Shown one piece after another: positions 1 to 64,000 of a stretch of DNA of 64,000 nt. Source of the DNA: Nocardia sp. BMG111209 (GTDB lineage: Bacteria; Actinomycetota; Actinomycetes; Mycobacteriales; Mycobacteriaceae); the NCBI RefSeq assembly GCF_000381925.1, contig NZ_KB907307.1:2604001-2668000 (forward strand). The letters are read 5' to 3'. A model generated the notes under the pieces. That model did no database searches and was not told where the DNA came from. It saw nothing but the letters and a program-made list of their open reading frames with translations. Both the position numbers and the translations under genes were made by a program. Numbering within the stretch: position 1 is the first letter of the stretch; every line of letters begins with the position of its first letter.

Positions 1-1329
1 TTCCTGGTGTGCGGGATCTTCTTCCTGGTCGGCTGCCTGCTCGACGCGATCACCAGCAACTGGTGGGTGTTCCTGGCCGGCCGCGGCCTGCAGGCCTTCA
101 CCGTCGTGATGATGGTGATCTCCTACGGACTGATCCGGGACCTGCTGCCCCGCAACTACATTCCCGTCGCCTTGGGCGTCGTGGCCGGCGGGGTCGGGTT
201 CTCCTCGCTGATCGGCCCGGTCGTCGCCGGACTGCTGGTCGACAACTTCGACTGGCGGGCCATGTTCTGGTTCCTGGCCGGCTACGCCGTGGTGACGATG
301 GTGGCCTTCCTGCTCATCGTGCCGGAATCGAAACTGCGTGTCCGCCAGCGCATCCGGCCCTTCGGCATCCTCGCCCTCTCGGTGGGCACGCTGCTGGTAC
401 TGATCTACGTGGACAAGGGCCAGGACTGGGGCTGGGGCAAGCCGGCCACGCTGGCCTGGCTGATCGCCGGCCTGATCCTCGTCGCGGCCTTCCCGCTGAT
501 CGAATCCCGTTCCAGCGCACCGATCATGGACATGAAACTGCTGCGCAGTCCCAAGGTCGGCCTCACCCTGCTGCTGATGTTCTTCGGTGGCGCCGTCCTC
601 GCCGTCAACCCGACCGCGACCGGCTACATGACCCAGACTCCCGACCAGGACGGCCTGAAACAGACCATCGTCGCGCAGATCGTCGCCCAGGCGCATCAGA
701 CCGCCGGGGTGACGCTGCCCGCATCGGCGGTCCACGTGACCCTGCACCCGGGCTACCACTACGGAAACGGCTTCACCCTCTTGGGATTCGCCCTGCACAT
801 CACGATCATGACCGGCATCGCCGGACTCGTGTTCGGCGTGATCGGCGGCATGCTCGCCCGCCGCATCGGCGCCCGGATCCTCGCGATCGTCGCCTGCGTG
901 ATCACCGGCGCCGTCGCGGCCGGCTCCGCGGTCGCCATCACCCACTACTCCTGGGTGACCTTCGCGATCCTCGCCGGCGTCTTCGGCATCGGCTTCGCGT
1001 TCTTCTACACCGCCGGATCGGTACTGATCGTCGACGGCCTGCCCGCGGACCAGCAGGGTATCGGATCCGGAATGCTCGGCGTCACAATGGGTTTGAGCTC
1101 GGCCATCGGCACCGCGATCCTGGCCGCCTTCCAGTCCGCGAACCCGCTGACCGCGCACATCGAGGTCATGGGCCGCACCATCGACCAGCCCATCCCTCAG
1201 GTCTTCGGTGACCGCGGCTATACCCTCAGCTTCTGGTTCATGGCCGCGACGGTCGTCGTCGCACTGCTCATCGCCGTATTCATGCGGCACGGCCGCCGGC
1301 CCAGCACCGCCGGAATCATCGTCCCGTAA
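1..1329 (+). CDS. MFS drug-efflux transporter (5' end outside window)
   Basis: Integral membrane proton-coupled exporter of the major facilitator superfamily, probably the DHA2 (14-helix) drug-resistance group. The frame is open from base 1, so the N-terminus lies upstream. About ten hydrophobic helices are visible. One long polar loop near residues 205-255 of the visible part separates two helix bundles and is larger than usual. The final helix is followed by a short basic tail ending at TAA. No regulator is visible upstream; a strong hairpin follows directly, so it ends its transcription unit. Family assignment is firm; the substrate is unknown. Confidence 0.85.
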   Translation, partial: FLVCGIFFLVGCLLDAITSNWWVFLAGRGLQAFTVVMMVISYGLIRDLLPRNYIPVALGVVAGGVGFSSLIGPVVAGLLVDNFDWRAMFWFLAGYAVVTMVAFLLIVPESKLRVRQRIRPFGILALSVGTLLVLIYVDKGQDWGWGKPATLAWLIAGLILVAAFPLIESRSSAPIMDMKLLRSPKVGLTLLLMFFGGAVLAVNPTATGYMTQTPDQDGLKQTIVAQIVAQAHQTAGVTLPASAVHVTLHPGYHYGNGFTLLGFALHITIMTGIAGLVFGVIGGMLARRIGARILAIVACVITGAVAAGSAVAITHYSWVTFAILAGVFGIGFAFFYTAGSVLIVDGLPADQQGIGSGMLGVTMGLSSAIGTAILAAFQSANPLTAHIEVMGRTIDQPIPQVFGDRGYTLSFWFMAATVVVALLIAVFMRHGRRPSTAGIIVP

Positions 1330-1355
1330 TTCCGGCAACCGAACGGACCGGCGAC

Positions 1356-1390
1356 GGCGCCCGGCGGGGATGATTTCCGCGCCGGGCGCC
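1356..1390 (+). terminator. Rho-independent-like hairpin after the MFS gene
   Basis: Perfect 11-bp inverted repeat (GGCGCCCGGCG at 1356-1366, CGCCGGGCGCC at 1380-1390) with a 13-nt loop, 26 bp past the MFS stop. There is no long U tract, as is common in high-GC actinobacteria. Confidence 0.65.
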
Positions 1391-1790
1391 GGCGCGCCTA
1401 TCGGCAGACATTCTTCCGTATAATTCGGCGGCGCCCGGAATCACGTTTCCGGTGACGGGCCCCGAATATTTCGGAAGCTGTCACAATTTCGGCGGCCGAT
1501 ATCGCCGGCCGACTTCCGGCGGGCATTTCCGCGGAATCTCCAGCGCGACGTCGCCCCTTCCGGGATACTGCCGTATCTCCGGCGGTCGGCGATGCCCTGC
1601 CGCCGACCACGGCCCGGCGGCAGCACAGCCCGACATCGTCGGCATCTCCGGCCCCCGCACGCACCGCCCACGGCACCCGCCGAGGCCGCGGTCGGCCACC
1701 TCTCCCACGTCCGCGCGCCGACGACGTCGACGTGAACGGCCCGGAGCCACTACCGAAGTCGGCCCGGAACGACAATGTGACTGAGAGAGT
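1391..1790. other. Gene-free stretch between MFS and PucR genes
   Basis: About 400 bp without a credible gene. Open frames on both strands here are arginine- and glycine-rich, lack a ribosome-binding site and look like GC-driven artefacts. Promoter elements for the downstream PucR gene probably lie at the right side. Confidence 0.5.
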
Positions 1791-1796
1791 CGAACA

Positions 1797-1863
1797 TTGA
1801 CTCAACACGTCGCGCCAACCGCAGCGGAACACCCCTCGACAGAATGTTGAACCTCCGCTCAAC
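1797..1863. promoter_or_regulatory. Two TTGA/TCAA dyads upstream of the PucR gene
   Basis: TTGACTCAA at 1797-1805 and GTTGA-8 nt-TCAAC at 1846-1863 share the same half-site, roughly 200-270 bp before the chosen PucR start. They are candidate binding sites for the adjacent regulator (autoregulation) or part of its promoter. Inferred from symmetry only. Confidence 0.35.
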
Positions 1864-2065
1864 GAGGTGTAACCTGGTTACTCGAAACTGGTTTCATCAG
1901 GCAACGGCGCCACCCAGGAAAGGTAAGACAGTTGATTCCGTCGACGCGATAACGCCCTTCGACATGCGATCGGAAAGACCGATCCTCGGCACATTCCAAA
2001 GCTCGACAGCCATAGTGCGCCGACGCTCTCGAGACGGCGCGCTTTGCTTTCTAGGAGTCAATTCC

Positions 2066-3277
2066 GTGACCGCACCGAATCGCCAGTCGCCACCCTTGGA
2101 TCGCGCCACGCTCATCGCCGGCAACCTTTCTGTCCTGACATATACTATCGCGGACAACCTGATGGCGGACGAGGCCATCGCCAAGGTCGCCCGGCACGGT
2201 GAGATCGTCTCCACGGCCAACAACTGCCTGAAACTCGCCAGCGCCCTGATGGGCCGGCACAACGGCGGCGACCTGCTGATCGAACTCGAACAGTATGCCG
2301 CTCGATGCGCGCACAACGACATACCACTCCCGTTCCTCACCGGTTGCCTGCACACGGGTATGCGGGTCCTCATCGACGAGCTGGCGAAGGAACGCAACGG
2401 CGAGGTGGATCGGGAGATCCTGCGATACCTTTTCGAGGCGCTGGTATCGGCCACCATGGCCGTGTCCAGGTCGTATCTGCGCGAACTCGCCCGCGTCGGC
2501 GACCGGCGGGACCGGGCCGTGCACGCGGTGGCATCCGCACTCCTGGCGGGACGGGATCCGACCATTCTGGCCCGATCCAACGGCATCGCGATCGCCGAGA
2601 GTTACTGGGTGTTCGCGGCCGCCTTCACACAGCCCCTGGAGAATCGCGACGAGATCCGGCGATGGTGGTCCGGCCGGCACGACGATCTCGCCGTCGCGCA
2701 CCCGGGCGTATTGGTCGTCGCCGGCCGGCGCGGCGCGACCCTGCTCATCCCGACCACGCAACTGTCCGCGTGCGATACCGGCGCGGTGGCGAAGAAATTC
2801 CTCCGCACGCTGGATCGCGAGGTCCACATGGCGGTGCTGCAGAGCGAGAAATCCCAATTGGGCACGACCGCGGATCATGCGCACGAGCTCGTCGCACTCG
2901 CACGCAAACGCAGGCTGCCCGCCGGGCTCTACCGCCTCGAGGACCTCGCCATAGATCATCTGCTCTCCCGGCCCGGAGCCGAACGAAATCATCTCGCCGC
3001 GATCGTGGCACCCATCGTCCCGGTACCGCATCTGCTCGAGACCCTGCGCCTGCATGTCGGCAACAATCTCGACCGCCGTCGTACCGCCGCGGATCTCCGG
3101 ATCCACGTCAATACGCTCGACTACCGGATAACCAGGATCCAGCAGCTGACCGGACTGGACGTGCGAATTCCGGACCAACTGTTCCGGATCCGGATGGGCC
3201 TGATCGCGTACGACAACACCGGACTCGACGACATGCCGCTGGCCGGAATATCACCGTCGATTAGGTCATTTTCGTGA
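2066..3277 (+). CDS. PucR-family transcriptional regulator
   Basis: 403-aa cytoplasmic regulator. The last 60 residues form the PucR C-terminal helix-turn-helix (a long arm ending in DLRIHVNTLDYRITRIQQL), typical of purine-catabolism and CdaR-like activators; the N-terminal two thirds is a sensor region without a recognised ligand motif. The GTG at 2066 is chosen because AGGAG sits at 2053-2057; the frame stays open upstream to an ATG at 1844, but that extension (74 residues) has poor composition and covers a candidate operator. It precedes a purine-type deaminase gene on the same strand, which fits a purine regulator, though 300 bp separate them. Confidence 0.85.
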   Translation: MTAPNRQSPPLDRATLIAGNLSVLTYTIADNLMADEAIAKVARHGEIVSTANNCLKLASALMGRHNGGDLLIELEQYAARCAHNDIPLPFLTGCLHTGMRVLIDELAKERNGEVDREILRYLFEALVSATMAVSRSYLRELARVGDRRDRAVHAVASALLAGRDPTILARSNGIAIAESYWVFAAAFTQPLENRDEIRRWWSGRHDDLAVAHPGVLVVAGRRGATLLIPTTQLSACDTGAVAKKFLRTLDREVHMAVLQSEKSQLGTTADHAHELVALARKRRLPAGLYRLEDLAIDHLLSRPGAERNHLAAIVAPIVPVPHLLETLRLHVGNNLDRRRTAADLRIHVNTLDYRITRIQQLTGLDVRIPDQLFRIRMGLIAYDNTGLDDMPLAGISPSIRSFS

Positions 3278-3577
3278 TCCGGTGAGCGCACCCCGGCACG
3301 ACAGCGACCGGGCACCACGGTTACGCAGCAGCAACAAACGAGGCGATCGATCGCAACATCGTGCCGCGAGCATGACTGTGCACAGCTTCGTACCCGGAAA
3401 GGCGGTGTCCCCCATGCCGAACGGCTCCGTCCCGTCCGCCGATCGCCGGCGGTACGCGCACCGCACCGCTTGGCCGCTGGGCTGCATCGCCCACGGACGG
3501 TAACCCTTTCTCGATTCCGGCCGACCGGACCGACAACCCGGTTCCGGCGTTGTCCCCGTTCGAGAGAGAAGCCTGTC
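3278..3577. promoter_or_regulatory. Intergenic region with a 12-bp palindrome
   Basis: 300 bp between the PucR and deaminase genes. It holds a perfect 12-bp palindrome, GCGATCGATCGC at 3343-3354, that could be an operator. A small frame at 3282-3503 has no ribosome-binding site and is not credited. Likely promoter region for the deaminase. Confidence 0.35.
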
Positions 3578-4072
3578 ATGAGCACAGCACCCGGCGCCTG
3601 GCTCGGCGAGCACGACCGCTGGCTGGCCGAAACCGTACGACTGGCCGCCACCAATGTGGCCGCGGGCGGCGGCCCGTTCGCCGCCGCGATCCTCTGCGAC
3701 GGCAACATCGTCGCTACCGGAACCAACGAGGTCGTCACCGGCCTGGACCCGACCGCGCACGCCGAAGTGGTCGCGATCCGCGCCGCCTGCCGAGCGCTGG
3801 GCCGGTTCTCCCTGGCCGGCTGTCTGCTGGTCTCCTCGTGCGAACCGTGCCCGATGTGCCTGTCCGCGGCACTGTGGTCCCGCGTGGATCAGGTGATCTA
3901 CGCCGCGGACCGATACGACGCCGCCCGAGCGGGATTCGACGATCTGGCGTTCTACCGGCTCTTCGAACAGGATCGCCGAACCTGGCCGATACCGGTCGCA
4001 CATCACCGGGTCGACTCCCACGACGCGCCGTTCCGCGCGTGGCGGCAACACCCCGACCGCATCGAATACTGA
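3578..4072 (+). CDS. Nucleoside/guanine deaminase (cytidine deaminase fold)
   Basis: 164-aa zinc hydrolase that deaminates a purine or pyrimidine base or nucleoside. The zinc site is plain: HAE near residue 59 (His ligand plus catalytic Glu) and PCPMC near residue 89 (two Cys ligands). The length and the C-terminal DAPFRAW-like stretch resemble bacterial guanine deaminase and the nucleoside deaminases. The ATG at 3578 is used; reading further upstream gives arginine-rich, non-homologous sequence. Downstream, an AIG2-like gene begins 4 bp after the stop, so the two are probably cotranscribed. Guanine is the likeliest substrate given the PucR neighbour, but that is inference. Confidence 0.85.
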   Translation: MSTAPGAWLGEHDRWLAETVRLAATNVAAGGGPFAAAILCDGNIVATGTNEVVTGLDPTAHAEVVAIRAACRALGRFSLAGCLLVSSCEPCPMCLSAALWSRVDQVIYAADRYDAARAGFDDLAFYRLFEQDRRTWPIPVAHHRVDSHDAPFRAWRQHPDRIEY

Positions 4073-4076
4073 CGCC

Positions 4077-4424
4077 ATGACCACGCATCTGTTGTTCTCC
4101 TACGGCACCCTCCGGCAACCGGAGGTGCAGCGCAGCGTCTTCGGCCGCGAACTCGACGGGCACGGCGACGAGATCACCGGCTACGAACTCGGCGAGACCA
4201 CCATCACCGACCCCGCCGTCATCGCCACCAGCGGCAGCGACCGCCACCCGATCCTCCGCCCCGCCACCACCGAAACCGGTATCCCCGGAACGGTTTTCAC
4301 CCTCACCGACGACGAACTCGCCACCGCCGACGCCTACGAGGTCGCCGCCTACACCCGCATCCGGGTCCCGCTGCGCTCCGGCGCCGACGCCTGGGTCTAC
4401 GTCCTCGCCACCGGAACCCGTTGA
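4077..4424 (+). CDS. AIG2-like gamma-glutamylcyclotransferase-fold protein
   Basis: 115-aa protein with the YGTLR motif at residues 9-13, which starts the gamma-glutamylcyclotransferase (GGCT/AIG2) fold and binds the gamma-glutamyl group. A DELATADAYE-like segment near residues 80-89 supplies the conserved acidic region, with the usual Glu. Such proteins release 5-oxoproline from gamma-glutamyl amines or peptides. It starts 4 bp after the deaminase stop, so it is translationally linked. Its relation to purine metabolism is unclear; family call firm, substrate unknown. It converges on the STAND NTPase gene with 22 bp between stops. Confidence 0.85.
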   Translation: MTTHLLFSYGTLRQPEVQRSVFGRELDGHGDEITGYELGETTITDPAVIATSGSDRHPILRPATTETGIPGTVFTLTDDELATADAYEVAAYTRIRVPLRSGADAWVYVLATGTR

Positions 4425-4446
4425 CGGTGGCCCGGTTTCGCCCCCG

Positions 4447-6804
4447 CTAGGTGAGCCGGAACCGGCGGATCCAGTGGATCACACGCACCGGCGTCCGGCG
4501 CGGCGTCCCGGGATCCGGCCCGACATCCCCGAGGACAGCGAGCGTGTCGGCCTCCCCGAGCCGATCACCCATCTCCCGGAAGATGTTCAGCGCCTGTCGC
4601 AGCAGCTCGGCGGCAGTGGCATCACCGGCGATTCGCTGTGCGCGGCCGAGCGTGTGGAGGACGTTGGCCTCGCCGAGACGGTTACCGATTTCCGTGAAGA
4701 GGGTCCGCGCCTGCCGCAGCAGCTCGGTCGCGGCGTCGAGATCGCCCGCGGCGAGCCGGACATCACCGAGCGCGGCGAGCGCGTTGGCCGCACCGAGCCG
4801 ATCACCGATCTCCCGATGGATCGTCAGCGCCTGCTGGAACATCTCCGCGGCGGTGGGATCGCCGGTGGCCGACCGGACATCACCGAATGTGTGCAGCACA
4901 TTGGCTTCCCCGAGCCGGTCACCGACCTCCCGCGACAGCGTGAGCGCCTGTTGCAGCAGCTCGGTCGCGGCGGCGTGCTCACCGGTGACCAGCCGGATCT
5001 CGCCGAAGGTGTGGAGGGCACCCGCTTCACCCAGCCGGTCGCCGATCTCGCGGTAGACGACCAGAGCGCGCGTGAGTACCTCGGCAGCAGCGGCATTCGC
5101 ACCGGTCACCCGGTATACCCGCCCGAGTGCGTTGAGCGCGTTCGCTTCGCCGAGCCGATCACCGGTCTCGAGAAAGACCGTGAGCGCCTGCCGGAACAGT
5201 TCGCCCGCGGCGGCGTACTCGCCGGTGACGAGCCGGACATCGCCGAGCGCGCCGAGGGCATTCGCCTCGCCGACCCGGTCACCGATGGCGCGGAACAGGA
5301 CCAGCGCCTGCTGATGCAGTCCGGCGGCGCCGGCATAATCGTCGGTGACCCAGAGCACACGGGCGAGGTTGCTGAGCGCGTTGGCTTCCCCGGGACGATC
5401 GCCGAGTCGCTGCGCCACATCCGCGCCGCGTCGATGCAACCGCGCGGCCAGCGGCCACGGCCCGTCCTGGAACAGCAGCGGCTCCAGGGACGAGGTCAGC
5501 GCGACCATCCGGGCCGGATCCCGATCCGCGGCGTGGTCCACACAGGCCAACAGGTTGTCCCGCTCGGCGCGGGCCCACACCGGCGTCGGCGTATCGGTGT
5601 GCTGCGAGTAGTGATCCAGCAGCCGCTGCATCGCACGCGTCATATCGGTCGCGGGATCGGCGACGTTGAGCGACCGCGCGTAGTCGCGCAGCAGATCGTG
5701 CAACCGGTATCGGCCCCGCGCGGTCTCGTCGAGCAGATGATCGGTGTAGAGGGCCTCCAGTTCCGCGCGGGCGGTGGCGAGGTCGATACCGGCCAGCGCC
5801 GCGACCGCGTGCGGTTCGAGGTCACGACCGGGATGCAGACCCAACCGGCGGAACACCAGCTGCCGTTGCGGCGGCAGCGCCTCGTACGAGAGATCGAACG
5901 CCGCTCGCACGCCCAGGTCACCGGGCAAATCCAGCGCGGTCAGGCGGTCCACCGCCTCGGCCATCTGCTCCGCGTACTCGGCGATGTCGGCGCTGGTCCA
6001 GGTGGGGTGATGGGCGATGTGCCCGGCGATCGGCCCGATGGCCAGCGGCAGGAATCCGCACAACGCGGCGATCCGCCCCGCCGCGGCATGCTCGTCGGGA
6101 TGCCGCGTATCGCAGCGGGCGAGGGTGAGGAACAGGTTGACGGCCGCGACATTCGGCAGGACCTTCACCGGCAGGGGTTGCATATCGGGCAGCCGCAACC
6201 GGTGCCGGCTGGTGATCAGGGTCAGACATCCCGCACCGCTGGGCAACAGCGGCTCGACCTGGCGCCGGTCGGCGGCATCGTCGAGCACCACCAGCGCTTT
6301 CTTACCGGCGGTGTGGTGCCGCCACATATCCCGGCGGCCGGTGAACGTGTGCGGGATTCGGTGCGGGTCCAGGCCGAGACCGCTGAGCAGACCGGCCAGT
6401 ACCTCGGTGGGATCGGCGGGGGTGTGACCGGGCGTGTGCGCGTGCAGTTCCACGAAGTAGCGGCCGTCGGGGAACCGGCCCGCCAGTTCGTGGGCGGCCC
6501 GGGTGGCGAGGGTCGTCTTCCCCACCCCGGCCATGCCGTCGATCGCGTGGATCGCCACCACCCGCTCGTCCCGGCCCGCGGCGTCGAGGATCGCCTGTAA
6601 CTCGCGATCACGGCCGAGGAAGGTGCGCGGCGCCGGCGGAAGGCCCGCCGTGACCGGTTCCGCCGGGGCCGGCGCTGCTTCGTACCGCGTCAGGTGGACA
6701 TCACCGTGGACGTCACGCACGGTGGCTTGTTGCGCATGACCGGCGGCGACGACCGTCATGTGTGGTTCGGTACCGCGGTCGCCGGGGCCCTGAGGTATCG
6801 ACAC
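4447..6804 (-). CDS. STAND-type NB-ARC ATPase with TPR repeats
   Basis: 785-aa cytoplasmic signal-transduction ATPase. A short N-terminal region with a VHGDVHLTRY-like segment (residues 31-41) resembles the linker seen in bacterial STAND proteins. The NB-ARC module follows: Walker A GMAGVGKTT at 90-98, Walker B LVVLDD at 171-176, then winged-helix and arm segments to about residue 400. From about residue 460 come at least seven tetratricopeptide repeats of roughly 40 residues, each with a GDRLGEAN-like core, creating 120-bp imperfect DNA repeats. There is no SARP DNA-binding domain, so it is not a full AfsR. An internal Met at residue 16 is an alternative start. Likely a scaffold or conflict sensor that oligomerises on ligand binding. 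Confidence 0.85.
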   Translation of the reverse strand: MSIPQGPGDRGTEPHMTVVAAGHAQQATVRDVHGDVHLTRYEAAPAPAEPVTAGLPPAPRTFLGRDRELQAILDAAGRDERVVAIHAIDGMAGVGKTTLATRAAHELAGRFPDGRYFVELHAHTPGHTPADPTEVLAGLLSGLGLDPHRIPHTFTGRRDMWRHHTAGKKALVVLDDAADRRQVEPLLPSGAGCLTLITSRHRLRLPDMQPLPVKVLPNVAAVNLFLTLARCDTRHPDEHAAAGRIAALCGFLPLAIGPIAGHIAHHPTWTSADIAEYAEQMAEAVDRLTALDLPGDLGVRAAFDLSYEALPPQRQLVFRRLGLHPGRDLEPHAVAALAGIDLATARAELEALYTDHLLDETARGRYRLHDLLRDYARSLNVADPATDMTRAMQRLLDHYSQHTDTPTPVWARAERDNLLACVDHAADRDPARMVALTSSLEPLLFQDGPWPLAARLHRRGADVAQRLGDRPGEANALSNLARVLWVTDDYAGAAGLHQQALVLFRAIGDRVGEANALGALGDVRLVTGEYAAAGELFRQALTVFLETGDRLGEANALNALGRVYRVTGANAAAAEVLTRALVVYREIGDRLGEAGALHTFGEIRLVTGEHAAATELLQQALTLSREVGDRLGEANVLHTFGDVRSATGDPTAAEMFQQALTIHREIGDRLGAANALAALGDVRLAAGDLDAATELLRQARTLFTEIGNRLGEANVLHTLGRAQRIAGDATAAELLRQALNIFREMGDRLGEADTLAVLGDVGPDPGTPRRTPVRVIHWIRRFRLT

Positions 6805-7099
6805 CGGTCAGCGGGTGCTGGTGCCGGTCACGTCATCACCGACGGTCGTTCGCCTGCCGGCCGGGCAGTTGCCGTGAGCCCCAGCGACACCGGGATCCAG
6901 CATGGTCTTCCCCTCGATTCACTCATCCGCGAGACCATCGCCGATCCTATGTCCACACCGGCCCCGACGGCGGCCGATCTCGTTGCGGGAATTGAACTTC
7001 CGAGGCCGCCGACCGAACCGACCGGTTCCCGTCGCGCCGGATGGTTGCCCGGTATCGGATCGGCCGAACCTGTCGGTGGGCTCTGCTATACCTCGGGCC
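6805..7099. other. Divergent promoter region, STAND NTPase / thioesterase
   Basis: About 295 bp between divergent genes. No strong dyad, RNA structure or convincing small gene was seen; it should hold both promoters. Confidence 0.4.
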
Positions 7100-7564
7100 G
7101 TGGCGAATCCCCGTGAACCGTTTACGATCCGGCTCGAGGTCCGGCTGTCGGATCTCGACCCGCAACTCCACGTCACCGGCTCGGCCTACCAGCAGTACGC
7201 CGACCACGCGCGTTTCGAATGTGTCCAGGCCGCGGGCATTTCGGTGGCCGACCTCCTGGCGGACGGCTTCGGACCGGTGAATCTGGAGACCACCATCCGC
7301 TATCACCGGCAGCTGCGCGCGGGCGACACCGTGGACATCACCTGCTCGTGGATCTGGTCCGAGGGCAAGACCTACCGCGTCGAGCACGAACTCACCCGCG
7401 CCGACGGCGAACTCGCGGCCACCGTCGCTCATGTCAGCGGCTTGCTGAATCTGCGGGAGCGGAAGCTGGTCGGTGATCCGATGCGGCAGTGGGCCACTCG
7501 CGCCACCGAGCCGACCCTGTTGTGCCTGCCCGGCGATTTCCACCTGGTGGCGCATATGGATTAG
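7100..7564 (+). CDS. 4HBT-family acyl-CoA thioesterase (hotdog fold)
   Basis: 154-aa hotdog-fold protein of the YbgC/FadM type. The N-terminal block LSDLDPQLHVTGSAYQQYAD matches the D-x-x-x-H-V-N-x-x-x-Y-x-x-y signature of 4-hydroxybenzoyl-CoA thioesterases, although the Asn is replaced by Thr. These enzymes hydrolyse acyl-CoA in the cytoplasm. The GTG at 7100 is taken because conserved sequence begins just after it; the 66 codons upstream in frame are proline- and arginine-rich. It stands alone, with a hairpin terminator after it. Substrate unknown. Confidence 0.8.
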   Translation: MANPREPFTIRLEVRLSDLDPQLHVTGSAYQQYADHARFECVQAAGISVADLLADGFGPVNLETTIRYHRQLRAGDTVDITCSWIWSEGKTYRVEHELTRADGELAATVAHVSGLLNLRERKLVGDPMRQWATRATEPTLLCLPGDFHLVAHMD

Positions 7565-7579
7565 GCGGATCGCAGCACG

Positions 7580-7604
7580 GCCGCCGGACATGTGTTCCGG
7601 CGGC
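7580..7604. terminator. Bidirectional terminator hairpin
   Basis: Perfect 9-bp stem (GCCGCCGGA at 7580-7588, TCCGGCGGC at 7596-7604) with a 7-nt loop between two convergent genes; it abuts the stop of the minus-strand gene. Confidence 0.7.
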
Positions 7605-8981
7605 TCAGGTCCGGCGGTGGGCCAGGCGGCGCCGGGACAATCGCAGGGCCTGGTACGGCAGCAGTGCGACGGCGATCGCGAGGCCGAGTACGGCGGCCAG
7701 GAGCCCGAGGATGCGCGGCGGGAACGTTCCTCCCGGAAGTGCCGCGGTCAGTGGGTATTCGATGTATTTCGCGATCGTGGCGGCGGTGTGCCGGCCGTCG
7801 TCGCGGGCGATGTCGGCGAAGATCGGTTCGAAGGCCGACTCGCCGGGCCGCCGGTCGGCGTGCGGCAGGTACATCGGTGTGCCGGGCCGGCCGAGATCGG
7901 TCGTGGCGACGCCGGGGACGATCAGGCGATCGAGGCGCCCGGCCGCATCGACCGGGGTGGCCAGCAGGGTGAGCCCGTGCCGGGTGCGCACGACCGGTTC
8001 CGCGGCGACGGGTATCAGATGGTCGAGAAACGAAGCGCCGGAATACATTTCCGCCGCCGCGGCCACGGCGATCTCGTCCACGCCGGGCGTGAGCCCGAGT
8101 CCCCGGCGCGGCTGGAACCAGGGCAGGGCGGCGGCGAGGGCGTACGGATAGTCGGCCACCGAGATACGGTGCGCGGGAATGGTTTCCGCGACGTCGGGCC
8201 GCCCGCCGGGATACCCGATCGACGACGCCACCTCGGCGGCCCGCGCCGGTCCGGTGAGTTGCGCGACCAGCCGCAGTGCGCCGGCGATACCCGAGCTGAC
8301 CCCGGCGGTGGTGAGGATGTCGCCGTCCTGCACCCAGCGCACCCCCGATTGCCATCGGGTCCGGGGATAGGACGAGGACAGGCCCGGGATATCGGACCAG
8401 AACGACGTCGCCGACCTGCCGTCGAGGACACCGGCGGCCGCGAGCACCCGTGCGCCGGCGCACACGCTCATCACGATCCGTCCGGCGCCGTGGGCCTCGC
8501 GGAGGTACTCTCGCAGTGGCGCTTCGTCTCTGCCGGTGGGATCCGTCAGCGCGGGCACCACGACGACCGCGGGTGCGGGTGCCCGCCCCGCGGCGAGATC
8601 GTCGAGCGAGTAGTCCGGGACGACGGTGAGCCCGCCGGACAGCGCGAGCGGCCGGCGGTGCACGGAGACGGTGTAGACGTCGAATTCCGGTGAACTGGCG
8701 AAGACGTCGAACGGTCCGAGCGCGTCGGTGGCCACCGACCCGCCGGCGCCGAGCAGCACGGCGACCGGGATCCGGCCGGACGGATCCCGTGGCCGGACCG
8801 GCGGCAGCGGCCCGGCCACGGGCAGCACCGCGAAGTCGCGCGCCATCGAGGTCGCGACCCCCGCGCCGAGCACGGCCGCCGAAGTCGCCACGGCCAGAAC
8901 CGCACTCAGCGAAATCCAGGCGAGACGGCGGAGCACGGTGCGCACAGGAAAGTACCTTCCACGAAGATGGATACGTAACAT
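7605..8981 (-). CDS. Membrane-anchored DJ-1/PfpI (GATase1-like) protein
   Basis: Up to 458 aa. A hydrophobic segment at about residues 19-41 and another near 425-447 anchor a large extracytoplasmic or loop portion. The central region has a DJ-1/PfpI fold with the nucleophile elbow SVCAGARVL, the Cys expected for class I glutamine-amidotransferase-like enzymes; a second, weaker repeat of the fold follows. A GTG at 8945 has a better ribosome-binding site (GGAAGG) and would give 446 aa. It lies just downstream of a GlxA-type regulator carrying the same fold, and the two are likely cotranscribed. Enzymatic function is unknown. Confidence 0.7.
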   Translation of the reverse strand: MLRIHLRGRYFPVRTVLRRLAWISLSAVLAVATSAAVLGAGVATSMARDFAVLPVAGPLPPVRPRDPSGRIPVAVLLGAGGSVATDALGPFDVFASSPEFDVYTVSVHRRPLALSGGLTVVPDYSLDDLAAGRAPAPAVVVVPALTDPTGRDEAPLREYLREAHGAGRIVMSVCAGARVLAAAGVLDGRSATSFWSDIPGLSSSYPRTRWQSGVRWVQDGDILTTAGVSSGIAGALRLVAQLTGPARAAEVASSIGYPGGRPDVAETIPAHRISVADYPYALAAALPWFQPRRGLGLTPGVDEIAVAAAAEMYSGASFLDHLIPVAAEPVVRTRHGLTLLATPVDAAGRLDRLIVPGVATTDLGRPGTPMYLPHADRRPGESAFEPIFADIARDDGRHTAATIAKYIEYPLTAALPGGTFPPRILGLLAAVLGLAIAVALLPYQALRLSRRRLAHRRT

Positions 8982-8999
8982 GTTGTTGCAGAGTCTGTT

Positions 9000-9954
9000 T
9001 CAGTGCTGTCGGATGACGGTCCGGTAGGTCGCGGGCGAGATCCGGTGCCTGGCGCCGAACAGGCGCCGGAAATGCCGTGTGTCGGTGTAACCACACGCGG
9101 CGGCGATCTCGTCGATGCTCCGGTCGGTCGTCGAGAGCAGCGCCTCGGCATGCGACATCCGCAGTTCCTGCTGATATTTCAACGGCGTGGTCCCGGTGGC
9201 TTCGGCGAAGGCCCGGCTGAGCCCGCGGCGACAGATGCACTGCCGCACCGAGGGATTCGAGGGTGTGCGGCGACCCGAAGTCGGTTGTCAGAATGTCCTG
9301 GACCCGATGCACCGCCGGATTCAGATGGTCACGGTGGGCCAGGAACGGGCTCATCGGCGCGGCGGATCCGTTGCGGCGCACGAACACCACGAGCTCACCC
9401 GCGACCGCCGCGGCCAGCGCCGGTCCGTGCCGCAACTCCAGCAACGACAGCGCCAGATCGATACCGGAGGCGATTCCCGCGCTGGTACTCACCCGCCCGT
9501 CGTGGACGAACAGCACATCGTCGACCACCTGCGCGGTCGGATACCGCTGCCGCATCGCGGCGAGCACACTCCGATGACTGGTGCAGGTCCGTCCGTCGAG
9601 CAACCCCGCCTCACCGAGCACGAGCGCGCCGGTGCAGATCGACGCCAGATGCGCACCCGCGCCGAAGGCGGCCCGCACCCAGTCGAGCACCTCCGGCGGG
9701 ACCGGTCCGGTATCCGTGGCGCGATAGCCGCTGAGGTCCGGACCGGCGATCACCACCAGATCGTCGGCGCCGACCGGCATGAGCTCCCCGAGCCCGCACA
9801 ACCCGAGCCCCTGCGCGCTGACCGTCGCGCGCTCCCCGCCGACGAAACTCAGCGCGTAATCCGCACCCGCATGCGCCGCGGCCGAGAACACCTGCGCGGG
9901 ACCGGACAGATCCAGCAGGTTGACCTTCGGCAGAACCAGGAACACGACGTTCAC
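9000..9954 (-). pseudogene. GlxA-family AraC regulator with apparent frameshift
   Basis: N-terminal DJ-1/PfpI domain (residues 1-190, nucleophile-position C107 in SICTGA) followed by the start of an AraC helix-turn-helix. After SLGAAVHLS the frame changes: the rest of the AraC domain (GLSRAFAEATGTTPLKYQQ and on to a normal C-terminus ending in RTVIRQH) continues in another frame at about 9230-9000. Family members read H-x-S-P-R-x-L-x-R-x-F here, which is restored by adding two bases near 9225, inside a CCGCGGG tract. It is either a true inactivating deletion or a sequencing error. It would have regulated the adjacent membrane DJ-1 gene. Confidence 0.75.
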
Positions 9955-10058
9955 ACACTCGACCGTATCCAGCGTGAACGGTCACGGTAAGGCCCGATCA
10001 CGCACATCGACCGGACGGATCCGGCAGTCCGCACACCGGGTTCGACATGCCGGCCGGG

Positions 10059-11564
10059 TCAGGTGGTGCGCGACAGTATCGCCAGCAGCAGTTCGGCGCG
10101 CACGCGAGCGAGGTTCAGATCGCAGTCGATGATCGACCCGATCGCGCCGATCCGGTTGCGCATGGTGTGCCGGTGTACGCCGAGGGCGGTCGCCGCCGAC
10201 TCCCAGTGGCCGTTGGCCTCGAGGAAGGCGCGCAGGGATCCGAAGAGTTCGGTGCCGTGCACCCGGTCGTGCTCGATCAGCGGGTCCAGGACGGCGGTGG
10301 CGACCGTGTCGAGGACGGCCCTGGTGGTCGCGGAGGCCAGCAGGGCCGTACCGGTCGCCGGACCGAATTCCAGTGGCGCGTCGCCGAGGGCGGCGGCCGA
10401 GGCGGCCAGCGTCGCGGCGTCGACGGCCTCGGTCACCTGCGCGAGGGGATGTGGTGCGCTGAGCCCGATCCGGATTCGCTGCCGCAGCGGGCCGCGCAAC
10501 CGATCGGACAGGCGGTGTGCGAATGCCGGTGCGCCCTGCGCCGGTAGCGCCACGATCGTCCGCTGCGGTGCCACCGCGATGAACCGGGGCAGGTCGGTTC
10601 GCTCGAGTACGTCGGCGATCTCGCGTCCGGCGTCGGCCGCATCGGCGTCGGACACGCAGCGCACCACCATGATTCGGATCCGGCCGTGTGCGTCGGCGGC
10701 CGCGGCGAGCTGATCCCGGGCAGGCGAGGACTCTCCGGCCGAGCCGAGGACGAGCTCGAAAGCCTGGGTGTTCAACGACTGTTGTATCGACTCGAGCCGG
10801 GCGGTCTTCGCGAATTCCAGCGCGAGCAGCGAGACCGCGTGCCCGAGCAGGATGCGGCCGATATTGCTGAGCGGCGCCGCGGTGACCGCGACCAGCCGGC
10901 CGTATCGCTTGCGCCCCACCGCGATCTGCTGCCAGGTGACGGTCCCGCCCGCGGGATCGGTGGATACGCCGCTGTCGGCGGAGATTTCGGCGGGAAGGTC
11001 CGGAACCGCTTCCGGCGGAGCGGAATACCGGACCGTACCCGCGCGGTCCAGCATCACGATCGTGCCGCCGAGGGAGCCGGCCAGTTCCCGGACGACCGCG
11101 GGCGCGCCACCGGCGACCACGGCCCGGGTCATGCGGGGCTGCGCCCGGGAGGCCTGCACGGCTTCCTCGTACCGCAGTTCCGCCAGTCGCTCGGAGACAC
11201 GCTTGATGACGGCCGCGAACGGTGTCGGCAGGGGCACCTCGAGCAGCGGCAGGCCGATCCGGTCGGCGGTCCGGATCAGATCGCCGGGGATCTCCGGATG
11301 GGACAGGCCGATGCCGAATCCGAGCCCCGCCACGCCGCAGGCCTGCAATCCCCGCAGGTAGGCGGTGCGGCCCTGCCACGAACCGGGCAGACGCAAGCCG
11401 GTCGTCAGCACCAGCTCACCACCGGACAGCCAGGGGAAGGGTTTACCGAGTTCCGTGGTCAGCACCAGGTCGATCTCGTGATCCAGGCCCTGGTCGCCGC
11501 CGCGCAGTCGCAGCGCCAGATCGGCCTGGGCCAGCACCCAGCGCAGGGAGACCGCCGGTGTCAT
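10059..11564 (-). CDS. PucR-family regulator, probable GABA-pathway regulator
   Basis: 501-aa regulator with an N-terminal PucR purine-catabolism-type domain (residues 1-125, with the typical GGELVLTTG motif), a middle GGDEF-like sensor region and a C-terminal PucR helix-turn-helix (LGVHRHTMRNRIGAIGSI). The start is the ATG at 11564; upstream codons in frame are isoleucine/arginine repeats coming from a hexamer repeat and are not coding. It diverges from gabT-gabD across 158 bp, the classic arrangement for a pathway-specific regulator of 4-aminobutyrate catabolism. The effector (GABA or succinate semialdehyde) is inferred. Confidence 0.88.
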   Translation of the reverse strand: MTPAVSLRWVLAQADLALRLRGGDQGLDHEIDLVLTTELGKPFPWLSGGELVLTTGLRLPGSWQGRTAYLRGLQACGVAGLGFGIGLSHPEIPGDLIRTADRIGLPLLEVPLPTPFAAVIKRVSERLAELRYEEAVQASRAQPRMTRAVVAGGAPAVVRELAGSLGGTIVMLDRAGTVRYSAPPEAVPDLPAEISADSGVSTDPAGGTVTWQQIAVGRKRYGRLVAVTAAPLSNIGRILLGHAVSLLALEFAKTARLESIQQSLNTQAFELVLGSAGESSPARDQLAAAADAHGRIRIMVVRCVSDADAADAGREIADVLERTDLPRFIAVAPQRTIVALPAQGAPAFAHRLSDRLRGPLRQRIRIGLSAPHPLAQVTEAVDAATLAASAAALGDAPLEFGPATGTALLASATTRAVLDTVATAVLDPLIEHDRVHGTELFGSLRAFLEANGHWESAATALGVHRHTMRNRIGAIGSIIDCDLNLARVRAELLLAILSRTT

Positions 11565-11690
11565 CGGCGCCGCACGCCGTTCGTCCGGGCCCCGGCGGCC
11601 GCGATTGGACGAAATGGCGAATCCATGGCAGCAGATTGTACAGATCGGCCCTGTCGCAGGTCGGCGTGCGGGCACAGACTTCGGTTGTCG

Positions 11691-11708
11691 AATCCGAATC
11701 CGAATCCG
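11691..11708. repeat. AATCCG hexamer, three tandem copies
   Basis: Three perfect copies of AATCCG lie 15 bp before the gabT start and end next to its ribosome-binding site (GAGGGGAG). They lie in the divergent regulator/gabT promoter region and may be direct-repeat binding sites or a simple slippage repeat. Confidence 0.6.
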
Positions 11709-11722
11709 AGGGGAGCCCACCG

Positions 11723-13066
11723 ATGACGTACTCAGGGCAGCGACTGCCGCAGAAACGCTCACTCGTCACCGCGCTGCCCGGTCCCCGATCCGAGGCGCTG
11801 ACCGCCCGCCGGGACCGGGTGGTGGCCGCCGGAGTCGGTTCCTCGGTGCCGGTGTACGCGGCCGACGCCGACGGCGGTGTCATCGTCGACGTCGACGGCA
11901 ATTCGCTGATCGATCTCGGTTCGGGTATCGCCGTGACCGGTGTCGGCGCCTCCCATCCGGCGGTCGCGGCCGCCATCGCCGAGCAGGCCGCGCGGTTCAC
12001 CCACACCTGTTTCATGGTCACCCCCTACGAGGGCTATGTCCGGGTCGCCGAGGAACTGGCGGAGTTGACGCCCGGCGATCACGCCAAGCGCACCGCGCTG
12101 TTCAACTCCGGCGCCGAGGCGGTCGAGAACGCGATCAAGGTGGCGCGGCTCGCGACGGGCCGCAGCGCGGTGGTGGCCTTCGACCACGCCTACCACGGCC
12201 GGACCAACCTCACGCTGGCGCTGACCGCGAAGGCGATGCCGTACAAGGCGCACTTCGGGCCGTTCGCACCCGATATCCATCGGGTGCCGATGTCGTACCC
12301 GTATCGCGACCCCGCCGGGCTGACCGGCGCGCAGGCCGCGGCGCGGGCCATCGAGCAGATCGAACGGCAGATCGGCGCCGATTCCGTGGCCGCGGTGGTC
12401 ATCGAACCGATCCAGGGGGAAGGCGGTTTCATCGTGCCGGCGCCGGGATTCCTTCCGGCACTGGCGGATTGGGCCACGGCGCACGGTGTGGTCTTCATCG
12501 CCGACGAGGTGCAGACCGGTCTCGCCCGGACCGGCGCCTGGTTCGCCAGTGCGCACGAGGGTGTCGTGCCCGACATCGTCACGATGGCGAAGGGGATCGC
12601 CGGCGGGATGCCGCTGGCGGCGATCACCGGCCGCGCGGAACTGCTCGACGCGGTGCACGCCGGCGGCCTCGGCGGCACCTACGGCGGAAATCCCGTCGCC
12701 TGCGCCGCGGCCCTGGCGACGCTGGAGGTGATGCGCACGGAGGATCTGCCGGCGCGAGCGCGGCGGATCGAGGAGATCGCGCGGCCGCGACTGTCCGCCC
12801 TGGCCGGCGAGCTGGCGGTGGTGGGCGACGTCCGTGGCCGCGGCGCGATGCTGGCCCTCGAACTGGTCGAGCCCGGCGGCGCCGATCCCGCCCCCGCACT
12901 GGCGAAAACGGTGGCCGCCGAAGCGCTTTCGCACGGAGTGGTCGTGCTCACCTGCGGCAGTTACGGCAACGTGATCCGCCTGCTCCCCCCGCTGGTGATC
13001 GGCGACGACCTGCTGTCCGACGGACTGGATGTGCTCGCGCAGGCGCTGCGCACCCACGGCCGCTGA
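11723..13066 (+). CDS. gabT: 4-aminobutyrate aminotransferase
   Basis: 447-aa PLP-dependent class III aminotransferase. It moves the amino group of GABA to 2-oxoglutarate, giving succinate semialdehyde and glutamate. Seen: the PLP-phosphate loop SGAEAVENAIKVAR near residue 133, the EPIQGEGGF motif near 228, DEVQTG near 261 (Asp that bonds the pyridine nitrogen), and the Schiff-base Lys at residue 290 in MAKGIAGGMP. ATG at 11723 follows GAGGGGAG. It is followed 29 bp later by a succinate-semialdehyde dehydrogenase, which supports GABA over other omega-amino acids. Confidence 0.93.
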   Translation: MTYSGQRLPQKRSLVTALPGPRSEALTARRDRVVAAGVGSSVPVYAADADGGVIVDVDGNSLIDLGSGIAVTGVGASHPAVAAAIAEQAARFTHTCFMVTPYEGYVRVAEELAELTPGDHAKRTALFNSGAEAVENAIKVARLATGRSAVVAFDHAYHGRTNLTLALTAKAMPYKAHFGPFAPDIHRVPMSYPYRDPAGLTGAQAAARAIEQIERQIGADSVAAVVIEPIQGEGGFIVPAPGFLPALADWATAHGVVFIADEVQTGLARTGAWFASAHEGVVPDIVTMAKGIAGGMPLAAITGRAELLDAVHAGGLGGTYGGNPVACAAALATLEVMRTEDLPARARRIEEIARPRLSALAGELAVVGDVRGRGAMLALELVEPGGADPAPALAKTVAAEALSHGVVVLTCGSYGNVIRLLPPLVIGDDLLSDGLDVLAQALRTHGR

Positions 13067-13095
13067 GATCTACCGACCCGGAAGGGAATCGACGA

Positions 13096-14550
13096 ATGTC
13101 CGATCTGACCGCCCTGTCGACCACGGTGCCCACCGGACTGTGGCTGGCCGGAGAACAGCTGCCCGCCGGCTCCGGAAAGACCTTCCCCGTCCACAATCCC
13201 GCGACGGGCGAGGTCTTGGCGGAGGTCGCGGACGCGGGTCCCGGCGACGGCCGGCGGGCACTGGACGCGGCGGCCCGCGCCCAGGCGGACTGGGCCGCGA
13301 CCCCGGCCCGCGACCGCGCCGAAATCCTGCGCCGGGCATGGGAATCGGTGATCGCGGCGCGCGACGACTTCGCCATGCTGATGACCCTGGAGATGGGTAA
13401 GCCGCTCGCCGAGTCCCACGGCGAGGTCACCTACGGCGCCGAATTCCTGCGCTGGTTCGCCGAGGAGGCGGTCCGCGTGCACGGCCGGTACGCGCGGTCG
13501 CCCTCGGGCACCGGCCGGATCCTCGTCACCAGGCAACCGGTCGGCCCGGTGCTCGCGATCATCCCGTGGAACTTCCCGCTGGCCATGGGAACTCGCAAGA
13601 TCGCGCCGGCGCTGGCGGCCGGCTGCACCATGGTGCTGAAGCCCGCCCCGGAGACGCCGCTGACCATGCTGCTGTTCGGGCAGGTGCTCGCCGACGCGGG
13701 CCTGCCGCCCGGCGTGCTGTCGATCCTGCCCACCTCCGATGCCGCCGGCCTGACCGATCCGCTGTTCGGCGATGCCCGGCTGCGGAAGATCACCTTCACC
13801 GGCTCCACACCGGTCGGAAAACTGTTGCAGGCCAAGGCCGCCGACCGGATGCTGCGCAGTTCGATGGAACTCGGTGGCAACGCGCCGTTCGTCGTGTTCG
13901 ACGACGCCGACATCGAATCCGCCGTCGCCGGAGCGATGCTCGCCAAGATGCGCAATCTGGGTGAGGCGTGCACCGCGGCCAACCGCTTCCACGTCGACAA
14001 TCGCGTCCGCGCGGAATTCACTGCGCGGCTGACGGATTCGATGAAGGCGCTGACGCTGGGCCCGGGATACGAACCCGGCGCTCAGGTCGGTCCGCTGATC
14101 AGTGCGAAGCAGCGCGACATCGTCGCCGAACTGGTCGACGATGCCGTCGCGAAGGGCGCCGTCGTGACCACCGGTGGCGCCCGCACCGGAAACGTCGGCT
14201 ACTACTTCGAGCCGACCGTACTCGCCGACGTGCCCGCGAACGCGCGGATCCTCCGGGAGGAGATCTTCGGCCCGGTCGCGGCCGTCACCGGCTTCGACGG
14301 CGAACAGGAAGGTATCGCCGCGGCCAACGACACCGAATTCGGCCTGGCCGCCTACATCTACACCGCCGGCCTCGAACGCGCGCTGCGGGTCGCCGAGCAG
14401 CTGGAATCGGGAATGGTCGGCATCAACCGGGGTGTGATCTCCGATGTCGCCGCCCCCTTCGGCGGCGTGAAGGAATCCGGTCTGGGCAGGGAAGGCGGGG
14501 TCGAGGGTATCGACGAATACCTGGAGACCAAATACCTCGCGCTGCCGTGA
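13096..14550 (+). CDS. gabD: Succinate-semialdehyde dehydrogenase
   Basis: 484-aa NAD(P)-dependent aldehyde dehydrogenase that oxidises succinate semialdehyde to succinate, completing the GABA shunt. Visible: PWNFPLAMGTRKIAPALAAG (cofactor and Asn region), FTGSTPVGK (Rossmann glycine motif), general base Glu258 in MELGGNAP, and nucleophile Cys292 in GEACTAANRF. The GEACTAANR sequence around the Cys is the GabD type. ATG at 13096 with GGAAGGGA upstream. Cotranscribed with gabT. Confidence 0.92.
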   Translation: MSDLTALSTTVPTGLWLAGEQLPAGSGKTFPVHNPATGEVLAEVADAGPGDGRRALDAAARAQADWAATPARDRAEILRRAWESVIAARDDFAMLMTLEMGKPLAESHGEVTYGAEFLRWFAEEAVRVHGRYARSPSGTGRILVTRQPVGPVLAIIPWNFPLAMGTRKIAPALAAGCTMVLKPAPETPLTMLLFGQVLADAGLPPGVLSILPTSDAAGLTDPLFGDARLRKITFTGSTPVGKLLQAKAADRMLRSSMELGGNAPFVVFDDADIESAVAGAMLAKMRNLGEACTAANRFHVDNRVRAEFTARLTDSMKALTLGPGYEPGAQVGPLISAKQRDIVAELVDDAVAKGAVVTTGGARTGNVGYYFEPTVLADVPANARILREEIFGPVAAVTGFDGEQEGIAAANDTEFGLAAYIYTAGLERALRVAEQLESGMVGINRGVISDVAAPFGGVKESGLGREGGVEGIDEYLETKYLALP

Positions 14551-14696
14551 CCGCGGCGCCGGAGACCGGATCGGCCCAGTGGAGTTCGGCCGGATTGGTT
14601 CTTCTCTGCGCCACCGGCCCTCGATAACGTGCTGTCGTACAGCAGGACTCGGCACCCGGGGCCGGTGCCACGGCGGAGGACTCCACGGAATCACTT

Positions 14697-15236
14697 GTGA
14701 AAATCATCGAAACACCCACGATGGGTGCGACTCCCGCCCGCGACGCGGCGTGGACCTTCTATCGGGAGACGTTCGCCGAGATCAATACTCTTGCGGCACA
14801 ACGTCATCTGATGCGCCACGACGAGTTCACCGAAGTCATGACCGACGGCCGGATCACCAAATACGTACTGTCGGAAGAGAACGACGCCCTGCTCGGACTG
14901 GGCACGTCGACGAACGATCTGAGCGCCTGGCCGCTCATCTCACCCGCCTATTTCGAGCGGATGTATCCGGAGCAGTACGCGGCGGGGAAGCTGTGGTACA
15001 TCGGCTTCATCGGCGTCCGGGACGGTGTGCGCGGCGGGTTCGCGGCCATGCTGGAGGCGATGTCGGCGCCTCAGCGCCGGGTGGCGGGTGTCGCGCTGAT
15101 GGACTACTGCGCGTTCAACTTCGGCGAGCGCGATGTGCACTCGATCTCGCTACGGCTGCTCGAACGCTACAGCGCACCGCGGCCCCGGATCGTCGACACC
15201 CAGACCTTCGTCGCCTACGACTTCGGGGAGCGCTGA
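14697..15236 (+). CDS. Hypothetical protein, possible GNAT-like fold
   Basis: 179 aa, GTG start at 14697 (weak CGGAA before it; a better AGGAGG lies 17 bp upstream). I do not recognise the family. The layout (an N-terminal helix with FYRETFAEIN, alternating strands, LWYIGFIGVRDGVRGGF in the middle) recalls acyltransferases of the GNAT/autoinducer-synthase type, but no acetyl-CoA loop is clear. Its stop overlaps the start of an AdoMet-decarboxylase-like gene (TGATG), so the two are translationally coupled and probably act together. It follows the gab genes by 146 bp. Confidence 0.6.
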   Translation: MKIIETPTMGATPARDAAWTFYRETFAEINTLAAQRHLMRHDEFTEVMTDGRITKYVLSEENDALLGLGTSTNDLSAWPLISPAYFERMYPEQYAAGKLWYIGFIGVRDGVRGGFAAMLEAMSAPQRRVAGVALMDYCAFNFGERDVHSISLRLLERYSAPRPRIVDTQTFVAYDFGER

Positions 15237-15622
15237 TGCCGGGCCGGCCGGACCACCACGGCGTGGACGCGATGACCTTCGGCATGGAACTCATCCTCGA
15301 TCTCGACGGATGCGATCCGGCCGCGATCGGCGACGCCGACACGATCCGGGGCTATGCCCGCGAGTTGGTCGAGCTGATCGGCATGAAAGCCTACGGCGAG
15401 CCGATCATCGAGCACTTCGGTCACGACGACCCGGTCACCTCCGGCTACACCCTGGTGCAGCTCATCGAGACCTCCAGTGTCGTCGGGCATTTCAGCGAGC
15501 ACCTGGGCCGGGCATACCTGAACATCTTCTCCTGCCGGCGTTTCGACGCCGAGACGGCGCTGCGCTTCACCGCGGACTGGTTCGGGTCGCACGGGGCTCG
15601 CCAGACCATCATCGTCCGTTAG
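15236..15622 (+). CDS. Divergent S-adenosylmethionine decarboxylase-like proenzyme
   Basis: 128 aa, the size of a SpeD class 1B proenzyme. An ungapped match to the Thermotoga enzyme (as I recall it) places Ser80, His85 and Cys100 exactly where the pyruvoyl-forming Ser63, His68 and Cys83 lie (spacing 5 and 15). The usual Glu-Ser-His around the cleavage site is changed to Thr79-Ser80-Ser81. If it self-cleaves, the pyruvoyl group would form on Ser80. Possible roles: AdoMet decarboxylation for polyamine synthesis, or a changed amino-acid decarboxylase, since such neofunctionalised homologues are known. It overlaps the upstream unknown gene; the end overlaps the convergent oxidoreductase gene by 14 bp. 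Confidence 0.7.
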   Translation: MPGRPDHHGVDAMTFGMELILDLDGCDPAAIGDADTIRGYARELVELIGMKAYGEPIIEHFGHDDPVTSGYTLVQLIETSSVVGHFSEHLGRAYLNIFSCRRFDAETALRFTADWFGSHGARQTIIVR

Positions 15623-16628
15623 GAATACGGGCGCCGATCGCGATGGCGATCTTGCCGCGGGCCTGTCCGGCCTCGAGCACACGCACGGCCTCCGGCGCTC
15701 GGTCCAGCGGGTAGGTGGCGCCGACGGCCGGGGCGAGTTCGCCGGAAACGATCAGTCCGCGAAGGGTTTCCAGGTCGGCGCGGCCGGGCACGGCGACGAT
15801 CGCGGTCAGCCGCTGCCGCACGAACGGTGACAGCGCCAGCGCGTGCAGCGTGCGGCCCATGCCGAGCACCTGGCCGCCACCCTCGCCACCGACGACGACG
15901 AGCGTGCCGCGCGGGGTGAGCGCCCGCCGCAGCCGGGCGAAGCGGCTGCGGCCGCCGATGTCCACGATCAGGTCGTAGCGCTGCCCGGAGTCGGCGAAAT
16001 CGGTGGTGGTGTAGTCGATCACGTCGTCGGCGCCGAGCGACCGGACCAGATCCGCCTTGGCCGTACTGCATACACCGGTGACCCGGGCGCCGGACGCCTT
16101 GGCCAGTTGCACCGCATACGAACCCACGCCGCCGGACGCGCCGAGCACCAGGACGTGCTGACCGGGTCGCACCCGGCCGGCGATGCGCACGGCGCGCAGG
16201 GCCGTGACCCCGGAGACCGCGACGACGGCGGCCTGCGCGAAGCCCAGCCCGGCCGGTTTGTGCACGAGTTTGTCCTCGCCGGCGACCGCGTACTCCGCGA
16301 ACGAGCCACGGCCGACGCCGAACACCTCGTCGCCGACGGCGAACCTGGTCACCTTCGCGCCGACGGCGGCGACCGTGCCCGCGACATCCATCCCGGCGAC
16401 CCGGTTGCGCGGTCTGCCGAGGGCCAGCCGCGCCGCATACGGCTTTCCCGTCATCAGATGCCAGACGCCCCGGTCGAGACCGGCGGCCGCGACCTCCACC
16501 AGCACCTCGCCGTCCGCGACGGCGGGCCTGCCGACCTCGGCCGTCCGCAGTACGGCGGCCGAGCCGTAGCCGTTCTGCACAACCGCCCGCATGACCTCGC
16601 TCCGACCCGGATTCCCCATCGATCCCAT
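15609..16628 (-). CDS. Zinc-independent MDR oxidoreductase (quinone-reductase type)
   Basis: 339-aa medium-chain dehydrogenase/reductase. N-terminal GroES-like domain, then a Rossmann fold with VLVLGASGGVGSYAVQLAK near residue 162. No zinc-ligand cysteines are present, which fits NADPH:quinone reductase or enone reductase activity. ATG at 16628 is preceded by GGAGG at the right spacing. It is divergent from a TetR gene with a perfect 23-bp palindrome between them, so it is very likely repressed by that TetR and induced by a xenobiotic. The substrate is not predictable. Confidence 0.85.
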   Translation of the reverse strand: MGSMGNPGRSEVMRAVVQNGYGSAAVLRTAEVGRPAVADGEVLVEVAAAGLDRGVWHLMTGKPYAARLALGRPRNRVAGMDVAGTVAAVGAKVTRFAVGDEVFGVGRGSFAEYAVAGEDKLVHKPAGLGFAQAAVVAVSGVTALRAVRIAGRVRPGQHVLVLGASGGVGSYAVQLAKASGARVTGVCSTAKADLVRSLGADDVIDYTTTDFADSGQRYDLIVDIGGRSRFARLRRALTPRGTLVVVGGEGGGQVLGMGRTLHALALSPFVRQRLTAIVAVPGRADLETLRGLIVSGELAPAVGATYPLDRAPEAVRVLEAGQARGKIAIAIGARIPNGR

Positions 16629-16645
16629 TACCGAACCTCCAGACT

Positions 16646-16668
16646 TACTAAGTACGACGTACTTAGTA
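16646..16668. promoter_or_regulatory. TetR operator, perfect 23-bp palindrome
   Basis: TACTAAGTACG-A-CGTACTTAGTA: 11-bp perfect arms around one central base, between the divergent MDR and TetR genes. It sits 17 bp upstream of the MDR start, where it would block transcription. Highest-quality operator in the window. Confidence 0.85.
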
Positions 16669-16729
16669 CGGTACAGTGACCGGGGCAGATGTCAATCACA
16701 ATTTCCGGCCGAGAGGTGAGAGGAGCAGA

Positions 16730-17377
16730 GTGGAACGGATACCGCTGTCCCGGGAACGGGTGCTCGGCGAGGCGATCGCGATCGCGGACGAATCCGGCAT
16801 CGAGGGGCTGACCATGCGCTCCCTCGCCACGAGGCTCGGCGCCAAACCGATGTCGCTGTATCACCATGTCGCGAACAAGGAAGCCATCATCGACGGCATC
16901 ATCGACGTCGTCTTCGCCGAGATCGAACTGCCGCCGGAGGACACCGACTGGCGCACCGCGCTACGGCAACGCGCGCACTCGGCACGCGCGGTCCTGCGCC
17001 GGCACCCGTGGGCCACCCCGTTCATGGAGTCGCGGTCCCATCCCGGCCCCGCGACCCTGCGCCATCACGACGCGGTGTTGAAGACCTTGCGCCGCAACGG
17101 TTTCCCGCTCGCACTGGCCGGGCACGCCTACTCCCTGCTGGACTGCTATATCTACGGATTCGCCCTGGAGGAGGCCGCGCTGCCGTTCACCCCCCGCACC
17201 CTGGACGACGCCATGACCGGTTTCATGGACCAGTTCCGGCCCGACGAGTACCCGTATCTGGTCGAATTCGCGATGCAGCACGTGATGCGACCGGGATACG
17301 ACTACGCCGACGAATTCGACTTCGGGCTGGAACTGATCCTCGACGGCCTGGCGCGCGCGGCCCAGCGCGCGGAATGA
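16730..17377 (+). CDS. TetR/AcrR-family repressor (TetR_C type)
   Basis: 215-aa repressor. The N-terminal helix-turn-helix spans about residues 10-55 (TMRSLATRLGAKPMSLYHHV), and the rest is the tetracycline-repressor-type C-terminal domain with the HDAVLKTLRRNGF helix. GTG at 16730 has AGGAG five bases before it. It probably represses itself and the divergent MDR oxidoreductase through the 23-bp palindrome at 16646-16668. A short hairpin after the stop separates it from the convergent LLM gene. Confidence 0.9.
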   Translation: MERIPLSRERVLGEAIAIADESGIEGLTMRSLATRLGAKPMSLYHHVANKEAIIDGIIDVVFAEIELPPEDTDWRTALRQRAHSARAVLRRHPWATPFMESRSHPGPATLRHHDAVLKTLRRNGFPLALAGHAYSLLDCYIYGFALEEAALPFTPRTLDDAMTGFMDQFRPDEYPYLVEFAMQHVMRPGYDYADEFDFGLELILDGLARAAQRAE

Positions 17378-17379
17378 GG

Positions 17380-17396
17380 CCGTTGCGCCCCAACGG
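17380..17396. terminator. Small bidirectional hairpin between convergent genes
   Basis: CCGTTG at 17380-17385 pairs with CAACGG at 17391-17396 over a 5-nt loop in the 22-bp gap between two convergent stops. Short, so only a moderate terminator. Confidence 0.45.
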
Positions 17397-17399
17397 TTG

Positions 17400-18371
17400 T
17401 CAGAACGGCATCCGGGCCGCGATCGCCTCGAGACGGTCGACCGTCGTCGTCATGTCGGCGGCGCCCTGGATGTAGAGCAGGACGTGGTCGGCCCCGGCGT
17501 CGAGATGTTCGTGGATACGCGCGGCGATGGCGTCGCCGTCGCCGTAGGCGATGATCGCGTCGATCACCCGCGGGCTGCTCTCCCGAATCTCCTTCTCGCC
17601 GTAGCCGAGTCGCAGTAGCTGGCGGTTGTAGGGGGAATCGAGCGGATCCACGCCGGCCCGCTGGGCCGCGGCCAGCGCCGCGGCGCGGGCGGCGAATGCG
17701 GTCTCCCGGGCCCGCGCGGGGTCGGTGTCGACGACGACGTGCTGCTCGGGGATGACCAATTTCCCGGGCCCGAGAATCTCCCGGGCCCGGCGCGTGGCGG
17801 CCACCGGTCCCGCGAACGGCAGTGTGCCGTCGGCCCGTTCGCCCGCCAGCGCCGTCATCCGCGGGCCGTTGGCGCCGAGCAACCGGGGCCAGGTGGCCCG
17901 CACGATCGCGCCGGAGTCGCCGCGCTCGAGCGGTGCGGAGTCCATCTCGTCGAGATATTCCCGGCTGCGCGCCAGCGGCCGGGAGAAATCGCGCCCGCCG
18001 ACCGTCGGCCGCGTGACGTATCCGTGGCCGATACCGAGGGCGAACCGGCCCGGATACGCCTCGGCGAGCGTGTCCGCGCCGGCGCGCATGGTGCTGCCCG
18101 GCCGGCTCCACAGATTGGCGACGCCGGATCCGACCACGATCCGCTCGGTCGCGGCCAGCCAGATGCCCAGCAGGGCGAAGATGTCCCGCCCGTAGGACTC
18201 ACCGGTCCAGACCGAGCCGTACCCCAGGCGTTCGATGCGGGCCACCTCGCGGCGCTGTACGGCCGCCGGAGCCGTGGCGGTGACCGCGTTGAGGATCCAT
18301 ACCCCCACCTTCCCGAGCCGTTCCCGGGTTTCGGCGAGGTGGGTGGTTTCGAGGCGACTGGTCTCGGTCAT
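17400..18371 (-). CDS. LLM-class F420-dependent oxidoreductase
   Basis: 323-aa luciferase-like TIM-barrel flavin/F420 oxidoreductase. Seen: VGVWILNA at the first strand, GYGSVWTGESYGRD, RIVVGSGVANLWSRPG, and GRFALGIGHGYVTRPTVG, all hallmark segments of the TIGR03620-like F420 subfamily common in mycobacteria and nocardiae. These enzymes reduce or oxidise diverse substrates with coenzyme F420. ATG at 18371; codons upstream in frame run into the regulatory region. It is divergent from a TetR gene with a double operator between them. Confidence 0.87.
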   Translation of the reverse strand: MTETSRLETTHLAETRERLGKVGVWILNAVTATAPAAVQRREVARIERLGYGSVWTGESYGRDIFALLGIWLAATERIVVGSGVANLWSRPGSTMRAGADTLAEAYPGRFALGIGHGYVTRPTVGGRDFSRPLARSREYLDEMDSAPLERGDSGAIVRATWPRLLGANGPRMTALAGERADGTLPFAGPVAATRRAREILGPGKLVIPEQHVVVDTDPARARETAFAARAAALAAAQRAGVDPLDSPYNRQLLRLGYGEKEIRESSPRVIDAIIAYGDGDAIAARIHEHLDAGADHVLLYIQGAADMTTTVDRLEAIAARMPF

Positions 18372-18402
18372 GACGGTCTCCGGTCCGGCGTCGGCAATAA
18401 AG

Positions 18403-18451
18403 CGGGGAGTGTCCCCGTTTCCGCTGCGGTACGGTACCGGGGATACTCCCC
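18403..18451. promoter_or_regulatory. Twin TetR-type operators GGGGA-n3-TCCCC
   Basis: Two palindromes, GGGGAGTGTCCCC at 18404-18416 and GGGGATACTCCCC at 18439-18451, with centres 35 bp apart, lie between the LLM start (18371) and the TetR start (18470). Each gene thus has one site close to its promoter, consistent with joint repression by the TetR protein. Confidence 0.8.
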
Positions 18452-18469
18452 ACTTGTCGAATCGAGCCC

Positions 18470-19090
18470 ATGACCGCATCCGACCCGAATCCATCGCCCC
18501 GCCGCACCGATGCGCGGCGCAACCGACTGGCACTCATCGCCGCCGCCGCCGAGGTGTTCGCCGCCCAGGGCGCGAACGCCGCGCTGGACACCATCGCGCG
18601 CGCGGCCGGGGTCGGCAACGCCACGATGTACCGCCACTTCCCCACCCGTGACGCCATGATCGAGGCGGTCCTCGCCGAGCGCTACCGCGAACTGGCCACG
18701 CACGCCGAGGAACTCGCGCACGCCGAGGCCGCCGATACCGCGCTGTTCACCTGGCTGGCCGAATTCGTCGCCTACATCCAGACGTTCCGCGGATTGTCCG
18801 AACTCGTGCTGGCCACCCTGCGCGACCACGACTCGGCGCTGTACGCCTCGTGTAAAGCCATGCGTACCAGCGCGGCCGAGCTGCTCACCCGCGCGCAGCG
18901 AACCGGCGCCGTCCGGGCCGATATCGACGCCTCGGATCTGTTCACCCACGCCGCCGGAATAGCCTGGGCCGCCCAGCACACCCCCACCGGCGATCCGGAC
19001 CGCACCGCGCGCCTGCTCGGCGTGCTGGCCGACGGCCTGCGCCACCCCGAAAGCCGCTCCCCGCAACCACATTCGACATTCGTCCCATGA
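18470..19090 (+). CDS. TetR-family repressor
   Basis: 206 aa. Helix-turn-helix in residues 17-62 (AALDTIARAAGVGNATMYRHFPTRDAM), followed by a TetR_C_33-like effector domain (ELVLATLRDHDSALYASC) typical of the SbtR-like group. Divergent from the LLM oxidoreductase gene with two matched palindromes between, so it most likely controls that gene and itself. ATG at 18470. Confidence 0.9.
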   Translation: MTASDPNPSPRRTDARRNRLALIAAAAEVFAAQGANAALDTIARAAGVGNATMYRHFPTRDAMIEAVLAERYRELATHAEELAHAEAADTALFTWLAEFVAYIQTFRGLSELVLATLRDHDSALYASCKAMRTSAAELLTRAQRTGAVRADIDASDLFTHAAGIAWAAQHTPTGDPDRTARLLGVLADGLRHPESRSPQPHSTFVP

Positions 19091-19336
19091 AACACCCTGT
19101 CCACGGTGTGCTTCCGGAGCGGAGCGCGATCCGCCCGTTGTTCGCGCCCGCGATACACTGTTTCACCGGGGCCGGGCCGAGCGGCTCGCGGCGGGTGCGC
19201 GGTCGCGCCCATATGTATTGCCCGAGAACATGATCAACACATCGGCGCGGCGTTCCGCCGGAGTGGACAATGGCACGAACCGGTCGCCATCTTACTTCCC
19301 GGTATCACCGCAAAGTCATACCGCAGGGGCTACGGT
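19091..19336. other. Intergenic region before the conservon kinase
   Basis: About 246 bp without a credible gene; no strong inverted repeat was seen. Presumably the promoter of the kinase-roadblock-DUF742 operon. Confidence 0.4.
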
Positions 19337-21649
19337 ATGCCGATGTTCAAGCCGCGTATCGGTGTCCGTACCCGCATACTCGTGATCGCGTTCGTGCCGA
19401 GTGTGGCGCTCCTCGGCATCGGCGCCGGCACCGCCGGATATCTGTACGTGGAGAGCCGGAACGCGCACGACTGGCTGGCCGTGCTGTCGCGCACCACCGG
19501 GATGGGCGCGCCGCTGGTGGACTCGTTCCAGCAGGAACGCATGCAGTCCCTCTGGCACGAGACGGGACAGGGCGATCCGGCCGCGCTGGCGCAGGCCCGG
19601 ACCGAAGTGGACCAGTCGCTGCGGGCGGTGGCGCCGATCCAGCAGATGGCCAACGCCAACGCCTACGGCAAACGCAACTACGCCTCCGACGGTTTCAATC
19701 AGCTCACCACCGCACTGCCACAGCTGCGCGGCGCGATCGATGCCGATGCGATGCCGATCGACAACGTGTACAACATCTTCAATCAGGTGCTCGACGGCAT
19801 CGTCACCAGTAGCGACGCGGTGGTGAAGGACGCCCCCAACACCGCGACCAGCCTGCAGATGGTGACCGGGTTGCGCGTGCTGATGACCCTCGAGAGCCTG
19901 TCCCGCAGCATCGCGCTGACCGGCGTCGTCCTCAACGGCGAAACCCTCTCCCCCGCACTGCTGGCCGACTACCGCAACCAGGTCGGTTTCTACCGCACCG
20001 AACTGCCGCGCCTGGCCACCCAGATGTCGCAGTCCGACGCCGCGGTCGTCAAGTCGATCATCGCGTCGCCGTCCTGGCAGCAGCTCGGGGCCATGGAGGA
20101 TTACGCGCTGCGCCTGCCGACGACGAAATCCGGTGCGGTACTGCCCCCTCCGGTCCCGCTGGCGGATTGGCACTCGGCCGGCACCGATATCGGCAACCGA
20201 GTGCTCGAGCTGTGGAAGGCCGGAAGTGTGCAGAGCAACCGGGCCGCACTGGACGCGGTGAACCGGACCTCCAACAACGCGGCGCTGGCCGGCGGTGGCG
20301 CGCTGGCGATCGCGGTGGCCGCCTTCCTGATCGCGCTGGTGCTGGCCAATCGCCTCATCGGCCGGCTGCAACTGTTGCGGACCCAGACGCTGGCCCTGGC
20401 GGAGGAGCAGTTGCCCAACGTCACCCGCCGGCTGGCCGCGGGCGAGCAACTGAACACCGAGACCTTGTCCGCGACCCTGGATTTCGGCACCGACGAGGTG
20501 GGACAGGTCGCGCGCGCCTTCACCCAGGCGCACAACGCGGCGGTCGACGCGGCGGTCACCGAGACCCGCACCCGTGAGGGTGTGCGGGCGGTGTTCCTGA
20601 ACATCGCGCACCGCAGCCAGATCGTGGTGCACCGCCTGCTGGAGATCCTCGACGAGGCCGAGTCGCGGCAGGAGGATCCGGCCATGCTGGACACCCTGTT
20701 CCGGATGGATCACCTCGCCACCCGCGAGCGCCGCAACGCCGAGAACCTCATCATCCTCGGCGGCGGGCAGCCCGGCCGGCAGTGGCGGCGGCCGGTGCCG
20801 CTGGTCGAACTGGTCCGCAGCGCGGTCGGCGAAACCCTCGACTACGCCCGGGTGCAGACCGCCCGGATGCCGGACACGCATGTGATCGGCGCCGTGGTGG
20901 CCGACCTCATCCATCTGCTGGCGGAACTCGTCGACAACGCCACCGCCTTCTCCCCGCCGGAATCCCGGGTCTCCGTGACCGGCGCGGTCGTCGGCCGCGG
21001 AGTCGTGGTCGAGATCTCCGATCAGGGTATGGGCATGCAGGTCGCGGATATGCAGCGGGCGAACGAGATGCTGAGCAACCCACCGGATTTCGGTGTCGGA
21101 TCGCTGTCGGAGGATTCCCGGCTCGGGCTGTTCGTGGTGGCCCAGCTGGCCGGTCGGCACGGTATCTCCGTGCGGCTGAGCGAATCCGATTACGGCGGGG
21201 TCCGGGCCATCGTGCTGATCCCCACCACACTGGTGGCCGCCGCCGACAGCCGGGTCGACCATCTGCCGGACCGGTTCACCCGGATTCCGGACCCGCCCCG
21301 GACCGGCGAATTCCCCTCCCTGGCCGGTGCGGACCGGCCGGCCGCCCCGCTGACCGCCGGTGCCCGGCCGCAGGCGCCGTACCCGTTGGCGCGCAACGAC
21401 TCCGCGCCCATGCGGACCGGCTTCGCGACCCGGCCGCCGTTGCCGCACCGCAGCAAGCAGGCCAATCTCGCACCGGAACTGTCGCGCGAGTGGACCTCGG
21501 AAACCACCGCACCCGATCAGCACACAGCGGAACAGACCCGAGATCTGTTCACCGCCATCGACAGTGGCACACGGCAGGGCCGCGGGGAGATCTCGGCGCC
21601 CCCCGCCGGAGAACAGGATGGCGAAGGTGACTTCTTCCGACGCAGGTGA
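19337..21649 (+). CDS. Conservon-type sensor histidine kinase (CvnA-like, NIT-type sensor)
   Basis: 770-aa membrane sensor kinase. TM helix 1 spans about residues 13-35, an extracellular nitrate/nitrite-sensing-like helical domain runs to about 312 (with the SRTTGMGAPLVDSFQQERMQS segment at its start), TM helix 2 is at 315-338, followed by a HAMP-like linker. The kinase core has a degenerate dimerisation segment near residue 419 (NIAHRSQIVVHRLLEILDE), N-box ELVDNATAFSPPES, and G-boxes SDQGMGM and LGLFVVAQLAGRHGI. The last 130 residues are proline-rich and disordered. ATG at 19337 follows AGGGG. It heads the CvnA-B-C part of a conservon. Confidence 0.9.
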   Translation: MPMFKPRIGVRTRILVIAFVPSVALLGIGAGTAGYLYVESRNAHDWLAVLSRTTGMGAPLVDSFQQERMQSLWHETGQGDPAALAQARTEVDQSLRAVAPIQQMANANAYGKRNYASDGFNQLTTALPQLRGAIDADAMPIDNVYNIFNQVLDGIVTSSDAVVKDAPNTATSLQMVTGLRVLMTLESLSRSIALTGVVLNGETLSPALLADYRNQVGFYRTELPRLATQMSQSDAAVVKSIIASPSWQQLGAMEDYALRLPTTKSGAVLPPPVPLADWHSAGTDIGNRVLELWKAGSVQSNRAALDAVNRTSNNAALAGGGALAIAVAAFLIALVLANRLIGRLQLLRTQTLALAEEQLPNVTRRLAAGEQLNTETLSATLDFGTDEVGQVARAFTQAHNAAVDAAVTETRTREGVRAVFLNIAHRSQIVVHRLLEILDEAESRQEDPAMLDTLFRMDHLATRERRNAENLIILGGGQPGRQWRRPVPLVELVRSAVGETLDYARVQTARMPDTHVIGAVVADLIHLLAELVDNATAFSPPESRVSVTGAVVGRGVVVEISDQGMGMQVADMQRANEMLSNPPDFGVGSLSEDSRLGLFVVAQLAGRHGISVRLSESDYGGVRAIVLIPTTLVAAADSRVDHLPDRFTRIPDPPRTGEFPSLAGADRPAAPLTAGARPQAPYPLARNDSAPMRTGFATRPPLPHRSKQANLAPELSREWTSETTAPDQHTAEQTRDLFTAIDSGTRQGRGEISAPPAGEQDGEGDFFRRR

Positions 21650-22052
21650 GCTCAACTGGCTGCTCGACGATCTCGTCGAGCGTCTGGCGGATGTCCGGTT
21701 CGCGGTGGTGCATTCCACCGACGGCCTGCTGCTGGGCCGCTGCTCATCACTGAATCGCGAAGACGCGGAACACTTCTCGGCGATGTCGTCGACGCTGTAC
21801 GGCCTGGCGCGCAGTGCCGGCCACCGGTTCGACGGCGGTGGGGTGCGGCAGGCGGTGATCGAGCTGGACCGGGCCGTCCTCTTCGTCACCTCCGCCGGCA
21901 CGAACGCGTGTATCGCGCTGCAGGCCAGCGTGAACGCCAATATCGGTATGGTGGCCTACGAGATGAACCTGACGGTGTCGCGGGTCGGCGCGCATCTGTC
22001 GGCCGATGCCCGCAACGGACGGTCCGAGCACGCGGAGCCCCGGAGGCCATGA
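21618..22052 (+). CDS. Roadblock/LC7 protein (CvnB-like)
   Basis: 144 aa. The opening LNWLLDDLVERLADVRFAVVHSTDGLLLG is the classic start of actinobacterial roadblock/LC7 proteins in conservons, which act with a Ras-like GTPase in the signalling complex. The start lies 32 bp inside the end of the kinase gene, and its stop overlaps the next start (ATGA), so the three genes are translationally coupled. In complete conservons the partner GTPase (CvnD) follows; it is absent here. Confidence 0.9.
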   Translation: MAKVTSSDAGELNWLLDDLVERLADVRFAVVHSTDGLLLGRCSSLNREDAEHFSAMSSTLYGLARSAGHRFDGGGVRQAVIELDRAVLFVTSAGTNACIALQASVNANIGMVAYEMNLTVSRVGAHLSADARNGRSEHAEPRRP

Positions 22053-22423
22053 CCCATTTCGGTGAACCGTGGTACGACGACGAGGCGGGTCCGCTGGTCC
22101 GCCCGTACGCGGTCACGCGCGGCCGTACCCTCGGCTCCGGCCGGGAACTGGACATGCTGACGGTGGTGCTGACGAAGCGGACGGGCCCGCCGCTGCGGCG
22201 GCCCGAGCCCGAATATCCGGAAATTCTGCGGCTGTGCCGGGGGCCGCTGTCGGTGGCCGAGGTGTCGGCGATGCTGCGATTGCCGTTGGCGGTGACCAAG
22301 ATCCTCGTCGGGGATCTGATCGGCGACGGACATCTGGACTTCCGCCCGCCCGCCCGCACCGGCGCGGGTCCCGCCGATCTGACGACGCTGCGCGCGGTAC
22401 TCGACGGAATCCGGCGGCTGTAG
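22049..22423 (+). CDS. DUF742 protein (CvnC-like)
   Basis: 124 aa. RPYAVTRGRT near residue 18 and the winged-helix-like segment LSVAEVSAMLRLPLAVTKILVGDLIGDGHL identify DUF742, the third conservon component, predicted to be a multiple-antibiotic-resistance-type winged helix that aids the GTPase module. Start overlaps the roadblock stop by 4 bp. The next gene is a DinB-like protein, not the expected CvnD GTPase. Confidence 0.9.
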   Translation: MTHFGEPWYDDEAGPLVRPYAVTRGRTLGSGRELDMLTVVLTKRTGPPLRRPEPEYPEILRLCRGPLSVAEVSAMLRLPLAVTKILVGDLIGDGHLDFRPPARTGAGPADLTTLRAVLDGIRRL

Positions 22424-22456
22424 CACAAGGACCGACCGAGGAAGGACCGCCGTCCG

Positions 22457-22963
22457 ATGATGACTCCGACCCGCACCACCGGCACCGAACGAGAACTGCT
22501 CGAGAGCACCCTCGACTGGGCGCGCGCCGATCTCGTCGACACGGTGCGCGGACTGTCCGACCTCGACGCCCGGCGCCGGCTGGTGCCCTCGCTCACCACT
22601 CCCCTCGCGCTGATCAAACACGCCACCTTCGCGCAGCGAATGTGGTTCCAGCGCACGCTCGGACGGCTCGACGAAGCCGAATGCGACGGTCCGCTGTGGG
22701 AGCATCGCGGTTTCGAGGTCGATGCCGACGAGACCGTGGCCGGGGTGATCGCGGGATTCGAGAACGCCAGTGCGCGAGCCAGGTCCATCGCGGCCGGCAT
22801 CGATCTGGACGAGACCCGCGAGCATCCGCGGATGGGGGTCGTCAGCCTGCGGTGGATCTATCTGTTCATGATCGCGGAATTCGCCCGGCACGCTGGGCAC
22901 GGCGACATCCTGCGCGAGCAGATCGAGGCCGCGGGCCCGGAGGTATCGGGGAGGTCACAGTAA
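22457..22963 (+). CDS. DinB-superfamily (DUF664) protein
   Basis: 168 aa, four-helix DinB/YfiT fold. The LLESTLDWARADLVDTVRGLSDLDA opening, the HATFAQRMWFQRTLG segment and the EFARHAGHGDILREQIEAAG end contain the three spaced histidines that bind a divalent metal in this family. Members act as metal-dependent thiol S-transferases (mycothiol or bacillithiol). It follows the DUF742 gene by 33 bp with GAGGAAGGA before the start, so it can be cotranscribed with the conservon. ATG at 22457 or 22460. Confidence 0.85.
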   Translation: MMTPTRTTGTERELLESTLDWARADLVDTVRGLSDLDARRRLVPSLTTPLALIKHATFAQRMWFQRTLGRLDEAECDGPLWEHRGFEVDADETVAGVIAGFENASARARSIAAGIDLDETREHPRMGVVSLRWIYLFMIAEFARHAGHGDILREQIEAAGPEVSGRSQ

Positions 22964-23025
22964 GATCGGCAGCAGCGTTCCGGATGGGGCGGTAGCAGCA
23001 GATTTTTCCGGAGGAAGGACTCCCG

Positions 23026-23679
23026 ATGACGTCTGGGATCACCGAAGACACCCCGCCCGCGGAGACCCCTGCGCAGCCGCCCACGCGCGCAGAGCAATTG
23101 CGCGCGGTGGGGACACTGATCAAGTCGGGTGGCCTGAAACCGCTTGCCGCCCATGTGTACGGCCAGCAGAAGACCGCCGCGAAGAACACCATGTACAAGT
23201 ACCTCGGCAAGGGTGTCATGGCCGGGACGGCCGCGTTGTACCGCGTCCTGCTGCCGGCGGTGCCCGCACCCGGCGAAGGGGCGGTGCGCGACCGGCTGAT
23301 CGAGCTGGTCGAGCAGCACGCGGCGGTCATCCAGACCGCGCCGCTGAGCAAGGTGGCGCTGACCTGGATCGCGGCCGGCGCCCCGGCCGAGCCCAGTGCG
23401 GAGCTGACCAAGTCCGCCATGTTCCGCATGGGCCTGAACTATCACTACCGGCAGCCGTTCGAGGAGCTGTTCGCGACGGAGGAGGGCCGCGCGGCGCTCG
23501 GCGGCGACAATGTGCCCGCCGCGGTCGCGCAGCTGGTCGGTCCGGTCGCGTACGGCCGGCTGGTCGGCGCCGCGCGCACCACCCACGACGATCATGTGCG
23601 CATCGTCGACGAATTCCTCGCCGCCCACCGGGATCCGGCGGCGGAATCGGGCGAAACGCCCGTGGATCAACCGGACTGA
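23026..23679 (+). CDS. TetR-like protein with degenerate DNA-binding region
   Basis: 217 aa, ATG at 23026 after GGAGGAAGGA. The C-terminal half (VAQLVGPVAYGRLVGAART and DEFLAAHRDP) matches a TetR_C_33-like effector domain. The N-terminal half (LRAVGTLIKSGGLKPLAAHVYG, then TMYKYLGKG) keeps the outline of a TetR helix-turn-helix, including the TMYKYLG that stands for TLYRYFG, but its recognition turn is not standard. It may be a TetR regulator with an altered binding helix or a ligand-binding relative. Stands alone; target unknown. Confidence 0.55.
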   Translation: MTSGITEDTPPAETPAQPPTRAEQLRAVGTLIKSGGLKPLAAHVYGQQKTAAKNTMYKYLGKGVMAGTAALYRVLLPAVPAPGEGAVRDRLIELVEQHAAVIQTAPLSKVALTWIAAGAPAEPSAELTKSAMFRMGLNYHYRQPFEELFATEEGRAALGGDNVPAAVAQLVGPVAYGRLVGAARTTHDDHVRIVDEFLAAHRDPAAESGETPVDQPD

Positions 23680-23735
23680 ACCCGCCGGGACCGGAAAACG
23701 TGTCCCGCGTATCACCGTCGATACGAGAGGCCACC

Positions 23736-24557
23736 ATGCGGATAGCAACCGTCCTGCACGCCGGTGTCGCAGTCACCGGGATCGCCCTGGCGGGCATCGC
23801 CGCCGTGCCGACCGCGGCCGCGGCGCCGCTACCGGCGGCACCGGATGTCGCGCCGGTGCCGCCCGGCGGTCTCGTGACGAGTTTCCTGCACAATCAGCTG
23901 GTCTACTGCTCGATCATCTGCCCGCTGCTCGCGCAGACCGGCACCACCATCGCGGTCACCGTGCAGCAGGCGCCCGGAACATTCGGCGCCGCACGGCAAT
24001 CGGGCGCCGATCCGATGCGTGCGTTCGGCGTCGCCGCCGCATCGGTCACCGGGCCCACGCGGGTCGCGGCGCAGGAGTCGATCGTCGCCGACGGCACGGA
24101 AGTGGCGCCGCGAGCGTTGAACGCGTTCGAGGTCGGCGTGGTCGGACTGCTCGACATCGGCGGCGCCGCCGCGGGTGGGCCACCCGCGATCGATGCGGCC
24201 GCCCGGACCGCCCGCGCGGACACCTTCGCCGCCCTCAACGCACCCATCGTGCCCGACCCCCCGCCCCTGGCCGTGCCGCACGACGCCACGCAGGTCGCCG
24301 TGGTGGCGGCGATCGACGTCGGCGCCGCGGTCATCTTCCCGGCCTTCAACGAGGTGCTGTCCGGCGCGTTCGAGACCACCGACGCCGCGGCCCAGGAACT
24401 GGCGGCGACCGGCGACCCCGGCCGGGCGGTCGCCGCGGGCGCCGACACCGCCACCGCCGTGCGGACGGCGGCCGGCGCGATCGTCACGGACGCGATCGCC
24501 GGCGCGAACGACCGGATCCGCGCGGCCGGCGGGCAATCCCGGTCCGCCGCCGGGTAG
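23736..24557 (+). CDS. Secreted alanine-rich protein of unknown function
   Basis: 273 aa. ATG at 23736 begins a Sec signal peptide (VLHAGVAVTGIALAGIAAVPTAAAA, likely cleaved near residue 30 after Ala). The mature part is rich in Ala, Asp and Pro, with a CSIICPLL segment holding the only two mature cysteines, close together. No enzyme motif was found. Composition is like many nocardial and mycobacterial secreted helical proteins. No partner gene is evident; it converges on a DHFR-like gene with a 7-bp gap. Confidence 0.7.
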   Translation: MRIATVLHAGVAVTGIALAGIAAVPTAAAAPLPAAPDVAPVPPGGLVTSFLHNQLVYCSIICPLLAQTGTTIAVTVQQAPGTFGAARQSGADPMRAFGVAAASVTGPTRVAAQESIVADGTEVAPRALNAFEVGVVGLLDIGGAAAGGPPAIDAAARTARADTFAALNAPIVPDPPPLAVPHDATQVAVVAAIDVGAAVIFPAFNEVLSGAFETTDAAAQELAATGDPGRAVAAGADTATAVRTAAGAIVTDAIAGANDRIRAAGGQSRSAAG

Positions 24558-24564
24558 CGGCCGC

Positions 24565-25155
24565 TCAGCGCCTGCGGTCGTACACGACCGCGATCTCGCC
24601 GTGCTCGCCGGATTCCCGGCCGGTGAGCTGCCACTGCGAGCCGGGCAGGCCGTCGGTGAACAGATGCGCTCCGCCACCGGCGATTTCGGGGGTGATCAGC
24701 AGATACAGCCGGTCGATCAGATCCGCGGCGAGCAGATCCTTGGTGACGGCGGAAGGGCTGGTGTTGACGAGGATCTCGCCCTCGCCGTCGGCCTTCAGTT
24801 CGGTGATCACCTCGGCGGCAGGCGCGTTCGCGAGGCGGGTGCGTTCCCACGGCGCCTCGGTCAAGGTGGTGGAGAAGACGACCTTGTCGGTGTCGACCAG
24901 CCACTTCGCGTAGGCCCGGTCGCGGGGATCGGCGTTGTCGTCCGCGGCGACCGTCGGCCAGAATCCGAGGAAACCCTCGGCGTTCCTGCGGCCGAGGACG
25001 GCGGTCGTCGCGTTCGCGTGGATGCGGGCGAGGTGGTTCCGGGCGACCTCGGTGGTGGCGTAGGGGACGATCGCGGCGACATCGGCGGGGCCGCCGGGGC
25101 CGTGGTACCGGCCGTCGAGGGTGAGGGCGATGTTGGCGGTCACGGTGCGAGTCAT
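24565..25155 (-). CDS. RibD C-terminal/dihydrofolate-reductase-fold protein
   Basis: 196 aa. The N-terminal TRTVTANIALTLDGRYHGPGG and the ILVNTSPSAVTKDLLAADLIDRLYLLITPEIAGGG block are standard for the RibD_C (DHFR-like) family, which uses NADPH. No other riboflavin gene is nearby, so this is one of the stand-alone DHFR-like proteins usually paired with SRPBCC proteins and ArsR regulators. The start overlaps the SRPBCC stop by 4 bp (ATGA). Reaction unknown. Confidence 0.88.
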   Translation of the reverse strand: MTRTVTANIALTLDGRYHGPGGPADVAAIVPYATTEVARNHLARIHANATTAVLGRRNAEGFLGFWPTVAADDNADPRDRAYAKWLVDTDKVVFSTTLTEAPWERTRLANAPAAEVITELKADGEGEILVNTSPSAVTKDLLAADLIDRLYLLITPEIAGGGAHLFTDGLPGSQWQLTGRESGEHGEIAVVYDRRR

Positions 25156-25724
25156 GCTTCCACTTCCTTGTTTTCGATGAGCCGGACGAGATTGTCGAGA
25201 ACCTGGCCCCAGCCGATTTCGATACCGGTGATGAAGGCGGCCGCCTCGACGGTGGTGTCGGTGACGGTGAGATCGAGCAGCAGCGTGGTGCCGCCCGCCT
25301 GTCCGGTGAGGGTCAGGTCGTAGCGGCCGGTGAACAACACCGCGCCTGCCGCGTCGAGCACCGACAGGTCGAAGGCGAGATGCCCCGGTTCGTCGGCGGT
25401 GTGCACCCGGCCCGCGGAGCGGTACCGCTCTTCCGCGTCGCGGTAGTCGAGGATCACCCGGCCACCCGGCACCGGCTCGATCACGCATTCGGTGATCGTC
25501 ATCGACGGTGGGGCCCACCAGGTTTCGAGCAGCGCCGGATCGATCCAGTACTGCCAGACCGCTTCCGGTGGCGCCGTCAGTTCCCGCTCGGCGGTGATAC
25601 GGCGCCCGTCGGCCCACCGAGGCCGGTCCGCGCGTGCGGTGTCGGCGTCGACGGCGGCGCGGTAGCGGGTGAGGACATCACGCTCGTCGGCGCCGGCCCG
25701 GATGGTCTCGACCAGATCCCGCAA
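25152..25724 (-). CDS. SRPBCC/AHSA1-family protein
   Basis: 190 aa, probable TTG start at 25724. Residues 45-180 form the START-like lipid-binding fold: RELTAPPEAVWQYWIDPALLETWW is the signature opening, and GWGQVLDNLVRLIENKE the closing helix. Proteins of this type bind small hydrophobic ligands. It is usually encoded with an ArsR-type regulator and the DHFR-like protein found next; here the ArsR gene is reduced to a fragment just upstream. Confidence 0.85.
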   Translation of the reverse strand: MRDLVETIRAGADERDVLTRYRAAVDADTARADRPRWADGRRITAERELTAPPEAVWQYWIDPALLETWWAPPSMTITECVIEPVPGGRVILDYRDAEERYRSAGRVHTADEPGHLAFDLSVLDAAGAVLFTGRYDLTLTGQAGGTTLLLDLTVTDTTVEAAAFITGIEIGWGQVLDNLVRLIENKEVEA

Positions 25725-25873
25725 TCGCGCTCGAGGAGCTCGAGCGGCCCGGCCTCGACGGCCGCGATGCGCCGCTGCCCGAGCGGTGACACCGTCACCA
25801 GGCCCGCGCGGGCGAGGGTTTGCAGGTGTTTGGTGGTCTTGTCAAGGAATATCTCGACGAGCCCCTCAGCGGA
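25725..25873 (-). pseudogene. Remnant of an ArsR-family regulator
   Basis: Between the FAD monooxygenase stop and the SRPBCC start, one minus frame reads DKTTKHLQTLARAGLVTV followed by SPLGQRRIAAVEAGPLELLERD. That is the recognition helix and wing of an ArsR helix-turn-helix protein. The N-terminal half is gone, replaced by the end of the monooxygenase gene. Loss of the 5' part fits a recombination junction near 25870 at the edge of the P450 cassette. The frame ends inside the SRPBCC gene. Confidence 0.6.
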
Positions 25874-27194
25874 TCAGCGGTACGCCGGTCGGCGGCGGTG
25901 CTCCCCCGTGCTGCACGATGCGTTGGGCCATGCGCGGATGTGCCAGTACCGCAGGCGGTTCGACCAGATTCACGACCCGCAGGAAGGTGCGGGCCACCCG
26001 GGGGTCGAGATGTGCGGCGCGGTGGGTGCGGGCCAGATAGGCGTTGGTGAATCGGGTACGGAGCGTGCGGGTTCCGGCGACGCCGGGATGCGCGAGGTCG
26101 GCGGCCGAGGCCAATTGCCAGGCGGCGGTGACGCATTCGGTGGCCGTGGCGTAGAAGCGGGACGGCAGTTCGGTGTCGTCGGCGCTCAGGCAGTCGCGCA
26201 GTGCCAGCGCCTGCTGCGCGGCGACGGTCATGCCCTGGGCGTACAGGGGATTGAAACTGCACAGGGCGTCGCCGACGACCAGGAATCCGGCCGGGGCGGT
26301 GAGGCGGTCGAATCTGCGGCGGACCGAGCTGCGGAAGCGGTACGGGGCCGGATCCGCCGAAGGCGCACCGGCGCAGACGATGTCGTACAGGTCGGAGGTC
26401 GGCAGGCTCGCGGCGAACTGCGCGAATCCGCGCGGATCCGTCGGTGGATGGTCGCCCAGCATGCCCGCGAGGGTGACCTGCCAGCGGTCGCCCTCGACCC
26501 GGATCGCTCCCCCGCCGCGGCCGTCGGCCCCGGCGGAGACCACGACGGCGCTGTGCCCGCCCAGCTGGCCGGGACGATGCCGGAAGAATCCGGAGGCGTA
26601 GCCGAGGTCGACCTCGCGGCGCTGCTCGTGCGGCGGCCGGGCGCCGAGGTCCAGCAGCCATTCCGCGGCGCGCGAGGCCCGGCCGGTGGCGTCCACCACG
26701 AGATCCGCGGCGACGGTGGACTTCTCGCCGTCGGCGGAGATGTGCACGCCCGTCACCCGGCGGCCGTCGCCGGTCAGCCCGCGCGCGACGGTGCGCTCCC
26801 GCCATCGCACCCCGGGGCGGGACAGGACATGCTCGCGCAGAACCGATTCCAGGACCGGGCGGGTGGCCAGCACCGAGGTGAGCCCGGTCGCGGTGGGCGC
26901 GACCCGCAGACCACCCGCGTACCAGCGGGTTCCGACGAGCACCTCCGAGACGGTGGCGCCCCGGGCCGCCATCTCGGAGGTGAAGGTGGGGATCAGCTGT
27001 TCGATGGCGGTACGCCCCCGGTCGAGCAGGCCGTGGATGTGCCGCGCCTGCGGCACCCCGCGGCGCAGCTCGCATCCGTCGACGGTGTCGCGTTCCAGGA
27101 CGGTCACGCGGGAAAAGCGTTCCGACAGCACCCGTGCCGTCAGCAGGCCGGCCACCCCGGCGCCGAGCACGACCGCATGGCGGTCGCCGCTCAC
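25866..27194 (-). CDS. FAD-dependent monooxygenase (group A-like)
   Basis: 442 aa. The N-terminal GAGVAGLLTARVLSERF is the FAD dinucleotide-binding fold, with VLERD after it; FLVVGDALCSFNPLYAQGMTVA is the second FAD motif (GD) of group A flavin monooxygenases. The overall match is to the tryptophan-halogenase/geranylgeranyl-reductase-like branch, but the halogenase WxWxIP motif is absent. Likely an NAD(P)H-dependent hydroxylase or epoxidase acting on a lipid or polyketide. Its start overlaps the P450 stop by 4 bp, so it is the third gene of a P450-P450-FAD operon. Confidence 0.87.
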   Translation of the reverse strand: MSGDRHAVVLGAGVAGLLTARVLSERFSRVTVLERDTVDGCELRRGVPQARHIHGLLDRGRTAIEQLIPTFTSEMAARGATVSEVLVGTRWYAGGLRVAPTATGLTSVLATRPVLESVLREHVLSRPGVRWRERTVARGLTGDGRRVTGVHISADGEKSTVAADLVVDATGRASRAAEWLLDLGARPPHEQRREVDLGYASGFFRHRPGQLGGHSAVVVSAGADGRGGGAIRVEGDRWQVTLAGMLGDHPPTDPRGFAQFAASLPTSDLYDIVCAGAPSADPAPYRFRSSVRRRFDRLTAPAGFLVVGDALCSFNPLYAQGMTVAAQQALALRDCLSADDTELPSRFYATATECVTAAWQLASAADLAHPGVAGTRTLRTRFTNAYLARTHRAAHLDPRVARTFLRVVNLVEPPAVLAHPRMAQRIVQHGGAPPPTGVPLIR

Positions 27195-28405
27195 AGGGTT
27201 ACCGGCAGCGACGCGATGCCGCGATGGATGAGGCTGGGCTGATATTCGACGCTGTCGACGACCGGCACCGGCCGAGGTGCCCGCTCGAGCAGGGTCCGGA
27301 TCGCGGTCTCGGCCTCGAGCCGCGCCAGCGGCGCGCCGACGCAGAAGTGGACGCCGAGGCTGAAGCCGAGATGTTTACGCGCGGGCCGGTTTCCGGCGTA
27401 GCGGGTGACGTCGAAGGTGTCGGCGTTCGCGAACACCCGCTCGTCGCGGCCGGCCGATCCGGTGAGCACCACGACGCCGTCGCCGCGGCGGAACTGCTTG
27501 CCGCCCACCTCGGTATCGGCCAGCGCCACCCGGATGGTGAACTGGGTCGGCGCGTCGTAGCGCAACATCTCGTCCAGCGCCGGGGCGATCAGCTCCGGCC
27601 GGCTGCGCAGCAGTTCCCACTGGTCCGGATTGCGCAGCAGCGCGTGGATTCCGTTGCCGATCAGGTTGATCGAGGTCTCCATCCCGGCCACCAGCAGCAA
27701 CAGCGCCAGGCCGATGATCTCCGCCTCGGTGAGATGGTCACCGTCGGCGATGAGCTGACCCAGCAGATCCGTGGTCGGCTCGGCCCGCTTGCGCGCGACC
27801 AGTTCGCCGAAGTAGGCCATGCACGCGCCGGCCGCGGTCGCGCGCTCGGTGACATCGGCGGGTTCGAGCAGCCAGTCGGGATCGGTGCCGCGGGCGATGG
27901 CCAGCTGCCAGCGTCGGAATTCCGCGCCGCGGTTCGGATCCGCGCCGAGCAGCCGCACCGGGATCATTGCCACCGCCAGCGGAACCGCGAGATCGTGGAG
28001 GATGTCCAGCCCGCCGCGCGCCAGCCCCTTCGACACCAGATCGTCGACGACCCGGCCCGCGAGCGGGGTCAGCTCGGCGATCGTCTTCGGGGTGAACGCC
28101 TTCGCGACCAGTTTGCGGTATCGGCCGTGATCGGGCGGATCCATCCGCACGAACGAGCCCGGAATGGCCGCCGTCGCATCGCGGAACGGGCTGATGCCGG
28201 CGGAATAGCCGTGGCCCCAGTCGGATCCGGTGAGGACGGCGGCGCATTCCTCGTAGCGGGTGACGAGGGTGACGGGTACGTCGCCGAACCGGTACGGCAG
28301 CAGCGCCGCCGCGTCCCGCAACCGCCGATACGCCGGATACGGATCGGCGTGGATGCCGGGATCGAAGGGATCGAGGGTGAGATCGGCAGGGGTTGTGCTG
28401 CTCAT
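27191..28405 (-). CDS. Cytochrome P450
   Basis: 404 aa. I-helix oxygen-activation motif VAGMETS near residue 240, ExxR pair (DEMLRYDAPTQF region), and the haem ligand loop FSLGVHFCVGAPLAR, which contains the axial Cys. A GHGYSAGISPF segment and RMDPPDHGRYRKLVAKAF (C-helix, haem propionate) are typical CYP107/CYP105-like actinobacterial P450s. Soluble, needs ferredoxin; no ferredoxin gene is in this operon. Overlaps both neighbours by 4 bp. Confidence 0.93.
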   Translation of the reverse strand: MSSTTPADLTLDPFDPGIHADPYPAYRRLRDAAALLPYRFGDVPVTLVTRYEECAAVLTGSDWGHGYSAGISPFRDATAAIPGSFVRMDPPDHGRYRKLVAKAFTPKTIAELTPLAGRVVDDLVSKGLARGGLDILHDLAVPLAVAMIPVRLLGADPNRGAEFRRWQLAIARGTDPDWLLEPADVTERATAAGACMAYFGELVARKRAEPTTDLLGQLIADGDHLTEAEIIGLALLLLVAGMETSINLIGNGIHALLRNPDQWELLRSRPELIAPALDEMLRYDAPTQFTIRVALADTEVGGKQFRRGDGVVVLTGSAGRDERVFANADTFDVTRYAGNRPARKHLGFSLGVHFCVGAPLARLEAETAIRTLLERAPRPVPVVDSVEYQPSLIHRGIASLPVTL

Positions 28406-29643
28406 CGGGACCGGACCTCCACCAGCAGTCGGGACATGCCGCGTACTACCACGTTCGGGCGGTACGGGGGTTCTTCGCACAGGGTCAGCGTGGCCACGCG
28501 CTCGGCGAAACAGCCGAGCACGGCCTGCATTTCGAGCCGGGCCAGCGGCGCGCCCAGGCAGTAGTGCAGGCCCAGGCCGAAGGACAGATGCCGTTGCGTG
28601 CCGCGGTCGGGCAGGTAGCGGGTGATGTCGAAGCGGTCGGGGTCGGCGAAGGCCGCCCCGTCCCGGTTCGCCGAGCCCATCATCACGATCACCGCGTCGC
28701 CGGGGGCGAATGTCGTTCCGCCGACCTCGATTTCGGCGTGCGCGGTGCGGGTGGTCAGATGGACCGGCGGGTCGTACCGCAGGACCTCGTCCACCGCGGG
28801 GGCGCAGAGGGTGGCGGGATCGGCTCGCAGCCGGTCGAATTCCGCGGGATGGCGGATCAGCGCGAGCACCCCGTTGGCGATCAGGTTCACCGTGGTCTCG
28901 TGGCCCGCGACCACCAGGATCAGCAGTGTGCCGAGCAGTTCGGTAGGGGTCAGCCGGGCGCCCTCGGCCTCGGCGCGCACCAGCGCGCTGATCAGGTCGG
29001 CGCGCGGACTGCGCGCGCGCTGCCGCAGCAGATCCCCGAAGAATTCCTCGAATTCCCGGACCGCGCGGGAGCGGGCCGCCAATTCCTCCGGCGCCAGCAG
29101 GAAATCGGGATCCAGGCCGCGGGAGATCGCCGCGGACATGTCCCGGACATGTTCGTGACATTCCGCCGGAACGCCGAGCAATTCGCAGATCATGGTGAGC
29201 GGCAGCGGATAAGCCAATTCCTCGATGAGATCGGCCCGGTCCCGCGAGCGGATGCCGTCCACGAGCCCGGCCGCCAATTCCTCGGCGCGGTCGCGCAGTC
29301 CGGCCACGGTGCGGGCGGTGAACGCCTGCCCGACCAGGCCGCGCAGCCGGGTGTGCTCCGGCGGCTCCTGCCACAGGAACGAGCCGGGCAGCTCCACGTC
29401 GCTGTCCCCGTGCAGCAGCTGGGGTTCCTCCGCGTGGCTCCAGCGCGCGTCCTGCAGGATCGCGCGGGCCTCGGCATACCCGGCGACCAGCCGGGCATCG
29501 TGCGGGCCGGGCACGAACGGCCCGGCCGCCCGCAGGATCCGGTAGCTGTCGTAGGGGTTGTGCCGGCTGTGCGGTGCGACGCTGTCGACCACCGCCGTCA
29601 GCACCGTGTCGGATTCCTGCACTGTGGCACCGTCGGAACTCAC
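28402..29643 (-). CDS. Cytochrome P450
   Basis: 413 aa. I-helix VVAGHETT, ExxR followed by [10 protein letters not shown], and haem loop [15 protein letters not shown]. It is a separate P450 group from the next gene ([13 protein letters not shown] resembles the type in the P450 half of the fusion at 54422-56110). GTG at 29643 has AGGAG 7 bases before it; upstream codons lack P450 similarity. First gene of the P450-P450-FAD operon, overlapping the next by 4 bp, divergent from the FAAL operon across a palindrome. Confidence 0.93.
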
Positions 29644-29678
29644 CGAGCGACTCCTGCCGAGGACATGGGATGAAATAT

Positions 29679-29700
29679 CGGGCGAATTCGAATTCGCCCG
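29679..29700. promoter_or_regulatory. Perfect 22-bp palindrome between divergent operons
   Basis: CGGGCGAATTCGAATTCGCCCG reads the same on both strands. It lies 36 bp before the P450 start and about 200 bp before the FAAL start, so it can control both operons. Its half-site GCGAAT recurs at 60198-60212 in cassette 2. Confidence 0.75.
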
Positions 29701-29902
29701 GCACGTTGGCGGCAACCGTGGCCGCCGGGCACCATCGTGCGGCATCCGGGGTTCGCGCACGGTCCGCGATCGCGGATTTCTATCGCGTCATCGCGGTGCG
29801 CTTTATCGCCCGGGAGAATTGCCCGATCGACATCGATTATCGCCGGGCGTAGTTAAGAATCCGTTCAGGGCACGGTCACCCGGCGCTGTTGTCGTGAGCA
29901 CC

Positions 29903-31570
29903 ATGAATTCGTCGGAATCGGACGGGACGCTGCCGAGTCGCCTCGCCGGGATCGCGGAAGAGCGGCCGGACGTCTCGGCCACGTTCTGGTCACTGCGGCA
30001 GTCACTGAGCTACGCCGATCTGCACGCCCGCGCCGTCGAGGCGGCGGCCACGCTGGTCCGCCGCGGTGTGCGCCGCGGCGAGCCGGTCGGCATCCTGAGC
30101 CCCAACGCGCCGGAATTCCTCATCGGCCTGTTCGCGGTGACCGCGGCCGGTGGCGCCGCGGCGCCGCTGCCGCTGCCCAGCGGCGCGCAGCAGTTGCGTT
30201 CCTACCCACAGCGATTGGCGGCCATCGCCGCGGCGGCGGGGATGCGGTCGATCCTGGTGTCGCCGCGGCTGGCCGGGCCGGTGGCCGCGCTGACGGGCAC
30301 GGTGGACGTCGAATTCATCGATACCACAACGCTGTTCGAGGACGGCGATCCGGTGACGCTGCCCCGGATCGGTCCGGACGATCCGGCGATCGTGCAGTTC
30401 ACCTCCGGCAGTACGTCCGCGCCGAAAGGTGTACTGCTGACCCATCGCAACGCGCTCGCGGGCCTGGCGGCGATCCGGCAGGGCATCGCGCTGGATCGCA
30501 CCGATCAGGGCGGGTTCTGGCTGCCGCTGTTCCACGATATGGGCCTGTTCGGCACGCTGTCGGCGATCCTGCGCGGCATTCCGGCGCATCTGTGGTCGCC
30601 GACGGCCTTCGTCAAGGATCCGGCCCGCTGGCTGCGGGAATTCGCCGAGGCGAAGGTCACGATCACCGCGATGCCCAGTTTCGGCTATCAGGCGCTGCTG
30701 GACGCGGTGCCGGCGGAGCGGGCCGCCGATCACGATCTGCGGCACTGGCGGATCGCCTTCAACGGCGCGGAACCGATCTCGCAGGCGGTCGTGCGGGAAT
30801 TCTGCGCGCGCTTCGGCCCGGCCGGGTTCGCGCCGACGGCGATGTTCGGCGTGTACGGCATGGCCGAGGCGACCCTCGCGGTGACTTTCCCACCGCTGCA
30901 CCGGGAACCGCATTTCGAATGGGTGGATCGCGAGCCGCTGAGCCGGTCCGGATACGCCGTGACCGTGCCGCCGGGATCGCCCGGCGCGCGGCCGATCGCC
31001 GGCGTCGGCTATCCCGTGGCCGGCATGCGACTGCGCCTGGTGGACACCGAATCCGGGTGCGACGTCCTCGACGGCAGCGTCGGCGAGATCCTGCTGCGCG
31101 GCGATTCGGTCACCGGCGGCTATCTCACCGCCGACCCGGACGTCGCCGACCGGCTGTTCACCGGCGGCTGGCTGCGCACCGGCGATCTCGGATATCGCCG
31201 GGAGGGTGAGCTGTTCATCACCGGCCGGCACAAGGAGATGATCACCGTCCGGGGCGAGAACCACTACGCGCTGGATGTGGAGGCCGCCGTCGAGGGTCTC
31301 GACGGCATCTACCGCGGCCGCTGTATCGCCGTCGCCGATCCCGAACACGACGCGATGGCCGTCATCGTCGAAACCGACTGCGCCGGAATCGAAGCCGACG
31401 CGCTGACCGCGGCGGTCCGGGCCCGGATCGCCGCGGAACTCGGACTGGCCGACGTGCAGGTGTACCCGGTGCCGCCGCGCACCATCCCGCGCACCTCGAG
31501 CGGCAAGCTGCAACGCCTGGCCGCCCGCGAGCTCATCACGAACGGCAGTGTCGCCCTTCCCCTTTCGTAG
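29903..31570 (+). CDS. Fatty acyl-AMP ligase (FAAL-like)
   Basis: 555-aa ANL-superfamily ligase. A3 motif QFTSGSTSAPKGV, a LPLFHDMGLFGTL motif typical of FAALs, YGMAEATLAVTF (A5), TGDLGYRREGELFITGRHKEMI (A7-A8) and PRTSSGKLQR (A10 Lys). FAALs adenylate a fatty acid and pass it to an ACP without CoA; an ACP is encoded four genes on. ATG at 29903 (a GTG at 29894 is possible). First gene of a six-gene plus operon with ferritin-like protein, hotdog protein, ACP and methyltransferase. Confidence 0.9.
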   Translation: MNSSESDGTLPSRLAGIAEERPDVSATFWSLRQSLSYADLHARAVEAAATLVRRGVRRGEPVGILSPNAPEFLIGLFAVTAAGGAAAPLPLPSGAQQLRSYPQRLAAIAAAAGMRSILVSPRLAGPVAALTGTVDVEFIDTTTLFEDGDPVTLPRIGPDDPAIVQFTSGSTSAPKGVLLTHRNALAGLAAIRQGIALDRTDQGGFWLPLFHDMGLFGTLSAILRGIPAHLWSPTAFVKDPARWLREFAEAKVTITAMPSFGYQALLDAVPAERAADHDLRHWRIAFNGAEPISQAVVREFCARFGPAGFAPTAMFGVYGMAEATLAVTFPPLHREPHFEWVDREPLSRSGYAVTVPPGSPGARPIAGVGYPVAGMRLRLVDTESGCDVLDGSVGEILLRGDSVTGGYLTADPDVADRLFTGGWLRTGDLGYRREGELFITGRHKEMITVRGENHYALDVEAAVEGLDGIYRGRCIAVADPEHDAMAVIVETDCAGIEADALTAAVRARIAAELGLADVQVYPVPPRTIPRTSSGKLQRLAARELITNGSVALPLS

Positions 31571-31596
31571 TCGATTCATCAGCAGCAGAAACCGGA

Positions 31597-32394
31597 GTGT
31601 CCCCCGTGCACAGCTTCGACGTCTTCCGCCACTACGAGCGGCTGCATTGGACAGTGGCCGACCTCGCCCTCGACACCGTCGATCCCTCCCTCGTCGAGCC
31701 CGAATACATCACGCTCGCCAAGAGCGCCTCTATGGGTGAGTCGAATGTGATCGCCGCCGTGCACGGATTCCTCGACGAATTCGTCGACGACTACGATTTC
31801 TCCACCTTCGCGGTCGTGTGGGGTCATCAGGAGGTCCAGCACCACTACGCGTTCCGGTCCTGGCTCGCCGCGATCGGCGAGAGCGTGGACGACGCGGTGG
31901 TAGGCGCGATGCGGGCGCCCTACGCGCCGGGCACCACCCCGTCGGCGACGCTGGCCACCAACATCATCTCCGAGCTCACGGTCAATCACGTGTACCGCGC
32001 GGTCTCGCAGTGGGTCAACGAGCCGATCCTGAAGAACCTGCTGCTCAACGCGAGTCGCGACGAGGCCGGGCACGCGAGGGAATTCATCCACTACACCACC
32101 GAGCGGCTGGCCCGCCGGCCGGAGGAACTGCCGTCGGTGCTCGAGACCCTCTACGTGTACAGCTCCGAGGCGCGGATCAAACATCCGGTGAGCACGTTCA
32201 AGAGCGGTATCGCCGAACTCGGCGACCACGAGACGATCGACACCGGCTTCGAGCTGTTCCTGGAGAAGATCGCCGCCACGGGCGAACTGGAGGTGCTGCA
32301 CGACAAGGTGCGCCGCACCTTCGCCGGGATCACCGGCCTGGATCTGTCCAGCAATGCCAAGGTGCGCCGGGCGCTGGCCGAAGCGATCTCCTGA
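31597..32394 (+). CDS. Ferritin-like di-iron protein (acyl-ACP desaturase-related)
   Basis: 265 aa, GTG start at 31597 (or 31606). Two helical pairs supply di-iron ligands: WGHQEVQHHY (E-x-x-H) and ASRDEAGHAREF (E-x-x-H), plus a SELTVNH Glu. That is the carboxylate-bridged di-iron four-helix bundle. It resembles acyl-ACP desaturases and related oxygenases. With FAAL and ACP in the same operon it probably oxidises an ACP-bound acyl chain. Precise reaction (desaturation, hydroxylation or decarboxylation) cannot be read from the sequence. Confidence 0.75.
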   Translation: MSPVHSFDVFRHYERLHWTVADLALDTVDPSLVEPEYITLAKSASMGESNVIAAVHGFLDEFVDDYDFSTFAVVWGHQEVQHHYAFRSWLAAIGESVDDAVVGAMRAPYAPGTTPSATLATNIISELTVNHVYRAVSQWVNEPILKNLLLNASRDEAGHAREFIHYTTERLARRPEELPSVLETLYVYSSEARIKHPVSTFKSGIAELGDHETIDTGFELFLEKIAATGELEVLHDKVRRTFAGITGLDLSSNAKVRRALAEAIS

Positions 32395-32398
32395 GCCG

Positions 32399-32935
32399 AT
32401 GGACGAATCCCTGCACGTCCCATGGTCGGTGATCCCGGACTACCGGTGTTTCGGCTGTTCGCCGCACAATCCGGCCGGGCTGAGCCTGACGTTCACCCCG
32501 CATCCCGACGGCCTGCAGTCCCGCGTGCGGCTCGGCCGCGCCTTCGAGTCGTATCCGGGTGTGGTGCACGGCGGGCTGATCGGCGTGATCTGCGACGAGG
32601 TGATGGGCAATCTGATCGTGCTGGCTCGGCGGGTGCCCGCCTTCACCGTGACCCAGCGCACCCGGTTCCTCACCCCGCTGCTCGTCGATCGCGACTATGT
32701 CTGTATCGCAACGCTTCCGGAGCCGGAGCGGCCGTCGCACGCCGGCATCATCGCGGCGGCCGCGGAGATCCGCGACGCCGACGGCGCGGTCTGCGCCACC
32801 TCGACCGCGGGCTACCGGCCGTTCGATCTGGCCGACGTCCGCCACCAGCTGACCCTCGACGACACCGAGGTCGATCGTCTCTCCGAGGCCCTGTCCGCAC
32901 CGAACCACTTCTCCCAGAACGGAGTTACCCGATGA
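32399..32935 (+). CDS. PaaI-type hotdog thioesterase
   Basis: 178 aa. The segment YPGVVHGGLIGVICDEVMGN is the PaaI/YiiD hotdog signature (H-G-G followed by D-E), and FLTPLLVDRDY the second strand. RCFGCSPHNPAGLSL at the N-terminus is typical of this subfamily. ATG at 32399 lies 4 bp after the upstream stop. It may release or edit the ACP-bound acyl group made by the cassette. The stop overlaps the ACP start by 4 bp. Confidence 0.83.
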   Translation: MDESLHVPWSVIPDYRCFGCSPHNPAGLSLTFTPHPDGLQSRVRLGRAFESYPGVVHGGLIGVICDEVMGNLIVLARRVPAFTVTQRTRFLTPLLVDRDYVCIATLPEPERPSHAGIIAAAAEIRDADGAVCATSTAGYRPFDLADVRHQLTLDDTEVDRLSEALSAPNHFSQNGVTR

Positions 32936-33189
32936 GCGTGCTCACCGACGACATCCTGCGCACCGTCACCGACATCGCCGCCGCCGAGACCGGGATCCCG
33001 GCCGCCGAACTGGGCCCGCAGGTCGACCTGCGCGGCCTGGCCGGCGTGGACTCGGTGCGGGTGCTGCGCATGATCGCCCGCATCGAGCGCACCTACGACA
33101 TCGAACTCGAGGACGAGGACGTGTTCGGCCTGTCCACGCTCGCCGACGTGGTCACCGTGGTGGACCGGGCCCGGCAGGAGGCGGCGTGA
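32932..33189 (+). CDS. Acyl carrier protein
   Basis: 85 aa. The GVDSVRVLRMI motif near residue 39 supplies the Ser that takes a phosphopantetheine arm; flanking helices I (DDILRTVTDIAAAE) and IV are normal. A dedicated ACP for the FAAL of this operon. Overlaps the hotdog gene (ATGA) and the methyltransferase gene (GTGA). Confidence 0.9.
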   Translation: MSVLTDDILRTVTDIAAAETGIPAAELGPQVDLRGLAGVDSVRVLRMIARIERTYDIELEDEDVFGLSTLADVVTVVDRARQEAA

Positions 33190-34022
33190 ACACCCAGGTC
33201 GCCGACACCAACCAGCACTACGACCTCGACCCCGATCTGTTCGGCGAATTCCTGGATCCGCTGCGCAAGTACAGTTCCGGGCTGTACCTGTCGCAGGCCG
33301 ACACCCTGGAACAGGCGCAGCGCCAGAAGCTCACCTTCGTCGCGGGCCGGCTGGGCCTGCGCGGCGGCGAGAAGCTGCTCGACGCCGGCTGCGGCTGGGG
33401 TTCGCTGATCCTGTACATGGCCGCCGAATTCGATTGCGACACACTCGGTATCAGCCCGGCCCCGCGCCAGCACGAGTACATCGCGAGCCAGGCCGCCGTC
33501 CGCGGGCTCACCGGCCGGGTGCACACCCGGGTCGGGCACTTCGAGCGGATCGACCTGCCGGAGCGGGCTTTCGACGCCGTCACCATGCTCGGCTCGATCG
33601 TGCACATGCCGGACGCGCCGGCCGTGCTGCGCCGCGCCCGCGCCACCCTGCGCCGCGGCGGCATGCTGTACCTGTCGGAGAGCTGCTTCCGGAACGAGAA
33701 GGCGCGCAACGCCTTCGACGACCGCGACGGCACCCGGTTCATCCGCGGCGACATCTTCGGTTTCGGTGAGCTGCGCCCGCTGTCGGAACTGGTGGCCGCC
33801 GCCGAGGACGCCGGCTTCGCGATCGTCGCCGTCGACGATCTCACCGACCACTACCGCCGCACCATCGACGACTGGATCGAAAACGTCGACGCCGCCGCCG
33901 ACCGGATCGAGGCCCACGGCGCGGGCTCCGCCGCGCATCTGCGGCGCTACCTCGAGATCGCCAACGCCGGTTGGGGTTACACCACCAAGCACTACGCGCT
34001 GACCTGCCGCAACGGCCGCTGA
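33186..34022 (+). CDS. AdoMet methyltransferase, cyclopropane-synthase-like
   Basis: 278 aa, GTG start overlapping the ACP stop. The Rossmann AdoMet motif DAGCGWGS sits near residue 67; N-terminal HYDLDPDLFGEFLDPLRKYSSGLY matches the CFA/mycolic acid cyclopropane synthase family opening. These enzymes add methyl or cyclopropane to unsaturated acyl chains or small molecules. With an ACP and a desaturase-like gene alongside, methylation or cyclopropanation of an ACP-bound unsaturated chain is plausible. The C-terminal CFA signature is diverged, so a small-molecule methyltransferase is also possible. Confidence 0.8.
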   Translation: MNTQVADTNQHYDLDPDLFGEFLDPLRKYSSGLYLSQADTLEQAQRQKLTFVAGRLGLRGGEKLLDAGCGWGSLILYMAAEFDCDTLGISPAPRQHEYIASQAAVRGLTGRVHTRVGHFERIDLPERAFDAVTMLGSIVHMPDAPAVLRRARATLRRGGMLYLSESCFRNEKARNAFDDRDGTRFIRGDIFGFGELRPLSELVAAAEDAGFAIVAVDDLTDHYRRTIDDWIENVDAAADRIEAHGAGSAAHLRRYLEIANAGWGYTTKHYALTCRNGR

Positions 34023-34044
34023 CGCCGGGAAGGACCACAGCGAG

Positions 34045-34887
34045 ATGACTTCCGACGACACCCTGCTCCCCGTCGCCGAGGTGTCCACGGCCGTGGACGA
34101 TTTCCTCGCGGCTTCGCCCGCGGCCCGCGCCTGGGACGTGGAGACCGCCTTCGACTGGTCCGCCGCCGATGCCGAACTGCTCACCGAGGGCCAGCGGTCC
34201 GCGGTGCGGTTCATCACCCTCATCGAGGACCACCTGCCCGGCTATTTCGATGTCTACCACCGGAATTTCCCGGTGGACGACACCGTGTCGCCGGAGCAGT
34301 TCGTGCACAACCGCGAGCTCTACCACTTCACCGTCCGCTGGGCGGTGGAGGAGGACACGCACGCGCGGGCGCTGGCCCGCTACCAGTCGGCCGCGGGTAT
34401 CGCCGAACCCGGCCCGCTGCGTACGGAACTGGCGGTCGAGGGACGCAAGCACTTCGATCTGCCGTACGAGCATCCGGTGCAGTTCTTCGCCTACGCCCTG
34501 GTGCAGGAGAAGGCGACCCAGATGTATTACCAGCAATTGCGCGACGTGGCCGGCGATCCGGTGCTCGCGGCGGTGCTGACCCGGTTGTCGCGCGACGAGG
34601 CACGGCATTTCAGCTTCTTCGCCGACGTGGTGACCCGCTACCTGCGGGTGCACGGCGACGCCGCGGTCGAGCCGATCCGCGACGTCGTCGCGAATTTCCG
34701 GATGCCGCTGGCGGATACGATGCGTGGCTACTGGCGATGGGCCCTGCGCATCGCCGACGTGGCCGACTACGACCACACCGCCGCCTACGAGCATCTGCTC
34801 AAGGTGATCGACCGGGCCGTCGACGCCCCCACCGACCGGGTCGACGAACTGCTCGACTTCATCGGCCGCTGCCGCGCCGTACGCTGA
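34045..34887 (+). CDS. Soluble acyl-ACP desaturase-like di-iron protein
   Basis: 280 aa. Seen: WAVEEDTHARAL (E-E-x-x-H) and LSRDEARHFSFFADV (D-E-x-x-H) with LVQEKATQMYY between: the ligand pattern of type-2 fatty-acid desaturase (DesA1-like, plant stearoyl-ACP desaturase family). Expected to introduce a double bond into an ACP-linked acyl chain using O2 and ferredoxin. A good GGAAGGA site precedes ATG at 34045. Last gene of the cassette-1 operon; a strong hairpin follows. Confidence 0.87.
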   Translation: MTSDDTLLPVAEVSTAVDDFLAASPAARAWDVETAFDWSAADAELLTEGQRSAVRFITLIEDHLPGYFDVYHRNFPVDDTVSPEQFVHNRELYHFTVRWAVEEDTHARALARYQSAAGIAEPGPLRTELAVEGRKHFDLPYEHPVQFFAYALVQEKATQMYYQQLRDVAGDPVLAAVLTRLSRDEARHFSFFADVVTRYLRVHGDAAVEPIRDVVANFRMPLADTMRGYWRWALRIADVADYDHTAAYEHLLKVIDRAVDAPTDRVDELLDFIGRCRAVR

Positions 34888-34896
34888 TCCGCTCCC

Positions 34897-34925
34897 CCGC
34901 CCCGGCCGCCCGTCGGCCGGGGCGG
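34897..34925 (+). terminator. Strong hairpin terminator of cassette 1
   Basis: Perfect 12-bp inverted repeat, CCGCCCCGGCCG at 34897-34908 and CGGCCGGGGCGG at 34914-34925, with a 5-nt loop, 10 bp after the last stop. Confidence 0.8.
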
Positions 34926-35001
34926 TTCGCCGTTTCCGCCCAGGACGGAGGAGTCTGGACGCCGCCAGGTTACGCGCGTAAGCTCAGCCCTCGAACCCGG
35001 C

Positions 35002-35105
35002 CCCGCACCTGCGGGCACAGGGCTCGGCCTCGTACCGCCCGGGTCCCCCGGCAGGTACCGAGGGCCCCACTGTGCCTGTGCGGCAACGGTTCTCACCAAC
35101 CGCAC
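35002..35105 (+). ncRNA. Structured 5' leader of the aldehyde dehydrogenase gene (candidate cis-RNA)
   Basis: Three hairpins are stacked before the gene: CCCGCA/TGCGGG at 35002-35015; a longer bulged stem with CCTCGTACC and GGTACCGAGG arms at about 35028-35063; and GTGCGG at 35078-35083 with CCGCAC at 35100-35105. The last ends 49 bp before the start codon. Inferred from complementarity; no known riboswitch class was recognised. Confidence 0.4.
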
Positions 35106-35154
35106 GCATCGCGCCGCCCCGCCCGGAGCGGCTCGGCGAAAGGATCATGGGACA

Positions 35155-36603
35155 TTGAGTAACGCCGTCGACGTCGAACCCATTGTCGAAAGTCCCGGTC
35201 CGGGAATCATTCCGGTCTACAACCCGTCCACCGAGGAGCAGATCGCGGAGGTCGTGGACTCCGATCGCAAGCTCGTCGACGAGGCGGTGGCCCGCGCGCG
35301 CGAGACGTTCGACTCGGGCGTCTGGCGCAAACTGCCCGCCGCGCACCGCGCCGACGTGCTGTTCCGGGCCGCGGAGATCATCAAGGCGCGCACCGACGAG
35401 CTCGCGGAGATCGAGGCCCGCGACAACGGCATGAACGCCACGGCCGCGCGGCACATCATCAAGGTGGCGAACGAGATGCTGGTGTACTACGCCGGCTGGG
35501 TCGGCAAGATCCACGGCGAGTCGAGCAACCTCGTCTCCGACGGACTGCTCGGCACCTTCGAGAACTACCACACCTTCACGCAGCTCGAGCCGGTCGGCGT
35601 CGTCGGCCTCATCATCCCCTGGAACGGGCCGTTCTTCGTCGCGATGCTCAAGGTCGCGCCCGCACTCGCCGCCGGCTGCAGCGCGGTGCTCAAACCCGCC
35701 GAGGAGACGCCGCTCACCGCCCTGAAGCTGGAGGAGATCTTCCGCGAGGCGGGCCTGCCCGACGGGGTGCTGAACGTCGTCACCGGATACGGCGAGACCA
35801 CCGGCGCGGCGCTCACCGCGCATCCGGACGTCGACAAGATCTCCTTCACCGGGTCGACCGAGGTGGGGCGGCTGATCGTCAAGGCGGCCGCCGGCAACCT
35901 CAAGCGGCTGACCCTCGAGCTCGGCGGCAAGTCGCCGCTGATCATGTTCGACGACGCGAACCTGGACAAGGCGATCATGGGGGCCGGGATGGGCCTGCTC
36001 GCCGGTTCCGGCCAGAACTGTTCCTGCACCTCGCGCATCTACGTCCAGCGCGGCATCTACGAGCAGGTCGTGGACGGGCTCGCCGCCTTCGCGAAGATGC
36101 TGCCGATGGGCGGCAGCGACGATCCCAACTCGGTGCTCGGCCCGCTGATCAGCCAGAAGCAGCGGCAACGGGTGCAGGGCATCGTGGACGACGGGGTCGC
36201 CGGGGGCGCGCAGGTCATCACCGGCGGCCGGGTACTGGACCGCCGCGGCTACTTCTACGAGGCGACGATCGTCACCGGCACCACACCGCAGATGCGGCTC
36301 ATCCGCGAGGAGATCTTCGGACCGGTCGGCTCGGTGATCCCGTTCGACGACGAGGAGGAGGCGATCGCGGCGGCGAACGACACCGATTACGGCCTCGCCG
36401 GATCCATCTGGACCGAGAACCTCGGCCGCGCGCACCGGGTCGTGAACGAACTGCACGCCGGCCAGATCTGGGTGAATTCCGCGCTCGCGGCCGATCCCTC
36501 GATGCCGATCAGCGGCCACAAGCAGTCCGGCTGGGGCGGCGAGCGCGGCCGGAAGGGTATCGAGGCCTACTTCAACACCAAGGCGGTCTACATCGGCCAC
36601 TGA
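35155..36603 (+). CDS. Aldehyde dehydrogenase
   Basis: 482-aa NAD(P)-dependent ALDH. PWNGPFFVAMLKVAPALAAG, FTGSTEVGR, general base Glu255 in LELGGKSP and nucleophile Cys289 in SGQNCSC. Substrate is not determined; similar nocardial and mycobacterial enzymes oxidise aliphatic or terpenoid aldehydes. TTG at 35155 is the start; the nearby ATG at 35147 is out of frame and an AAAGGA lies about 10 bases before the TTG. It follows a structured leader and converges on a second ALDH gene with a shared terminator. Confidence 0.9.
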   Translation: MSNAVDVEPIVESPGPGIIPVYNPSTEEQIAEVVDSDRKLVDEAVARARETFDSGVWRKLPAAHRADVLFRAAEIIKARTDELAEIEARDNGMNATAARHIIKVANEMLVYYAGWVGKIHGESSNLVSDGLLGTFENYHTFTQLEPVGVVGLIIPWNGPFFVAMLKVAPALAAGCSAVLKPAEETPLTALKLEEIFREAGLPDGVLNVVTGYGETTGAALTAHPDVDKISFTGSTEVGRLIVKAAAGNLKRLTLELGGKSPLIMFDDANLDKAIMGAGMGLLAGSGQNCSCTSRIYVQRGIYEQVVDGLAAFAKMLPMGGSDDPNSVLGPLISQKQRQRVQGIVDDGVAGGAQVITGGRVLDRRGYFYEATIVTGTTPQMRLIREEIFGPVGSVIPFDDEEEAIAAANDTDYGLAGSIWTENLGRAHRVVNELHAGQIWVNSALAADPSMPISGHKQSGWGGERGRKGIEAYFNTKAVYIGH

Positions 36604-36613
36604 GCACGGTTGC

Positions 36614-36649
36614 CCCGCACTTCCCGGACACGGTGCCGGGAAGTGCGGG
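36614..36649. terminator. Bidirectional terminator between two ALDH genes
   Basis: Perfect 14-bp inverted repeat (CCCGCACTTCCCGG at 36614-36627, CCGGGAAGTGCGGG at 36636-36649) with an 8-nt loop in the 68-bp gap between convergent stops. Confidence 0.85.
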
Positions 36650-36671
36650 AAACCGTCCGGCCCAACCGAAT

Positions 36672-38129
36672 TCAGAGTTGCGCCCAGACCGACTTCGTCT
36701 GCAGGTAGGCCTCGATGCCCTCGCGGCCGAACTCGTGTCCCCAGCCGGACTGCTTGTAGCCGCCGAAGGGCACGCTGTGGTCGAAGACCAACTGGCAGTT
36801 GAGGGTTACCGTGCCGGCGCGCAGGAGCTTGGCGATCCGGTGCCCGCGGCTGAGGTTGGTGGTCCAGGCGGTGGCCGCCAGGCCGTAGGTGGTGTCGTTG
36901 GCGAGTGCGGCGGCCTCCTCCTCGGTGTCGAAGGGCAGTACCGTCACCACCGGACCGAAGATCTCCTCCCGGTACAGGCGGCTGGTCGCGGGATCCACCT
37001 TGGTGAGCACGGTCGGGTGCACGAAGTAGCCGGTCCGGTCCAGGCGATGCCCGCCGGTGACGACCTCGACACCGTCGGCCTTACCCTCGTCGATGTAGCC
37101 CATCACCCGGCGCAACTGCTTGGCGCTGATCAGCGGGCCGCTCATCGACCCCTCCTCCTTGGGCCCGCCGAGCTTGAGGTTGTTCGCGATCGTCGCGATG
37201 CCCTCGACCACCCGGTCGTAGACCGTGCGCTGCACGAAAATCCGTGAGCCACAGACACATCCCTGCCCGGAGTGGATGAAGATACCCATCGACGCCATCA
37301 TGATCGCCATATCCAGATCGGCGTCGTCGAAGATGATCACCGGCGACTTGCCGCCCAGTTCCAGCATGACCTTCTTGAGGTTGCCGGCCGAGGCCTGCAC
37401 GATCTGCTTGCCGACCTCGGTGGAACCGGTGAACGCGACCTTCTCCACATCGGGATGCGCGGTGATCGCCGCCCCCGCGGTGTGGCCGTAGCCGGTCAGC
37501 ATGTTCACCACACCGTCCGGTACCCCGGCCTCGGTGATGAGCCGATCCAGCAGCAGCGCCGACAGCGGTGTCTCCTCGGCCGGTTTCACCACACTGCTGC
37601 ATCCGGCGGCCAGCGCCGGCGCGATCTTCGCGCACGCGTTGAAGATCGGCCCGTTCCACGGGAAGATCAGGCCGACGACCCCGTACGGCTCCTTGAGCGT
37701 GTAGGCGTCCATGCTGGTGAAGGCGCCGGAAACGCCTCCGGCCATCTGCACCTCGTAGGCCGAGCCGCTGACCTTGGTACACCAGCCCGCGTAGTACCGG
37801 AAGAACTCCGCGCACGTCGGCACGATCATCTGCGCCTGCGCCAGGGGCATCCCGGTGTTGAGCGAGTCGATCTCGGCGAACTCCTGCGCGTGCTCGTCCA
37901 TCAGATCCGCGAGGCGCCACATGATCTTGGCGCGGTCCCGGGCGGCCAGTCCACGCCAGGCCCCGGACTCGAACGCGGTGCGCGCCCGGCCCACGGCCTC
38001 GTCGACGGCCTCGGGCCCGCAATCGGTGAACTCGGTGATCTGCTCCTCGGTCACCGGGTCGACGACCGGGATGACCTCCCCCGTACCGGGCCGTTTGCGA
38101 ATGTCGTCCAAAACCGATTGCAGCGTCAT
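36672..38129 (-). CDS. Aldehyde dehydrogenase (second copy type)
   Basis: 485 aa. PWNGPIFNACAKIAPALAAG, FTGSTEVGK, LELGGKSP and SGQGCVCGSR (nucleophile Cys) are all present. It belongs to the same broad group as the convergent ALDH, sharing motif order and spacing, but clearly diverged (not a recent duplicate). ATG at 38129 with AAAGGGA before it. Substrate unknown. Convergent pair suggests independent transcription. Confidence 0.9.
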   Translation of the reverse strand: MTLQSVLDDIRKRPGTGEVIPVVDPVTEEQITEFTDCGPEAVDEAVGRARTAFESGAWRGLAARDRAKIMWRLADLMDEHAQEFAEIDSLNTGMPLAQAQMIVPTCAEFFRYYAGWCTKVSGSAYEVQMAGGVSGAFTSMDAYTLKEPYGVVGLIFPWNGPIFNACAKIAPALAAGCSSVVKPAEETPLSALLLDRLITEAGVPDGVVNMLTGYGHTAGAAITAHPDVEKVAFTGSTEVGKQIVQASAGNLKKVMLELGGKSPVIIFDDADLDMAIMMASMGIFIHSGQGCVCGSRIFVQRTVYDRVVEGIATIANNLKLGGPKEEGSMSGPLISAKQLRRVMGYIDEGKADGVEVVTGGHRLDRTGYFVHPTVLTKVDPATSRLYREEIFGPVVTVLPFDTEEEAAALANDTTYGLAATAWTTNLSRGHRIAKLLRAGTVTLNCQLVFDHSVPFGGYKQSGWGHEFGREGIEAYLQTKSVWAQL

Positions 38130-38401
38130 CGGATGTCCCTTTCGGTGCCGGATCACACTCGGCTGCACCGAGCGCTGTACGACTGTTTAGCATTTGCCGC
38201 AATACCGGTCAAGACCCGCATTTGCGGATCAGGAGATCCATATTCTCCGAACCTGCGGATCCAGGGCCGATGCCCTCCGGCCGGCGGACGCCGGAGCCCG
38301 CGGGGTCGCCGGATCTCCAGCGGGTGGCGGCCGTGCCGCCGGCGTGTCCGTTCTGCGTAAAATCACTGCCCGACAGATGGGCGAGGCAGAGGGGAGCGGT
38401 G

Positions 38402-39715
38402 GTGTACCCCGACGGTGTGCGGGCCGATGGGCTGCCGAGAGTGTTGTCGGACCCGGCGCGGCTGGCGGCGCTCGCGGCCAGCGGCCAGATCGGCAGCGTC
38501 CCGGAGCGCGTCTTCGACGATCTCGCGCGGCTGGCCGCCTCGGTCACCGGATGCGCGATCGCCGCGATCACGTTCGTCGGGGAGAGCCACACCTATTGGA
38601 AGTCGGTGCCGCACTTGCCCTATGGCGGCTTCGAGCAATGGCAGAACGCGGTCGGCGACAGTTTCTGCTATTTCCCGGTGGGGACGAACGGGCCCTTCGT
38701 CGTCGAGGACGCCGCGAACGACCCTCGCACGGCCGGTCATCCCGCGATCGGCCCGTGGGGTGTCGGGGCGTGGGCGGGATGCCCGATCCAGAGCCCGGAG
38801 GGATATCCGATCGGGAGCATGTGCGTCATCGACGCGGCGCCGCGCGCGTGGAAGGCGGAGGATCTCGACATCCTCGCGCTGTTGACGCGAGCGGTGTCCA
38901 ACGAGGTCAACAATCGCGTCTCGCTCGAAACCACCCGCACCGCACTGAAAGTCGCCGAGGATGCCCTGGCACAGTCCGCGGAGCTGGCGCGCAGCCTCCA
39001 GGACAGCCTGCTGCCCCCGATCCTGCGGCCGGTGCCCGGCGCGGACAGCGCCGCGCGATATCTGCCCGCGTCGGGCGAGGTATCGGTGGTCGGCGACTTC
39101 TACGACCTGTTCCAGGCGCGCGGACCGTGGTGGACCGCGGTACTCGGTGATGTGTGCGGCAAGGGCACCGAGGCCGCGAAGGTGACCGCCCTGGCGCGCT
39201 ACACCCTGCGCGCCGACGCCGGGGAACACCTGTCGCCGGCGGTGGTACTCGGCCGCTTGAACAGCGCGATGCGCGCCCAGCGCGCACCGCGATTCCTCAC
39301 CGCGGTACAGGCCACCTTCCGCACCACCGACGCGGGCGTCACCGGCCGGCTGTGCCTGGCCGGCCACCCACCCGCCCTGCTGCGCCGCGCCGACGGCCGC
39401 GTCCAGCAGGTGGGCACCTCGGGCACCCTGCTCGGCGTGTTCGACGACGTCGACCTGACCGACGTGCGATTCCGCCTCGCTCCCGGCGACCTGCTGCTGC
39501 TCTACACCGACGGCGCCTGCGAGGCCCGTCCCGACCCGGCCGGCTCCCCGCCCCACAATCCGATCTTCGACGAAGCCGCCCTGGCCCGCGCCCTCACCGA
39601 CAGCCACGGCCTCGACGCGGCCGCGACCATCAACCACATCGCCGCGGTCCTGGCCGACCACCACGACGGCTTCGCCAGCGACGACACCGCGCTGCTCGCG
39701 ATCCGGGCACGGTGA
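38402..39715 (+). CDS. GAF-domain PP2C/SpoIIE serine phosphatase
   Basis: About 437 aa. Residues 20-180 form a GAF sensor (segments VFDDLARLAASVTGC, GDSFCYFPVG, GYPIGSMCVID). A short coiled linker follows, then a SpoIIE-type PP2C phosphatase with metal-binding motifs VGDFYDLF, GDVCGKG and the SDDTALL end. Such proteins dephosphorylate anti-anti-sigma factors to turn on a stress sigma factor. GTG at 38402 is used because GAGGGGAG lies just before it; a GTG at 38399 and longer frames exist. No STAS or anti-sigma gene is adjacent. Confidence 0.85.
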   Translation: MYPDGVRADGLPRVLSDPARLAALAASGQIGSVPERVFDDLARLAASVTGCAIAAITFVGESHTYWKSVPHLPYGGFEQWQNAVGDSFCYFPVGTNGPFVVEDAANDPRTAGHPAIGPWGVGAWAGCPIQSPEGYPIGSMCVIDAAPRAWKAEDLDILALLTRAVSNEVNNRVSLETTRTALKVAEDALAQSAELARSLQDSLLPPILRPVPGADSAARYLPASGEVSVVGDFYDLFQARGPWWTAVLGDVCGKGTEAAKVTALARYTLRADAGEHLSPAVVLGRLNSAMRAQRAPRFLTAVQATFRTTDAGVTGRLCLAGHPPALLRRADGRVQQVGTSGTLLGVFDDVDLTDVRFRLAPGDLLLLYTDGACEARPDPAGSPPHNPIFDEAALARALTDSHGLDAAATINHIAAVLADHHDGFASDDTALLAIRAR

Positions 39716-39728
39716 ACATCGGGACCGG

Positions 39729-40139
39729 TCAGTGCCGGTCGAGGTACGGCTGAGGCTCCGGGTCCGCCGGTATCGGTGTCTTCGCGGGGCGGTCGGCGAG
39801 TTTGAGCCAGACCACGCCGGAGATGATGACCGCCAGCCAGAAGGCCTTGCTCAGGGTGAGGGTCTCGTGGAACAGGACCGGCCCCAGCAGTGCGGCGCCG
39901 ACCGAGCCGAGCCCGGCCCAGACGGCGTACCCGATTCCGACGTCGATGTGTTTCAGGGCGACGCTGAGCGCGTACAGGGTGAGGAGGAAGAAGACTATCG
40001 CGACCAGCGACCAGCGCAGGAGGGTGAATCCGTGGCTTCCGCCGACGGACAGGGCGTAGCCGATCTCGAATCCTCCGGCGAGGAGCAGGGCGGGCCAGCC
40101 GCGGACGGTGCTGTCGTGTTCGTTGCTGTCGGCGGTCAT
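39729..40139 (-). CDS. SMR efflux subunit
   Basis: 136 aa, four TM helices. The membrane-embedded Glu of small multidrug resistance transporters is in GGFEIGYALS in helix 1 (EmrE Glu14 position). N- and C-terminal tails are longer than in EmrE. It follows a second SMR gene after 37 bp, giving the paired-subunit arrangement of heterodimeric SMR pumps (EbrAB or YkkCD type). It exports cationic or guanidinium-like compounds by proton antiport. Last gene of the deaminase-SMR operon. Confidence 0.87.
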   Translation of the reverse strand: MTADSNEHDSTVRGWPALLLAGGFEIGYALSVGGSHGFTLLRWSLVAIVFFLLTLYALSVALKHIDVGIGYAVWAGLGSVGAALLGPVLFHETLTLSKAFWLAVIISGVVWLKLADRPAKTPIPADPEPQPYLDRH

Positions 40140-40176
40140 CGTTCGATTCCTTTCGGTGGCGGATGCGGTACGAGCG

Positions 40177-40497
40177 TTATGCCGCACCGGTGAGCTGGAG
40201 GCCGACGACGCCGCCGATGATGATCGCGATGCCGAATGCCTTGCCCCAGGTGAGGCGCTGGTGGAACAGCGCGGCGCCGAGCAGCACGATCCCGACGCCG
40301 GCCACGGAGGTCCAGATCGCGTAGCCGACGCCGACATCGAAGGTGAGCAGCGCGAGGCTGAGGAAGTAGGTACCGATGCCGCCGCTGATCAGCGTGGCGA
40401 TCGTCCACGGAATGTTCCGGAAACCGGCGGCCTTGCCGGCGGCGATGGCGACGGTGATCTCGAAGACCACCGCGATGGCGAGGTAGAGCCAATGCAT
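40177..40497 (-). CDS. SMR efflux subunit (partner)
   Basis: 106 aa, the classical SMR length. The key Glu is E13 in AVVFEITVAIAA. Four helices end in GVVGLQLTGAA. It is upstream of the other SMR gene and 28 bp after the deaminase, so all three form one operon. The paired topology suggests a heterodimer in the cytoplasmic membrane. Confidence 0.9.
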   Translation of the reverse strand: MHWLYLAIAVVFEITVAIAAGKAAGFRNIPWTIATLISGGIGTYFLSLALLTFDVGVGYAIWTSVAGVGIVLLGAALFHQRLTWGKAFGIAIIIGGVVGLQLTGAA

Positions 40498-40525
40498 GGC
40501 TGATCCTTTCGGCTGTTGCTGTCGA

Positions 40526-41023
40526 TCACTGCCCGGCGACGGTGCCGTGCAGGTTCCGGTACAGGTGGAAGGGTTCGAGCGCTCGGCCGACGGGCAGGAA
40601 CTCGACGGTGTGCGCGGCCCGGCGCGGGTCGATCCCGAGCTGTGCGTAGCCGCTGCGGTAGTCGAATCCCCAGCGTGCCGCGGTGGCGGCGTCGACGGCG
40701 AAATGGATGCTCTCGACCCGGTGCTGCGTGGCGAATCGGTAGCACATGGCGCACGGTTCACCGGTCGCCAGCAGCCTCGTCCCGCGCAGGTCGGTGACCG
40801 CGCGTTCGCGCAGGGTGCGGCGCATCGCGACGATCTCCGCGTGAGCGGTGGGATCGCCGGTCTCGCGAACGCGGTTCACGCCGAACTCGGACCGGTAGCC
40901 GTCGTCGGACACGAGCTGCCCCACGAACGGGATTCCCCCGGACCGGACGTGCCGGATGCTGTGCTCGACGGCCCGGCCCATCAGGTTCTCGAGCAGTACG
41001 TGGCCGTCCGTGTCGCCGGTCAT
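40526..41023 (-). CDS. Nucleoside deaminase-family zinc enzyme
   Basis: 165 aa. The zinc site is THAHAEIV-like (here TAHAEIVAMRRTL near residue 58, His ligand and catalytic Glu) and TGEPCAMCYRF (Cys ligands). It deaminates a base, nucleoside or related amine. It is the first gene of an operon with a paired SMR pump, and an ATGTATGTACA motif lies about 130 bp upstream. Together they look like modification plus export of a toxic or waste compound. ATG at 41023; upstream frame is non-coding in composition. Substrate unknown. Confidence 0.8.
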   Translation of the reverse strand: MTGDTDGHVLLENLMGRAVEHSIRHVRSGGIPFVGQLVSDDGYRSEFGVNRVRETGDPTAHAEIVAMRRTLRERAVTDLRGTRLLATGEPCAMCYRFATQHRVESIHFAVDAATAARWGFDYRSGYAQLGIDPRRAAHTVEFLPVGRALEPFHLYRNLHGTVAGQ

Positions 41024-41153
41024 CTCGGGTCGCGCTCGATGTTCTCGGTGTCGATGATCGTTCTCGTCCGGTCCCGCACCCGGCCCGTCGGACTCGGTTC
41101 CGCGGTTTCCGCTGCCATGGTCACGCCTCCCTGCGCTGATGCTTCTAATTGCT

Positions 41154-41164
41154 TGTACATACAT
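41154..41164 (-). promoter_or_regulatory. MarR-type operator, site A (ATGTATGTACA)
   Basis: ATGTATGTACA on the minus strand, upstream of the deaminase-SMR operon and downstream of the MarR gene. Matches 10 of 11 bases, with one A/G swap, to sites C and D and all 11 to site B. Confidence 0.65.
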
Positions 41165-41211
41165 TTATCGACCGCTATTCGTGCCGGACGGTGCCCAGCG
41201 GGTGGGACCGC

Positions 41212-41703
41212 TCAGCCCGCTCCGGCCGACGGCCCGAGCCCGTCCACTCTGCCGAGCGCCCGGACGAGCGCGAGCGAGCCGACCCCGAGCCCGTCGCCGC
41301 GGACCTGGTCGAGAATCTGCTGGATCCGGCCCTCGAACGGTTCGTGCGCCGCGTCGAGCAGGGCCTCCCCCTGTTCGGTGATCACCGCGTACACGCCGCG
41401 ACCGTCCTCGAAGCACGTCTCCCGGCGGGTGAGCTGCTTGGCCTCGAGCCGGCCGAGCAGCCGGGTCACCGAACTCTGATTCAGGCCGATCCGCCGGGCG
41501 AGTTCGTTGACGCGCAACTCCTTCTCGGGCGCCGCGCTCAGATTTCGCAGCGCCCGGTACTCGGTGAGGGCGACCCCGTGCCGCTCGGCCAGCCATGCTC
41601 CCAGGCCCGCGTCCACCTCGGCCACGAAGGACGTCACCTGCAACCAGTCCTCGACGAGACGGCCCGCCGACGGGGCCACCTCGTCCCGATCCGATCGATC
41701 CAT
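41212..41703 (-). CDS. MarR-family regulator 1
   Basis: 163 aa. Winged helix-turn-helix: ELRVNELARRIGLNQSSVTRLLGRLEAKQLTRRETCFEDGRGVYAV includes helix 3, recognition helix 4 and the wing with the DxRG-like DGRG turn. The ATG at 41703 (or 41709) lies within the 11-bp operator motif, so the transcript may be almost leaderless and self-repressed. Faces the biosynthetic cassette on the plus strand and shares its motif. Its fold and motif use match the second MarR gene at the cassette's other end. Confidence 0.88.
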   Translation of the reverse strand: MDRSDRDEVAPSAGRLVEDWLQVTSFVAEVDAGLGAWLAERHGVALTEYRALRNLSAAPEKELRVNELARRIGLNQSSVTRLLGRLEAKQLTRRETCFEDGRGVYAVITEQGEALLDAAHEPFEGRIQQILDQVRGDGLGVGSLALVRALGRVDGLGPSAGAG

Positions 41704-41714
41704 GTACATACATG
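41701..41714 (-). promoter_or_regulatory. MarR-type operator, site B
   Basis: CATGTATGTACATG at 41701-41714 is a 14-bp near-palindrome that contains ATGTATGTACA and covers the MarR start codon; binding here would repress the regulator itself. Confidence 0.7.
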
Positions 41715-41906
41715 AAAAGGTAGCGGGTGACCCGGCGATAGGCAACCCCGCACTCCCCCTTCGGATTCCGCGCGCCGCGCGCCGGACGCCGCGAGTGCCG
41801 AGAACCGTCGCCGAGTCGGGACAGCGCGGTGTGATTCGGATTAACAGTCGGTTAAACACCGAGATCGAGGTGTCGGTTCGGCCGATTCCACGCAAACTCT
41901 AAACAT

Positions 41907-41917
41907 ATGTATGTGCA
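41907..41917 (+). promoter_or_regulatory. MarR-type operator, site C
   Basis: ATGTATGTGCA on the plus strand, 87 bp before the adenylation gene, inside the promoter of the biosynthetic operon. Identical to site D. Confidence 0.7.
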
Positions 41918-42003
41918 CACACTGTACGAACAATGCATGCGCATGTTGCAATCTAGTCGCAAAGTTCACGAAGCAGGGGTGTTTCAGAAGCGAGGGGATT
42001 CCG

Positions 42004-43443
42004 ATGGCAACACCAGGCACGGTCGCACGTATCCGGCAGATCGCGGCACGACAACCCGACCACACCGCGATCTCGTTCGGTCCGCAGCGCTGGAGCTACG
42101 GACAGCTGACCAGCACCGTCGACGACTGCCGTGCGCAACTGACGCGCACGGTGGACACCACGCACGCCACCATCGCCATGGCGGCACACAAGACCCCGCA
42201 GCGGATCGCGCTCGCCGCCGCCGCGATCGAACTCGGCCACAGCCTCCTGCTGCTGTCGCCGGAGCTCGGCACCGACATGTTCGACCACCTGGTGGAGCGT
42301 GCCGGATGCACCCACACGGTCGACATCTATCCGCGCGACGGGCGAATCACAGCGACTACCAACGGCTTTCGGCACGACCCGGATCAGCGGCAGAATCTGA
42401 TCCTGGCCACCTCGGGCTCCACCGGCCGGCCGAAGCTCGTGCCGCTGGGACCCGGCGCGGTCGACGCCTTCACCGACTGGTGCACGCGGATGTTCGACCT
42501 CGGCCCCACGAGCCGGGTGTGGAGCTATGCCCCGCTCAACTTCGACCTGTCGCTGCTGGACGTGTGGGCGAGCCTCGCCGCCGGCGCCGAGGTCGTCGCC
42601 CTCACGGCGGACGAGGGGTCCGACGGCGCCACGCTGGCGCGGCTGTTGCAGGACGCGCCGCCGACCGTGCTGCAGTCGGTGCCGTTGCTGCACCGGCTCG
42701 TTCACCCGCATCCGGTCACCCCGATCCGGTCCACCCGGCACGTCGTCGTGACCGGCGAACCGTTCGTGCGCGAACTCGCCGATCAGCTCGCGCACCGGTT
42801 CCCGGACGCCGCGATCCACAACGTCTACGGCAGCACCGAAACGAACGACAGCCTGCTGCACACCGTGACCGCCGCCGACCACGACCGGCCGCACATCCCG
42901 GTCGGCCGCCCCCTTCCGGGCGTCGCCGTCGTACTCCTCGACGGTGCGCACGCGGTGATCGACGGCCCCGGCGAGGGCGAACTCGTGGTCAGCACGCCGT
43001 TCCAGTCGGGCCGCTACCGACTCGCCGAACCGGACGGCGCCTTCGGCCCCTGGAATCCGCGGGAACCCGGCCGGACCTACTTCCGCACCGGCGATCACGC
43101 TCGCCGCGACGCCGCCGGCGTCCATCACCTGCTGGGCCGGCGCGACCATCTCGTCAAGGTTCGCGGCGTGCGCACCAACACCATCGAGGTGGAATCGGTG
43201 CTGGCCGCGGCGCCGGATGTCGCGGAAGCCGCCGTCGTCGCCACACCGCACGCCACCGAAGGTCACCGCCTGCACGCCTTCGTCGTCGCCGGACCGGACG
43301 TGGATCGCCTGTCGGTCCGCGGACATCTCGCGCGCCATCTGCCGCGCACCGCCCTACCGGCCACCTTCACCTTCCTCGAGTCCCCACTGCCGCGGACGCC
43401 GTCCGGCAAGACCGATCGGCAGCGCCTGCTCAGCTACCTGTGA
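42004..43443 (+). CDS. Stand-alone NRPS-type adenylation enzyme
   Basis: 479-aa amino-acyl-AMP ligase. Core motifs: A3 LATSGSTGRPK, A4 FDLSLLDVW, A5 NVYGSTETN, A7 YFRTGDHARRD, A8 GRRDHLVKVRG and A10 PRTPSGKTDRQ with the catalytic Lys. It lacks condensation and thioesterase parts and is followed directly by a free carrier protein, the layout of prolyl-AMP ligases that begin pyrrole-2-carboxyl pathways. It probably activates a small amino acid and loads it on the carrier. ATG at 42004 with a GAGGGG site. The specificity code cannot be read reliably by eye. Confidence 0.88.
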   Translation: MATPGTVARIRQIAARQPDHTAISFGPQRWSYGQLTSTVDDCRAQLTRTVDTTHATIAMAAHKTPQRIALAAAAIELGHSLLLLSPELGTDMFDHLVERAGCTHTVDIYPRDGRITATTNGFRHDPDQRQNLILATSGSTGRPKLVPLGPGAVDAFTDWCTRMFDLGPTSRVWSYAPLNFDLSLLDVWASLAAGAEVVALTADEGSDGATLARLLQDAPPTVLQSVPLLHRLVHPHPVTPIRSTRHVVVTGEPFVRELADQLAHRFPDAAIHNVYGSTETNDSLLHTVTAADHDRPHIPVGRPLPGVAVVLLDGAHAVIDGPGEGELVVSTPFQSGRYRLAEPDGAFGPWNPREPGRTYFRTGDHARRDAAGVHHLLGRRDHLVKVRGVRTNTIEVESVLAAAPDVAEAAVVATPHATEGHRLHAFVVAGPDVDRLSVRGHLARHLPRTALPATFTFLESPLPRTPSGKTDRQRLLSYL

Positions 43444-43479
43444 GGCGCGGCCGACCGACCGTCATCCGAAAGGAACTCC

Positions 43480-43737
43480 ATGACCGCCACCACCACCAAG
43501 GTCGCCTCCTACATCACCAGCTCCTTCGCCCGCGACCTCGTCGGCACCGAACTGCCCGGTGACGCCGATCTGCACGCGATGGGCATCGTCAACAGCCTGG
43601 GACTGGTCCGGCTCGTCTCCTGGGTCGGCCAGGAATTCGACATCCCCGTCGCCGAGCTGGATTTCACCCCCGACCAGTTCCACACGGTCGACCGCATCGT
43701 CGAGTTCATCCGGATCCACACCGACCGCCGGCCGTAG
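43480..43737 (+). CDS. Free-standing peptidyl/acyl carrier protein
   Basis: 85 aa. Phosphopantetheine Ser in MGIVNSLGLVRLV near residue 39. The usual Asp before Ser is Asn (VNSLG), seen in some carrier proteins of amino-acid-tailoring pathways. Immediately follows the adenylation gene (36 bp). Expected to carry the activated amino acid while the flavoenzyme and cupin act on it. Confidence 0.83.
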   Translation: MTATTTKVASYITSSFARDLVGTELPGDADLHAMGIVNSLGLVRLVSWVGQEFDIPVAELDFTPDQFHTVDRIVEFIRIHTDRRP

Positions 43738-43769
43738 CTCACCGGTTCGTCAGCAAGGAGTACACGCGC

Positions 43770-44147
43770 ATGTTCATCCGTGAGAAAGACAACGTCGACG
43801 GCGTCGACTGGGGCAACGGCCGCAGTTACCGGCTTCTGGTGGAGAACGACGGCCTGAACTTCGCTGTCGCGCATACGATCGTCACCGCCGGATCGGAATC
43901 CCGGCTGCAGTACACCCGCCACATCGAGGCCTGCTACTGCGTGAGCGGATCGGGCGAGGTCGCCAACGCCGACGAGACCGAGGTGTATCAGCTGCGTCCG
44001 GGCACCCTGTACGTCCTGGACCGGCACGATCCGCATCTCCTCCGCGCGCATTCCGGCGAGGATCTGCATCTGATCAGCATCTTCAACCCCCCGATCACCG
44101 GCACCGAGCGGCACACCCTGTCCGCGACCGGGTTCTCGAACTACTGA
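43770..44147 (+). CDS. Ectoine-synthase-like cupin (EctC family)
   Basis: 125 aa, the length of EctC. Strongly EctC-like core: ESRLQYTRHIEACYCVSG, then RPGTLYVLDRHDPH and ISIFNPPITGTE. Glu53, Tyr81 and His89 occupy the iron-ligand positions of ectoine synthase, all with the same offset (57/85/93 in the Paenibacillus enzyme, as I recall it). EctC cyclises N-gamma-acetyl-diaminobutyrate with loss of water, but no ectA or ectB is present. Here it may cyclise or dehydrate a carrier-bound or free amino acid. Cotranscribed with the adenylation and carrier genes. Confidence 0.85.
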   Translation: MFIREKDNVDGVDWGNGRSYRLLVENDGLNFAVAHTIVTAGSESRLQYTRHIEACYCVSGSGEVANADETEVYQLRPGTLYVLDRHDPHLLRAHSGEDLHLISIFNPPITGTERHTLSATGFSNY

Positions 44148-44161
44148 AAAGAGTTGAACCG

Positions 44162-44290
44162 GTGATTGACTGGACAAACGATCAACTCGCCCTGCGCGCG
44201 GCGGTCGGCGCATACGCGCGCGAACTGTCCGACGGGCACATCGACGACGACGTCGACGGCCGGTTCCGGCAGGACAAATGGAAACTGCTC
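44162..44290 (+). pseudogene. 5' fragment of acyl-CoA-dehydrogenase-type flavoenzyme
   Basis: GTG at 44162 after AAGAGTTG. 43 codons encode the N-terminal helix of an acyl-CoA dehydrogenase (DWTNDQLALRAAVGAYAREL and RQDKWKLL) before an IS30-family element interrupts. The frame resumes exactly at 45739. Joining both parts over one copy of the CTGCTC direct repeat restores a 376-aa protein of normal length. Confidence 0.9.
44285..44290 (+). repeat. Direct repeat CTGCTC flanking the insertion (left)
   Basis: CTGCTC at 44285-44290 and again at 45739-45744 bracket the element. It may be the target duplication, although 6 bp is longer than the 2-3 bp usual for IS30. Confidence 0.6.
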
Positions 44291-44314
44291 AGGTTCAACC
44301 GGTGGTCGCAACAC
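44291..44314 (+). repeat. Left terminal inverted repeat of the IS
   Basis: AGGTTCAACCGGTGGTCGCA followed by ACAC; pairs with the right end over 24 bases with 5 mismatches. Confidence 0.75.
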
Positions 44315-44333
44315 CCGAGGTCACGGAGGGTGT

Positions 44334-45731
44334 ATGGGAAGGCCATCGGATTGGATGCGAGAGGTGACCGGTCGTGCGCCGATGCGGTCACCGGGACATC
44401 CTGGCCACCAGCGGATAGTGGAGCGCCGTTTCTGGGACGAGATCGCCGAGGGGCTGCTGCCGACGGAAGCGGCTGTCGCAGTGGGGGTATCGCCTGTCAA
44501 GGGCACTCGATGGTTCCGTGATGCTGGCGGGATGTCGCCGTATTCGTGGAGCCCGCCGGGTGGCCGCTATCTGTCGTTCGCCGAGCGTGAGGAGATCGCG
44601 TTGCTGCGGGTGCAGGGCAAGGGTGTTCGGCAGATCGCGCAGGTGCTGGGCCGTAGCCCGTCCACCATCTCCCGGGAACTACGGCGCAACGCCGCCACCC
44701 GCGGCGGCACGCTCGACTACCGCGCCTCGGTTGCCCAGTGGAAGGCGGAGCTGTTCGCCCGGCGTCCGAAGGTAGCGAAACTGTCTGAGAATCAACAGCT
44801 TCGGGACTATGTCCAGCAGCGGCTCGCCGGTCGGATCGCCGACTCGAAGGGCAGGATCGTGGCCGGCCCGCGGACCGGAGCGTGGACCGGCCGCAACAAG
44901 CCCCACCGCTCGGACCGGGAATGGGTGCAGGCGTGGAGTCCTGAGCAGATCTCCCGGCGACTGAAGATCGATTTTCCCGGCGACGCGTCGATGCGGATCA
45001 GCCACGAAGCGATCTATCAGGCGCTGTATATCCACGGGCGTGGTGCGCTGGATCGTGAACTGATCCTGAACCTGCGCACCGGCAGGTCGCTGCGCATGCC
45101 ACGAGCCCGATCCAAGCGGGTGGCCTGGGCGCACATCACCGCGGACGTGCTGATCAGCGAGCGGCCCGCCGAGGCCGAGGACCGTGCGACCGTGGGGCAT
45201 TGGGAAGGCGACCTCATCATCGGCACCGACCGCTCCGCGATCGGCACCCTGGTCGACCGGACCACCCGATTCACCGTCCTGGTCCACCTGCCACGCGAAC
45301 ACGGATGGAGGGAGACGGCGCCGGTCAAGAACGGCCCGGCTCTCAGCGGCTACGGAGCACTGTCGATGAACAAGGCACTGGCTGCGGCGTTGAAGAAGGT
45401 TCCCGCCCCGATGCTGAAGTCCCTGACCTGGGATCGAGGGAAAGAACTGTCCGCACACGCGGCACTGACATCGAAGACTGGCATCCCGGTCTTCTTCGCC
45501 GACCCCCACAGCCCCTGGCAACGCGGAACGAACGAGAACACCAACGGCCTTCTACGGCAATATTTCCCGAAGGGCACTGATCTATCACGTTGGACCGCAA
45601 GGGATCTCGATGCGGTCGCTCACACACTCAACACGCGCCCACGGAAAGTGCTCGGATGGCGCACTCCGGCCGAAGCGATGGCGCATCACCTACAATCACT
45701 GCAACAGCAAAGTGTTGCGTCGACCAGTTGA
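44334..45731 (+). CDS. IS30-family transposase
   Basis: 465 aa. N-terminal helix-turn-helix with LSFAEREEIALLRVQGKGVRQIAQVLGRSPSTISRELRRN, the IS30 DNA-binding signature. Catalytic triad D293 (HWEGDLIIG), D367 (TWDRGKE) and E401 (NENTNGLLRQYFPKGTD), with 33 residues between the second Asp and Glu, as in IS30. ATG at 44334 follows GGAGG; the longer frame starts in the host gene and is not used. It appears intact. Confidence 0.95.
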   Translation: MGRPSDWMREVTGRAPMRSPGHPGHQRIVERRFWDEIAEGLLPTEAAVAVGVSPVKGTRWFRDAGGMSPYSWSPPGGRYLSFAEREEIALLRVQGKGVRQIAQVLGRSPSTISRELRRNAATRGGTLDYRASVAQWKAELFARRPKVAKLSENQQLRDYVQQRLAGRIADSKGRIVAGPRTGAWTGRNKPHRSDREWVQAWSPEQISRRLKIDFPGDASMRISHEAIYQALYIHGRGALDRELILNLRTGRSLRMPRARSKRVAWAHITADVLISERPAEAEDRATVGHWEGDLIIGTDRSAIGTLVDRTTRFTVLVHLPREHGWRETAPVKNGPALSGYGALSMNKALAAALKKVPAPMLKSLTWDRGKELSAHAALTSKTGIPVFFADPHSPWQRGTNENTNGLLRQYFPKGTDLSRWTARDLDAVAHTLNTRPRKVLGWRTPAEAMAHHLQSLQQQSVASTS

Positions 45732-45735
45732 ATCC
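45712..45735 (-). repeat. Right terminal inverted repeat of the IS
   Basis: On the minus strand GGATTCAACTGGTCGACGCA followed by ACAC; 19 of 24 bases match the left end. Confidence 0.75.
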
Positions 45736-45738
45736 GCC

Positions 45739-45744
45739 CTGCTC
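45739..45744 (+). repeat. Direct repeat CTGCTC flanking the insertion (right)
   Basis: Second copy of the CTGCTC that precedes the IS; three bases (GCC) lie between it and the right inverted repeat. Confidence 0.6.
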
Positions 45745-46746
45745 GCCGAGGCCGGTGTATTCACCCTGCCCGCGGCGACCGAATACGGTGGCCTGGCACA
45801 GTCGGTCGTCACGACGATGGGCGTCCTGGAGGAACTCGGATTCGCCTGCCGCGACGGCGGATTGGTGTTCTCGGCCTGTACTCAGCTGGCCAGCAGCGTG
45901 ATTCCCGTCAACCGGTTCGGCAAGCCCGCGCTGAAGGCGACGGTGCTGCCGGCGCTGTGTGACGGATCGATGATCGGCGCCCACGCGATCAGCGAACCCG
46001 CCGCCGGGTCGGACGCGATGGCCATGACGACCACGGCGACCGTCCGCGACGAGCAAGTCGTGCTCAACGGCACCAAGGCATTCGTGTCCAACGGGCCGAT
46101 CGCGGATATCGTCGTGGTCTACGCCAAAGCCGAGGACGGCGGGCTGACCGCCGTCGTGGTCCCGACCGACACCCCGGGTGTCGTGCGCGGCAGGCCGATC
46201 GAGAAGATGGGCCTGCGCACCTCGCCACTGTGCGAACTGTTCCTCGACGACGTACGGGTTCCGGCGCACAACGTGCTGAGCAGTCCGGGCAACGGATACT
46301 TCGTCCTCGACTACGTGATGAAGCGCGAAATCCTGTTCTCCTTCGTCGCCAATGTCGGCGAGATCCGGCGCCGGATCGACGACGTCACCGAATACACCTG
46401 CGGGCATAGCCAATTCGGGCAGCCCCTGTCCACCTTCCAGGCGGTGTCGCACCAGATCGTCGAGATGCGGATGAATCACGACACCGCACGGAAGTGGCTC
46501 TACGACACCGCGGTCCGGCTCATGAACAACCGCGACATCACCACGGACATCGCGTTCAGCAAGATCATCGCCAGCGAGGCCGCGGTCAGTTCGGCGCACA
46601 CCGCGGTCCGACTGCTCGGCGGGTACGGCTACATGCGCGAATACGGCATCGAGAAGGACCTGCGCAACGCGGTCGCCGGGACGATCTACTCCGGGTCCAC
46701 CGAAGTGCAGAAGAACAAACTCGCGTCGCTGCTCAACCTCACCTGA
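45739..46746 (+). pseudogene. 3' fragment of acyl-CoA-dehydrogenase-type flavoenzyme
   Basis: 336 codons in the frame continuing from the 5' fragment: AEAGVFTLPAATEYGG, FAD/substrate motif GAHAISEPAAGSDAMAM, FVSNGPIADIVVVYAKAE, and the C-terminal helical region with SQFGQPLSTFQAVSHQIVEM. The usual catalytic Glu position in YEGT is Ser (IYSGST). The FQAVSHQIVEMR segment resembles prolyl-carrier-protein dehydrogenases. It probably oxidised the carrier-bound amino acid. The fragment could still be translated from an internal start but lacks the N-terminal helices. Confidence 0.9.
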
Positions 46747-46762
46747 CCGGAGGGATCCCCCG

Positions 46763-47425
46763 ATGAATGCGCTCCTCGCGCCCACGCCCTACCTCGACCA
46801 TTCGCATCCGTCCGTCGCCGAGTTCACCGCCGCCGCGATCGGCGATCGGTCGAACACGTTGCGCGACAAGGCGGTCGACCTCTACTACGCCGTCCGCGAC
46901 GGTGTGAACTACGAGGTGTACGGCACCGACATCTCCCCCGACGGACTGCGCGCCAGCGCCGTCCTGTCCGCCGGCCGGGGGTTCTGCCTGCACAAGTCGA
47001 TCCTCTACGCCGCGACCGTCCGCAGCGTGGGGATCCCGAGCCGGATCCTGTGCTCGCGCGTCCGCAACCACCTGGCGTCCCCCGGTCTGCGCGCGCTCGT
47101 CGGCGGTGAGGTCTTTCTCCACTGGTACAACGAGATTCACCTCGACGACCGCTGGATCAAGGCCACCCCGGTGTTCAATCGGCTGCTGTGCCGGATGTAC
47201 GGCATGGAGTCGCTGGAGTTCGACGGCAGATCCGACTCGATCTTCCATCCCACCGCCGACGGCGGCCGCATGGAATTCCTCGACGAGGAACTGGTTTTCG
47301 ACGAGGTCGACCCCGACCGCTTCACGACGCTGATCGCGCAGGCCCATCCGGCGATGGTCACCGACCGCGGGACCGTCCCGGGCGACGGGGTGCTCGCCGC
47401 CGAAGCCCCGGATGTCGCGTCATGA
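46763..47425 (+). CDS. Transglutaminase-like (TGc) protein
   Basis: 220 aa. Cys-protease-like core: RGFCLHKSILYAATVRSVGIPSRI holds the catalytic Cys, then FLHWYNEIHLDDRWIKATPVFNRLL with the His. The third (Asp) residue is not clear after the His strand. The family often catalyses amide bond formation, cleavage or transfer, and can release carrier-bound aminoacyl groups. 16 bp after the flavoenzyme; overlaps the DsbA-like gene (ATGA). Confidence 0.83.
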   Translation: MNALLAPTPYLDHSHPSVAEFTAAAIGDRSNTLRDKAVDLYYAVRDGVNYEVYGTDISPDGLRASAVLSAGRGFCLHKSILYAATVRSVGIPSRILCSRVRNHLASPGLRALVGGEVFLHWYNEIHLDDRWIKATPVFNRLLCRMYGMESLEFDGRSDSIFHPTADGGRMEFLDEELVFDEVDPDRFTTLIAQAHPAMVTDRGTVPGDGVLAAEAPDVAS

Positions 47426-48024
47426 CCACGATCGACATCTACTCCGACTACGTCTGCCCCTACTGCATGCTCGCGGAGACGGTGATCGACGAGATCGCCG
47501 GCGATCGGACGGACGTCGAGATCCGTTGGCGGCCTTTCGAACTGCGCCGATACCCGGCGCCGACGCTGCGGCCGGAGGACGACTACCTGCCCGCGGTGTG
47601 GAGCCGCTCGGTCTATCCGATGGCGCGGCGCCTCGGCGTCGACATCACCCTGCCGACGATCTCGCCGCAGCCGTGGACCCACACCGCATTCGAGGGATTC
47701 CACTACGCCGACGAGCGCGGCGTGGGAAACCCTTACACCACAGCGGTTTTCCGGTCGTTCTTCCGAGAGGACCGCGATATCGGCGACATCGGGGTACTCA
47801 CCGGCATCGCCGCCGGACTGGGCCTCGACACCGCCGACTTCCGGGACGCACTCGAGCAGCGCCGCTACCGCGACACCCATGCCCGCGCAATCACACACGC
47901 CGTCGACGATATCGAGGTGACCGTCGTACCGACCATCCTCATCGGCAACAGGCGGTTCAGCGGCGTTCCCGACCCCGCCGATCTGCACCGCGCGATCGAC
48001 GCCGCCGCACGACCGCTCCCGTAG
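47422..48024 (+). CDS. DsbA-family thioredoxin-fold oxidoreductase (FrnE-like)
   Basis: 200 aa. The CPYC active site (C12-P-Y-C15 in SDYVCPYCML) is that of DsbA/FrnE-type proteins, and VTVVPTILIGNRRFSGV gives the cis-proline loop. No signal peptide, so cytoplasmic. FrnE-like proteins occur in polyketide and peptide clusters as oxidoreductases or isomerases. ATG at 47422 overlaps the TGc stop. Role in the pathway unknown. Confidence 0.87.
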   Translation: MTTIDIYSDYVCPYCMLAETVIDEIAGDRTDVEIRWRPFELRRYPAPTLRPEDDYLPAVWSRSVYPMARRLGVDITLPTISPQPWTHTAFEGFHYADERGVGNPYTTAVFRSFFREDRDIGDIGVLTGIAAGLGLDTADFRDALEQRRYRDTHARAITHAVDDIEVTVVPTILIGNRRFSGVPDPADLHRAIDAAARPLP

Positions 48025-48057
48025 TACCGGCAGCCGCCCGGATCGAAAGGTAGCCAC

Positions 48058-48831
48058 ATGATTTCGCCCCACCCCGACGGCTGGTCCACCGGCATGCACA
48101 TCGGATTCATCGTCCCGCACGCCGATATCGGCCCCGAGGCCGAAGCGCAGACCCTGCTCGCCGGACAGGCCACCGTCCACGGCGGCCGCGTCCACTTCGC
48201 CGCCATGCGCGCCGGCGGTGAGATGGACGACAAGATCGCCCACCAGCCGGTCACCGATTTCACCCAGCCACCCCACATCGACGAGGCGGTGGCCGCACTC
48301 GCACAATCCCCGTTGCACGCCATCGCACTCGCGTTCACCAGCTCCTCCTACAAACACGGTGCCGACGCCGAACGCGCGCTGCTCGACCGGCTGGCCCCAC
48401 ATGCGCGCGGAATACCGCTCAACACCACCTGCACGGCCGCGACCGCCGCCCTCCGAACGCTCGCCGCGAAAACGGTCGCGATCTACAACCCGCCGTGGTT
48501 CGACGAGGGCCTGAACGAACTCGGCGCGACGTACTTCACCGCGGCCGGTTTCGCCGTCGGCCACCGATCGGCCGTCGAACTGCCCAGCCGGCAGCTGGCC
48601 ATAACACCCGAAGGCCTGCACGACTACGTCACCCGCACCGTCGGCGACGAGGACGCGATCTTCGTCGCCGGCAACGGACAACGCGCCATCGGGGCCATCG
48701 AGGCGCTCGAACGCACCATCGGCCGGCCGGTGCTGACCGCCAACCAGGTGCTGACCTGGAAATCGCTCACCGACGCCGGTCGTGACCTGCACGCCCCGGC
48801 CTACGGCCGACTGCTGACCCGGCACACCTAG
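48058..48831 (+). CDS. Asp/Glu-racemase-fold protein (maleate isomerase-like)
   Basis: 257 aa. The overall pattern (GFIVPHADIGPEAEAQTLL opening, LNTTCTAATAALRTL, NQVLTWKSL end) is that of maleate isomerase and arylmalonate decarboxylase. Both catalytic Cys positions are changed: the first block reads AFTSSS where ACTSGS is expected, and the second reads AGNGQR where SCTNLR is expected. Cys125 is at another spot. It may be a non-cysteine lyase or isomerase, or a scaffold. Last gene of the cassette; a strong hairpin follows. Confidence 0.75.
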   Translation: MISPHPDGWSTGMHIGFIVPHADIGPEAEAQTLLAGQATVHGGRVHFAAMRAGGEMDDKIAHQPVTDFTQPPHIDEAVAALAQSPLHAIALAFTSSSYKHGADAERALLDRLAPHARGIPLNTTCTAATAALRTLAAKTVAIYNPPWFDEGLNELGATYFTAAGFAVGHRSAVELPSRQLAITPEGLHDYVTRTVGDEDAIFVAGNGQRAIGAIEALERTIGRPVLTANQVLTWKSLTDAGRDLHAPAYGRLLTRHT

Positions 48832-48840
48832 GTCCGGTAT

Positions 48841-48881
48841 CGACACCGGTGACGACGGGCCGCCCGTCATCACCGGTGTCG
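48841..48881 (+). terminator. Strong hairpin terminator of the biosynthetic cassette
   Basis: A 20-bp stem with one mismatch (48841-48860 against 48862-48881, essentially no loop base) begins 10 bp after the last stop. One of the longest stems in the window. Confidence 0.75.
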
Positions 48882-48938
48882 TCCAGCGGACGGTGCCGAC
48901 CCACCGCGATCGCCATCTCGCGGCTGGCGGGGAAATGA

Positions 48939-48949
48939 ATGTATGTGCA
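48939..48949 (+). promoter_or_regulatory. MarR-type operator, site D
   Basis: ATGTATGTGCA, identical to site C, 34 bp before the MarR2 start codon; fits self-repression. Confidence 0.7.
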
Positions 48950-48982
48950 TACTGGTGCCGGGGCAAGCAAAGGACAGAGCAC

Positions 48983-49498
48983 ATGACCGCCACCCAACCG
49001 GTACCACCGTCGTCCACCCGGATTGCGGCACTGTCCCCCGACGGTCAACGCTGGATGGCACTGACGCTGCTGCACACCGAGGTCCAGGCGCGCATCGAGC
49101 GCGAACTCCAGCGAAAGGTCCGCATCACCTTCTCCGAACTCGCTGCCCTGCACGCCCTTTCGGAGAATTCGCTCGGAGAACTGCGCATCCAGGAACTGGC
49201 CGACGTCACCAGCCTGAACCAGAGTTCGGTGTCACGCCTGGTCTCCCGCCTCCAGGAAACCGGCCTGACCGAGCGCCGTACCTGCGAATTCGACCGCCGC
49301 GGCGTCTACACGGGCATCACCGAGAAGGGCCGCGAGGTCCTGCACACCGCCACCGGCATCTACGAACACGCGCTCCGCGCCAGCATCGACGCGATCCCCA
49401 CCCCGAACTCGGCAACCAGCCTGCGCAACGCAATCGCCGCAATGCCCGTCACCGCGGCCGACGAGACCGACCACCCGACCGGCGACAGCCGCCCCTGA
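48983..49498 (+). CDS. MarR-family regulator 2
   Basis: 171 aa. Winged helix-turn-helix LRIQELADVTSLNQSSVSRLVSRLQETGLTERRTCEFDRRGVYTGIT; the recognition helix (NQSSVSRLVSRLQ) is nearly the same as that of MarR1 (NQSSVTRLLGRLE), so both may bind the same operator. ATG at 48983 after AAAGGA. It closes the cassette. Confidence 0.9.
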   Translation: MTATQPVPPSSTRIAALSPDGQRWMALTLLHTEVQARIERELQRKVRITFSELAALHALSENSLGELRIQELADVTSLNQSSVSRLVSRLQETGLTERRTCEFDRRGVYTGITEKGREVLHTATGIYEHALRASIDAIPTPNSATSLRNAIAAMPVTAADETDHPTGDSRP

Positions 49499-49716
49499 AC
49501 GGCGCCCCGGTTCCAGGCGGTTTTCGACAGCTCGGCCCTACTCCCTTTCCGGTGAGGCGGCTGCGCGCGGCAGCAACCTCCGATCGACGTCGAGGAACTA
49601 CAGCGGTCGATTCCGGTCGGACGATTCTGCGACCGGATCGACACGAAAGAGCCTGTCCAGCAAGTGGTTTCGACGTGCAACCGATATGTGCGCTATCCGA
49701 CCTCCTCCTGTGGTCG

Positions 49717-50325
49717 TCACTGAGTGTGGCCGGGCCGGCTGCCGGAGAGTCCGGCAATCATGATCCGGACCAGCGTGTCGAGGTGGCGCCGGTAGGTCGC
49801 GGACGAGGATGCGCCGGGTTCGAGCCCACGGGCGGAGGCGACCAGCAGTTCTGCTGCGGTGTCGGCGGTCAGGCCGGACGCCCCCAGTTCCAGTTCTCCG
49901 GCGGCTCGGGTGAGCAGATCACGAACCAGTCGTTTGTAGCGACCGGCACTGTCCGCGACCACGTCGGCCGTCAGCCGGTGCTTGGCATCGAGCAGTTCGG
50001 CCGCATGCGGGGACCGGCGGATCGTCTCGGCGGCACCGCCGAACCAGGCGATGTGCATCGCGGCGAGGGTATCCGCGAGCGTTCCGGGCTGTTGCCGGGC
50101 AGCCTCGGCATCGGCCAGCCGGCGCTGGGCCAACCGTCGACTCAACGCCCGGAAGACCTCCTCTTTGCTGGGAAAGCTCAAATAGATGGTGCCCTTGGCG
50201 ATTCCGACCTCCCGGGCGATGTCGTCCATCGAGGTGCGGCGATAACCGTACCGACCGAACACGAGCAGGGCCGCATCCAGAATCTCGCCACGGCGGGCAT
50301 CGACGTCGGCGCGCGGCGGGTTCAT
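49717..50325 (-). CDS. TetR-family regulator
   Basis: 202 aa. N-terminal HTH: SMDDIAREVGIAKGTIYLSFPSKEEVF at residues 32-58; the rest is an effector domain of the TetR_C type (WFGGAAETIRRSP, SARGLEPGAS). Start overlaps the SDR stop by 4 bp, so it is the second gene of an SDR-TetR operon. It likely represses that operon from a dyad upstream of the SDR gene. Confidence 0.9.
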   Translation of the reverse strand: MNPPRADVDARRGEILDAALLVFGRYGYRRTSMDDIAREVGIAKGTIYLSFPSKEEVFRALSRRLAQRRLADAEAARQQPGTLADTLAAMHIAWFGGAAETIRRSPHAAELLDAKHRLTADVVADSAGRYKRLVRDLLTRAAGELELGASGLTADTAAELLVASARGLEPGASSSATYRRHLDTLVRIMIAGLSGSRPGHTQ

Positions 50326-51146
50326 GCCGAGACGACGGGCCGGCGGGCCGGGCCGACAGCGATTTCGGACATGCTCAACTCGATCGGCTGAGTGATCGCG
50401 AACATCACCGCCCGGGCGACATCGTCGGCACTGGCCAGGATCCGACCGGCGGCAGCGACGCGGTCCAGCGTCTCCGGGCTGAACAGGCCGTCCGCCGACG
50501 GCTCGGCCTGCTCACCGAGCGCAGCGGCCAGACCGCCCACCAACTCTGGACGGTGGCGGCCGAGGTTGGTCGCGGTCGTGCCGGGGATCACGGTGACCAC
50601 ACGAATCGTGTCGTTCTCCAATTCCTGCCGCAGCGAAGTCGTGATCGCCTCGACTGCCGCCTTGGTCGCCGAATAGAAGCCGTAGAGACTCGGCGGCGGC
50701 TGCACCCGAGTGGCGCTGGAGGAGATGGTGACAATATGCCCTTCGGCGCCACACGCTCGCATGGCACGCACCGCCGCCCGCGCACCCGCAGCCGGCGCAA
50801 GGACGTTGACCTCCAACATTTCCCGCCACTGCTCGGGATCGCCGTCGACGAGCGGGCCGCGAAACGACACCCCCGCATTGTTGACCATCACATCCAACCG
50901 CCCGGTATCGGCCACCGCCCGCTCCACCAAGCTCTCGACCGCGCCGGCCTCCCGCAGATCCGCCACCACCGCGGTAGCCACGCCACCCGCCCCGGCCACC
51001 GCCGCCACCTTGCCCGCGAGCGCCCCCTCCCGCCGCCCCGCCACGAACACATGCGCCCCCGCCGCACCCAAACGCAACGCCACAGCACGCCCGATGCCAC
51101 TGGAAGCACCCGTGACCACCGCGGTCTTCCCCGCGAAAACACCCAT
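50322..51146 (-). CDS. Short-chain dehydrogenase/reductase
   Basis: 274 aa, classical SDR: TGASSGIG at residues 13-20 (NAD(P) site), NNAG near 89-92, catalytic Ser in SSSATRV (near residue 139) and YxxxK in YSATKAAVE. ATG at 51146 has GGAGG before it. Oxidises or reduces an alcohol/ketone of unknown identity. It forms an operon with the downstream TetR gene. Confidence 0.92.
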   Translation of the reverse strand: MGVFAGKTAVVTGASSGIGRAVALRLGAAGAHVFVAGRREGALAGKVAAVAGAGGVATAVVADLREAGAVESLVERAVADTGRLDVMVNNAGVSFRGPLVDGDPEQWREMLEVNVLAPAAGARAAVRAMRACGAEGHIVTISSSATRVQPPPSLYGFYSATKAAVEAITTSLRQELENDTIRVVTVIPGTTATNLGRHRPELVGGLAAALGEQAEPSADGLFSPETLDRVAAAGRILASADDVARAVMFAITQPIELSMSEIAVGPARRPVVSA

Positions 51147-51168
51147 CCCGCACCTCCCTATACGAGCA

Positions 51169-51206
51169 GACTGACCAGATGACTCAAAAGCCCAAACTAG
51201 TCAGTC
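51169..51206. promoter_or_regulatory. GACTGAC/GTCAGTC dyad upstream of the SDR gene
   Basis: GACTGAC at 51169-51175 and GTCAGTC at 51200-51206, with a further overlapping GTCAGTCA copy, 20-60 bp before the SDR start. Candidate TetR operator; the spacing is long, so only tentative. Confidence 0.4.
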
Positions 51207-51218
51207 AGTCATCACGCT

Positions 51219-51462
51219 TCAACCCCTGACGGCGATAGGGGTCCGGTTATGGGTTCGGACTTCGGCATCAGCGTCGGCGACCAGGCCGTCGACATCGGTA
51301 CCGGCCACCGCGGCCAGGAAGTGCCTGCGGACCGCGTCCAGCAGCATGGCCGCAGCGGCGGCGCCGAGATCCTGGGCCGGCGACGCCTTCTTCGTCCTTC
51401 ACCGCCTGCGCCGCAGTGTCTTTCACCCCGCCAGTGCGCCGGCCGCGTATCACCGGATCCAC
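51219..51462 (-). pseudogene. Possible decayed short gene
   Basis: A minus frame ends in AMLLDAVRRHFLAAVAGTDV followed by DGLVADADAEVRTHNRTPIA and a stop at 51219, a plausible protein C-terminus. The N-terminal continuation (VKDTAAQAVKDEE) is in a different frame. It may be a frameshifted remnant. No family recognised; low confidence. Confidence 0.3.
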
Positions 51463-51499
51463 CCCGGGAACCTCCCACTCCCACGATGCTGGTCAACCA

Positions 51500-52195
51500 C
51501 TATGCACCGCGCGGGCGTCGGGCTGTGAAGACATATTCCCGGCTGTCCTCGGTGAACGGTTCACCGGCGAACCCGCCGTGCAGTGTCTCGAGTTCCAGGC
51601 CCGCAACGTCGAGAAGTCCGAGCCACTCGTTCTTCGTCGCCCACCAGAGAGAACTCACCGCACCGTCATCACGGACCAGGTCGATTCGATTGTCGCCCAA
51701 CGCGTACCGGATCGTATGCGGGACCGGATCGAGCCGGCGAGCGCCGTCCAGACGCACCGCGACGTGGTGATCGAACGCGAACGCGTTCCACGCGAACAAC
51801 CCGCCGGGCTGCAGGCAGGCGGCTACCCGTTCGAAGACGCGGCGGCGGTCCGCCCAGGTGTTCAGGTGCAGCAGCGCACGGAACGGGCAGTAGATCAGCG
51901 CGGCCGGCTGATCGAGGTGCAGCTCGCGCATGTCGGCCTCGTGCAACTCGAGTCGCACACCGGCTTCCGTGGCCTGGGCCGCAGCTCGGTCGAGCATTCG
52001 AGCAGACGTGTCGACACCGATCACAAGCTGCCCGGTGGCCCGGGCGACCGGGATCGCCACCCGGCCGTCGCCGATCGCCAACTCGACCAGAGGTCCCTCG
52101 GCGCGACCGGCGAGGTCGACATAGAACGCGATATCCGCCGTCATCCCTGCCGACCATGCGCCGTAGTGGTCTGCGAATGCCTCGTTCCAGCTCAC
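51500..52195 (-). CDS. Class I AdoMet-dependent methyltransferase
   Basis: 231 aa from the GTG at 52195, where conserved sequence begins (SWNEAFADHYGAW, the usual opening of this family). Motif I is VELAIGDGRVAIPVA; FRALLHLNTWADRR and the NAFAFDHHVAVRL block are typical of small nocardial methyltransferases. Upstream Met codons (52273, 52264) exist but add non-conserved sequence. Substrate unknown. Separate transcription from the caspase gene is uncertain. Confidence 0.82.
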   Translation of the reverse strand: MSWNEAFADHYGAWSAGMTADIAFYVDLAGRAEGPLVELAIGDGRVAIPVARATGQLVIGVDTSARMLDRAAAQATEAGVRLELHEADMRELHLDQPAALIYCPFRALLHLNTWADRRRVFERVAACLQPGGLFAWNAFAFDHHVAVRLDGARRLDPVPHTIRYALGDNRIDLVRDDGAVSSLWWATKNEWLGLLDVAGLELETLHGGFAGEPFTEDSREYVFTARRPRGA

Positions 52196-52224
52196 GCAAC
52201 CAAGACTGCCTCTCCGCCCGAGCG

Positions 52225-52466
52225 AACCCAAAACGATTTTCGGTCGCCCGTCCGCCTCGGACATCCTCCGCATCCAGGCGTGCACGGGATAGCCATAGCG
52301 CAGCCCGACAGCCAACCTGGACCACGGCGGCGGCGCTGTCCTGTGCAACCGAACGATGCACTGACTGGTCGAGACCAAGCATCTGCTGTTTCTCGAGTGA
52401 TGCTTCGCTGACCAGCAGGTGCGCTATATCCGCCCGAAACTTCGGCCAATCGGCGGCTCTCGGAAT
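52225..52466 (-). pseudogene. Possible gene fragment downstream of the caspase gene
   Basis: After the caspase stop, a minus frame reads DWPKFRADIAHLLVSEASLE then KQQMLGLDQSVHRSVAQDSA: well-balanced protein-like sequence with no start signal, running into the methyltransferase upstream region. It may be the remainder of another gene or a third component of the caspase locus. Unassigned; weak. Confidence 0.3.
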
Positions 52467-52467
52467 G

Positions 52468-53892
52468 TCACCGCTCAGGACCGGCTGCGCGGCGGTACCA
52501 GCTTTCGGCTTCGGCGAGGTCACCATGTGCCTCGAGAAGGTTACCCAGGTTGGTCATCGCATCCGGGTCACCGTCGTCGGCGCCGCGGCGGTACCACGTT
52601 TCGGCTTCCGCCAGGTCACCACGTCGCATGAAGAGGTTCCCCAGACTGTTCATGGCGGCCAGGCTGCCGGCGGCTTCGGCGTGGCGGTACCAGGTTTCGG
52701 CTTCGGCCAAGTCACCGCGCTCCTCGCAGAGGTACCCCAGGGCACCCATCGCGGCCATGTTGCCGGCGCCGGCACCGCGGCGGAACCAGGTTTCGGCTTC
52801 GGCCAAGTCACCACGTCGCTGGAGGAGGTACCCCAGGCTGGCCATCGTGGACTTGTTGCCGACATCGGCACCGCGGCGGAACCAGGTTTCGGCTTCGGCG
52901 AGGTCACCACGCTGCTCGAGCAGCCCCCCGAGATTGTTCATCGCGTACGCGTTGCCGGCGGCGGCGGCCTTGCGGTACCAGTCCTCGGCTTCCCGCAGTT
53001 CACCACGCCTCTCGAGCAACCATCCGAGTTTGTTCATCGTGCGCGCGTCGCCGGCGGCCGCGGCTTTGCGGTACCAGTCCTCGGCTTCCCGCAGTTCACC
53101 ACGCTCCTCGAGCAGCCACCCCAGACTGTTCATCGCGTCCGCATTGCCGGCGTCGGCGGCGCGCCGGTACAGGTATTCATCTCCTGGTTGCCCGAACAGG
53201 CGTAGTTCTCCGGCGGCGTCGGTAGTGCGTCGCCGCGGGCGGGGGTGCCCGTCACGGTGCAGGTGCCGGTCGGTTTCCTGGTATAGCTGGTCGAGCGTAC
53301 CGCCGGGAGTCGCGGCTGCGGCGGCCAGCAGGGCGGCGGTGAACGCGGTATTGCGGTCACCTGCCGGGGCGAAGGACGGTTCGTTGGCCGAGCTCGACGC
53401 GATCGTGTACGTGCCGCGCAGATCGGTCTGCCCGGCGATCAGACCGGGCAGGTCGGCCATGGCCTCGAACGCACGGCCGGCGAAACAGCAGTCCAGGATC
53501 AAGACCTTGGCGCGGGCAGGGCTGTCGAGGATCTCCTCACGCAACGTCTCGAACGCGACCGTGGTCCATCGGAGGTCGTCCGGGTCGGTGCCGGGGACGG
53601 TGAGGTACAGGCGGCCCTTGCTGTCGAGCAGGCCGTGGCCGGCGTAGTACACCAGCAGCACCTCGGTGGCTGCCCGCGCGGCACGGCCGACCACCGTCCC
53701 TACCTCGGTAGCACTGCCGGGGTCGATCACGGTCTCGCACTGATCGCCGGTGAGCGCGCCACCCGGCCCGACGAGGGTATCGGCGAGATCGATGACGTTC
53801 GCTGCAGCGGCGGGGATCGCGGCCAGGTGGTCGTAGCGCGCCGCGCCGATCAGCACGGCTCGCGACCCCCCGGCGCGAAGAGAGCCGGTCAC
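52468..53892 (-). CDS. Caspase-domain protein with Sel1/TPR-like repeats
   Basis: 474 aa. Residues 10-200 are a caspase-fold (C14) protease: His86 in VYYAGHGLLD and Cys136 in LILDCCFAGRA (D-C-C-F-A-G in place of DxCHSG). A linker follows (about 200-236), then seven near-identical 32-residue repeats (from EYLYRRAADAG to AESWYRRAAG), giving 96-bp DNA repeats. Such bacterial metacaspase-like effectors with repeat sensors occur in conflict systems. Its start overlaps the EACC1-like gene by 4 bp. ATG at 53892. Confidence 0.88.
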   Translation of the reverse strand: MTGSLRAGGSRAVLIGAARYDHLAAIPAAAANVIDLADTLVGPGGALTGDQCETVIDPGSATEVGTVVGRAARAATEVLLVYYAGHGLLDSKGRLYLTVPGTDPDDLRWTTVAFETLREEILDSPARAKVLILDCCFAGRAFEAMADLPGLIAGQTDLRGTYTIASSSANEPSFAPAGDRNTAFTAALLAAAAATPGGTLDQLYQETDRHLHRDGHPRPRRRTTDAAGELRLFGQPGDEYLYRRAADAGNADAMNSLGWLLEERGELREAEDWYRKAAAAGDARTMNKLGWLLERRGELREAEDWYRKAAAAGNAYAMNNLGGLLEQRGDLAEAETWFRRGADVGNKSTMASLGYLLQRRGDLAEAETWFRRGAGAGNMAAMGALGYLCEERGDLAEAETWYRHAEAAGSLAAMNSLGNLFMRRGDLAEAETWYRRGADDGDPDAMTNLGNLLEAHGDLAEAESWYRRAAGPER

Positions 53893-54104
53893 CGCTCGGC
53901 GTCCGGCGGGTCGCGCAGCTCCCGCGACTCCCGCAGGAACTGTGCGGAATCGACACGGGTGGCGTCGACGTCGATGCTGGTGCCGTGCCCCTCACCGGCA
54001 GGCGTGGCCACCGGCCGCACCCGGCCGCGCAGGGCATCCTCGCGACCGAACCAGTCCAGCAGCGCGGGCAGCTCGTCCGGGCCACTGTCGGCCCGGATCG
54101 TCAT
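53889..54104 (-). CDS. EACC1-like effector-associated protein (small)
   Basis: 71 aa from ATG at 54104 with AGAGGGG before it; a GTG at 54149 would add 15 residues. The LPALLDWFGREDALRGRVRPV segment resembles the N-terminal domain of EACC1 (effector-associated constant component 1), and TSIDVDATRV the end, but the middle TM segment of longer members is missing. It overlaps the caspase gene (ATGA). EACC1 proteins typically accompany caspase or trypsin effectors, so context supports the call. Short; moderate confidence. Confidence 0.55.
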   Translation of the reverse strand: MTIRADSGPDELPALLDWFGREDALRGRVRPVATPAGEGHGTSIDVDATRVDSAQFLRESRELRDPPDAER

Positions 54105-54217
54105 CTCCGAATTCCCCTCTGACACAAATACATCCTGCCCCAGGACCACCGCGGCTTCACCCCTGTGCCAAGATTCGGACTCCTCTGCACTTTCTGAGAA
54201 ACCAGGGTTTACATACC

Positions 54218-54390
54218 CGCGCCATCCCGCTGTTCGAGTGTGCCCGCACTGATGACGAACGGATTCTCAGGTGGAGCGGCTCAGTGAGGCGATCCAGCTG
54301 TACGAGCGGACCCTTGCAGGCACCGAGCGAGAATTCGGCAGCGGCCACCCATCTACGCCGGCCTCCCGCCACAACATCGCTCACACCTGA
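54218..54390 (+). pseudogene. Decayed TPR gene fragment
   Basis: Two frames on the plus strand carry TPR-like pieces: RAIPLFECARTDDERILR (54218 on) and, in a different frame, ERLSEAIQLYERTLAGTERE followed by FGSGHPSTPASRHNIAHT to a stop at 54390. The second matches the AIPLYERTLADRERVLGPDHP repeats of NB-ARC/TPR proteins. A frameshift and lack of an N-terminus mark it as a remnant. Confidence 0.6.
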
Positions 54391-54421
54391 CACGAACCGG
54401 CAGGCGGAATCTCGCCTCTCC

Positions 54422-56110
54422 CTACGCGAAACGAACAGGGAGCCTTTCGATCCCACGCAGCACCAGATTCCGCCGGTACGGCACCTCGGCGGTGGTCATG
54501 GTCATCCTCAGCCCCCGCCGCACCAGTTCCTGCAACAGGATCTCCATCTCCAGCCGGGCCAGTGGTGCGCCGAGGCAGTAGTGGATGCCCAGGCTGAAGG
54601 TGAGGTGCCGCTTCACCGGGGCGGATCCCGCGTAACGGGTGATGTCGAACTTGTCCGGGTCCGGGAAGGCCGCCGGGTCGCGGTTGGCCGAACCGAACAG
54701 CAGTGCCACGCCCTCGCCGGCGGCGAAGGTGTGGCCGGCGATCTCCGTCTGCTCGTGGGCCAGGCGGGTGGTCATGTGGACCGGGGAGTCGTAGCGCAGC
54801 ATCTCCTCGACGGCGGGGCCGGCGAGTTCCGGGTTCGCGCAGAGCAATTCGTATTGGTCGGGGTTGCGGATCAGGGCGAGGATGCCGTTGCCGACCAGGT
54901 TGACGCTCGTCTCGTGGCCGGCTACGAGCAGGGTGACGCAGGTTGCGAGTACCTCGTCCAGGGTAAGTGCGTCGCCCTGCTCTTCGACCTGGGCGAGGCT
55001 GCTGATCAGGTCGTCGGCCGGTTCGGCGCGGCGGCGTTCGATCAGGTCGCGGAAGTAGGCGACGAATTCTTTGGCGGCTTGGGTGCGGGCCTGGCGTTCT
55101 TCCTGGTGGAGCAGGCGGTCGGGGTCGAAGCCGCGGGCCAGGGCGTGGGACCAGCGCTGGAGGTCGGGGTGGTCCTCGGCGGGGGCGCCGAGCAGTTCGG
55201 CGATGATCGTCAGGGGTAGGGGGTAGGCCAGTGCGGTGATCACGTCGACCTCACCGGCTTCGACGACCGCGTCGACCAGTTGCTTGACCAGTTGCTCGAT
55301 CCGGGGGCGCAGGCGGCTGATGGTGCGGGCGGTGAACGCCTTGCTCACCAGGCCGCGCAGGCGGGTGTGGTCCGGCGGGTCCATCCACAGGAACGAGGTG
55401 GGCAGGTCGACGTGTTCGACGCCGGGGTGGAACAGGTCGGCCTCGTGGGCGTGACTCCAGGTGTTGTCCTCGAGGATCGCGACGCAGTCGGCGTAGCGGG
55501 TCACCAGGTGGACGCCCAGGGGGGTCGACACCAGGGGGGACTTCTCGCGTGCCGCGGCGTAGCGCGGGTACGGATCGGGCCAGTGTTTCGGGTCGAGTGC
55601 GTCCAGCGCGGCGCCGGGGTTCGGCGGGGCCGGTGTTTCCTCGACTGCGGGGGCGGCGGGTGAGTACACCAGGCAGGTGGTGGTGCCGTGGGCGACGAGG
55701 CGGCCCTTGGCGTCGGTGACCCGGCCCTCGGCGGTGGCCGTGCGGCGGCCCGCGTGCAGAACCTTTGCCTCACAGGTGAGTACGTCGTCCTCGAGGCCGA
55801 CCGAGCGGATGAAGTTCACCTTCAGTTCCAGGGTCGTGTACAGCGCGCCGTCCTCGATGGCGGTGTAGACGGCGCTGCCCATCGCGGTGTCCAGCAGGGT
55901 GGAGATCACGCCGCCGTGCACGGTGAACAGGGCGTTCGCGGCCGCGGGGGACGGCTTCAGCGTCCACACGGTGCGGCCCTGCTCGAGGGTCTCGAGCAGG
56001 ACGCCCAGGGAGTGGCCGACGCCGATGCCGGCGTCGATTCCGTGGTCCACCAAGGCTTTCAGGTCGCGCAACCGGCGTTGCAGGGTGGTCTCGGCGTGGT
56101 CCACGGTCAT
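54422..56110 (-). CDS. Thioesterase-cytochrome P450 fusion
   Basis: 562 aa from ATG at 56110. Residues 1-150 are a PaaI-type hotdog domain (ANALFTVHGGVISTLLDTAMG with the HGG motif; FIRSVGLEDDV strand). A Pro/Ala linker (about 153-170) joins a P450 of about 390 residues with I-helix LVAGHETS, ExxR followed by YDSPVHMTTR, and haem loop [15 protein letters not shown]. The P450 half resembles the one at 28402-29643. A fused thioesterase and P450 is rare and suggests hydrolysis tied to oxidation of a fatty acyl substrate. It is the second gene after a P450 (54-bp gap). Confidence 0.9.
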   Translation of the reverse strand: MTVDHAETTLQRRLRDLKALVDHGIDAGIGVGHSLGVLLETLEQGRTVWTLKPSPAAANALFTVHGGVISTLLDTAMGSAVYTAIEDGALYTTLELKVNFIRSVGLEDDVLTCEAKVLHAGRRTATAEGRVTDAKGRLVAHGTTTCLVYSPAAPAVEETPAPPNPGAALDALDPKHWPDPYPRYAAAREKSPLVSTPLGVHLVTRYADCVAILEDNTWSHAHEADLFHPGVEHVDLPTSFLWMDPPDHTRLRGLVSKAFTARTISRLRPRIEQLVKQLVDAVVEAGEVDVITALAYPLPLTIIAELLGAPAEDHPDLQRWSHALARGFDPDRLLHQEERQARTQAAKEFVAYFRDLIERRRAEPADDLISSLAQVEEQGDALTLDEVLATCVTLLVAGHETSVNLVGNGILALIRNPDQYELLCANPELAGPAVEEMLRYDSPVHMTTRLAHEQTEIAGHTFAAGEGVALLFGSANRDPAAFPDPDKFDITRYAGSAPVKRHLTFSLGIHYCLGAPLARLEMEILLQELVRRGLRMTMTTAEVPYRRNLVLRGIERLPVRFA

Positions 56111-56164
56111 CGGGTCCTCGTTCCCTTCGTGCCGCTGGTGAGATATGAGCAACTGCCGGATTCC

Positions 56165-57376
56165 TCAGGCGCGCAACCGGACCGGGAGCGCGTCGAGTCC
56201 GTGGAAGGCGGCGGTGGCGCGCCACACCGGTTCGCCGGCGAACGCCAGGTCCGGCGCGCGGCGCAGCAGGGTGTCCACCGCGACCCGCACCTCGAGCTTC
56301 CCCAGGATGGAACCGAGGCAGAAATGGACGCCGCCGCCGAACGAAAGCGCCCGCGGCGGTGGGTTACTGCCCTCGAATCGGGCGATGTCGAGGCGGTCGG
56401 GGTCGGTGTACACGGCCGGGTCGCGGTTGGCGCCGGCCATGGCGACCACGATGCCCTCGCCGCGTGCGAAGGTCCGGCCCGCGAGTTCCCGGTCGGTCAG
56501 GGCGACGCGATGGGTGAACTGCACCGGCGGTTCGTAGCGCAGCAGTTCCTCGACACCGGAGCCGGCGAGTTCGGGCCGCTCCCGCCACAGGGCCGCCTGG
56601 TCCGGATTACGCAGCAGCGCAACGACTCCGGTGCCGATCACATCGGCGGCCGTCTCGTATCCGCCGACCATCAGCGCGACGCACAGCCCGGCCAGTTCCG
56701 GTTCGGTCGCGGTGCCGGCGTCGAGTGCGGCGGCCATATCGGTGATCATGTCGTCGCGCGGCGCGGTGCGGCGCCGCGCGATCTGATCCATGAAGTAGGC
56801 GTCGAATTCGATGCGCGCGGAATCCCGGCGGGCCAGTTGTTCGGGGGTCTGGAGGATGTCGGGGTCGGTGCCGTGCACCATCGCCAGGGACCAGGCCGTC
56901 ACGGCGCCGTAGTCGGCCGTCGGCACACCGAGCAGTTCCGCGATGACGGAGAACGGCGCGGGCCGCGCGAACGCCTCGACGAGGTCCACCTCGCCGGCCG
57001 CGATCGCCGCGTCCAGCAGGTCGCCGACGCGCTGCTCCACCCGGGCCGCGAGTTCGCCGACCTTGCGCGGCGTGAAGGACCGGTTGACGATGCCGCGGAT
57101 CCGCGTGTGCTGTGGCGGATCCATCCGCACGATCCCGCCCGGCACGTCGTCGGGCGCGACGCCCGGCCGGAAGGGGTTGATCCCGTCGTCGTAGCCGTGC
57201 CCCCACTCCGGATCCGTCAGCACGGCCGAGACCTCCGCATAGCGGGTGGCCAGATGGATTCCGGGCTTCAGCGGATACAGCGCCACGGCCTCGCGCACCA
57301 CCGCGTAACGCGGGTACGGGTCGGCGCGGTACGCGGGATGGAAGCCGTCGAACACGACCTTGGTTTCCGCCGACAT
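56165..57376 (-). CDS. Cytochrome P450
   Basis: 403 aa. RMDPPQHTRIRGIVNRSF (C helix), I-helix MVGGYETA, ExxR followed by YEPPVQFTHR, haem loop FGGGVHFCLGSILGKLE. The GHGYDDGINPFRPG block is like that of the P450 at 27191-28405 (GHGYSAGISPF), so the two are probably related. ATG at 57376 with GAGGA before it; the frame is open far upstream but that part is not P450. First gene of the P450/thioesterase-P450 operon. Confidence 0.93.
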   Translation of the reverse strand: MSAETKVVFDGFHPAYRADPYPRYAVVREAVALYPLKPGIHLATRYAEVSAVLTDPEWGHGYDDGINPFRPGVAPDDVPGGIVRMDPPQHTRIRGIVNRSFTPRKVGELAARVEQRVGDLLDAAIAAGEVDLVEAFARPAPFSVIAELLGVPTADYGAVTAWSLAMVHGTDPDILQTPEQLARRDSARIEFDAYFMDQIARRRTAPRDDMITDMAAALDAGTATEPELAGLCVALMVGGYETAADVIGTGVVALLRNPDQAALWRERPELAGSGVEELLRYEPPVQFTHRVALTDRELAGRTFARGEGIVVAMAGANRDPAVYTDPDRLDIARFEGSNPPPRALSFGGGVHFCLGSILGKLEVRVAVDTLLRRAPDLAFAGEPVWRATAAFHGLDALPVRLRA

Positions 57377-57532
57377 GTTCGAGGTCCTCTCCTCCACCCG
57401 GCTTCCTACGAACCCTTTCCTATCGGGGATTCCGGCCGCACCACCGCCCGGATCGACATTTCGAATCCGGCCATTGGAACCGCCGCCCGCCCATTGCCCG
57501 CACCTGAAAAGTACTGATAGACATCCGGAATC
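57377..57532. other. Divergent promoter region, P450 / methyltransferase
   Basis: 156 bp between divergent genes; no clear operator seen. Confidence 0.35.
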
Positions 57533-58321
57533 ATGGACTCGCCGACCTACGTCCTGAATCAGAGCTTCCCCAGCGAGCGCGCGCGCCTGGAGGCGCTGGC
57601 GCGACTCTGGGACGCCGGCACGATGCGGCTGGTCGAGGAGATCGGCCTCGGACCCGGGATGCGTTGCCTGGAGGCCGGTGCCGGCACCGGGTCCGTCGCG
57701 GCGGCCCTCGCCGGGATCGTCGGCGACGAGGGCCACGTCCTCGCCGTCGATCGCGACATCCGGTTCCTCGACGACCTGCCCCCGCAGGTCGAGGTCCGCT
57801 GCGCCGACATCCTGACCGACGATCTGCCACCCGCGCGGTTCGACCTCGTCCACGCGAGATTGCTGGTGGCACATCTGCATCCGCACCGGGAGGCGCTGCG
57901 GCGGCTCGCGGCGGCGGTCGCGCCGGGGGGCTGGCTGCTGGTCGAGGAGGTCGACTGGACGTACGCGGACCGGGTCGAACCCGATGCCCCCGTGCACACC
58001 GCGATGCTCGCGGCACTGACCGAGATCATGGGCGCCGGCGGTTTCGACGCCACCTACGGCCGCCGCCTGCTCGGCGACACCCGCACCCTCGGCTTCACCG
58101 ACGTGTCGGCGCAGTACCGCGGCCTGCAATCCGGACACGAAACCGCCTGGCTCGCCTGGCAATTCCTCGTCGAGCAGTTCCACGACCGGATGGTCCACGG
58201 TGGATTCGTCTCCCGCGCGGACGTGAACGACTGGTGGGCACTCACTCGCGCGGGAACCCATATCGTCACCGGCCCGGCGGTTTTCGCCGTGCGAGCCCGG
58301 CGTCCACTGCCGATCGGCTGA
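57533..58321 (+). CDS. Class I AdoMet-dependent methyltransferase
   Basis: 262 aa. Motif I LEAGAGTGSVAAALA near residue 46, AVDRD motif II, and GGWLLVEEVDW. The opening LNQSFPSERARLEALARLWDAGTM is found in many polyketide O-methyltransferases. ATG at 57533. Convergent with the acyl-CoA-dehydrogenase-like gene (21-bp gap). Substrate unknown; may methylate the cassette-2 product. Confidence 0.87.
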   Translation: MDSPTYVLNQSFPSERARLEALARLWDAGTMRLVEEIGLGPGMRCLEAGAGTGSVAAALAGIVGDEGHVLAVDRDIRFLDDLPPQVEVRCADILTDDLPPARFDLVHARLLVAHLHPHREALRRLAAAVAPGGWLLVEEVDWTYADRVEPDAPVHTAMLAALTEIMGAGGFDATYGRRLLGDTRTLGFTDVSAQYRGLQSGHETAWLAWQFLVEQFHDRMVHGGFVSRADVNDWWALTRAGTHIVTGPAVFAVRARRPLPIG

Positions 58322-58342
58322 CGCCACGGCGGATCCCGCCGG

Positions 58343-59512
58343 CTACAGCATCGCGGTACGCGGCACCCGCAGGCCGAGTTCGAGGGCGCCGGCGAGTTCC
58401 CGGGTGGTGTCGTGGTCGAAGATGACGTGGCCGCTGAGGACGTCGACGTCGCGCTTGAGTCGCTGCATCGGATGCGAGCGGAAGTGCACGCTCGCGCCCG
58501 AGACCCGCATCAGATCGGCGATGATCGAGCGGGATTCCGAAACCACGTACGCGGCCGCCGATCTCGCGTCGGCGCGGACGGCGAGGGCGACCGGATCGCC
58601 GGCCACCACGATGTCCTCGATCCGGGCCGCGGTGCGATCGACCAACGCGCGCAACGCTTCCAGCCGGACCCGTGCGGCGCCGAGATGCGCCTGCGCGATC
58701 GGCTTGTCGAGTTGTGCGGCGAAGGTCTCGGCCGAGATCCGCGCCGCCACCTGATCGCGGTAGAGGTCCGTGGCCCGTTCGGCGGCGCCGAGTGCGGGCA
58801 TCGCGGCGGCCAGGGCCAGCGCGGGCACCATCGGCCAGCGGTAGGTGGTGGCGTCGCACACCGAGATGCCCGGGGCCGCACCGGAATAGATCTCCGACGC
58901 GCGCACCACGCGGTGGCCGGGGACGTGGACGCCGGAGATCACGATGTCGTCGGAGCCGGTGCCGCACATACCTTCCGTGTGCCAGACGTCCTCCACGGTG
59001 AATCGGTCGGCGGGCACGAGCAGCAGGGCCGGATACAGCGCGTCGGCCGGTCCGCACAGCGCGGCCACGATCACCCAGTTGCCGCCGGCCGCGCCGGTGG
59101 CCCAGGACCAGTGGCCGGTCAGCCGTAGACCGCCGGGCTCGGGTTCGCCGCGCCCGCGCGGCGCCAGCGGCGCCGGGGCCAGAAACGGCCCGGCGCCGAA
59201 CGCTTCCACCTGCGCCTGCTCGGGGAACAGCGCGAGCAGCCAGTTGTGCAGGGTGTAGAAGCCGAGCGTCCAGGCGCTGGACACACAGCCGTGGGCCATC
59301 CGCCGGATCGGGTCGAGGATCGCCGGGAAGGGGGCCTGCCGGCCGCCGAACCGTTTCGGCGCCAGCATCGAGACGAAGCCCGATTCCACTGCCTCCCCGA
59401 TGGATTCGGCAGGAAGGTGCCGCAGCCGCTCCGCCTCGTCGGCGCGGTCGGCGAGGCGCCGGACGAAGTCGGGGGTGATCAACGATTCGAGGCCGGGGTC
59501 AGCGGGCGTCAC
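58343..59512 (-). CDS. Acyl-CoA-dehydrogenase-fold flavin monooxygenase-like
   Basis: 389 aa, GTG at 59512. The fold is that of the HpaB/HsaA-like or DszC-like branch: an N-terminal helical region (FVRRLADRADEAERLRHLPAE), GGNWVIVAALCG, the GTGSDDIVISGVHVPGHRVV block (flavin and substrate site) and the C-terminal ASVHFRSHPMQRLKRDVDVLSGH. That C-terminal HP-x-Q-R-x-x-R-D signature is typical of flavin-dependent hydroxylases and oxygenases, not true acyl-CoA dehydrogenases. An operator dyad lies just upstream, beside the TetR gene. Confidence 0.83.
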   Translation of the reverse strand: MTPADPGLESLITPDFVRRLADRADEAERLRHLPAESIGEAVESGFVSMLAPKRFGGRQAPFPAILDPIRRMAHGCVSSAWTLGFYTLHNWLLALFPEQAQVEAFGAGPFLAPAPLAPRGRGEPEPGGLRLTGHWSWATGAAGGNWVIVAALCGPADALYPALLLVPADRFTVEDVWHTEGMCGTGSDDIVISGVHVPGHRVVRASEIYSGAAPGISVCDATTYRWPMVPALALAAAMPALGAAERATDLYRDQVAARISAETFAAQLDKPIAQAHLGAARVRLEALRALVDRTAARIEDIVVAGDPVALAVRADARSAAAYVVSESRSIIADLMRVSGASVHFRSHPMQRLKRDVDVLSGHVIFDHDTTRELAGALELGLRVPRTAML

Positions 59513-59522
59513 CGGACGGACG

Positions 59523-59546
59523 TTAGCATACTTTTTAGTATGCCAA
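59523..59546. promoter_or_regulatory. TetR-type operator TTAGCATACT-4-AGTATGCCAA
   Basis: GCATACT at 59526-59532 and AGTATGC at 59537-59543 are perfect arms around TTTT, extending to 10 bp with one mismatch. It is 10 bp before the flavoenzyme start and 41 bp after the end of the TetR gene, the likely regulator. Confidence 0.75.
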
Positions 59547-59587
59547 AGCGATAACGGGAACACGTTCCACGGCGGCGGGGCGCGGCG

Positions 59588-60151
59588 TCAGGGGCGCAGG
59601 AGGAACTCGATCAGCTTGTCGCGCTCGGCATCCCACTCCGGTCCGGATCGCGGGGTGGCCGACAGGTGCAGCGCGCCGATACCCATGGCGAACATCCATT
59701 CGGCCCGGCGGGCGGCGGTCTCGTCGTCGAAGCCGTACTCGGCGAACGCCTGCCGGATCATCTGCCGCGTCTGCCGATCGGCGGCCCGCACGCTCGCCTC
59801 GGCGCGGGGATCCGAACGCGCCCATTCGCGCATCGCGCGTTCCAGGGTCCACAGCGGGGGGCCGACCAAGGCGTCGATCATCTTCCGCAGGCGGGTGCGC
59901 GGTTCCTCGCTCGACAACGATTCCATCTGCCGGTGCTCCGCGTCCCGCCAGCCCGCCCACGACGTGACCAGCGCCTCGTGGAACGCGTTCACGTCCGCGA
60001 AGTGATGGTAGAAGCTACCCTTCGTCATACCCAGTCGCCGGCAGACGTTGTCGATCTTGAGGGCCCGGAAGCCCTCAGCGGCCAGCACGGCGTACCCGGC
60101 CTGCAGCCAGTCGTCGACCGTCACCTGACCTCCGCCGCGGGCACGACCCAT
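59588..60151 (-). CDS. TetR-family regulator
   Basis: 187 aa. HTH near residues 27-50: KIDNVCRRLGMTKGSFYHHFADVNAFHEAL. C-terminal domain is of the TetR_C type with LVGPPLWTLERAMREWA, a variant seen in regulators of fatty-acid genes. ATG at 60151; upstream codons overlap the divergent promoter. Divergent from the desaturase operon, next to a GCGAAT dyad, and just before the flavoenzyme and its operator, so it probably controls both. Confidence 0.9.
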   Translation of the reverse strand: MGRARGGGQVTVDDWLQAGYAVLAAEGFRALKIDNVCRRLGMTKGSFYHHFADVNAFHEALVTSWAGWRDAEHRQMESLSSEEPRTRLRKMIDALVGPPLWTLERAMREWARSDPRAEASVRAADRQTRQMIRQAFAEYGFDDETAARRAEWMFAMGIGALHLSATPRSGPEWDAERDKLIEFLLRP

Positions 60152-60197
60152 CGGTGCAGCATAGCGAAGGTCCGGAACGCACCCGAATTCTGCGATA

Positions 60198-60212
60198 GCG
60201 AATTCCATTCGC
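60198..60212. promoter_or_regulatory. GCGAAT-3-ATTCGC dyad in the TetR/desaturase promoter
   Basis: GCGAAT at 60198-60203 and ATTCGC at 60207-60212, with TCC between, lies between the divergent TetR and desaturase genes. The same half-sites, with a 4-bp spacer, form the core of the palindrome at 29679-29700. Confidence 0.55.
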
Positions 60213-60328
60213 GCGATAGGCGATCATCGGTTGTTTTCGATATACGATCGAACATGCCGTTGTCGCAGCGGCCCAGGAATTTCGAATCCCCTGTTCCCAG
60301 CTCGGTTCTCGTGAGGTATTCGAGTCAT

Positions 60329-61285
60329 ATGATCGAAGATGCCGCTCCCCGCAAGAAGACGATCAGCAATCCCTATATCCACCGCTTGCAGCGCCGGCAT
60401 TTCCTGCTGTTCGACATCCTGCCGATCATCGGCACCGCGGCCGCTTTCGCGTTCCTGACGGTGCGCCCGTTCGGTTTCACCGAACTGGGCCTGATCTTCG
60501 GGATGTGGCTGCTCACCGGCCTGGGCATCACCGTCGGATATCACCGGCTGTTCACCCATCGCACATTCAAGACGACCCCCGCGGTCGCCGCGGTACTGGC
60601 CGTATTCGGTTCGATGGCCGGACAGGGCGCGGTGGTGTCCTGGGTGGCCCTGCACCGCCGCCATCACGAATGCAGCGATCAGGAGGGAGATCCGCACTCC
60701 CCCAATCTGTCCGGGACCGGATGGCGCGGCCGTATCCGCGGGCTGGCGCATTCCCATTTCCTGTGGATGCACCGCCACGAATATCCCAATGTCGTGCACT
60801 ACGCGCCGGATCTGATCCGCGACCGCAGTCTCGTGCGGGTCGCGCGGCTCTACTACTGGTGGGTGGCGCTGGGCCTGCTGCTGCCGGCCCTGATCGGCGG
60901 CCTGGTGACGCTGAGCTGGACCGGTGCGGTCAGCGGCCTGCTGTGGGGCGGTTTCGCCCGGATGTTCCTGCTGGAGCACATCGTCTGGGCGATCAACTCG
61001 TTCCTGCACATGTTCGGCACCCGTGCCTACGACTCCCGCGAGAACAGCCACAACGGCGCCATTTTCGCGCTGGTGACCCTCGGTGAGTCGTGGCACAACA
61101 ATCATCACGCCTTCCCCGAATCCCCGTCGTTCGGATTGGACTGGTACCGGTTCGATCCCGGCTACTGGCTGATCGGATCCCTTGCGGCCGTGGGCCTTGC
61201 CCACGACCTGAAACTGCCCACCCCGGCCCGCCGGGAATCGAAGCGAATCTCCGGGACGCCCGACGTCTCGCCCAGCGCAGCGTAA
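60329..61285 (+). CDS. Membrane fatty-acid desaturase (acyl-CoA Delta9-desaturase type)
   Basis: 318 aa, four or more TM helices. The three His boxes are clear: HRLFTH near residue 73, HRRHH near 110 and HNNHH near 260. Together they bind two irons and introduce a double bond into an acyl chain. FAD-like Delta9 family (DesA3-like). It is followed by a free ACP 11 bp later, so its substrate could be ACP-bound, as in the JamB/TtuB group that makes terminal alkynes. ATG at 60329; the frame is open upstream. Confidence 0.9.
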   Translation: MIEDAAPRKKTISNPYIHRLQRRHFLLFDILPIIGTAAAFAFLTVRPFGFTELGLIFGMWLLTGLGITVGYHRLFTHRTFKTTPAVAAVLAVFGSMAGQGAVVSWVALHRRHHECSDQEGDPHSPNLSGTGWRGRIRGLAHSHFLWMHRHEYPNVVHYAPDLIRDRSLVRVARLYYWWVALGLLLPALIGGLVTLSWTGAVSGLLWGGFARMFLLEHIVWAINSFLHMFGTRAYDSRENSHNGAIFALVTLGESWHNNHHAFPESPSFGLDWYRFDPGYWLIGSLAAVGLAHDLKLPTPARRESKRISGTPDVSPSAA

Positions 61286-61296
61286 GAGGACACATC

Positions 61297-61551
61297 GTGG
61301 ATACCAGCAAGGACGCAATCGTCGAATGGTGCCAGGGCTATCTGGCCGACCTGCTCGAGGTGCCGGCGCAGTCGATCGACCCGGCCGCGGACTTCGACCG
61401 CATCGGTGTCGATTCGGCGCTGGCCGTCTCGCTGCTGATCGAGGTCGAGGAGCGCTACGGCGTCGACCTGTCGCCGGAGGATCTGTACCAGCACCCGAAT
61501 CTGAACGCGATGGCCGCCTATCTGCACGAGCACAGCAGGAGCGTCGCCTAG
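61297..61551 (+). CDS. Acyl carrier protein
   Basis: 84 aa, GTG at 61297 with AAGAGGA before it. Phosphopantetheine Ser in GVDSALAVSLLIEV near residue 40. The pairing with a desaturase and, further on, a FAAL-type ligase suggests it carries the acyl chain through this pathway. Confidence 0.9.
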   Translation: MDTSKDAIVEWCQGYLADLLEVPAQSIDPAADFDRIGVDSALAVSLLIEVEERYGVDLSPEDLYQHPNLNAMAAYLHEHSRSVA

Positions 61552-61552
61552 C

Positions 61553-62449
61553 ATGTCCGTGCCGACCACCGACCGGATGGGCACGGCCGCCGCGGCCGTC
61601 CGGCACCACTACGACGTCGGGAACGAATTCTATCGCCTCTGGCTGGACGAGACGCTGACGTACTCGTGCGCCCTGCGCGAAAGTCCCGACGACACATTGG
61701 AACTCGCGCAGCAGCAGAAGCTGCGCTTCCACCTCGACGCGATCGGGGCGGCCCGCGCGGAGACGGTGCTCGACATCGGCTGCGGCTGGGGCTCGATCCT
61801 GCGGGAACTGTCGCGCCGGCACAGCGTGCCGCGCTCGGTCGGCCTCACCCTGAGCCCGGCCCAGGCCGAATACGTTACCGCGCAGGAATATTCCGGCGTC
61901 GAGGTGCACACGAAGAACTGGCTGGAGTTCGAGCCGGACACCCGCTTCGACGGCATCATCTCCATCGGCGCCTTCGAACATTTCGCGCGCCCCACCGACA
62001 GCACGGACGAGAAGATCGCCGTGTACCGGGATTTCCTCACCCGGTGCCGGGACTGGCTGACCGAGCGCGGCACGCTCTCGCTGCAGACCATCGCCTACGC
62101 GAACATGTCCCGGGAACAGGCGAGTTCGTTCATGCAGCAGGAGATCTTCCCCGACGCGGATCTGCCGACCCCGGCCGAGATCGTCGCGGCGGCGGACGGG
62201 ATCTTCGAGATCGTCACGCTGCGCAACGACCGGCTGGACTACGCCTGGACCTGTGAGCAGTGGGCGCGCCGGCTGCGCTCCCGCCGCGCGGAGGCCGTCG
62301 CCGTCGTCGGCGAGGAGGTCGTGGCCCGCTACGAGCGCTACCTCAAGCTGTCCGCCCTCGGCTTCCGGATGGGCAAGATCGGCCTGCTGCGAGTGGTGTT
62401 GCGGCCGTACCCGAGTCGATTCTTCGGCGGCGAGGACCCGCGCGGATGA
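61553..62449 (+). CDS. Cyclopropane-fatty-acid-synthase-family methyltransferase
   Basis: 298 aa. HHYDVGNEFYRLWLDETLTYSCALRE is the full CFA/mycolic acid cyclopropane synthase opening; motif I is LDIGCGWGS; FDGIISIGAFEHFARP, and the conserved QQEIFPDADLPTPAEI and YLKLSALGFRMGKIGLL segments follow. It uses AdoMet to add a methyl or methylene to an unsaturated acyl chain, here probably the one made by the desaturase next door. Starts 2 bp after the ACP stop; its stop overlaps the P450 start. Confidence 0.92.
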   Translation: MSVPTTDRMGTAAAAVRHHYDVGNEFYRLWLDETLTYSCALRESPDDTLELAQQQKLRFHLDAIGAARAETVLDIGCGWGSILRELSRRHSVPRSVGLTLSPAQAEYVTAQEYSGVEVHTKNWLEFEPDTRFDGIISIGAFEHFARPTDSTDEKIAVYRDFLTRCRDWLTERGTLSLQTIAYANMSREQASSFMQQEIFPDADLPTPAEIVAAADGIFEIVTLRNDRLDYAWTCEQWARRLRSRRAEAVAVVGEEVVARYERYLKLSALGFRMGKIGLLRVVLRPYPSRFFGGEDPRG

Positions 62450-63705
62450 CCGGTCCGGCAGCCCCCGGCGCGACGGCGCCGGTCCGGTTCAATCCGTTCG
62501 GCGCGGCCTTCCGCCGGGATCCCTACCCCCAGTACGCGCAGTTGCGGGCCACCCGGCCCGTGCACCGCACGCTGGGCATGTGGGTGGTCACCCGGCACGC
62601 CGACGTCCGCGGCGTACTGCACGACCGGTCGTTCAGCGCGGGCCTGATCCCGAGCCAGGTCGCCGAGCAGGCCACCCGGCTCGCCCAGGGCCGCGAATTC
62701 GACGTCTCGCGGATCGTGCGGCTGGGCCGTACCTCGCTGGTGTTCACCGACAACCCCGAACACGCGCGGCTGCGCGGCCTGGTGAACCGGGCCTTCACCG
62801 CGCCCGCGGTCGCCCGGCTGCGGCCCGTGGTCGCGGAGGTCGCCACCCGGCTGATCGAACCGGCTTGGGCAGCAGGCGATTTCGACCTGATCGAGGATTT
62901 CGCCGGGCCGCTGCCGATCGCGGTGCTGTGCGCCTGGCTGGACCTGCCCGCGGAACTGCACGATCTGGTCGGGCCCTGGACCCACGACATCCGCTTCCTG
63001 CTCGAGCCGGGGCTGATGAAGGCCGCCGATATGGCCCGCGTCCGCGAGGTCGTCGAGGAGTTCGGCGACGCGCTGCGGCCGGTCCTCGCCGCGCGCCGGG
63101 CCCGGCCCGGCGACGATCTGATCAGCGGCCTGCTCGCGGCCCGCACCGCCGGCGGCGATTCGCTGAGCGAGGAGGAGGTGATCTTCCTCTGCATCATGTG
63201 TTTCGTGGCGGGCACCGAGACCACCAAATCGCTGATCGGCAACACCGTGCTCGCGCTGATCCGCCATCCCGCGCAGGAGGCCCTGCTGCGGTCACGGCCG
63301 GACCTGTTGCGCGCCGCGGTGATCGAAACCCTGCGCTACGACTGCCCGTTGCAGCTGACCAAGCGCCTGGCCACCCGCGAGGTGGCGGTCGGCGGGCAGT
63401 CCGTCGCGGCCGGTGACCAGGTGCTGGTGTGCCTCGGCGCGGCCAATCGCGATCCCGAGATCTTCGACCGCCCGGACGAATTCGACCTCACCCGCGACGG
63501 CGGAGCCCATCTCGCCTTCGGCCACGGCATCCACGGCTGCCTCGGCGGGATCCTCGCCGAACTACAGGCCGAGATCGCGCTCGAACGGCTCTACCGCGAC
63601 TCCGCCGAGCTGATGCCACGCAGCGACGAATTCGAATGGCAGGACCACAGTTTCATCCTCCGGGGACTGCGGACCCTGCCCGCCGCGATACGGAGGGCAC
63701 GATGA
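62446..63705 (+). CDS. Cytochrome P450
   Basis: 419 aa. I-helix FVAGTETTKS, ExxR followed by YDCPLQLTKR, and haem loop FGHGIHGCLGGILAELQ with the axial Cys. The group is different from the other P450s in the window. ATG overlaps the methyltransferase stop (ATGA) and its stop overlaps the FAAL start (ATGA), so the four or five genes are translationally coupled. It likely hydroxylates the acyl chain. Confidence 0.93.
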   Translation: MTGPAAPGATAPVRFNPFGAAFRRDPYPQYAQLRATRPVHRTLGMWVVTRHADVRGVLHDRSFSAGLIPSQVAEQATRLAQGREFDVSRIVRLGRTSLVFTDNPEHARLRGLVNRAFTAPAVARLRPVVAEVATRLIEPAWAAGDFDLIEDFAGPLPIAVLCAWLDLPAELHDLVGPWTHDIRFLLEPGLMKAADMARVREVVEEFGDALRPVLAARRARPGDDLISGLLAARTAGGDSLSEEEVIFLCIMCFVAGTETTKSLIGNTVLALIRHPAQEALLRSRPDLLRAAVIETLRYDCPLQLTKRLATREVAVGGQSVAAGDQVLVCLGAANRDPEIFDRPDEFDLTRDGGAHLAFGHGIHGCLGGILAELQAEIALERLYRDSAELMPRSDEFEWQDHSFILRGLRTLPAAIRRAR

Positions 63706-64000
63706 CGACCACCGCCGAACCCGGACAGCTCGCCCTCGTGACGGATGTGCTGCGCCATCGCGCCGTCGAACAGCCGGACCGGATCGCCTACACGTTCCTC
63801 GACGACGACGGCGCCGAAACCGTCAGCGTCACCTACCTGGAGCTGTACACCCGGTCGCTGGCGGTGGCCGAACAGCTGCGAACCTGTTGTGCGCCGGGCG
63901 ATCGCGCGCTGCTGGTGTTCCCGCAGTGCCTCGATTTCATCGTCGCGTACTTCGGCTGCCTCTACGCGCACGTGCTCGCCGTGCCGGTGAATCCGCCGCG
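63702..64000 (+). CDS. Fatty acyl-AMP ligase-type enzyme (3' end outside window)
   Basis: The first 99 codons are visible: ALVTDVLRHRAVEQPDRIAYTF, then LRTCCAPGDRALLVFPQCLDF and YFGCLYAHVLAVPVNPP, the N-terminal opening shared by FAALs and related acyl-AMP ligases. The A3 and later motifs lie past the window edge. ATG overlaps the P450 stop by 4 bp. It would charge the dedicated ACP of this operon. Confidence 0.83.
   Translation, partial: MTTTAEPGQLALVTDVLRHRAVEQPDRIAYTFLDDDGAETVSVTYLELYTRSLAVAEQLRTCCAPGDRALLVFPQCLDFIVAYFGCLYAHVLAVPVNPP

What the first reader, a model, noticed from the sequence alone, without database searches (positions are those of the whole stretch)
42004..48831. Unusual small-molecule cassette: A enzyme, carrier, EctC-like cupin, flavoenzyme, TGc, DsbA, racemase fold
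Seen: a stand-alone adenylation enzyme (42004-43443), a carrier protein, an ectoine-synthase-like cupin with iron-ligand residues Glu53/Tyr81/His89, an ACAD-type flavoenzyme, a transglutaminase-like protein, a CPYC DsbA-like protein and an Asp/Glu-racemase-fold protein, in order with tight spacing or ATGA overlaps and closed by a long hairpin. Established: adenylation + carrier + ACAD-type dehydrogenase is the pyrrole-2-carboxyl module (PltF/L/E type), and EctC closes a ring by dehydration. I know of no described pathway with both. Inference: a carrier-bound amino acid is oxidised, cyclised by the cupin and released by the transglutaminase-like protein. It could make a cyclic amidine or heterocycle.
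Basis: partly seen in the sequence, partly recalled or inferred. Interest (0 to 1): 0.85.

Follow-up and report, generated by a model that had tools for sequence, protein, structure and literature searches.

The report
IS-broken aminopyrrole pathway, showdomycin-like core
The gene cassette most likely turns glutamine into a reactive aminopyrrole by the same first steps as the antibiotic showdomycin, followed by a different, uncharacterised set of genes, and in this strain a jumping gene has broken one of its enzymes.

Summary
The cassette is the middle of a larger cluster (39729-49498) with two SMR exporters, a TadA-like deaminase and two MarR regulators. Its flavoenzyme (ACAD) gene is split by an IS30-type element.

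A described pathway with these parts exists: in showdomycin biosynthesis L-glutamine is cyclised to 2-amino-1-pyrroline-5-carboxylate, loaded on a carrier, oxidised and hydrolysed (PMC8724604, passages). I infer the same core here.

The core recurs. Of 79 loci found through their EctC gene, in a Pseudonocardiaceae-like family and a Streptomyces-like genus, 72 carry A + ACAD, 71 of them a carrier. Five A-pocket residues are identical in the window and all 52 loci read. Four cluster classes share the core. One has the C-glycosynthase family of showdomycin; the window's class (eight complete matches) lacks it. TGc is absent from the 17 loci with a ketosynthase and present in 54 of the 55 others, which suggests chain release. 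The 'racemase-fold' protein lacks both family cysteines.

Verdict: new variant of a known kind; core well supported by homology, product unknown.

The parts
39729..40139 (-). SMR-family transporter, subunit a (start codon inferred)
   Evidence: PF00893 72.1 bits; best NCBIfam SugE 64.8 bits, below its cut-off of 126; homologues in class I loci
40177..40497 (-). SMR-family transporter, subunit b
   Evidence: NCBIfam SMR hits, best 51.2 bits, below cut-off
40526..41023 (-). TadA-like zinc deaminase, HAE and PCxxC motifs intact (start codon inferred)
   Evidence: PF00383 51.1 bits; motifs kept in 11 of 11 homologues aligned
41212..41709 (-). MarR-family regulator 1 (start codon inferred)
   Evidence: PF12802 44.2 bits
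41701..41714 (.). near-palindrome CATGTACATACATG over the inferred start of MarR1; overlaps a 3-mismatch match to the motif below
41907..41920 (+). candidate MarR operator ATGTATGTGCACAC, upstream of the A gene
   Evidence: 2 exact matches of ATGTATGTGCAYAC in the window, 0 in 100 shuffles
42004..43443 (+). stand-alone adenylation enzyme, pocket code DLLQVTVDSK
   Evidence: best stand-alone A enzyme among solved structures is an L-prolyl-carrier-protein ligase (6o6e)
43480..43737 (+). peptidyl carrier protein
   Evidence: PF00550 26.7 bits; serine in NSL
43770..44147 (+). EctC-like cupin, proposed glutamine (or glutaminyl-carrier) cyclase
   Evidence: PF06339 118.7 bits; WGNG insert; Asn38 of EctC replaced by Ala34
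44162..46746 (+). ACAD-type dehydrogenase gene, interrupted: 5' piece 44162-44285, 3' piece from about 45744
   Evidence: pieces searched apart: best rows shown are 44-48% (5' piece) and 56-58% (3' piece) identical to intact relatives; best NCBIfam prolyl-PCP dehydrogenase RedW 287.5 bits, cut-off 650
44286..45743 (+). IS30-type insertion element with transposase; ends approximate
   Evidence: HTH_38 72.7 bits and rve 28.9 bits, the latter below its cut-off; inverted ends 44294-44314 / 45712-45732; second genomic copy
46763..47425 (+). TGc protein, proposed release enzyme (thioester hydrolysis or acyl transfer)
   Evidence: PF01841 54.9 bits; Cys75 and His120 in 54 of 54, Thr135 at the usual Asp in 54 of 54; model pLDDT 92.1, fold like arylamine N-acyltransferases and ShGdmF
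47422..48024 (+). FrnE-like DsbA-family protein, CPYC
   Evidence: PF01323 98.5 bits, best solved match FrnE 5cp1, CPxC in 8 of 8 homologues aligned
48058..48831 (+). Cys-less relative of EutA / arylmalonate decarboxylase / maleate isomerase
   Evidence: PF17645 61.5 bits; EutA 67.8 bits, cut-off 318; Phe93 and Gly205 at the two Cys places in 29 of 29
48841..48881 (+). long hairpin, no T run
48893..49498 (+). MarR-family regulator 2 (ORF; true start probably downstream, 48935 or 48983)
   Evidence: PF12802 41.2 bits
48939..48952 (+). candidate MarR operator ATGTATGTGCATAC

Best explanation
The cassette is a showdomycin-type aminopyrrole assembly line. Steps: (1) the EctC-like cupin condenses the alpha-amino and side-chain amide groups of L-glutamine, free or on the carrier, to the cyclic amidine 2-amino-1-pyrroline-5-carboxylate; (2) the A enzyme activates and loads it (or Gln) on the stand-alone carrier; (3) the ACAD oxidises it to the aromatic 2-aminopyrrole-5-carboxyl thioester, which would pull the otherwise unfavourable cyclisation; (4) the TGc protein releases it. 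In the class of cluster to which the window belongs, the free aminopyrrole is then worked up by the deaminase, the Cys-less EutA/Amdase relative and the FrnE-type DsbA protein. I guess this gives a small deaminated or decarboxylated, maleimide- or iminopyrrolone-like electrophile. It would be pumped out by the paired SMR transporters and controlled by the MarR proteins. In this strain step 3 is broken by the IS30-type insertion. Steps 1-4 are inferred by homology to published chemistry; nothing was shown at the bench. The work-up is a guess, and the confidence below is for steps 1-4 only.
For: Published: SdmE cyclises L-Gln, SdmC activates, SdmD carries, then oxidation and hydrolysis (PMC8724604, passages); canonical EctC makes ADPC from Gln slowly and reversibly (PMC5924519, passages). 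Conserved core: 72 of 79 loci have A + EctC + ACAD, 71 of those a PCP. Same A pocket in the window and the 52 core loci read: D235, Q278, T301, D330, K517 in 53 of 53, S331 in 52 of 53, the full DLLQ start in 51 of 53 (the 20 Streptomyces-like loci were not read). These include five loci with a PsuG-like protein (PF04227 confirmed by Pfam in L086), beside an HAD phosphatase in L087. EctC: Fe ligands kept in 79 of 79; Asn38, one of the substrate-contacting residues (PMC6344544, passages), replaced in 79 of 79. KS and TGc exclude each other: 17 KS-only, 54 TGc-only, 0 both, 1 neither. The window's class: 8 loci with the complete gene set.
Against: The loci were found through EctC, so the counts say how often EctC brings A, PCP and ACAD, not the reverse. 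The sdm cluster itself was not fetched; the link goes through a review and through loci with the same families. TGc homologues also occur without a close EctC (6 of 98 other relatives; best EctC there 41%). EctC proteins near the window's in the tree stand alone in Micrococcus, Brachybacterium and Dermacoccus. Seven of 79 loci lack A or ACAD. ACAD is broken in this strain. The pocket is not the standard Gln code as I recall it. The work-up rests on family names only.
Confidence: 0.75

Rival explanations
1. The pathway stops at the saturated cyclic amidine: TGc transfers 2-amino-1-pyrroline-5-carboxyl to an amine, giving a noformycin/anthelvencin-like amide (structures recalled). With ACAD broken this could be what the strain makes now.
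For: The ACAD is disrupted while the neighbouring genes are open; the TGc model resembles arylamine N-acyltransferases and geldanamycin amide synthase; SMR exporters would fit a cationic amidine (inference).
Against: ACAD accompanies EctC and A in 72 of 79 loci, so the family's pathway includes oxidation; I recognised no amine-building genes in the cluster.
Confidence: 0.12
2. A proline-derived pyrrole-2-carboxyl module (PltF/PltL/PltE type) with an unrelated EctC-like passenger.
For: The best stand-alone solved relative of the A enzyme is a prolyl-carrier-protein ligase; ACAD's best NCBIfam hit is the prolyl-PCP dehydrogenase.
Against: The pocket has invariant Q278/T301/D330, unlike the Pro code as I recall it; the EctC genes bring A and ACAD with them in 72 of 79 loci; the ACAD hit is far below its cut-off.
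Confidence: 0.06
3. In this strain the cluster is a recent pseudo-pathway: the IS insertion ended function and the remaining genes will decay. Not exclusive of the best explanation, which is about the family.
For: IS in ACAD with a 99.9% identical sister copy, so the insertion is recent; no other match to the Amdase-like protein in 400 other genomes drawn from its family.
Against: The other genes are open with intact motifs.
Confidence: 0.5
4. The cupin makes ADPC from free Gln as a compatible solute and the neighbours are unrelated.
For: ADPC formation by EctC is published; solitary EctCs lie close in the tree.
Against: Tight operon; EctC comes with A, PCP and ACAD in 71 of 79 loci; a separate ectC locus serves ectoine.
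Confidence: 0.04

Closest known systems
Showdomycin (sdm) biosynthetic cluster, Streptomyces showdoensis
   Same: Stand-alone A, PCP, Gln cyclase, oxidation and hydrolysis (PMC8724604, passages). Loci with a PsuG-like protein share the window's A-pocket pattern, EctC, ACAD, TGc and an Amdase relative.
   Different: No tblastn match to PsuG-like or HAD queries in the window; the window has SMR, deaminase, DsbA and MarR genes instead, and its ACAD is broken. The passages I read do not say that SdmE is EctC-like or that the oxidase is an ACAD.
Ectoine synthase EctC
   Same: Family by sequence, iron ligands, ring-closing dehydration to an amidine
   Different: No ectA/ectB beside it; Asn38 replaced, WGNG insert; lies outside the clade of 15 EctCs that I labelled canonical (100/99; ect neighbours were checked only for the own-genome one)
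Prolyl-carrier-protein to pyrrole modules (PltF/L/E, RedW)
   Same: A + PCP + ACAD logic
   Different: Extra cyclase, different A pocket, substrate inferred to be Gln or its amidine
Arylmalonate decarboxylase / EutA / maleate isomerase
   Same: Superfamily by sequence
   Different: Both catalytic cysteine places (recalled, read on the alignments) are Phe and Gly in 29 of 29

Membership tests
Showdomycin-type aminopyrrole core | stand-alone A enzyme and carrier protein | tested here: met
   A pocket of the same pattern as in loci with a PsuG-like protein
Showdomycin-type aminopyrrole core | Gln cyclase | tested here: inconclusive
   EctC-like protein with iron ligands present; activity not tested, SdmE sequence not seen
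Showdomycin-type aminopyrrole core | intact oxidase | tested here: not met
   ACAD gene present but split by an IS30-type element
Showdomycin-type aminopyrrole core | release (hydrolysis) enzyme | tested here: inconclusive
   TGc present; KS/TGc exclusivity supports release; activity not tested
Showdomycin cluster proper | C-glycosynthase (SdmA) and phosphatase (SdmB) | tested here: not met
   no tblastn hit in the window for PsuG-like (3 queries) or HAD (1 query) proteins
Ectoine synthase | ectA/ectB neighbours and Asn38 of the substrate pocket | tested here: not met
   separate ectC locus elsewhere
Pyrrole-2-carboxyl (Pro) module | proline-specific A pocket | tested here: inconclusive
   code DLLQVTVDSK; the Pro code is recalled, no activity data
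Asp/Glu racemase superfamily enzyme with Cys chemistry | one or two catalytic cysteines | tested here: not met
   Phe93 and Gly205
Transglutaminase-like catalytic triad | Cys-His-Asp | tested here: inconclusive
   Cys75 and His120 in 54 of 54; Thr135 at the expected Asp by my own reading of the motif
Noformycin/anthelvencin-type amidine amide | product structure | not testable with these tools
   no chemistry available; structures recalled

The most novel reading that the evidence does not exclude
2-Aminopyrrole-5-carboxyl-S-carrier is a general actinomycete building block that feeds at least four tailoring logics. One (the window's class) is an enzymatic version of the showdomycin autoxidation, giving an exported thiol-reactive maleimide- or iminopyrrolone-like warhead via a deaminase, a Cys-less Amdase relative and a DsbA protein. 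Another feeds the aminopyrrole, in place of anthranilate, into a duplicated, remodelled TrpD-F-C-A(-B2) pathway to make a pyrrole-fused tryptophan analogue.
Probability: 0.3. Interest if true: 0.85.

Novelty: new variant of a known kind. Interest (0 to 1): 0.6.

Why it matters
If true, a glutamine-to-aminopyrrole module, known to me from one antibiotic, underlies a large and apparently unexplored family in rare actinomycetes and Streptomyces-like genomes. Databases name its key gene 'ectoine synthase', which may hide it. It could give a role to part of the solitary EctC proteins, whose function is called unresolved in PMC5924519 (passages). It also offers thiol-reactive and tryptophan-like chemistry that can be tested enzyme by enzyme.

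Tried and rejected
Rejected: canonical ectoine locus (no ectAB beside it; a separate ectC locus elsewhere); functional 'racemase' (no catalytic Cys); showdomycin cluster proper (no C-glycosynthase or phosphatase match). Paper searches that gave nothing direct: EctC + adenylation + amidine (0 papers); anthelvencin/noformycin and kin (5 papers, listing only); EctC or TrpD with A/ACAD clusters (listings only); TGc-type release (listing only). The lugdunomycin paper PMC12022981 (passages) and PMC4795551 (passages) did not bear on the product. The showdomycin enzymology paper is not held. Rfam gave no match over its thresholds. The MarR-like motif with up to 3 mismatches is weak (7 found, 2.83 expected, 4 of 100 shuffles with as many); only the two exact copies stand out. 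In 7 other class I loci, 5 have matches with 2-3 mismatches and 2 have none.
Full report
WHAT IS THERE. ORF listing and Pfam/NCBIfam scans confirm every named gene. On the minus strand to its left lie two SMR transporters, a TadA-like deaminase and a MarR gene; to its right lies a second MarR gene. Two exact copies of ATGTATGTGCAYAC stand before the A gene and at the start of the second MarR gene (none in 100 shuffles). The ACAD gene is split by an IS30-type element (about 44286-45743; imperfect inverted ends). The genome has one other copy of the transposase; the element there is 99.9% identical over 1463 bases, so the insertion is recent. The two ACAD pieces, searched apart, match intact relatives at 44-48% and 56-58% in the best rows shown. 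The genome has a second ectC (186.7 bits) with neighbours that read by eye as ectA, ectB and ectD, so the cassette's cupin is probably not needed for ectoine.

DISTRIBUTION. Among 99 relatives 65 have some EctC match; apart from the window's own the best is in G071 (53%), the rest are at most 41%. The Amdase-like protein has no match at E 1e-20 in 400 other genomes drawn from the window's family. An even draw of 396 genomes of the phylum gave 3 with a close EctC, the window included. In the family of G071, 53 of 297 genomes match at 1e-25. Equal contig lengths identify members as Actinokineospora, Kibdelosporangium, Saccharopolyspora and Actinopolyspora, hence 'Pseudonocardiaceae-like'. In the genus of G121, which I take to be Streptomyces because a same-length contig is named so, 30 of 295 match at 1e-28 with another EctC (L087) as query. 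I fetched 59 of the 65 places (left out: one place each in G1008, G1030, G1034, G1056, G906 and G875) and 20 of the 40 places. Of these 79 loci, 72 have A + EctC + ACAD; of the 72, 71 have a PCP and 54 a TGc. The seven without the core are L083, L101, L105, L112, L113, L131 and L132. Because the loci were found through EctC, these counts say what EctC brings with it, not the reverse. Five EctC loci from Micrococcus, Brachybacterium and Dermacoccus show no other cassette gene; one of these contigs is only 4 kb.

FOUR CLASSES (my sorting by genes found by tblastn). Class I (the window's): SMR, deaminase, DsbA, Amdase relative, MarR. It is complete in 6 of 59 and 2 of 20 loci; L175 and L177 lack a DsbA match, and L082 is partial. 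In L175, L177 and L178 the SMR genes lie about 8 kb from EctC. Class II: TrpB2-like enzyme, 17 of 59 (12 with an EamA exporter) and 2 of 20. Class III: TrpD, TrpF and TrpA homologues, TrpC in 29 of 31, sometimes TrpB2; 20 of 59 and 11 of 20; none of the 31 has a TrpE match. Class IV: PsuG-like protein, 5 of 59 and 2 of 20; PF04227 confirmed in L086 and L159, an HAD phosphatase beside it in L087. Three core loci fit no class, and L161 is a contig end with an SMR gene.

MECHANISM. The review states that SdmE cyclises L-Gln, SdmC activates the 2-amino-1-pyrroline-5-carboxylate, SdmD carries it, and oxidation and hydrolysis follow before SdmA (C-glycosynthase, YeiN-like) and SdmB (phosphatase) act (PMC8724604, passages). 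Class IV fits this part list. The A pocket, read against a recalled PheA fragment, has D235, Q278, T301, D330 and K517 in 53 of 53 (52 core loci of the first group plus the window; the 20 Streptomyces-like loci were not read), S331 in 52 and the DLLQ start in 51. One substrate for all classes is therefore likely. In the EctC tree the 15 rows I labelled canonical form a clade (100/99). The window pairs with L077 (99/93), with solitary Micrococcaceae-type proteins next (97/84). The tree has few columns, and class I is not one clade in it. Iron ligands are kept in 79 of 79, while the place of Asn38, a substrate contact in EctC (PMC6344544, passages), is Thr, Ala or Cys in 79 of 79. TGc is missing from the 17 loci with a ketosynthase and present in 54 of 55 without; L044 has neither. 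This suggests that TGc and KS are alternative ways off the carrier; related genomes make the Fisher value (2e-10 on the 52) too optimistic. The TGc model (pLDDT 92.1) resembles arylamine N-acyltransferases and geldanamycin amide synthase at TM about 0.4-0.5: thioester chemistry, not a specific reaction. The Amdase relative and UbiX do not occur together (0 both, 23 and 8 alone, 21 neither, of 52), a hint that both may remove a carboxyl group. But the Amdase relative has lost both cysteine places (Phe93, Gly205 in 29 of 29).

AGAINST MY READING. TGc homologues exist without a close EctC (6 of 98 other relatives). The A code is not the standard Gln code as I recall it. In this strain the oxidation step is probably dead. 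No product is known.

VERDICT. The first half of the pathway is a known kind (showdomycin core). The window's class, without C-glycosynthase and with its own transport, deaminase and redox genes, is an undescribed variant as far as the ten paper searches could show (open-licence papers only, mostly listings seen).

Noticed in passing
L044, L102, L104, L106-L111, L115, L117, L118, L120-L126, L128; L163-L172, L174: Class III: TrpD/F/A (TrpC in 29 of 31, some TrpB2) homologues beside A-PCP-EctC-ACAD and no TrpE match. The TrpD motif KHGN (anthranilate site, recalled) is K(T/S)GS in the 22 class III loci the pattern could read, 9 of 31 not read. Ten of ten class III genomes checked keep a separate trpD over its cut-off. 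PMC13055916 (passages) notes a trpF close to the showdomycin cluster.
   Followed up: partly
L043 8238-12300: Five EctC-like tblastn matches in a row in a proteobacterial MAG contig.
   Followed up: no
L033-L037: Solitary EctC genes near the window's in the tree, in Micrococcus, Brachybacterium and Dermacoccus, between unrelated genes; possibly free-Gln cyclases.
   Followed up: partly
window 54422-56152 (-): One 576-aa frame that reads as a PaaI-like hotdog thioesterase fused to a cytochrome P450 (read by eye).
   Followed up: no
window 52468-53892 (-): Frame that reads as a caspase-like domain with Sel1-type repeats (read by eye).
   Followed up: no
window 40425-40523 (+): ARAGORN calls a tRNA-Ser here, over an SMR gene on the other strand; probably a false call.
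   Followed up: no
L086-L088, L091, L100, L159, L173: Clusters with a PsuG-like protein: candidate showdomycin-like C-nucleoside producers.
   Followed up: partly
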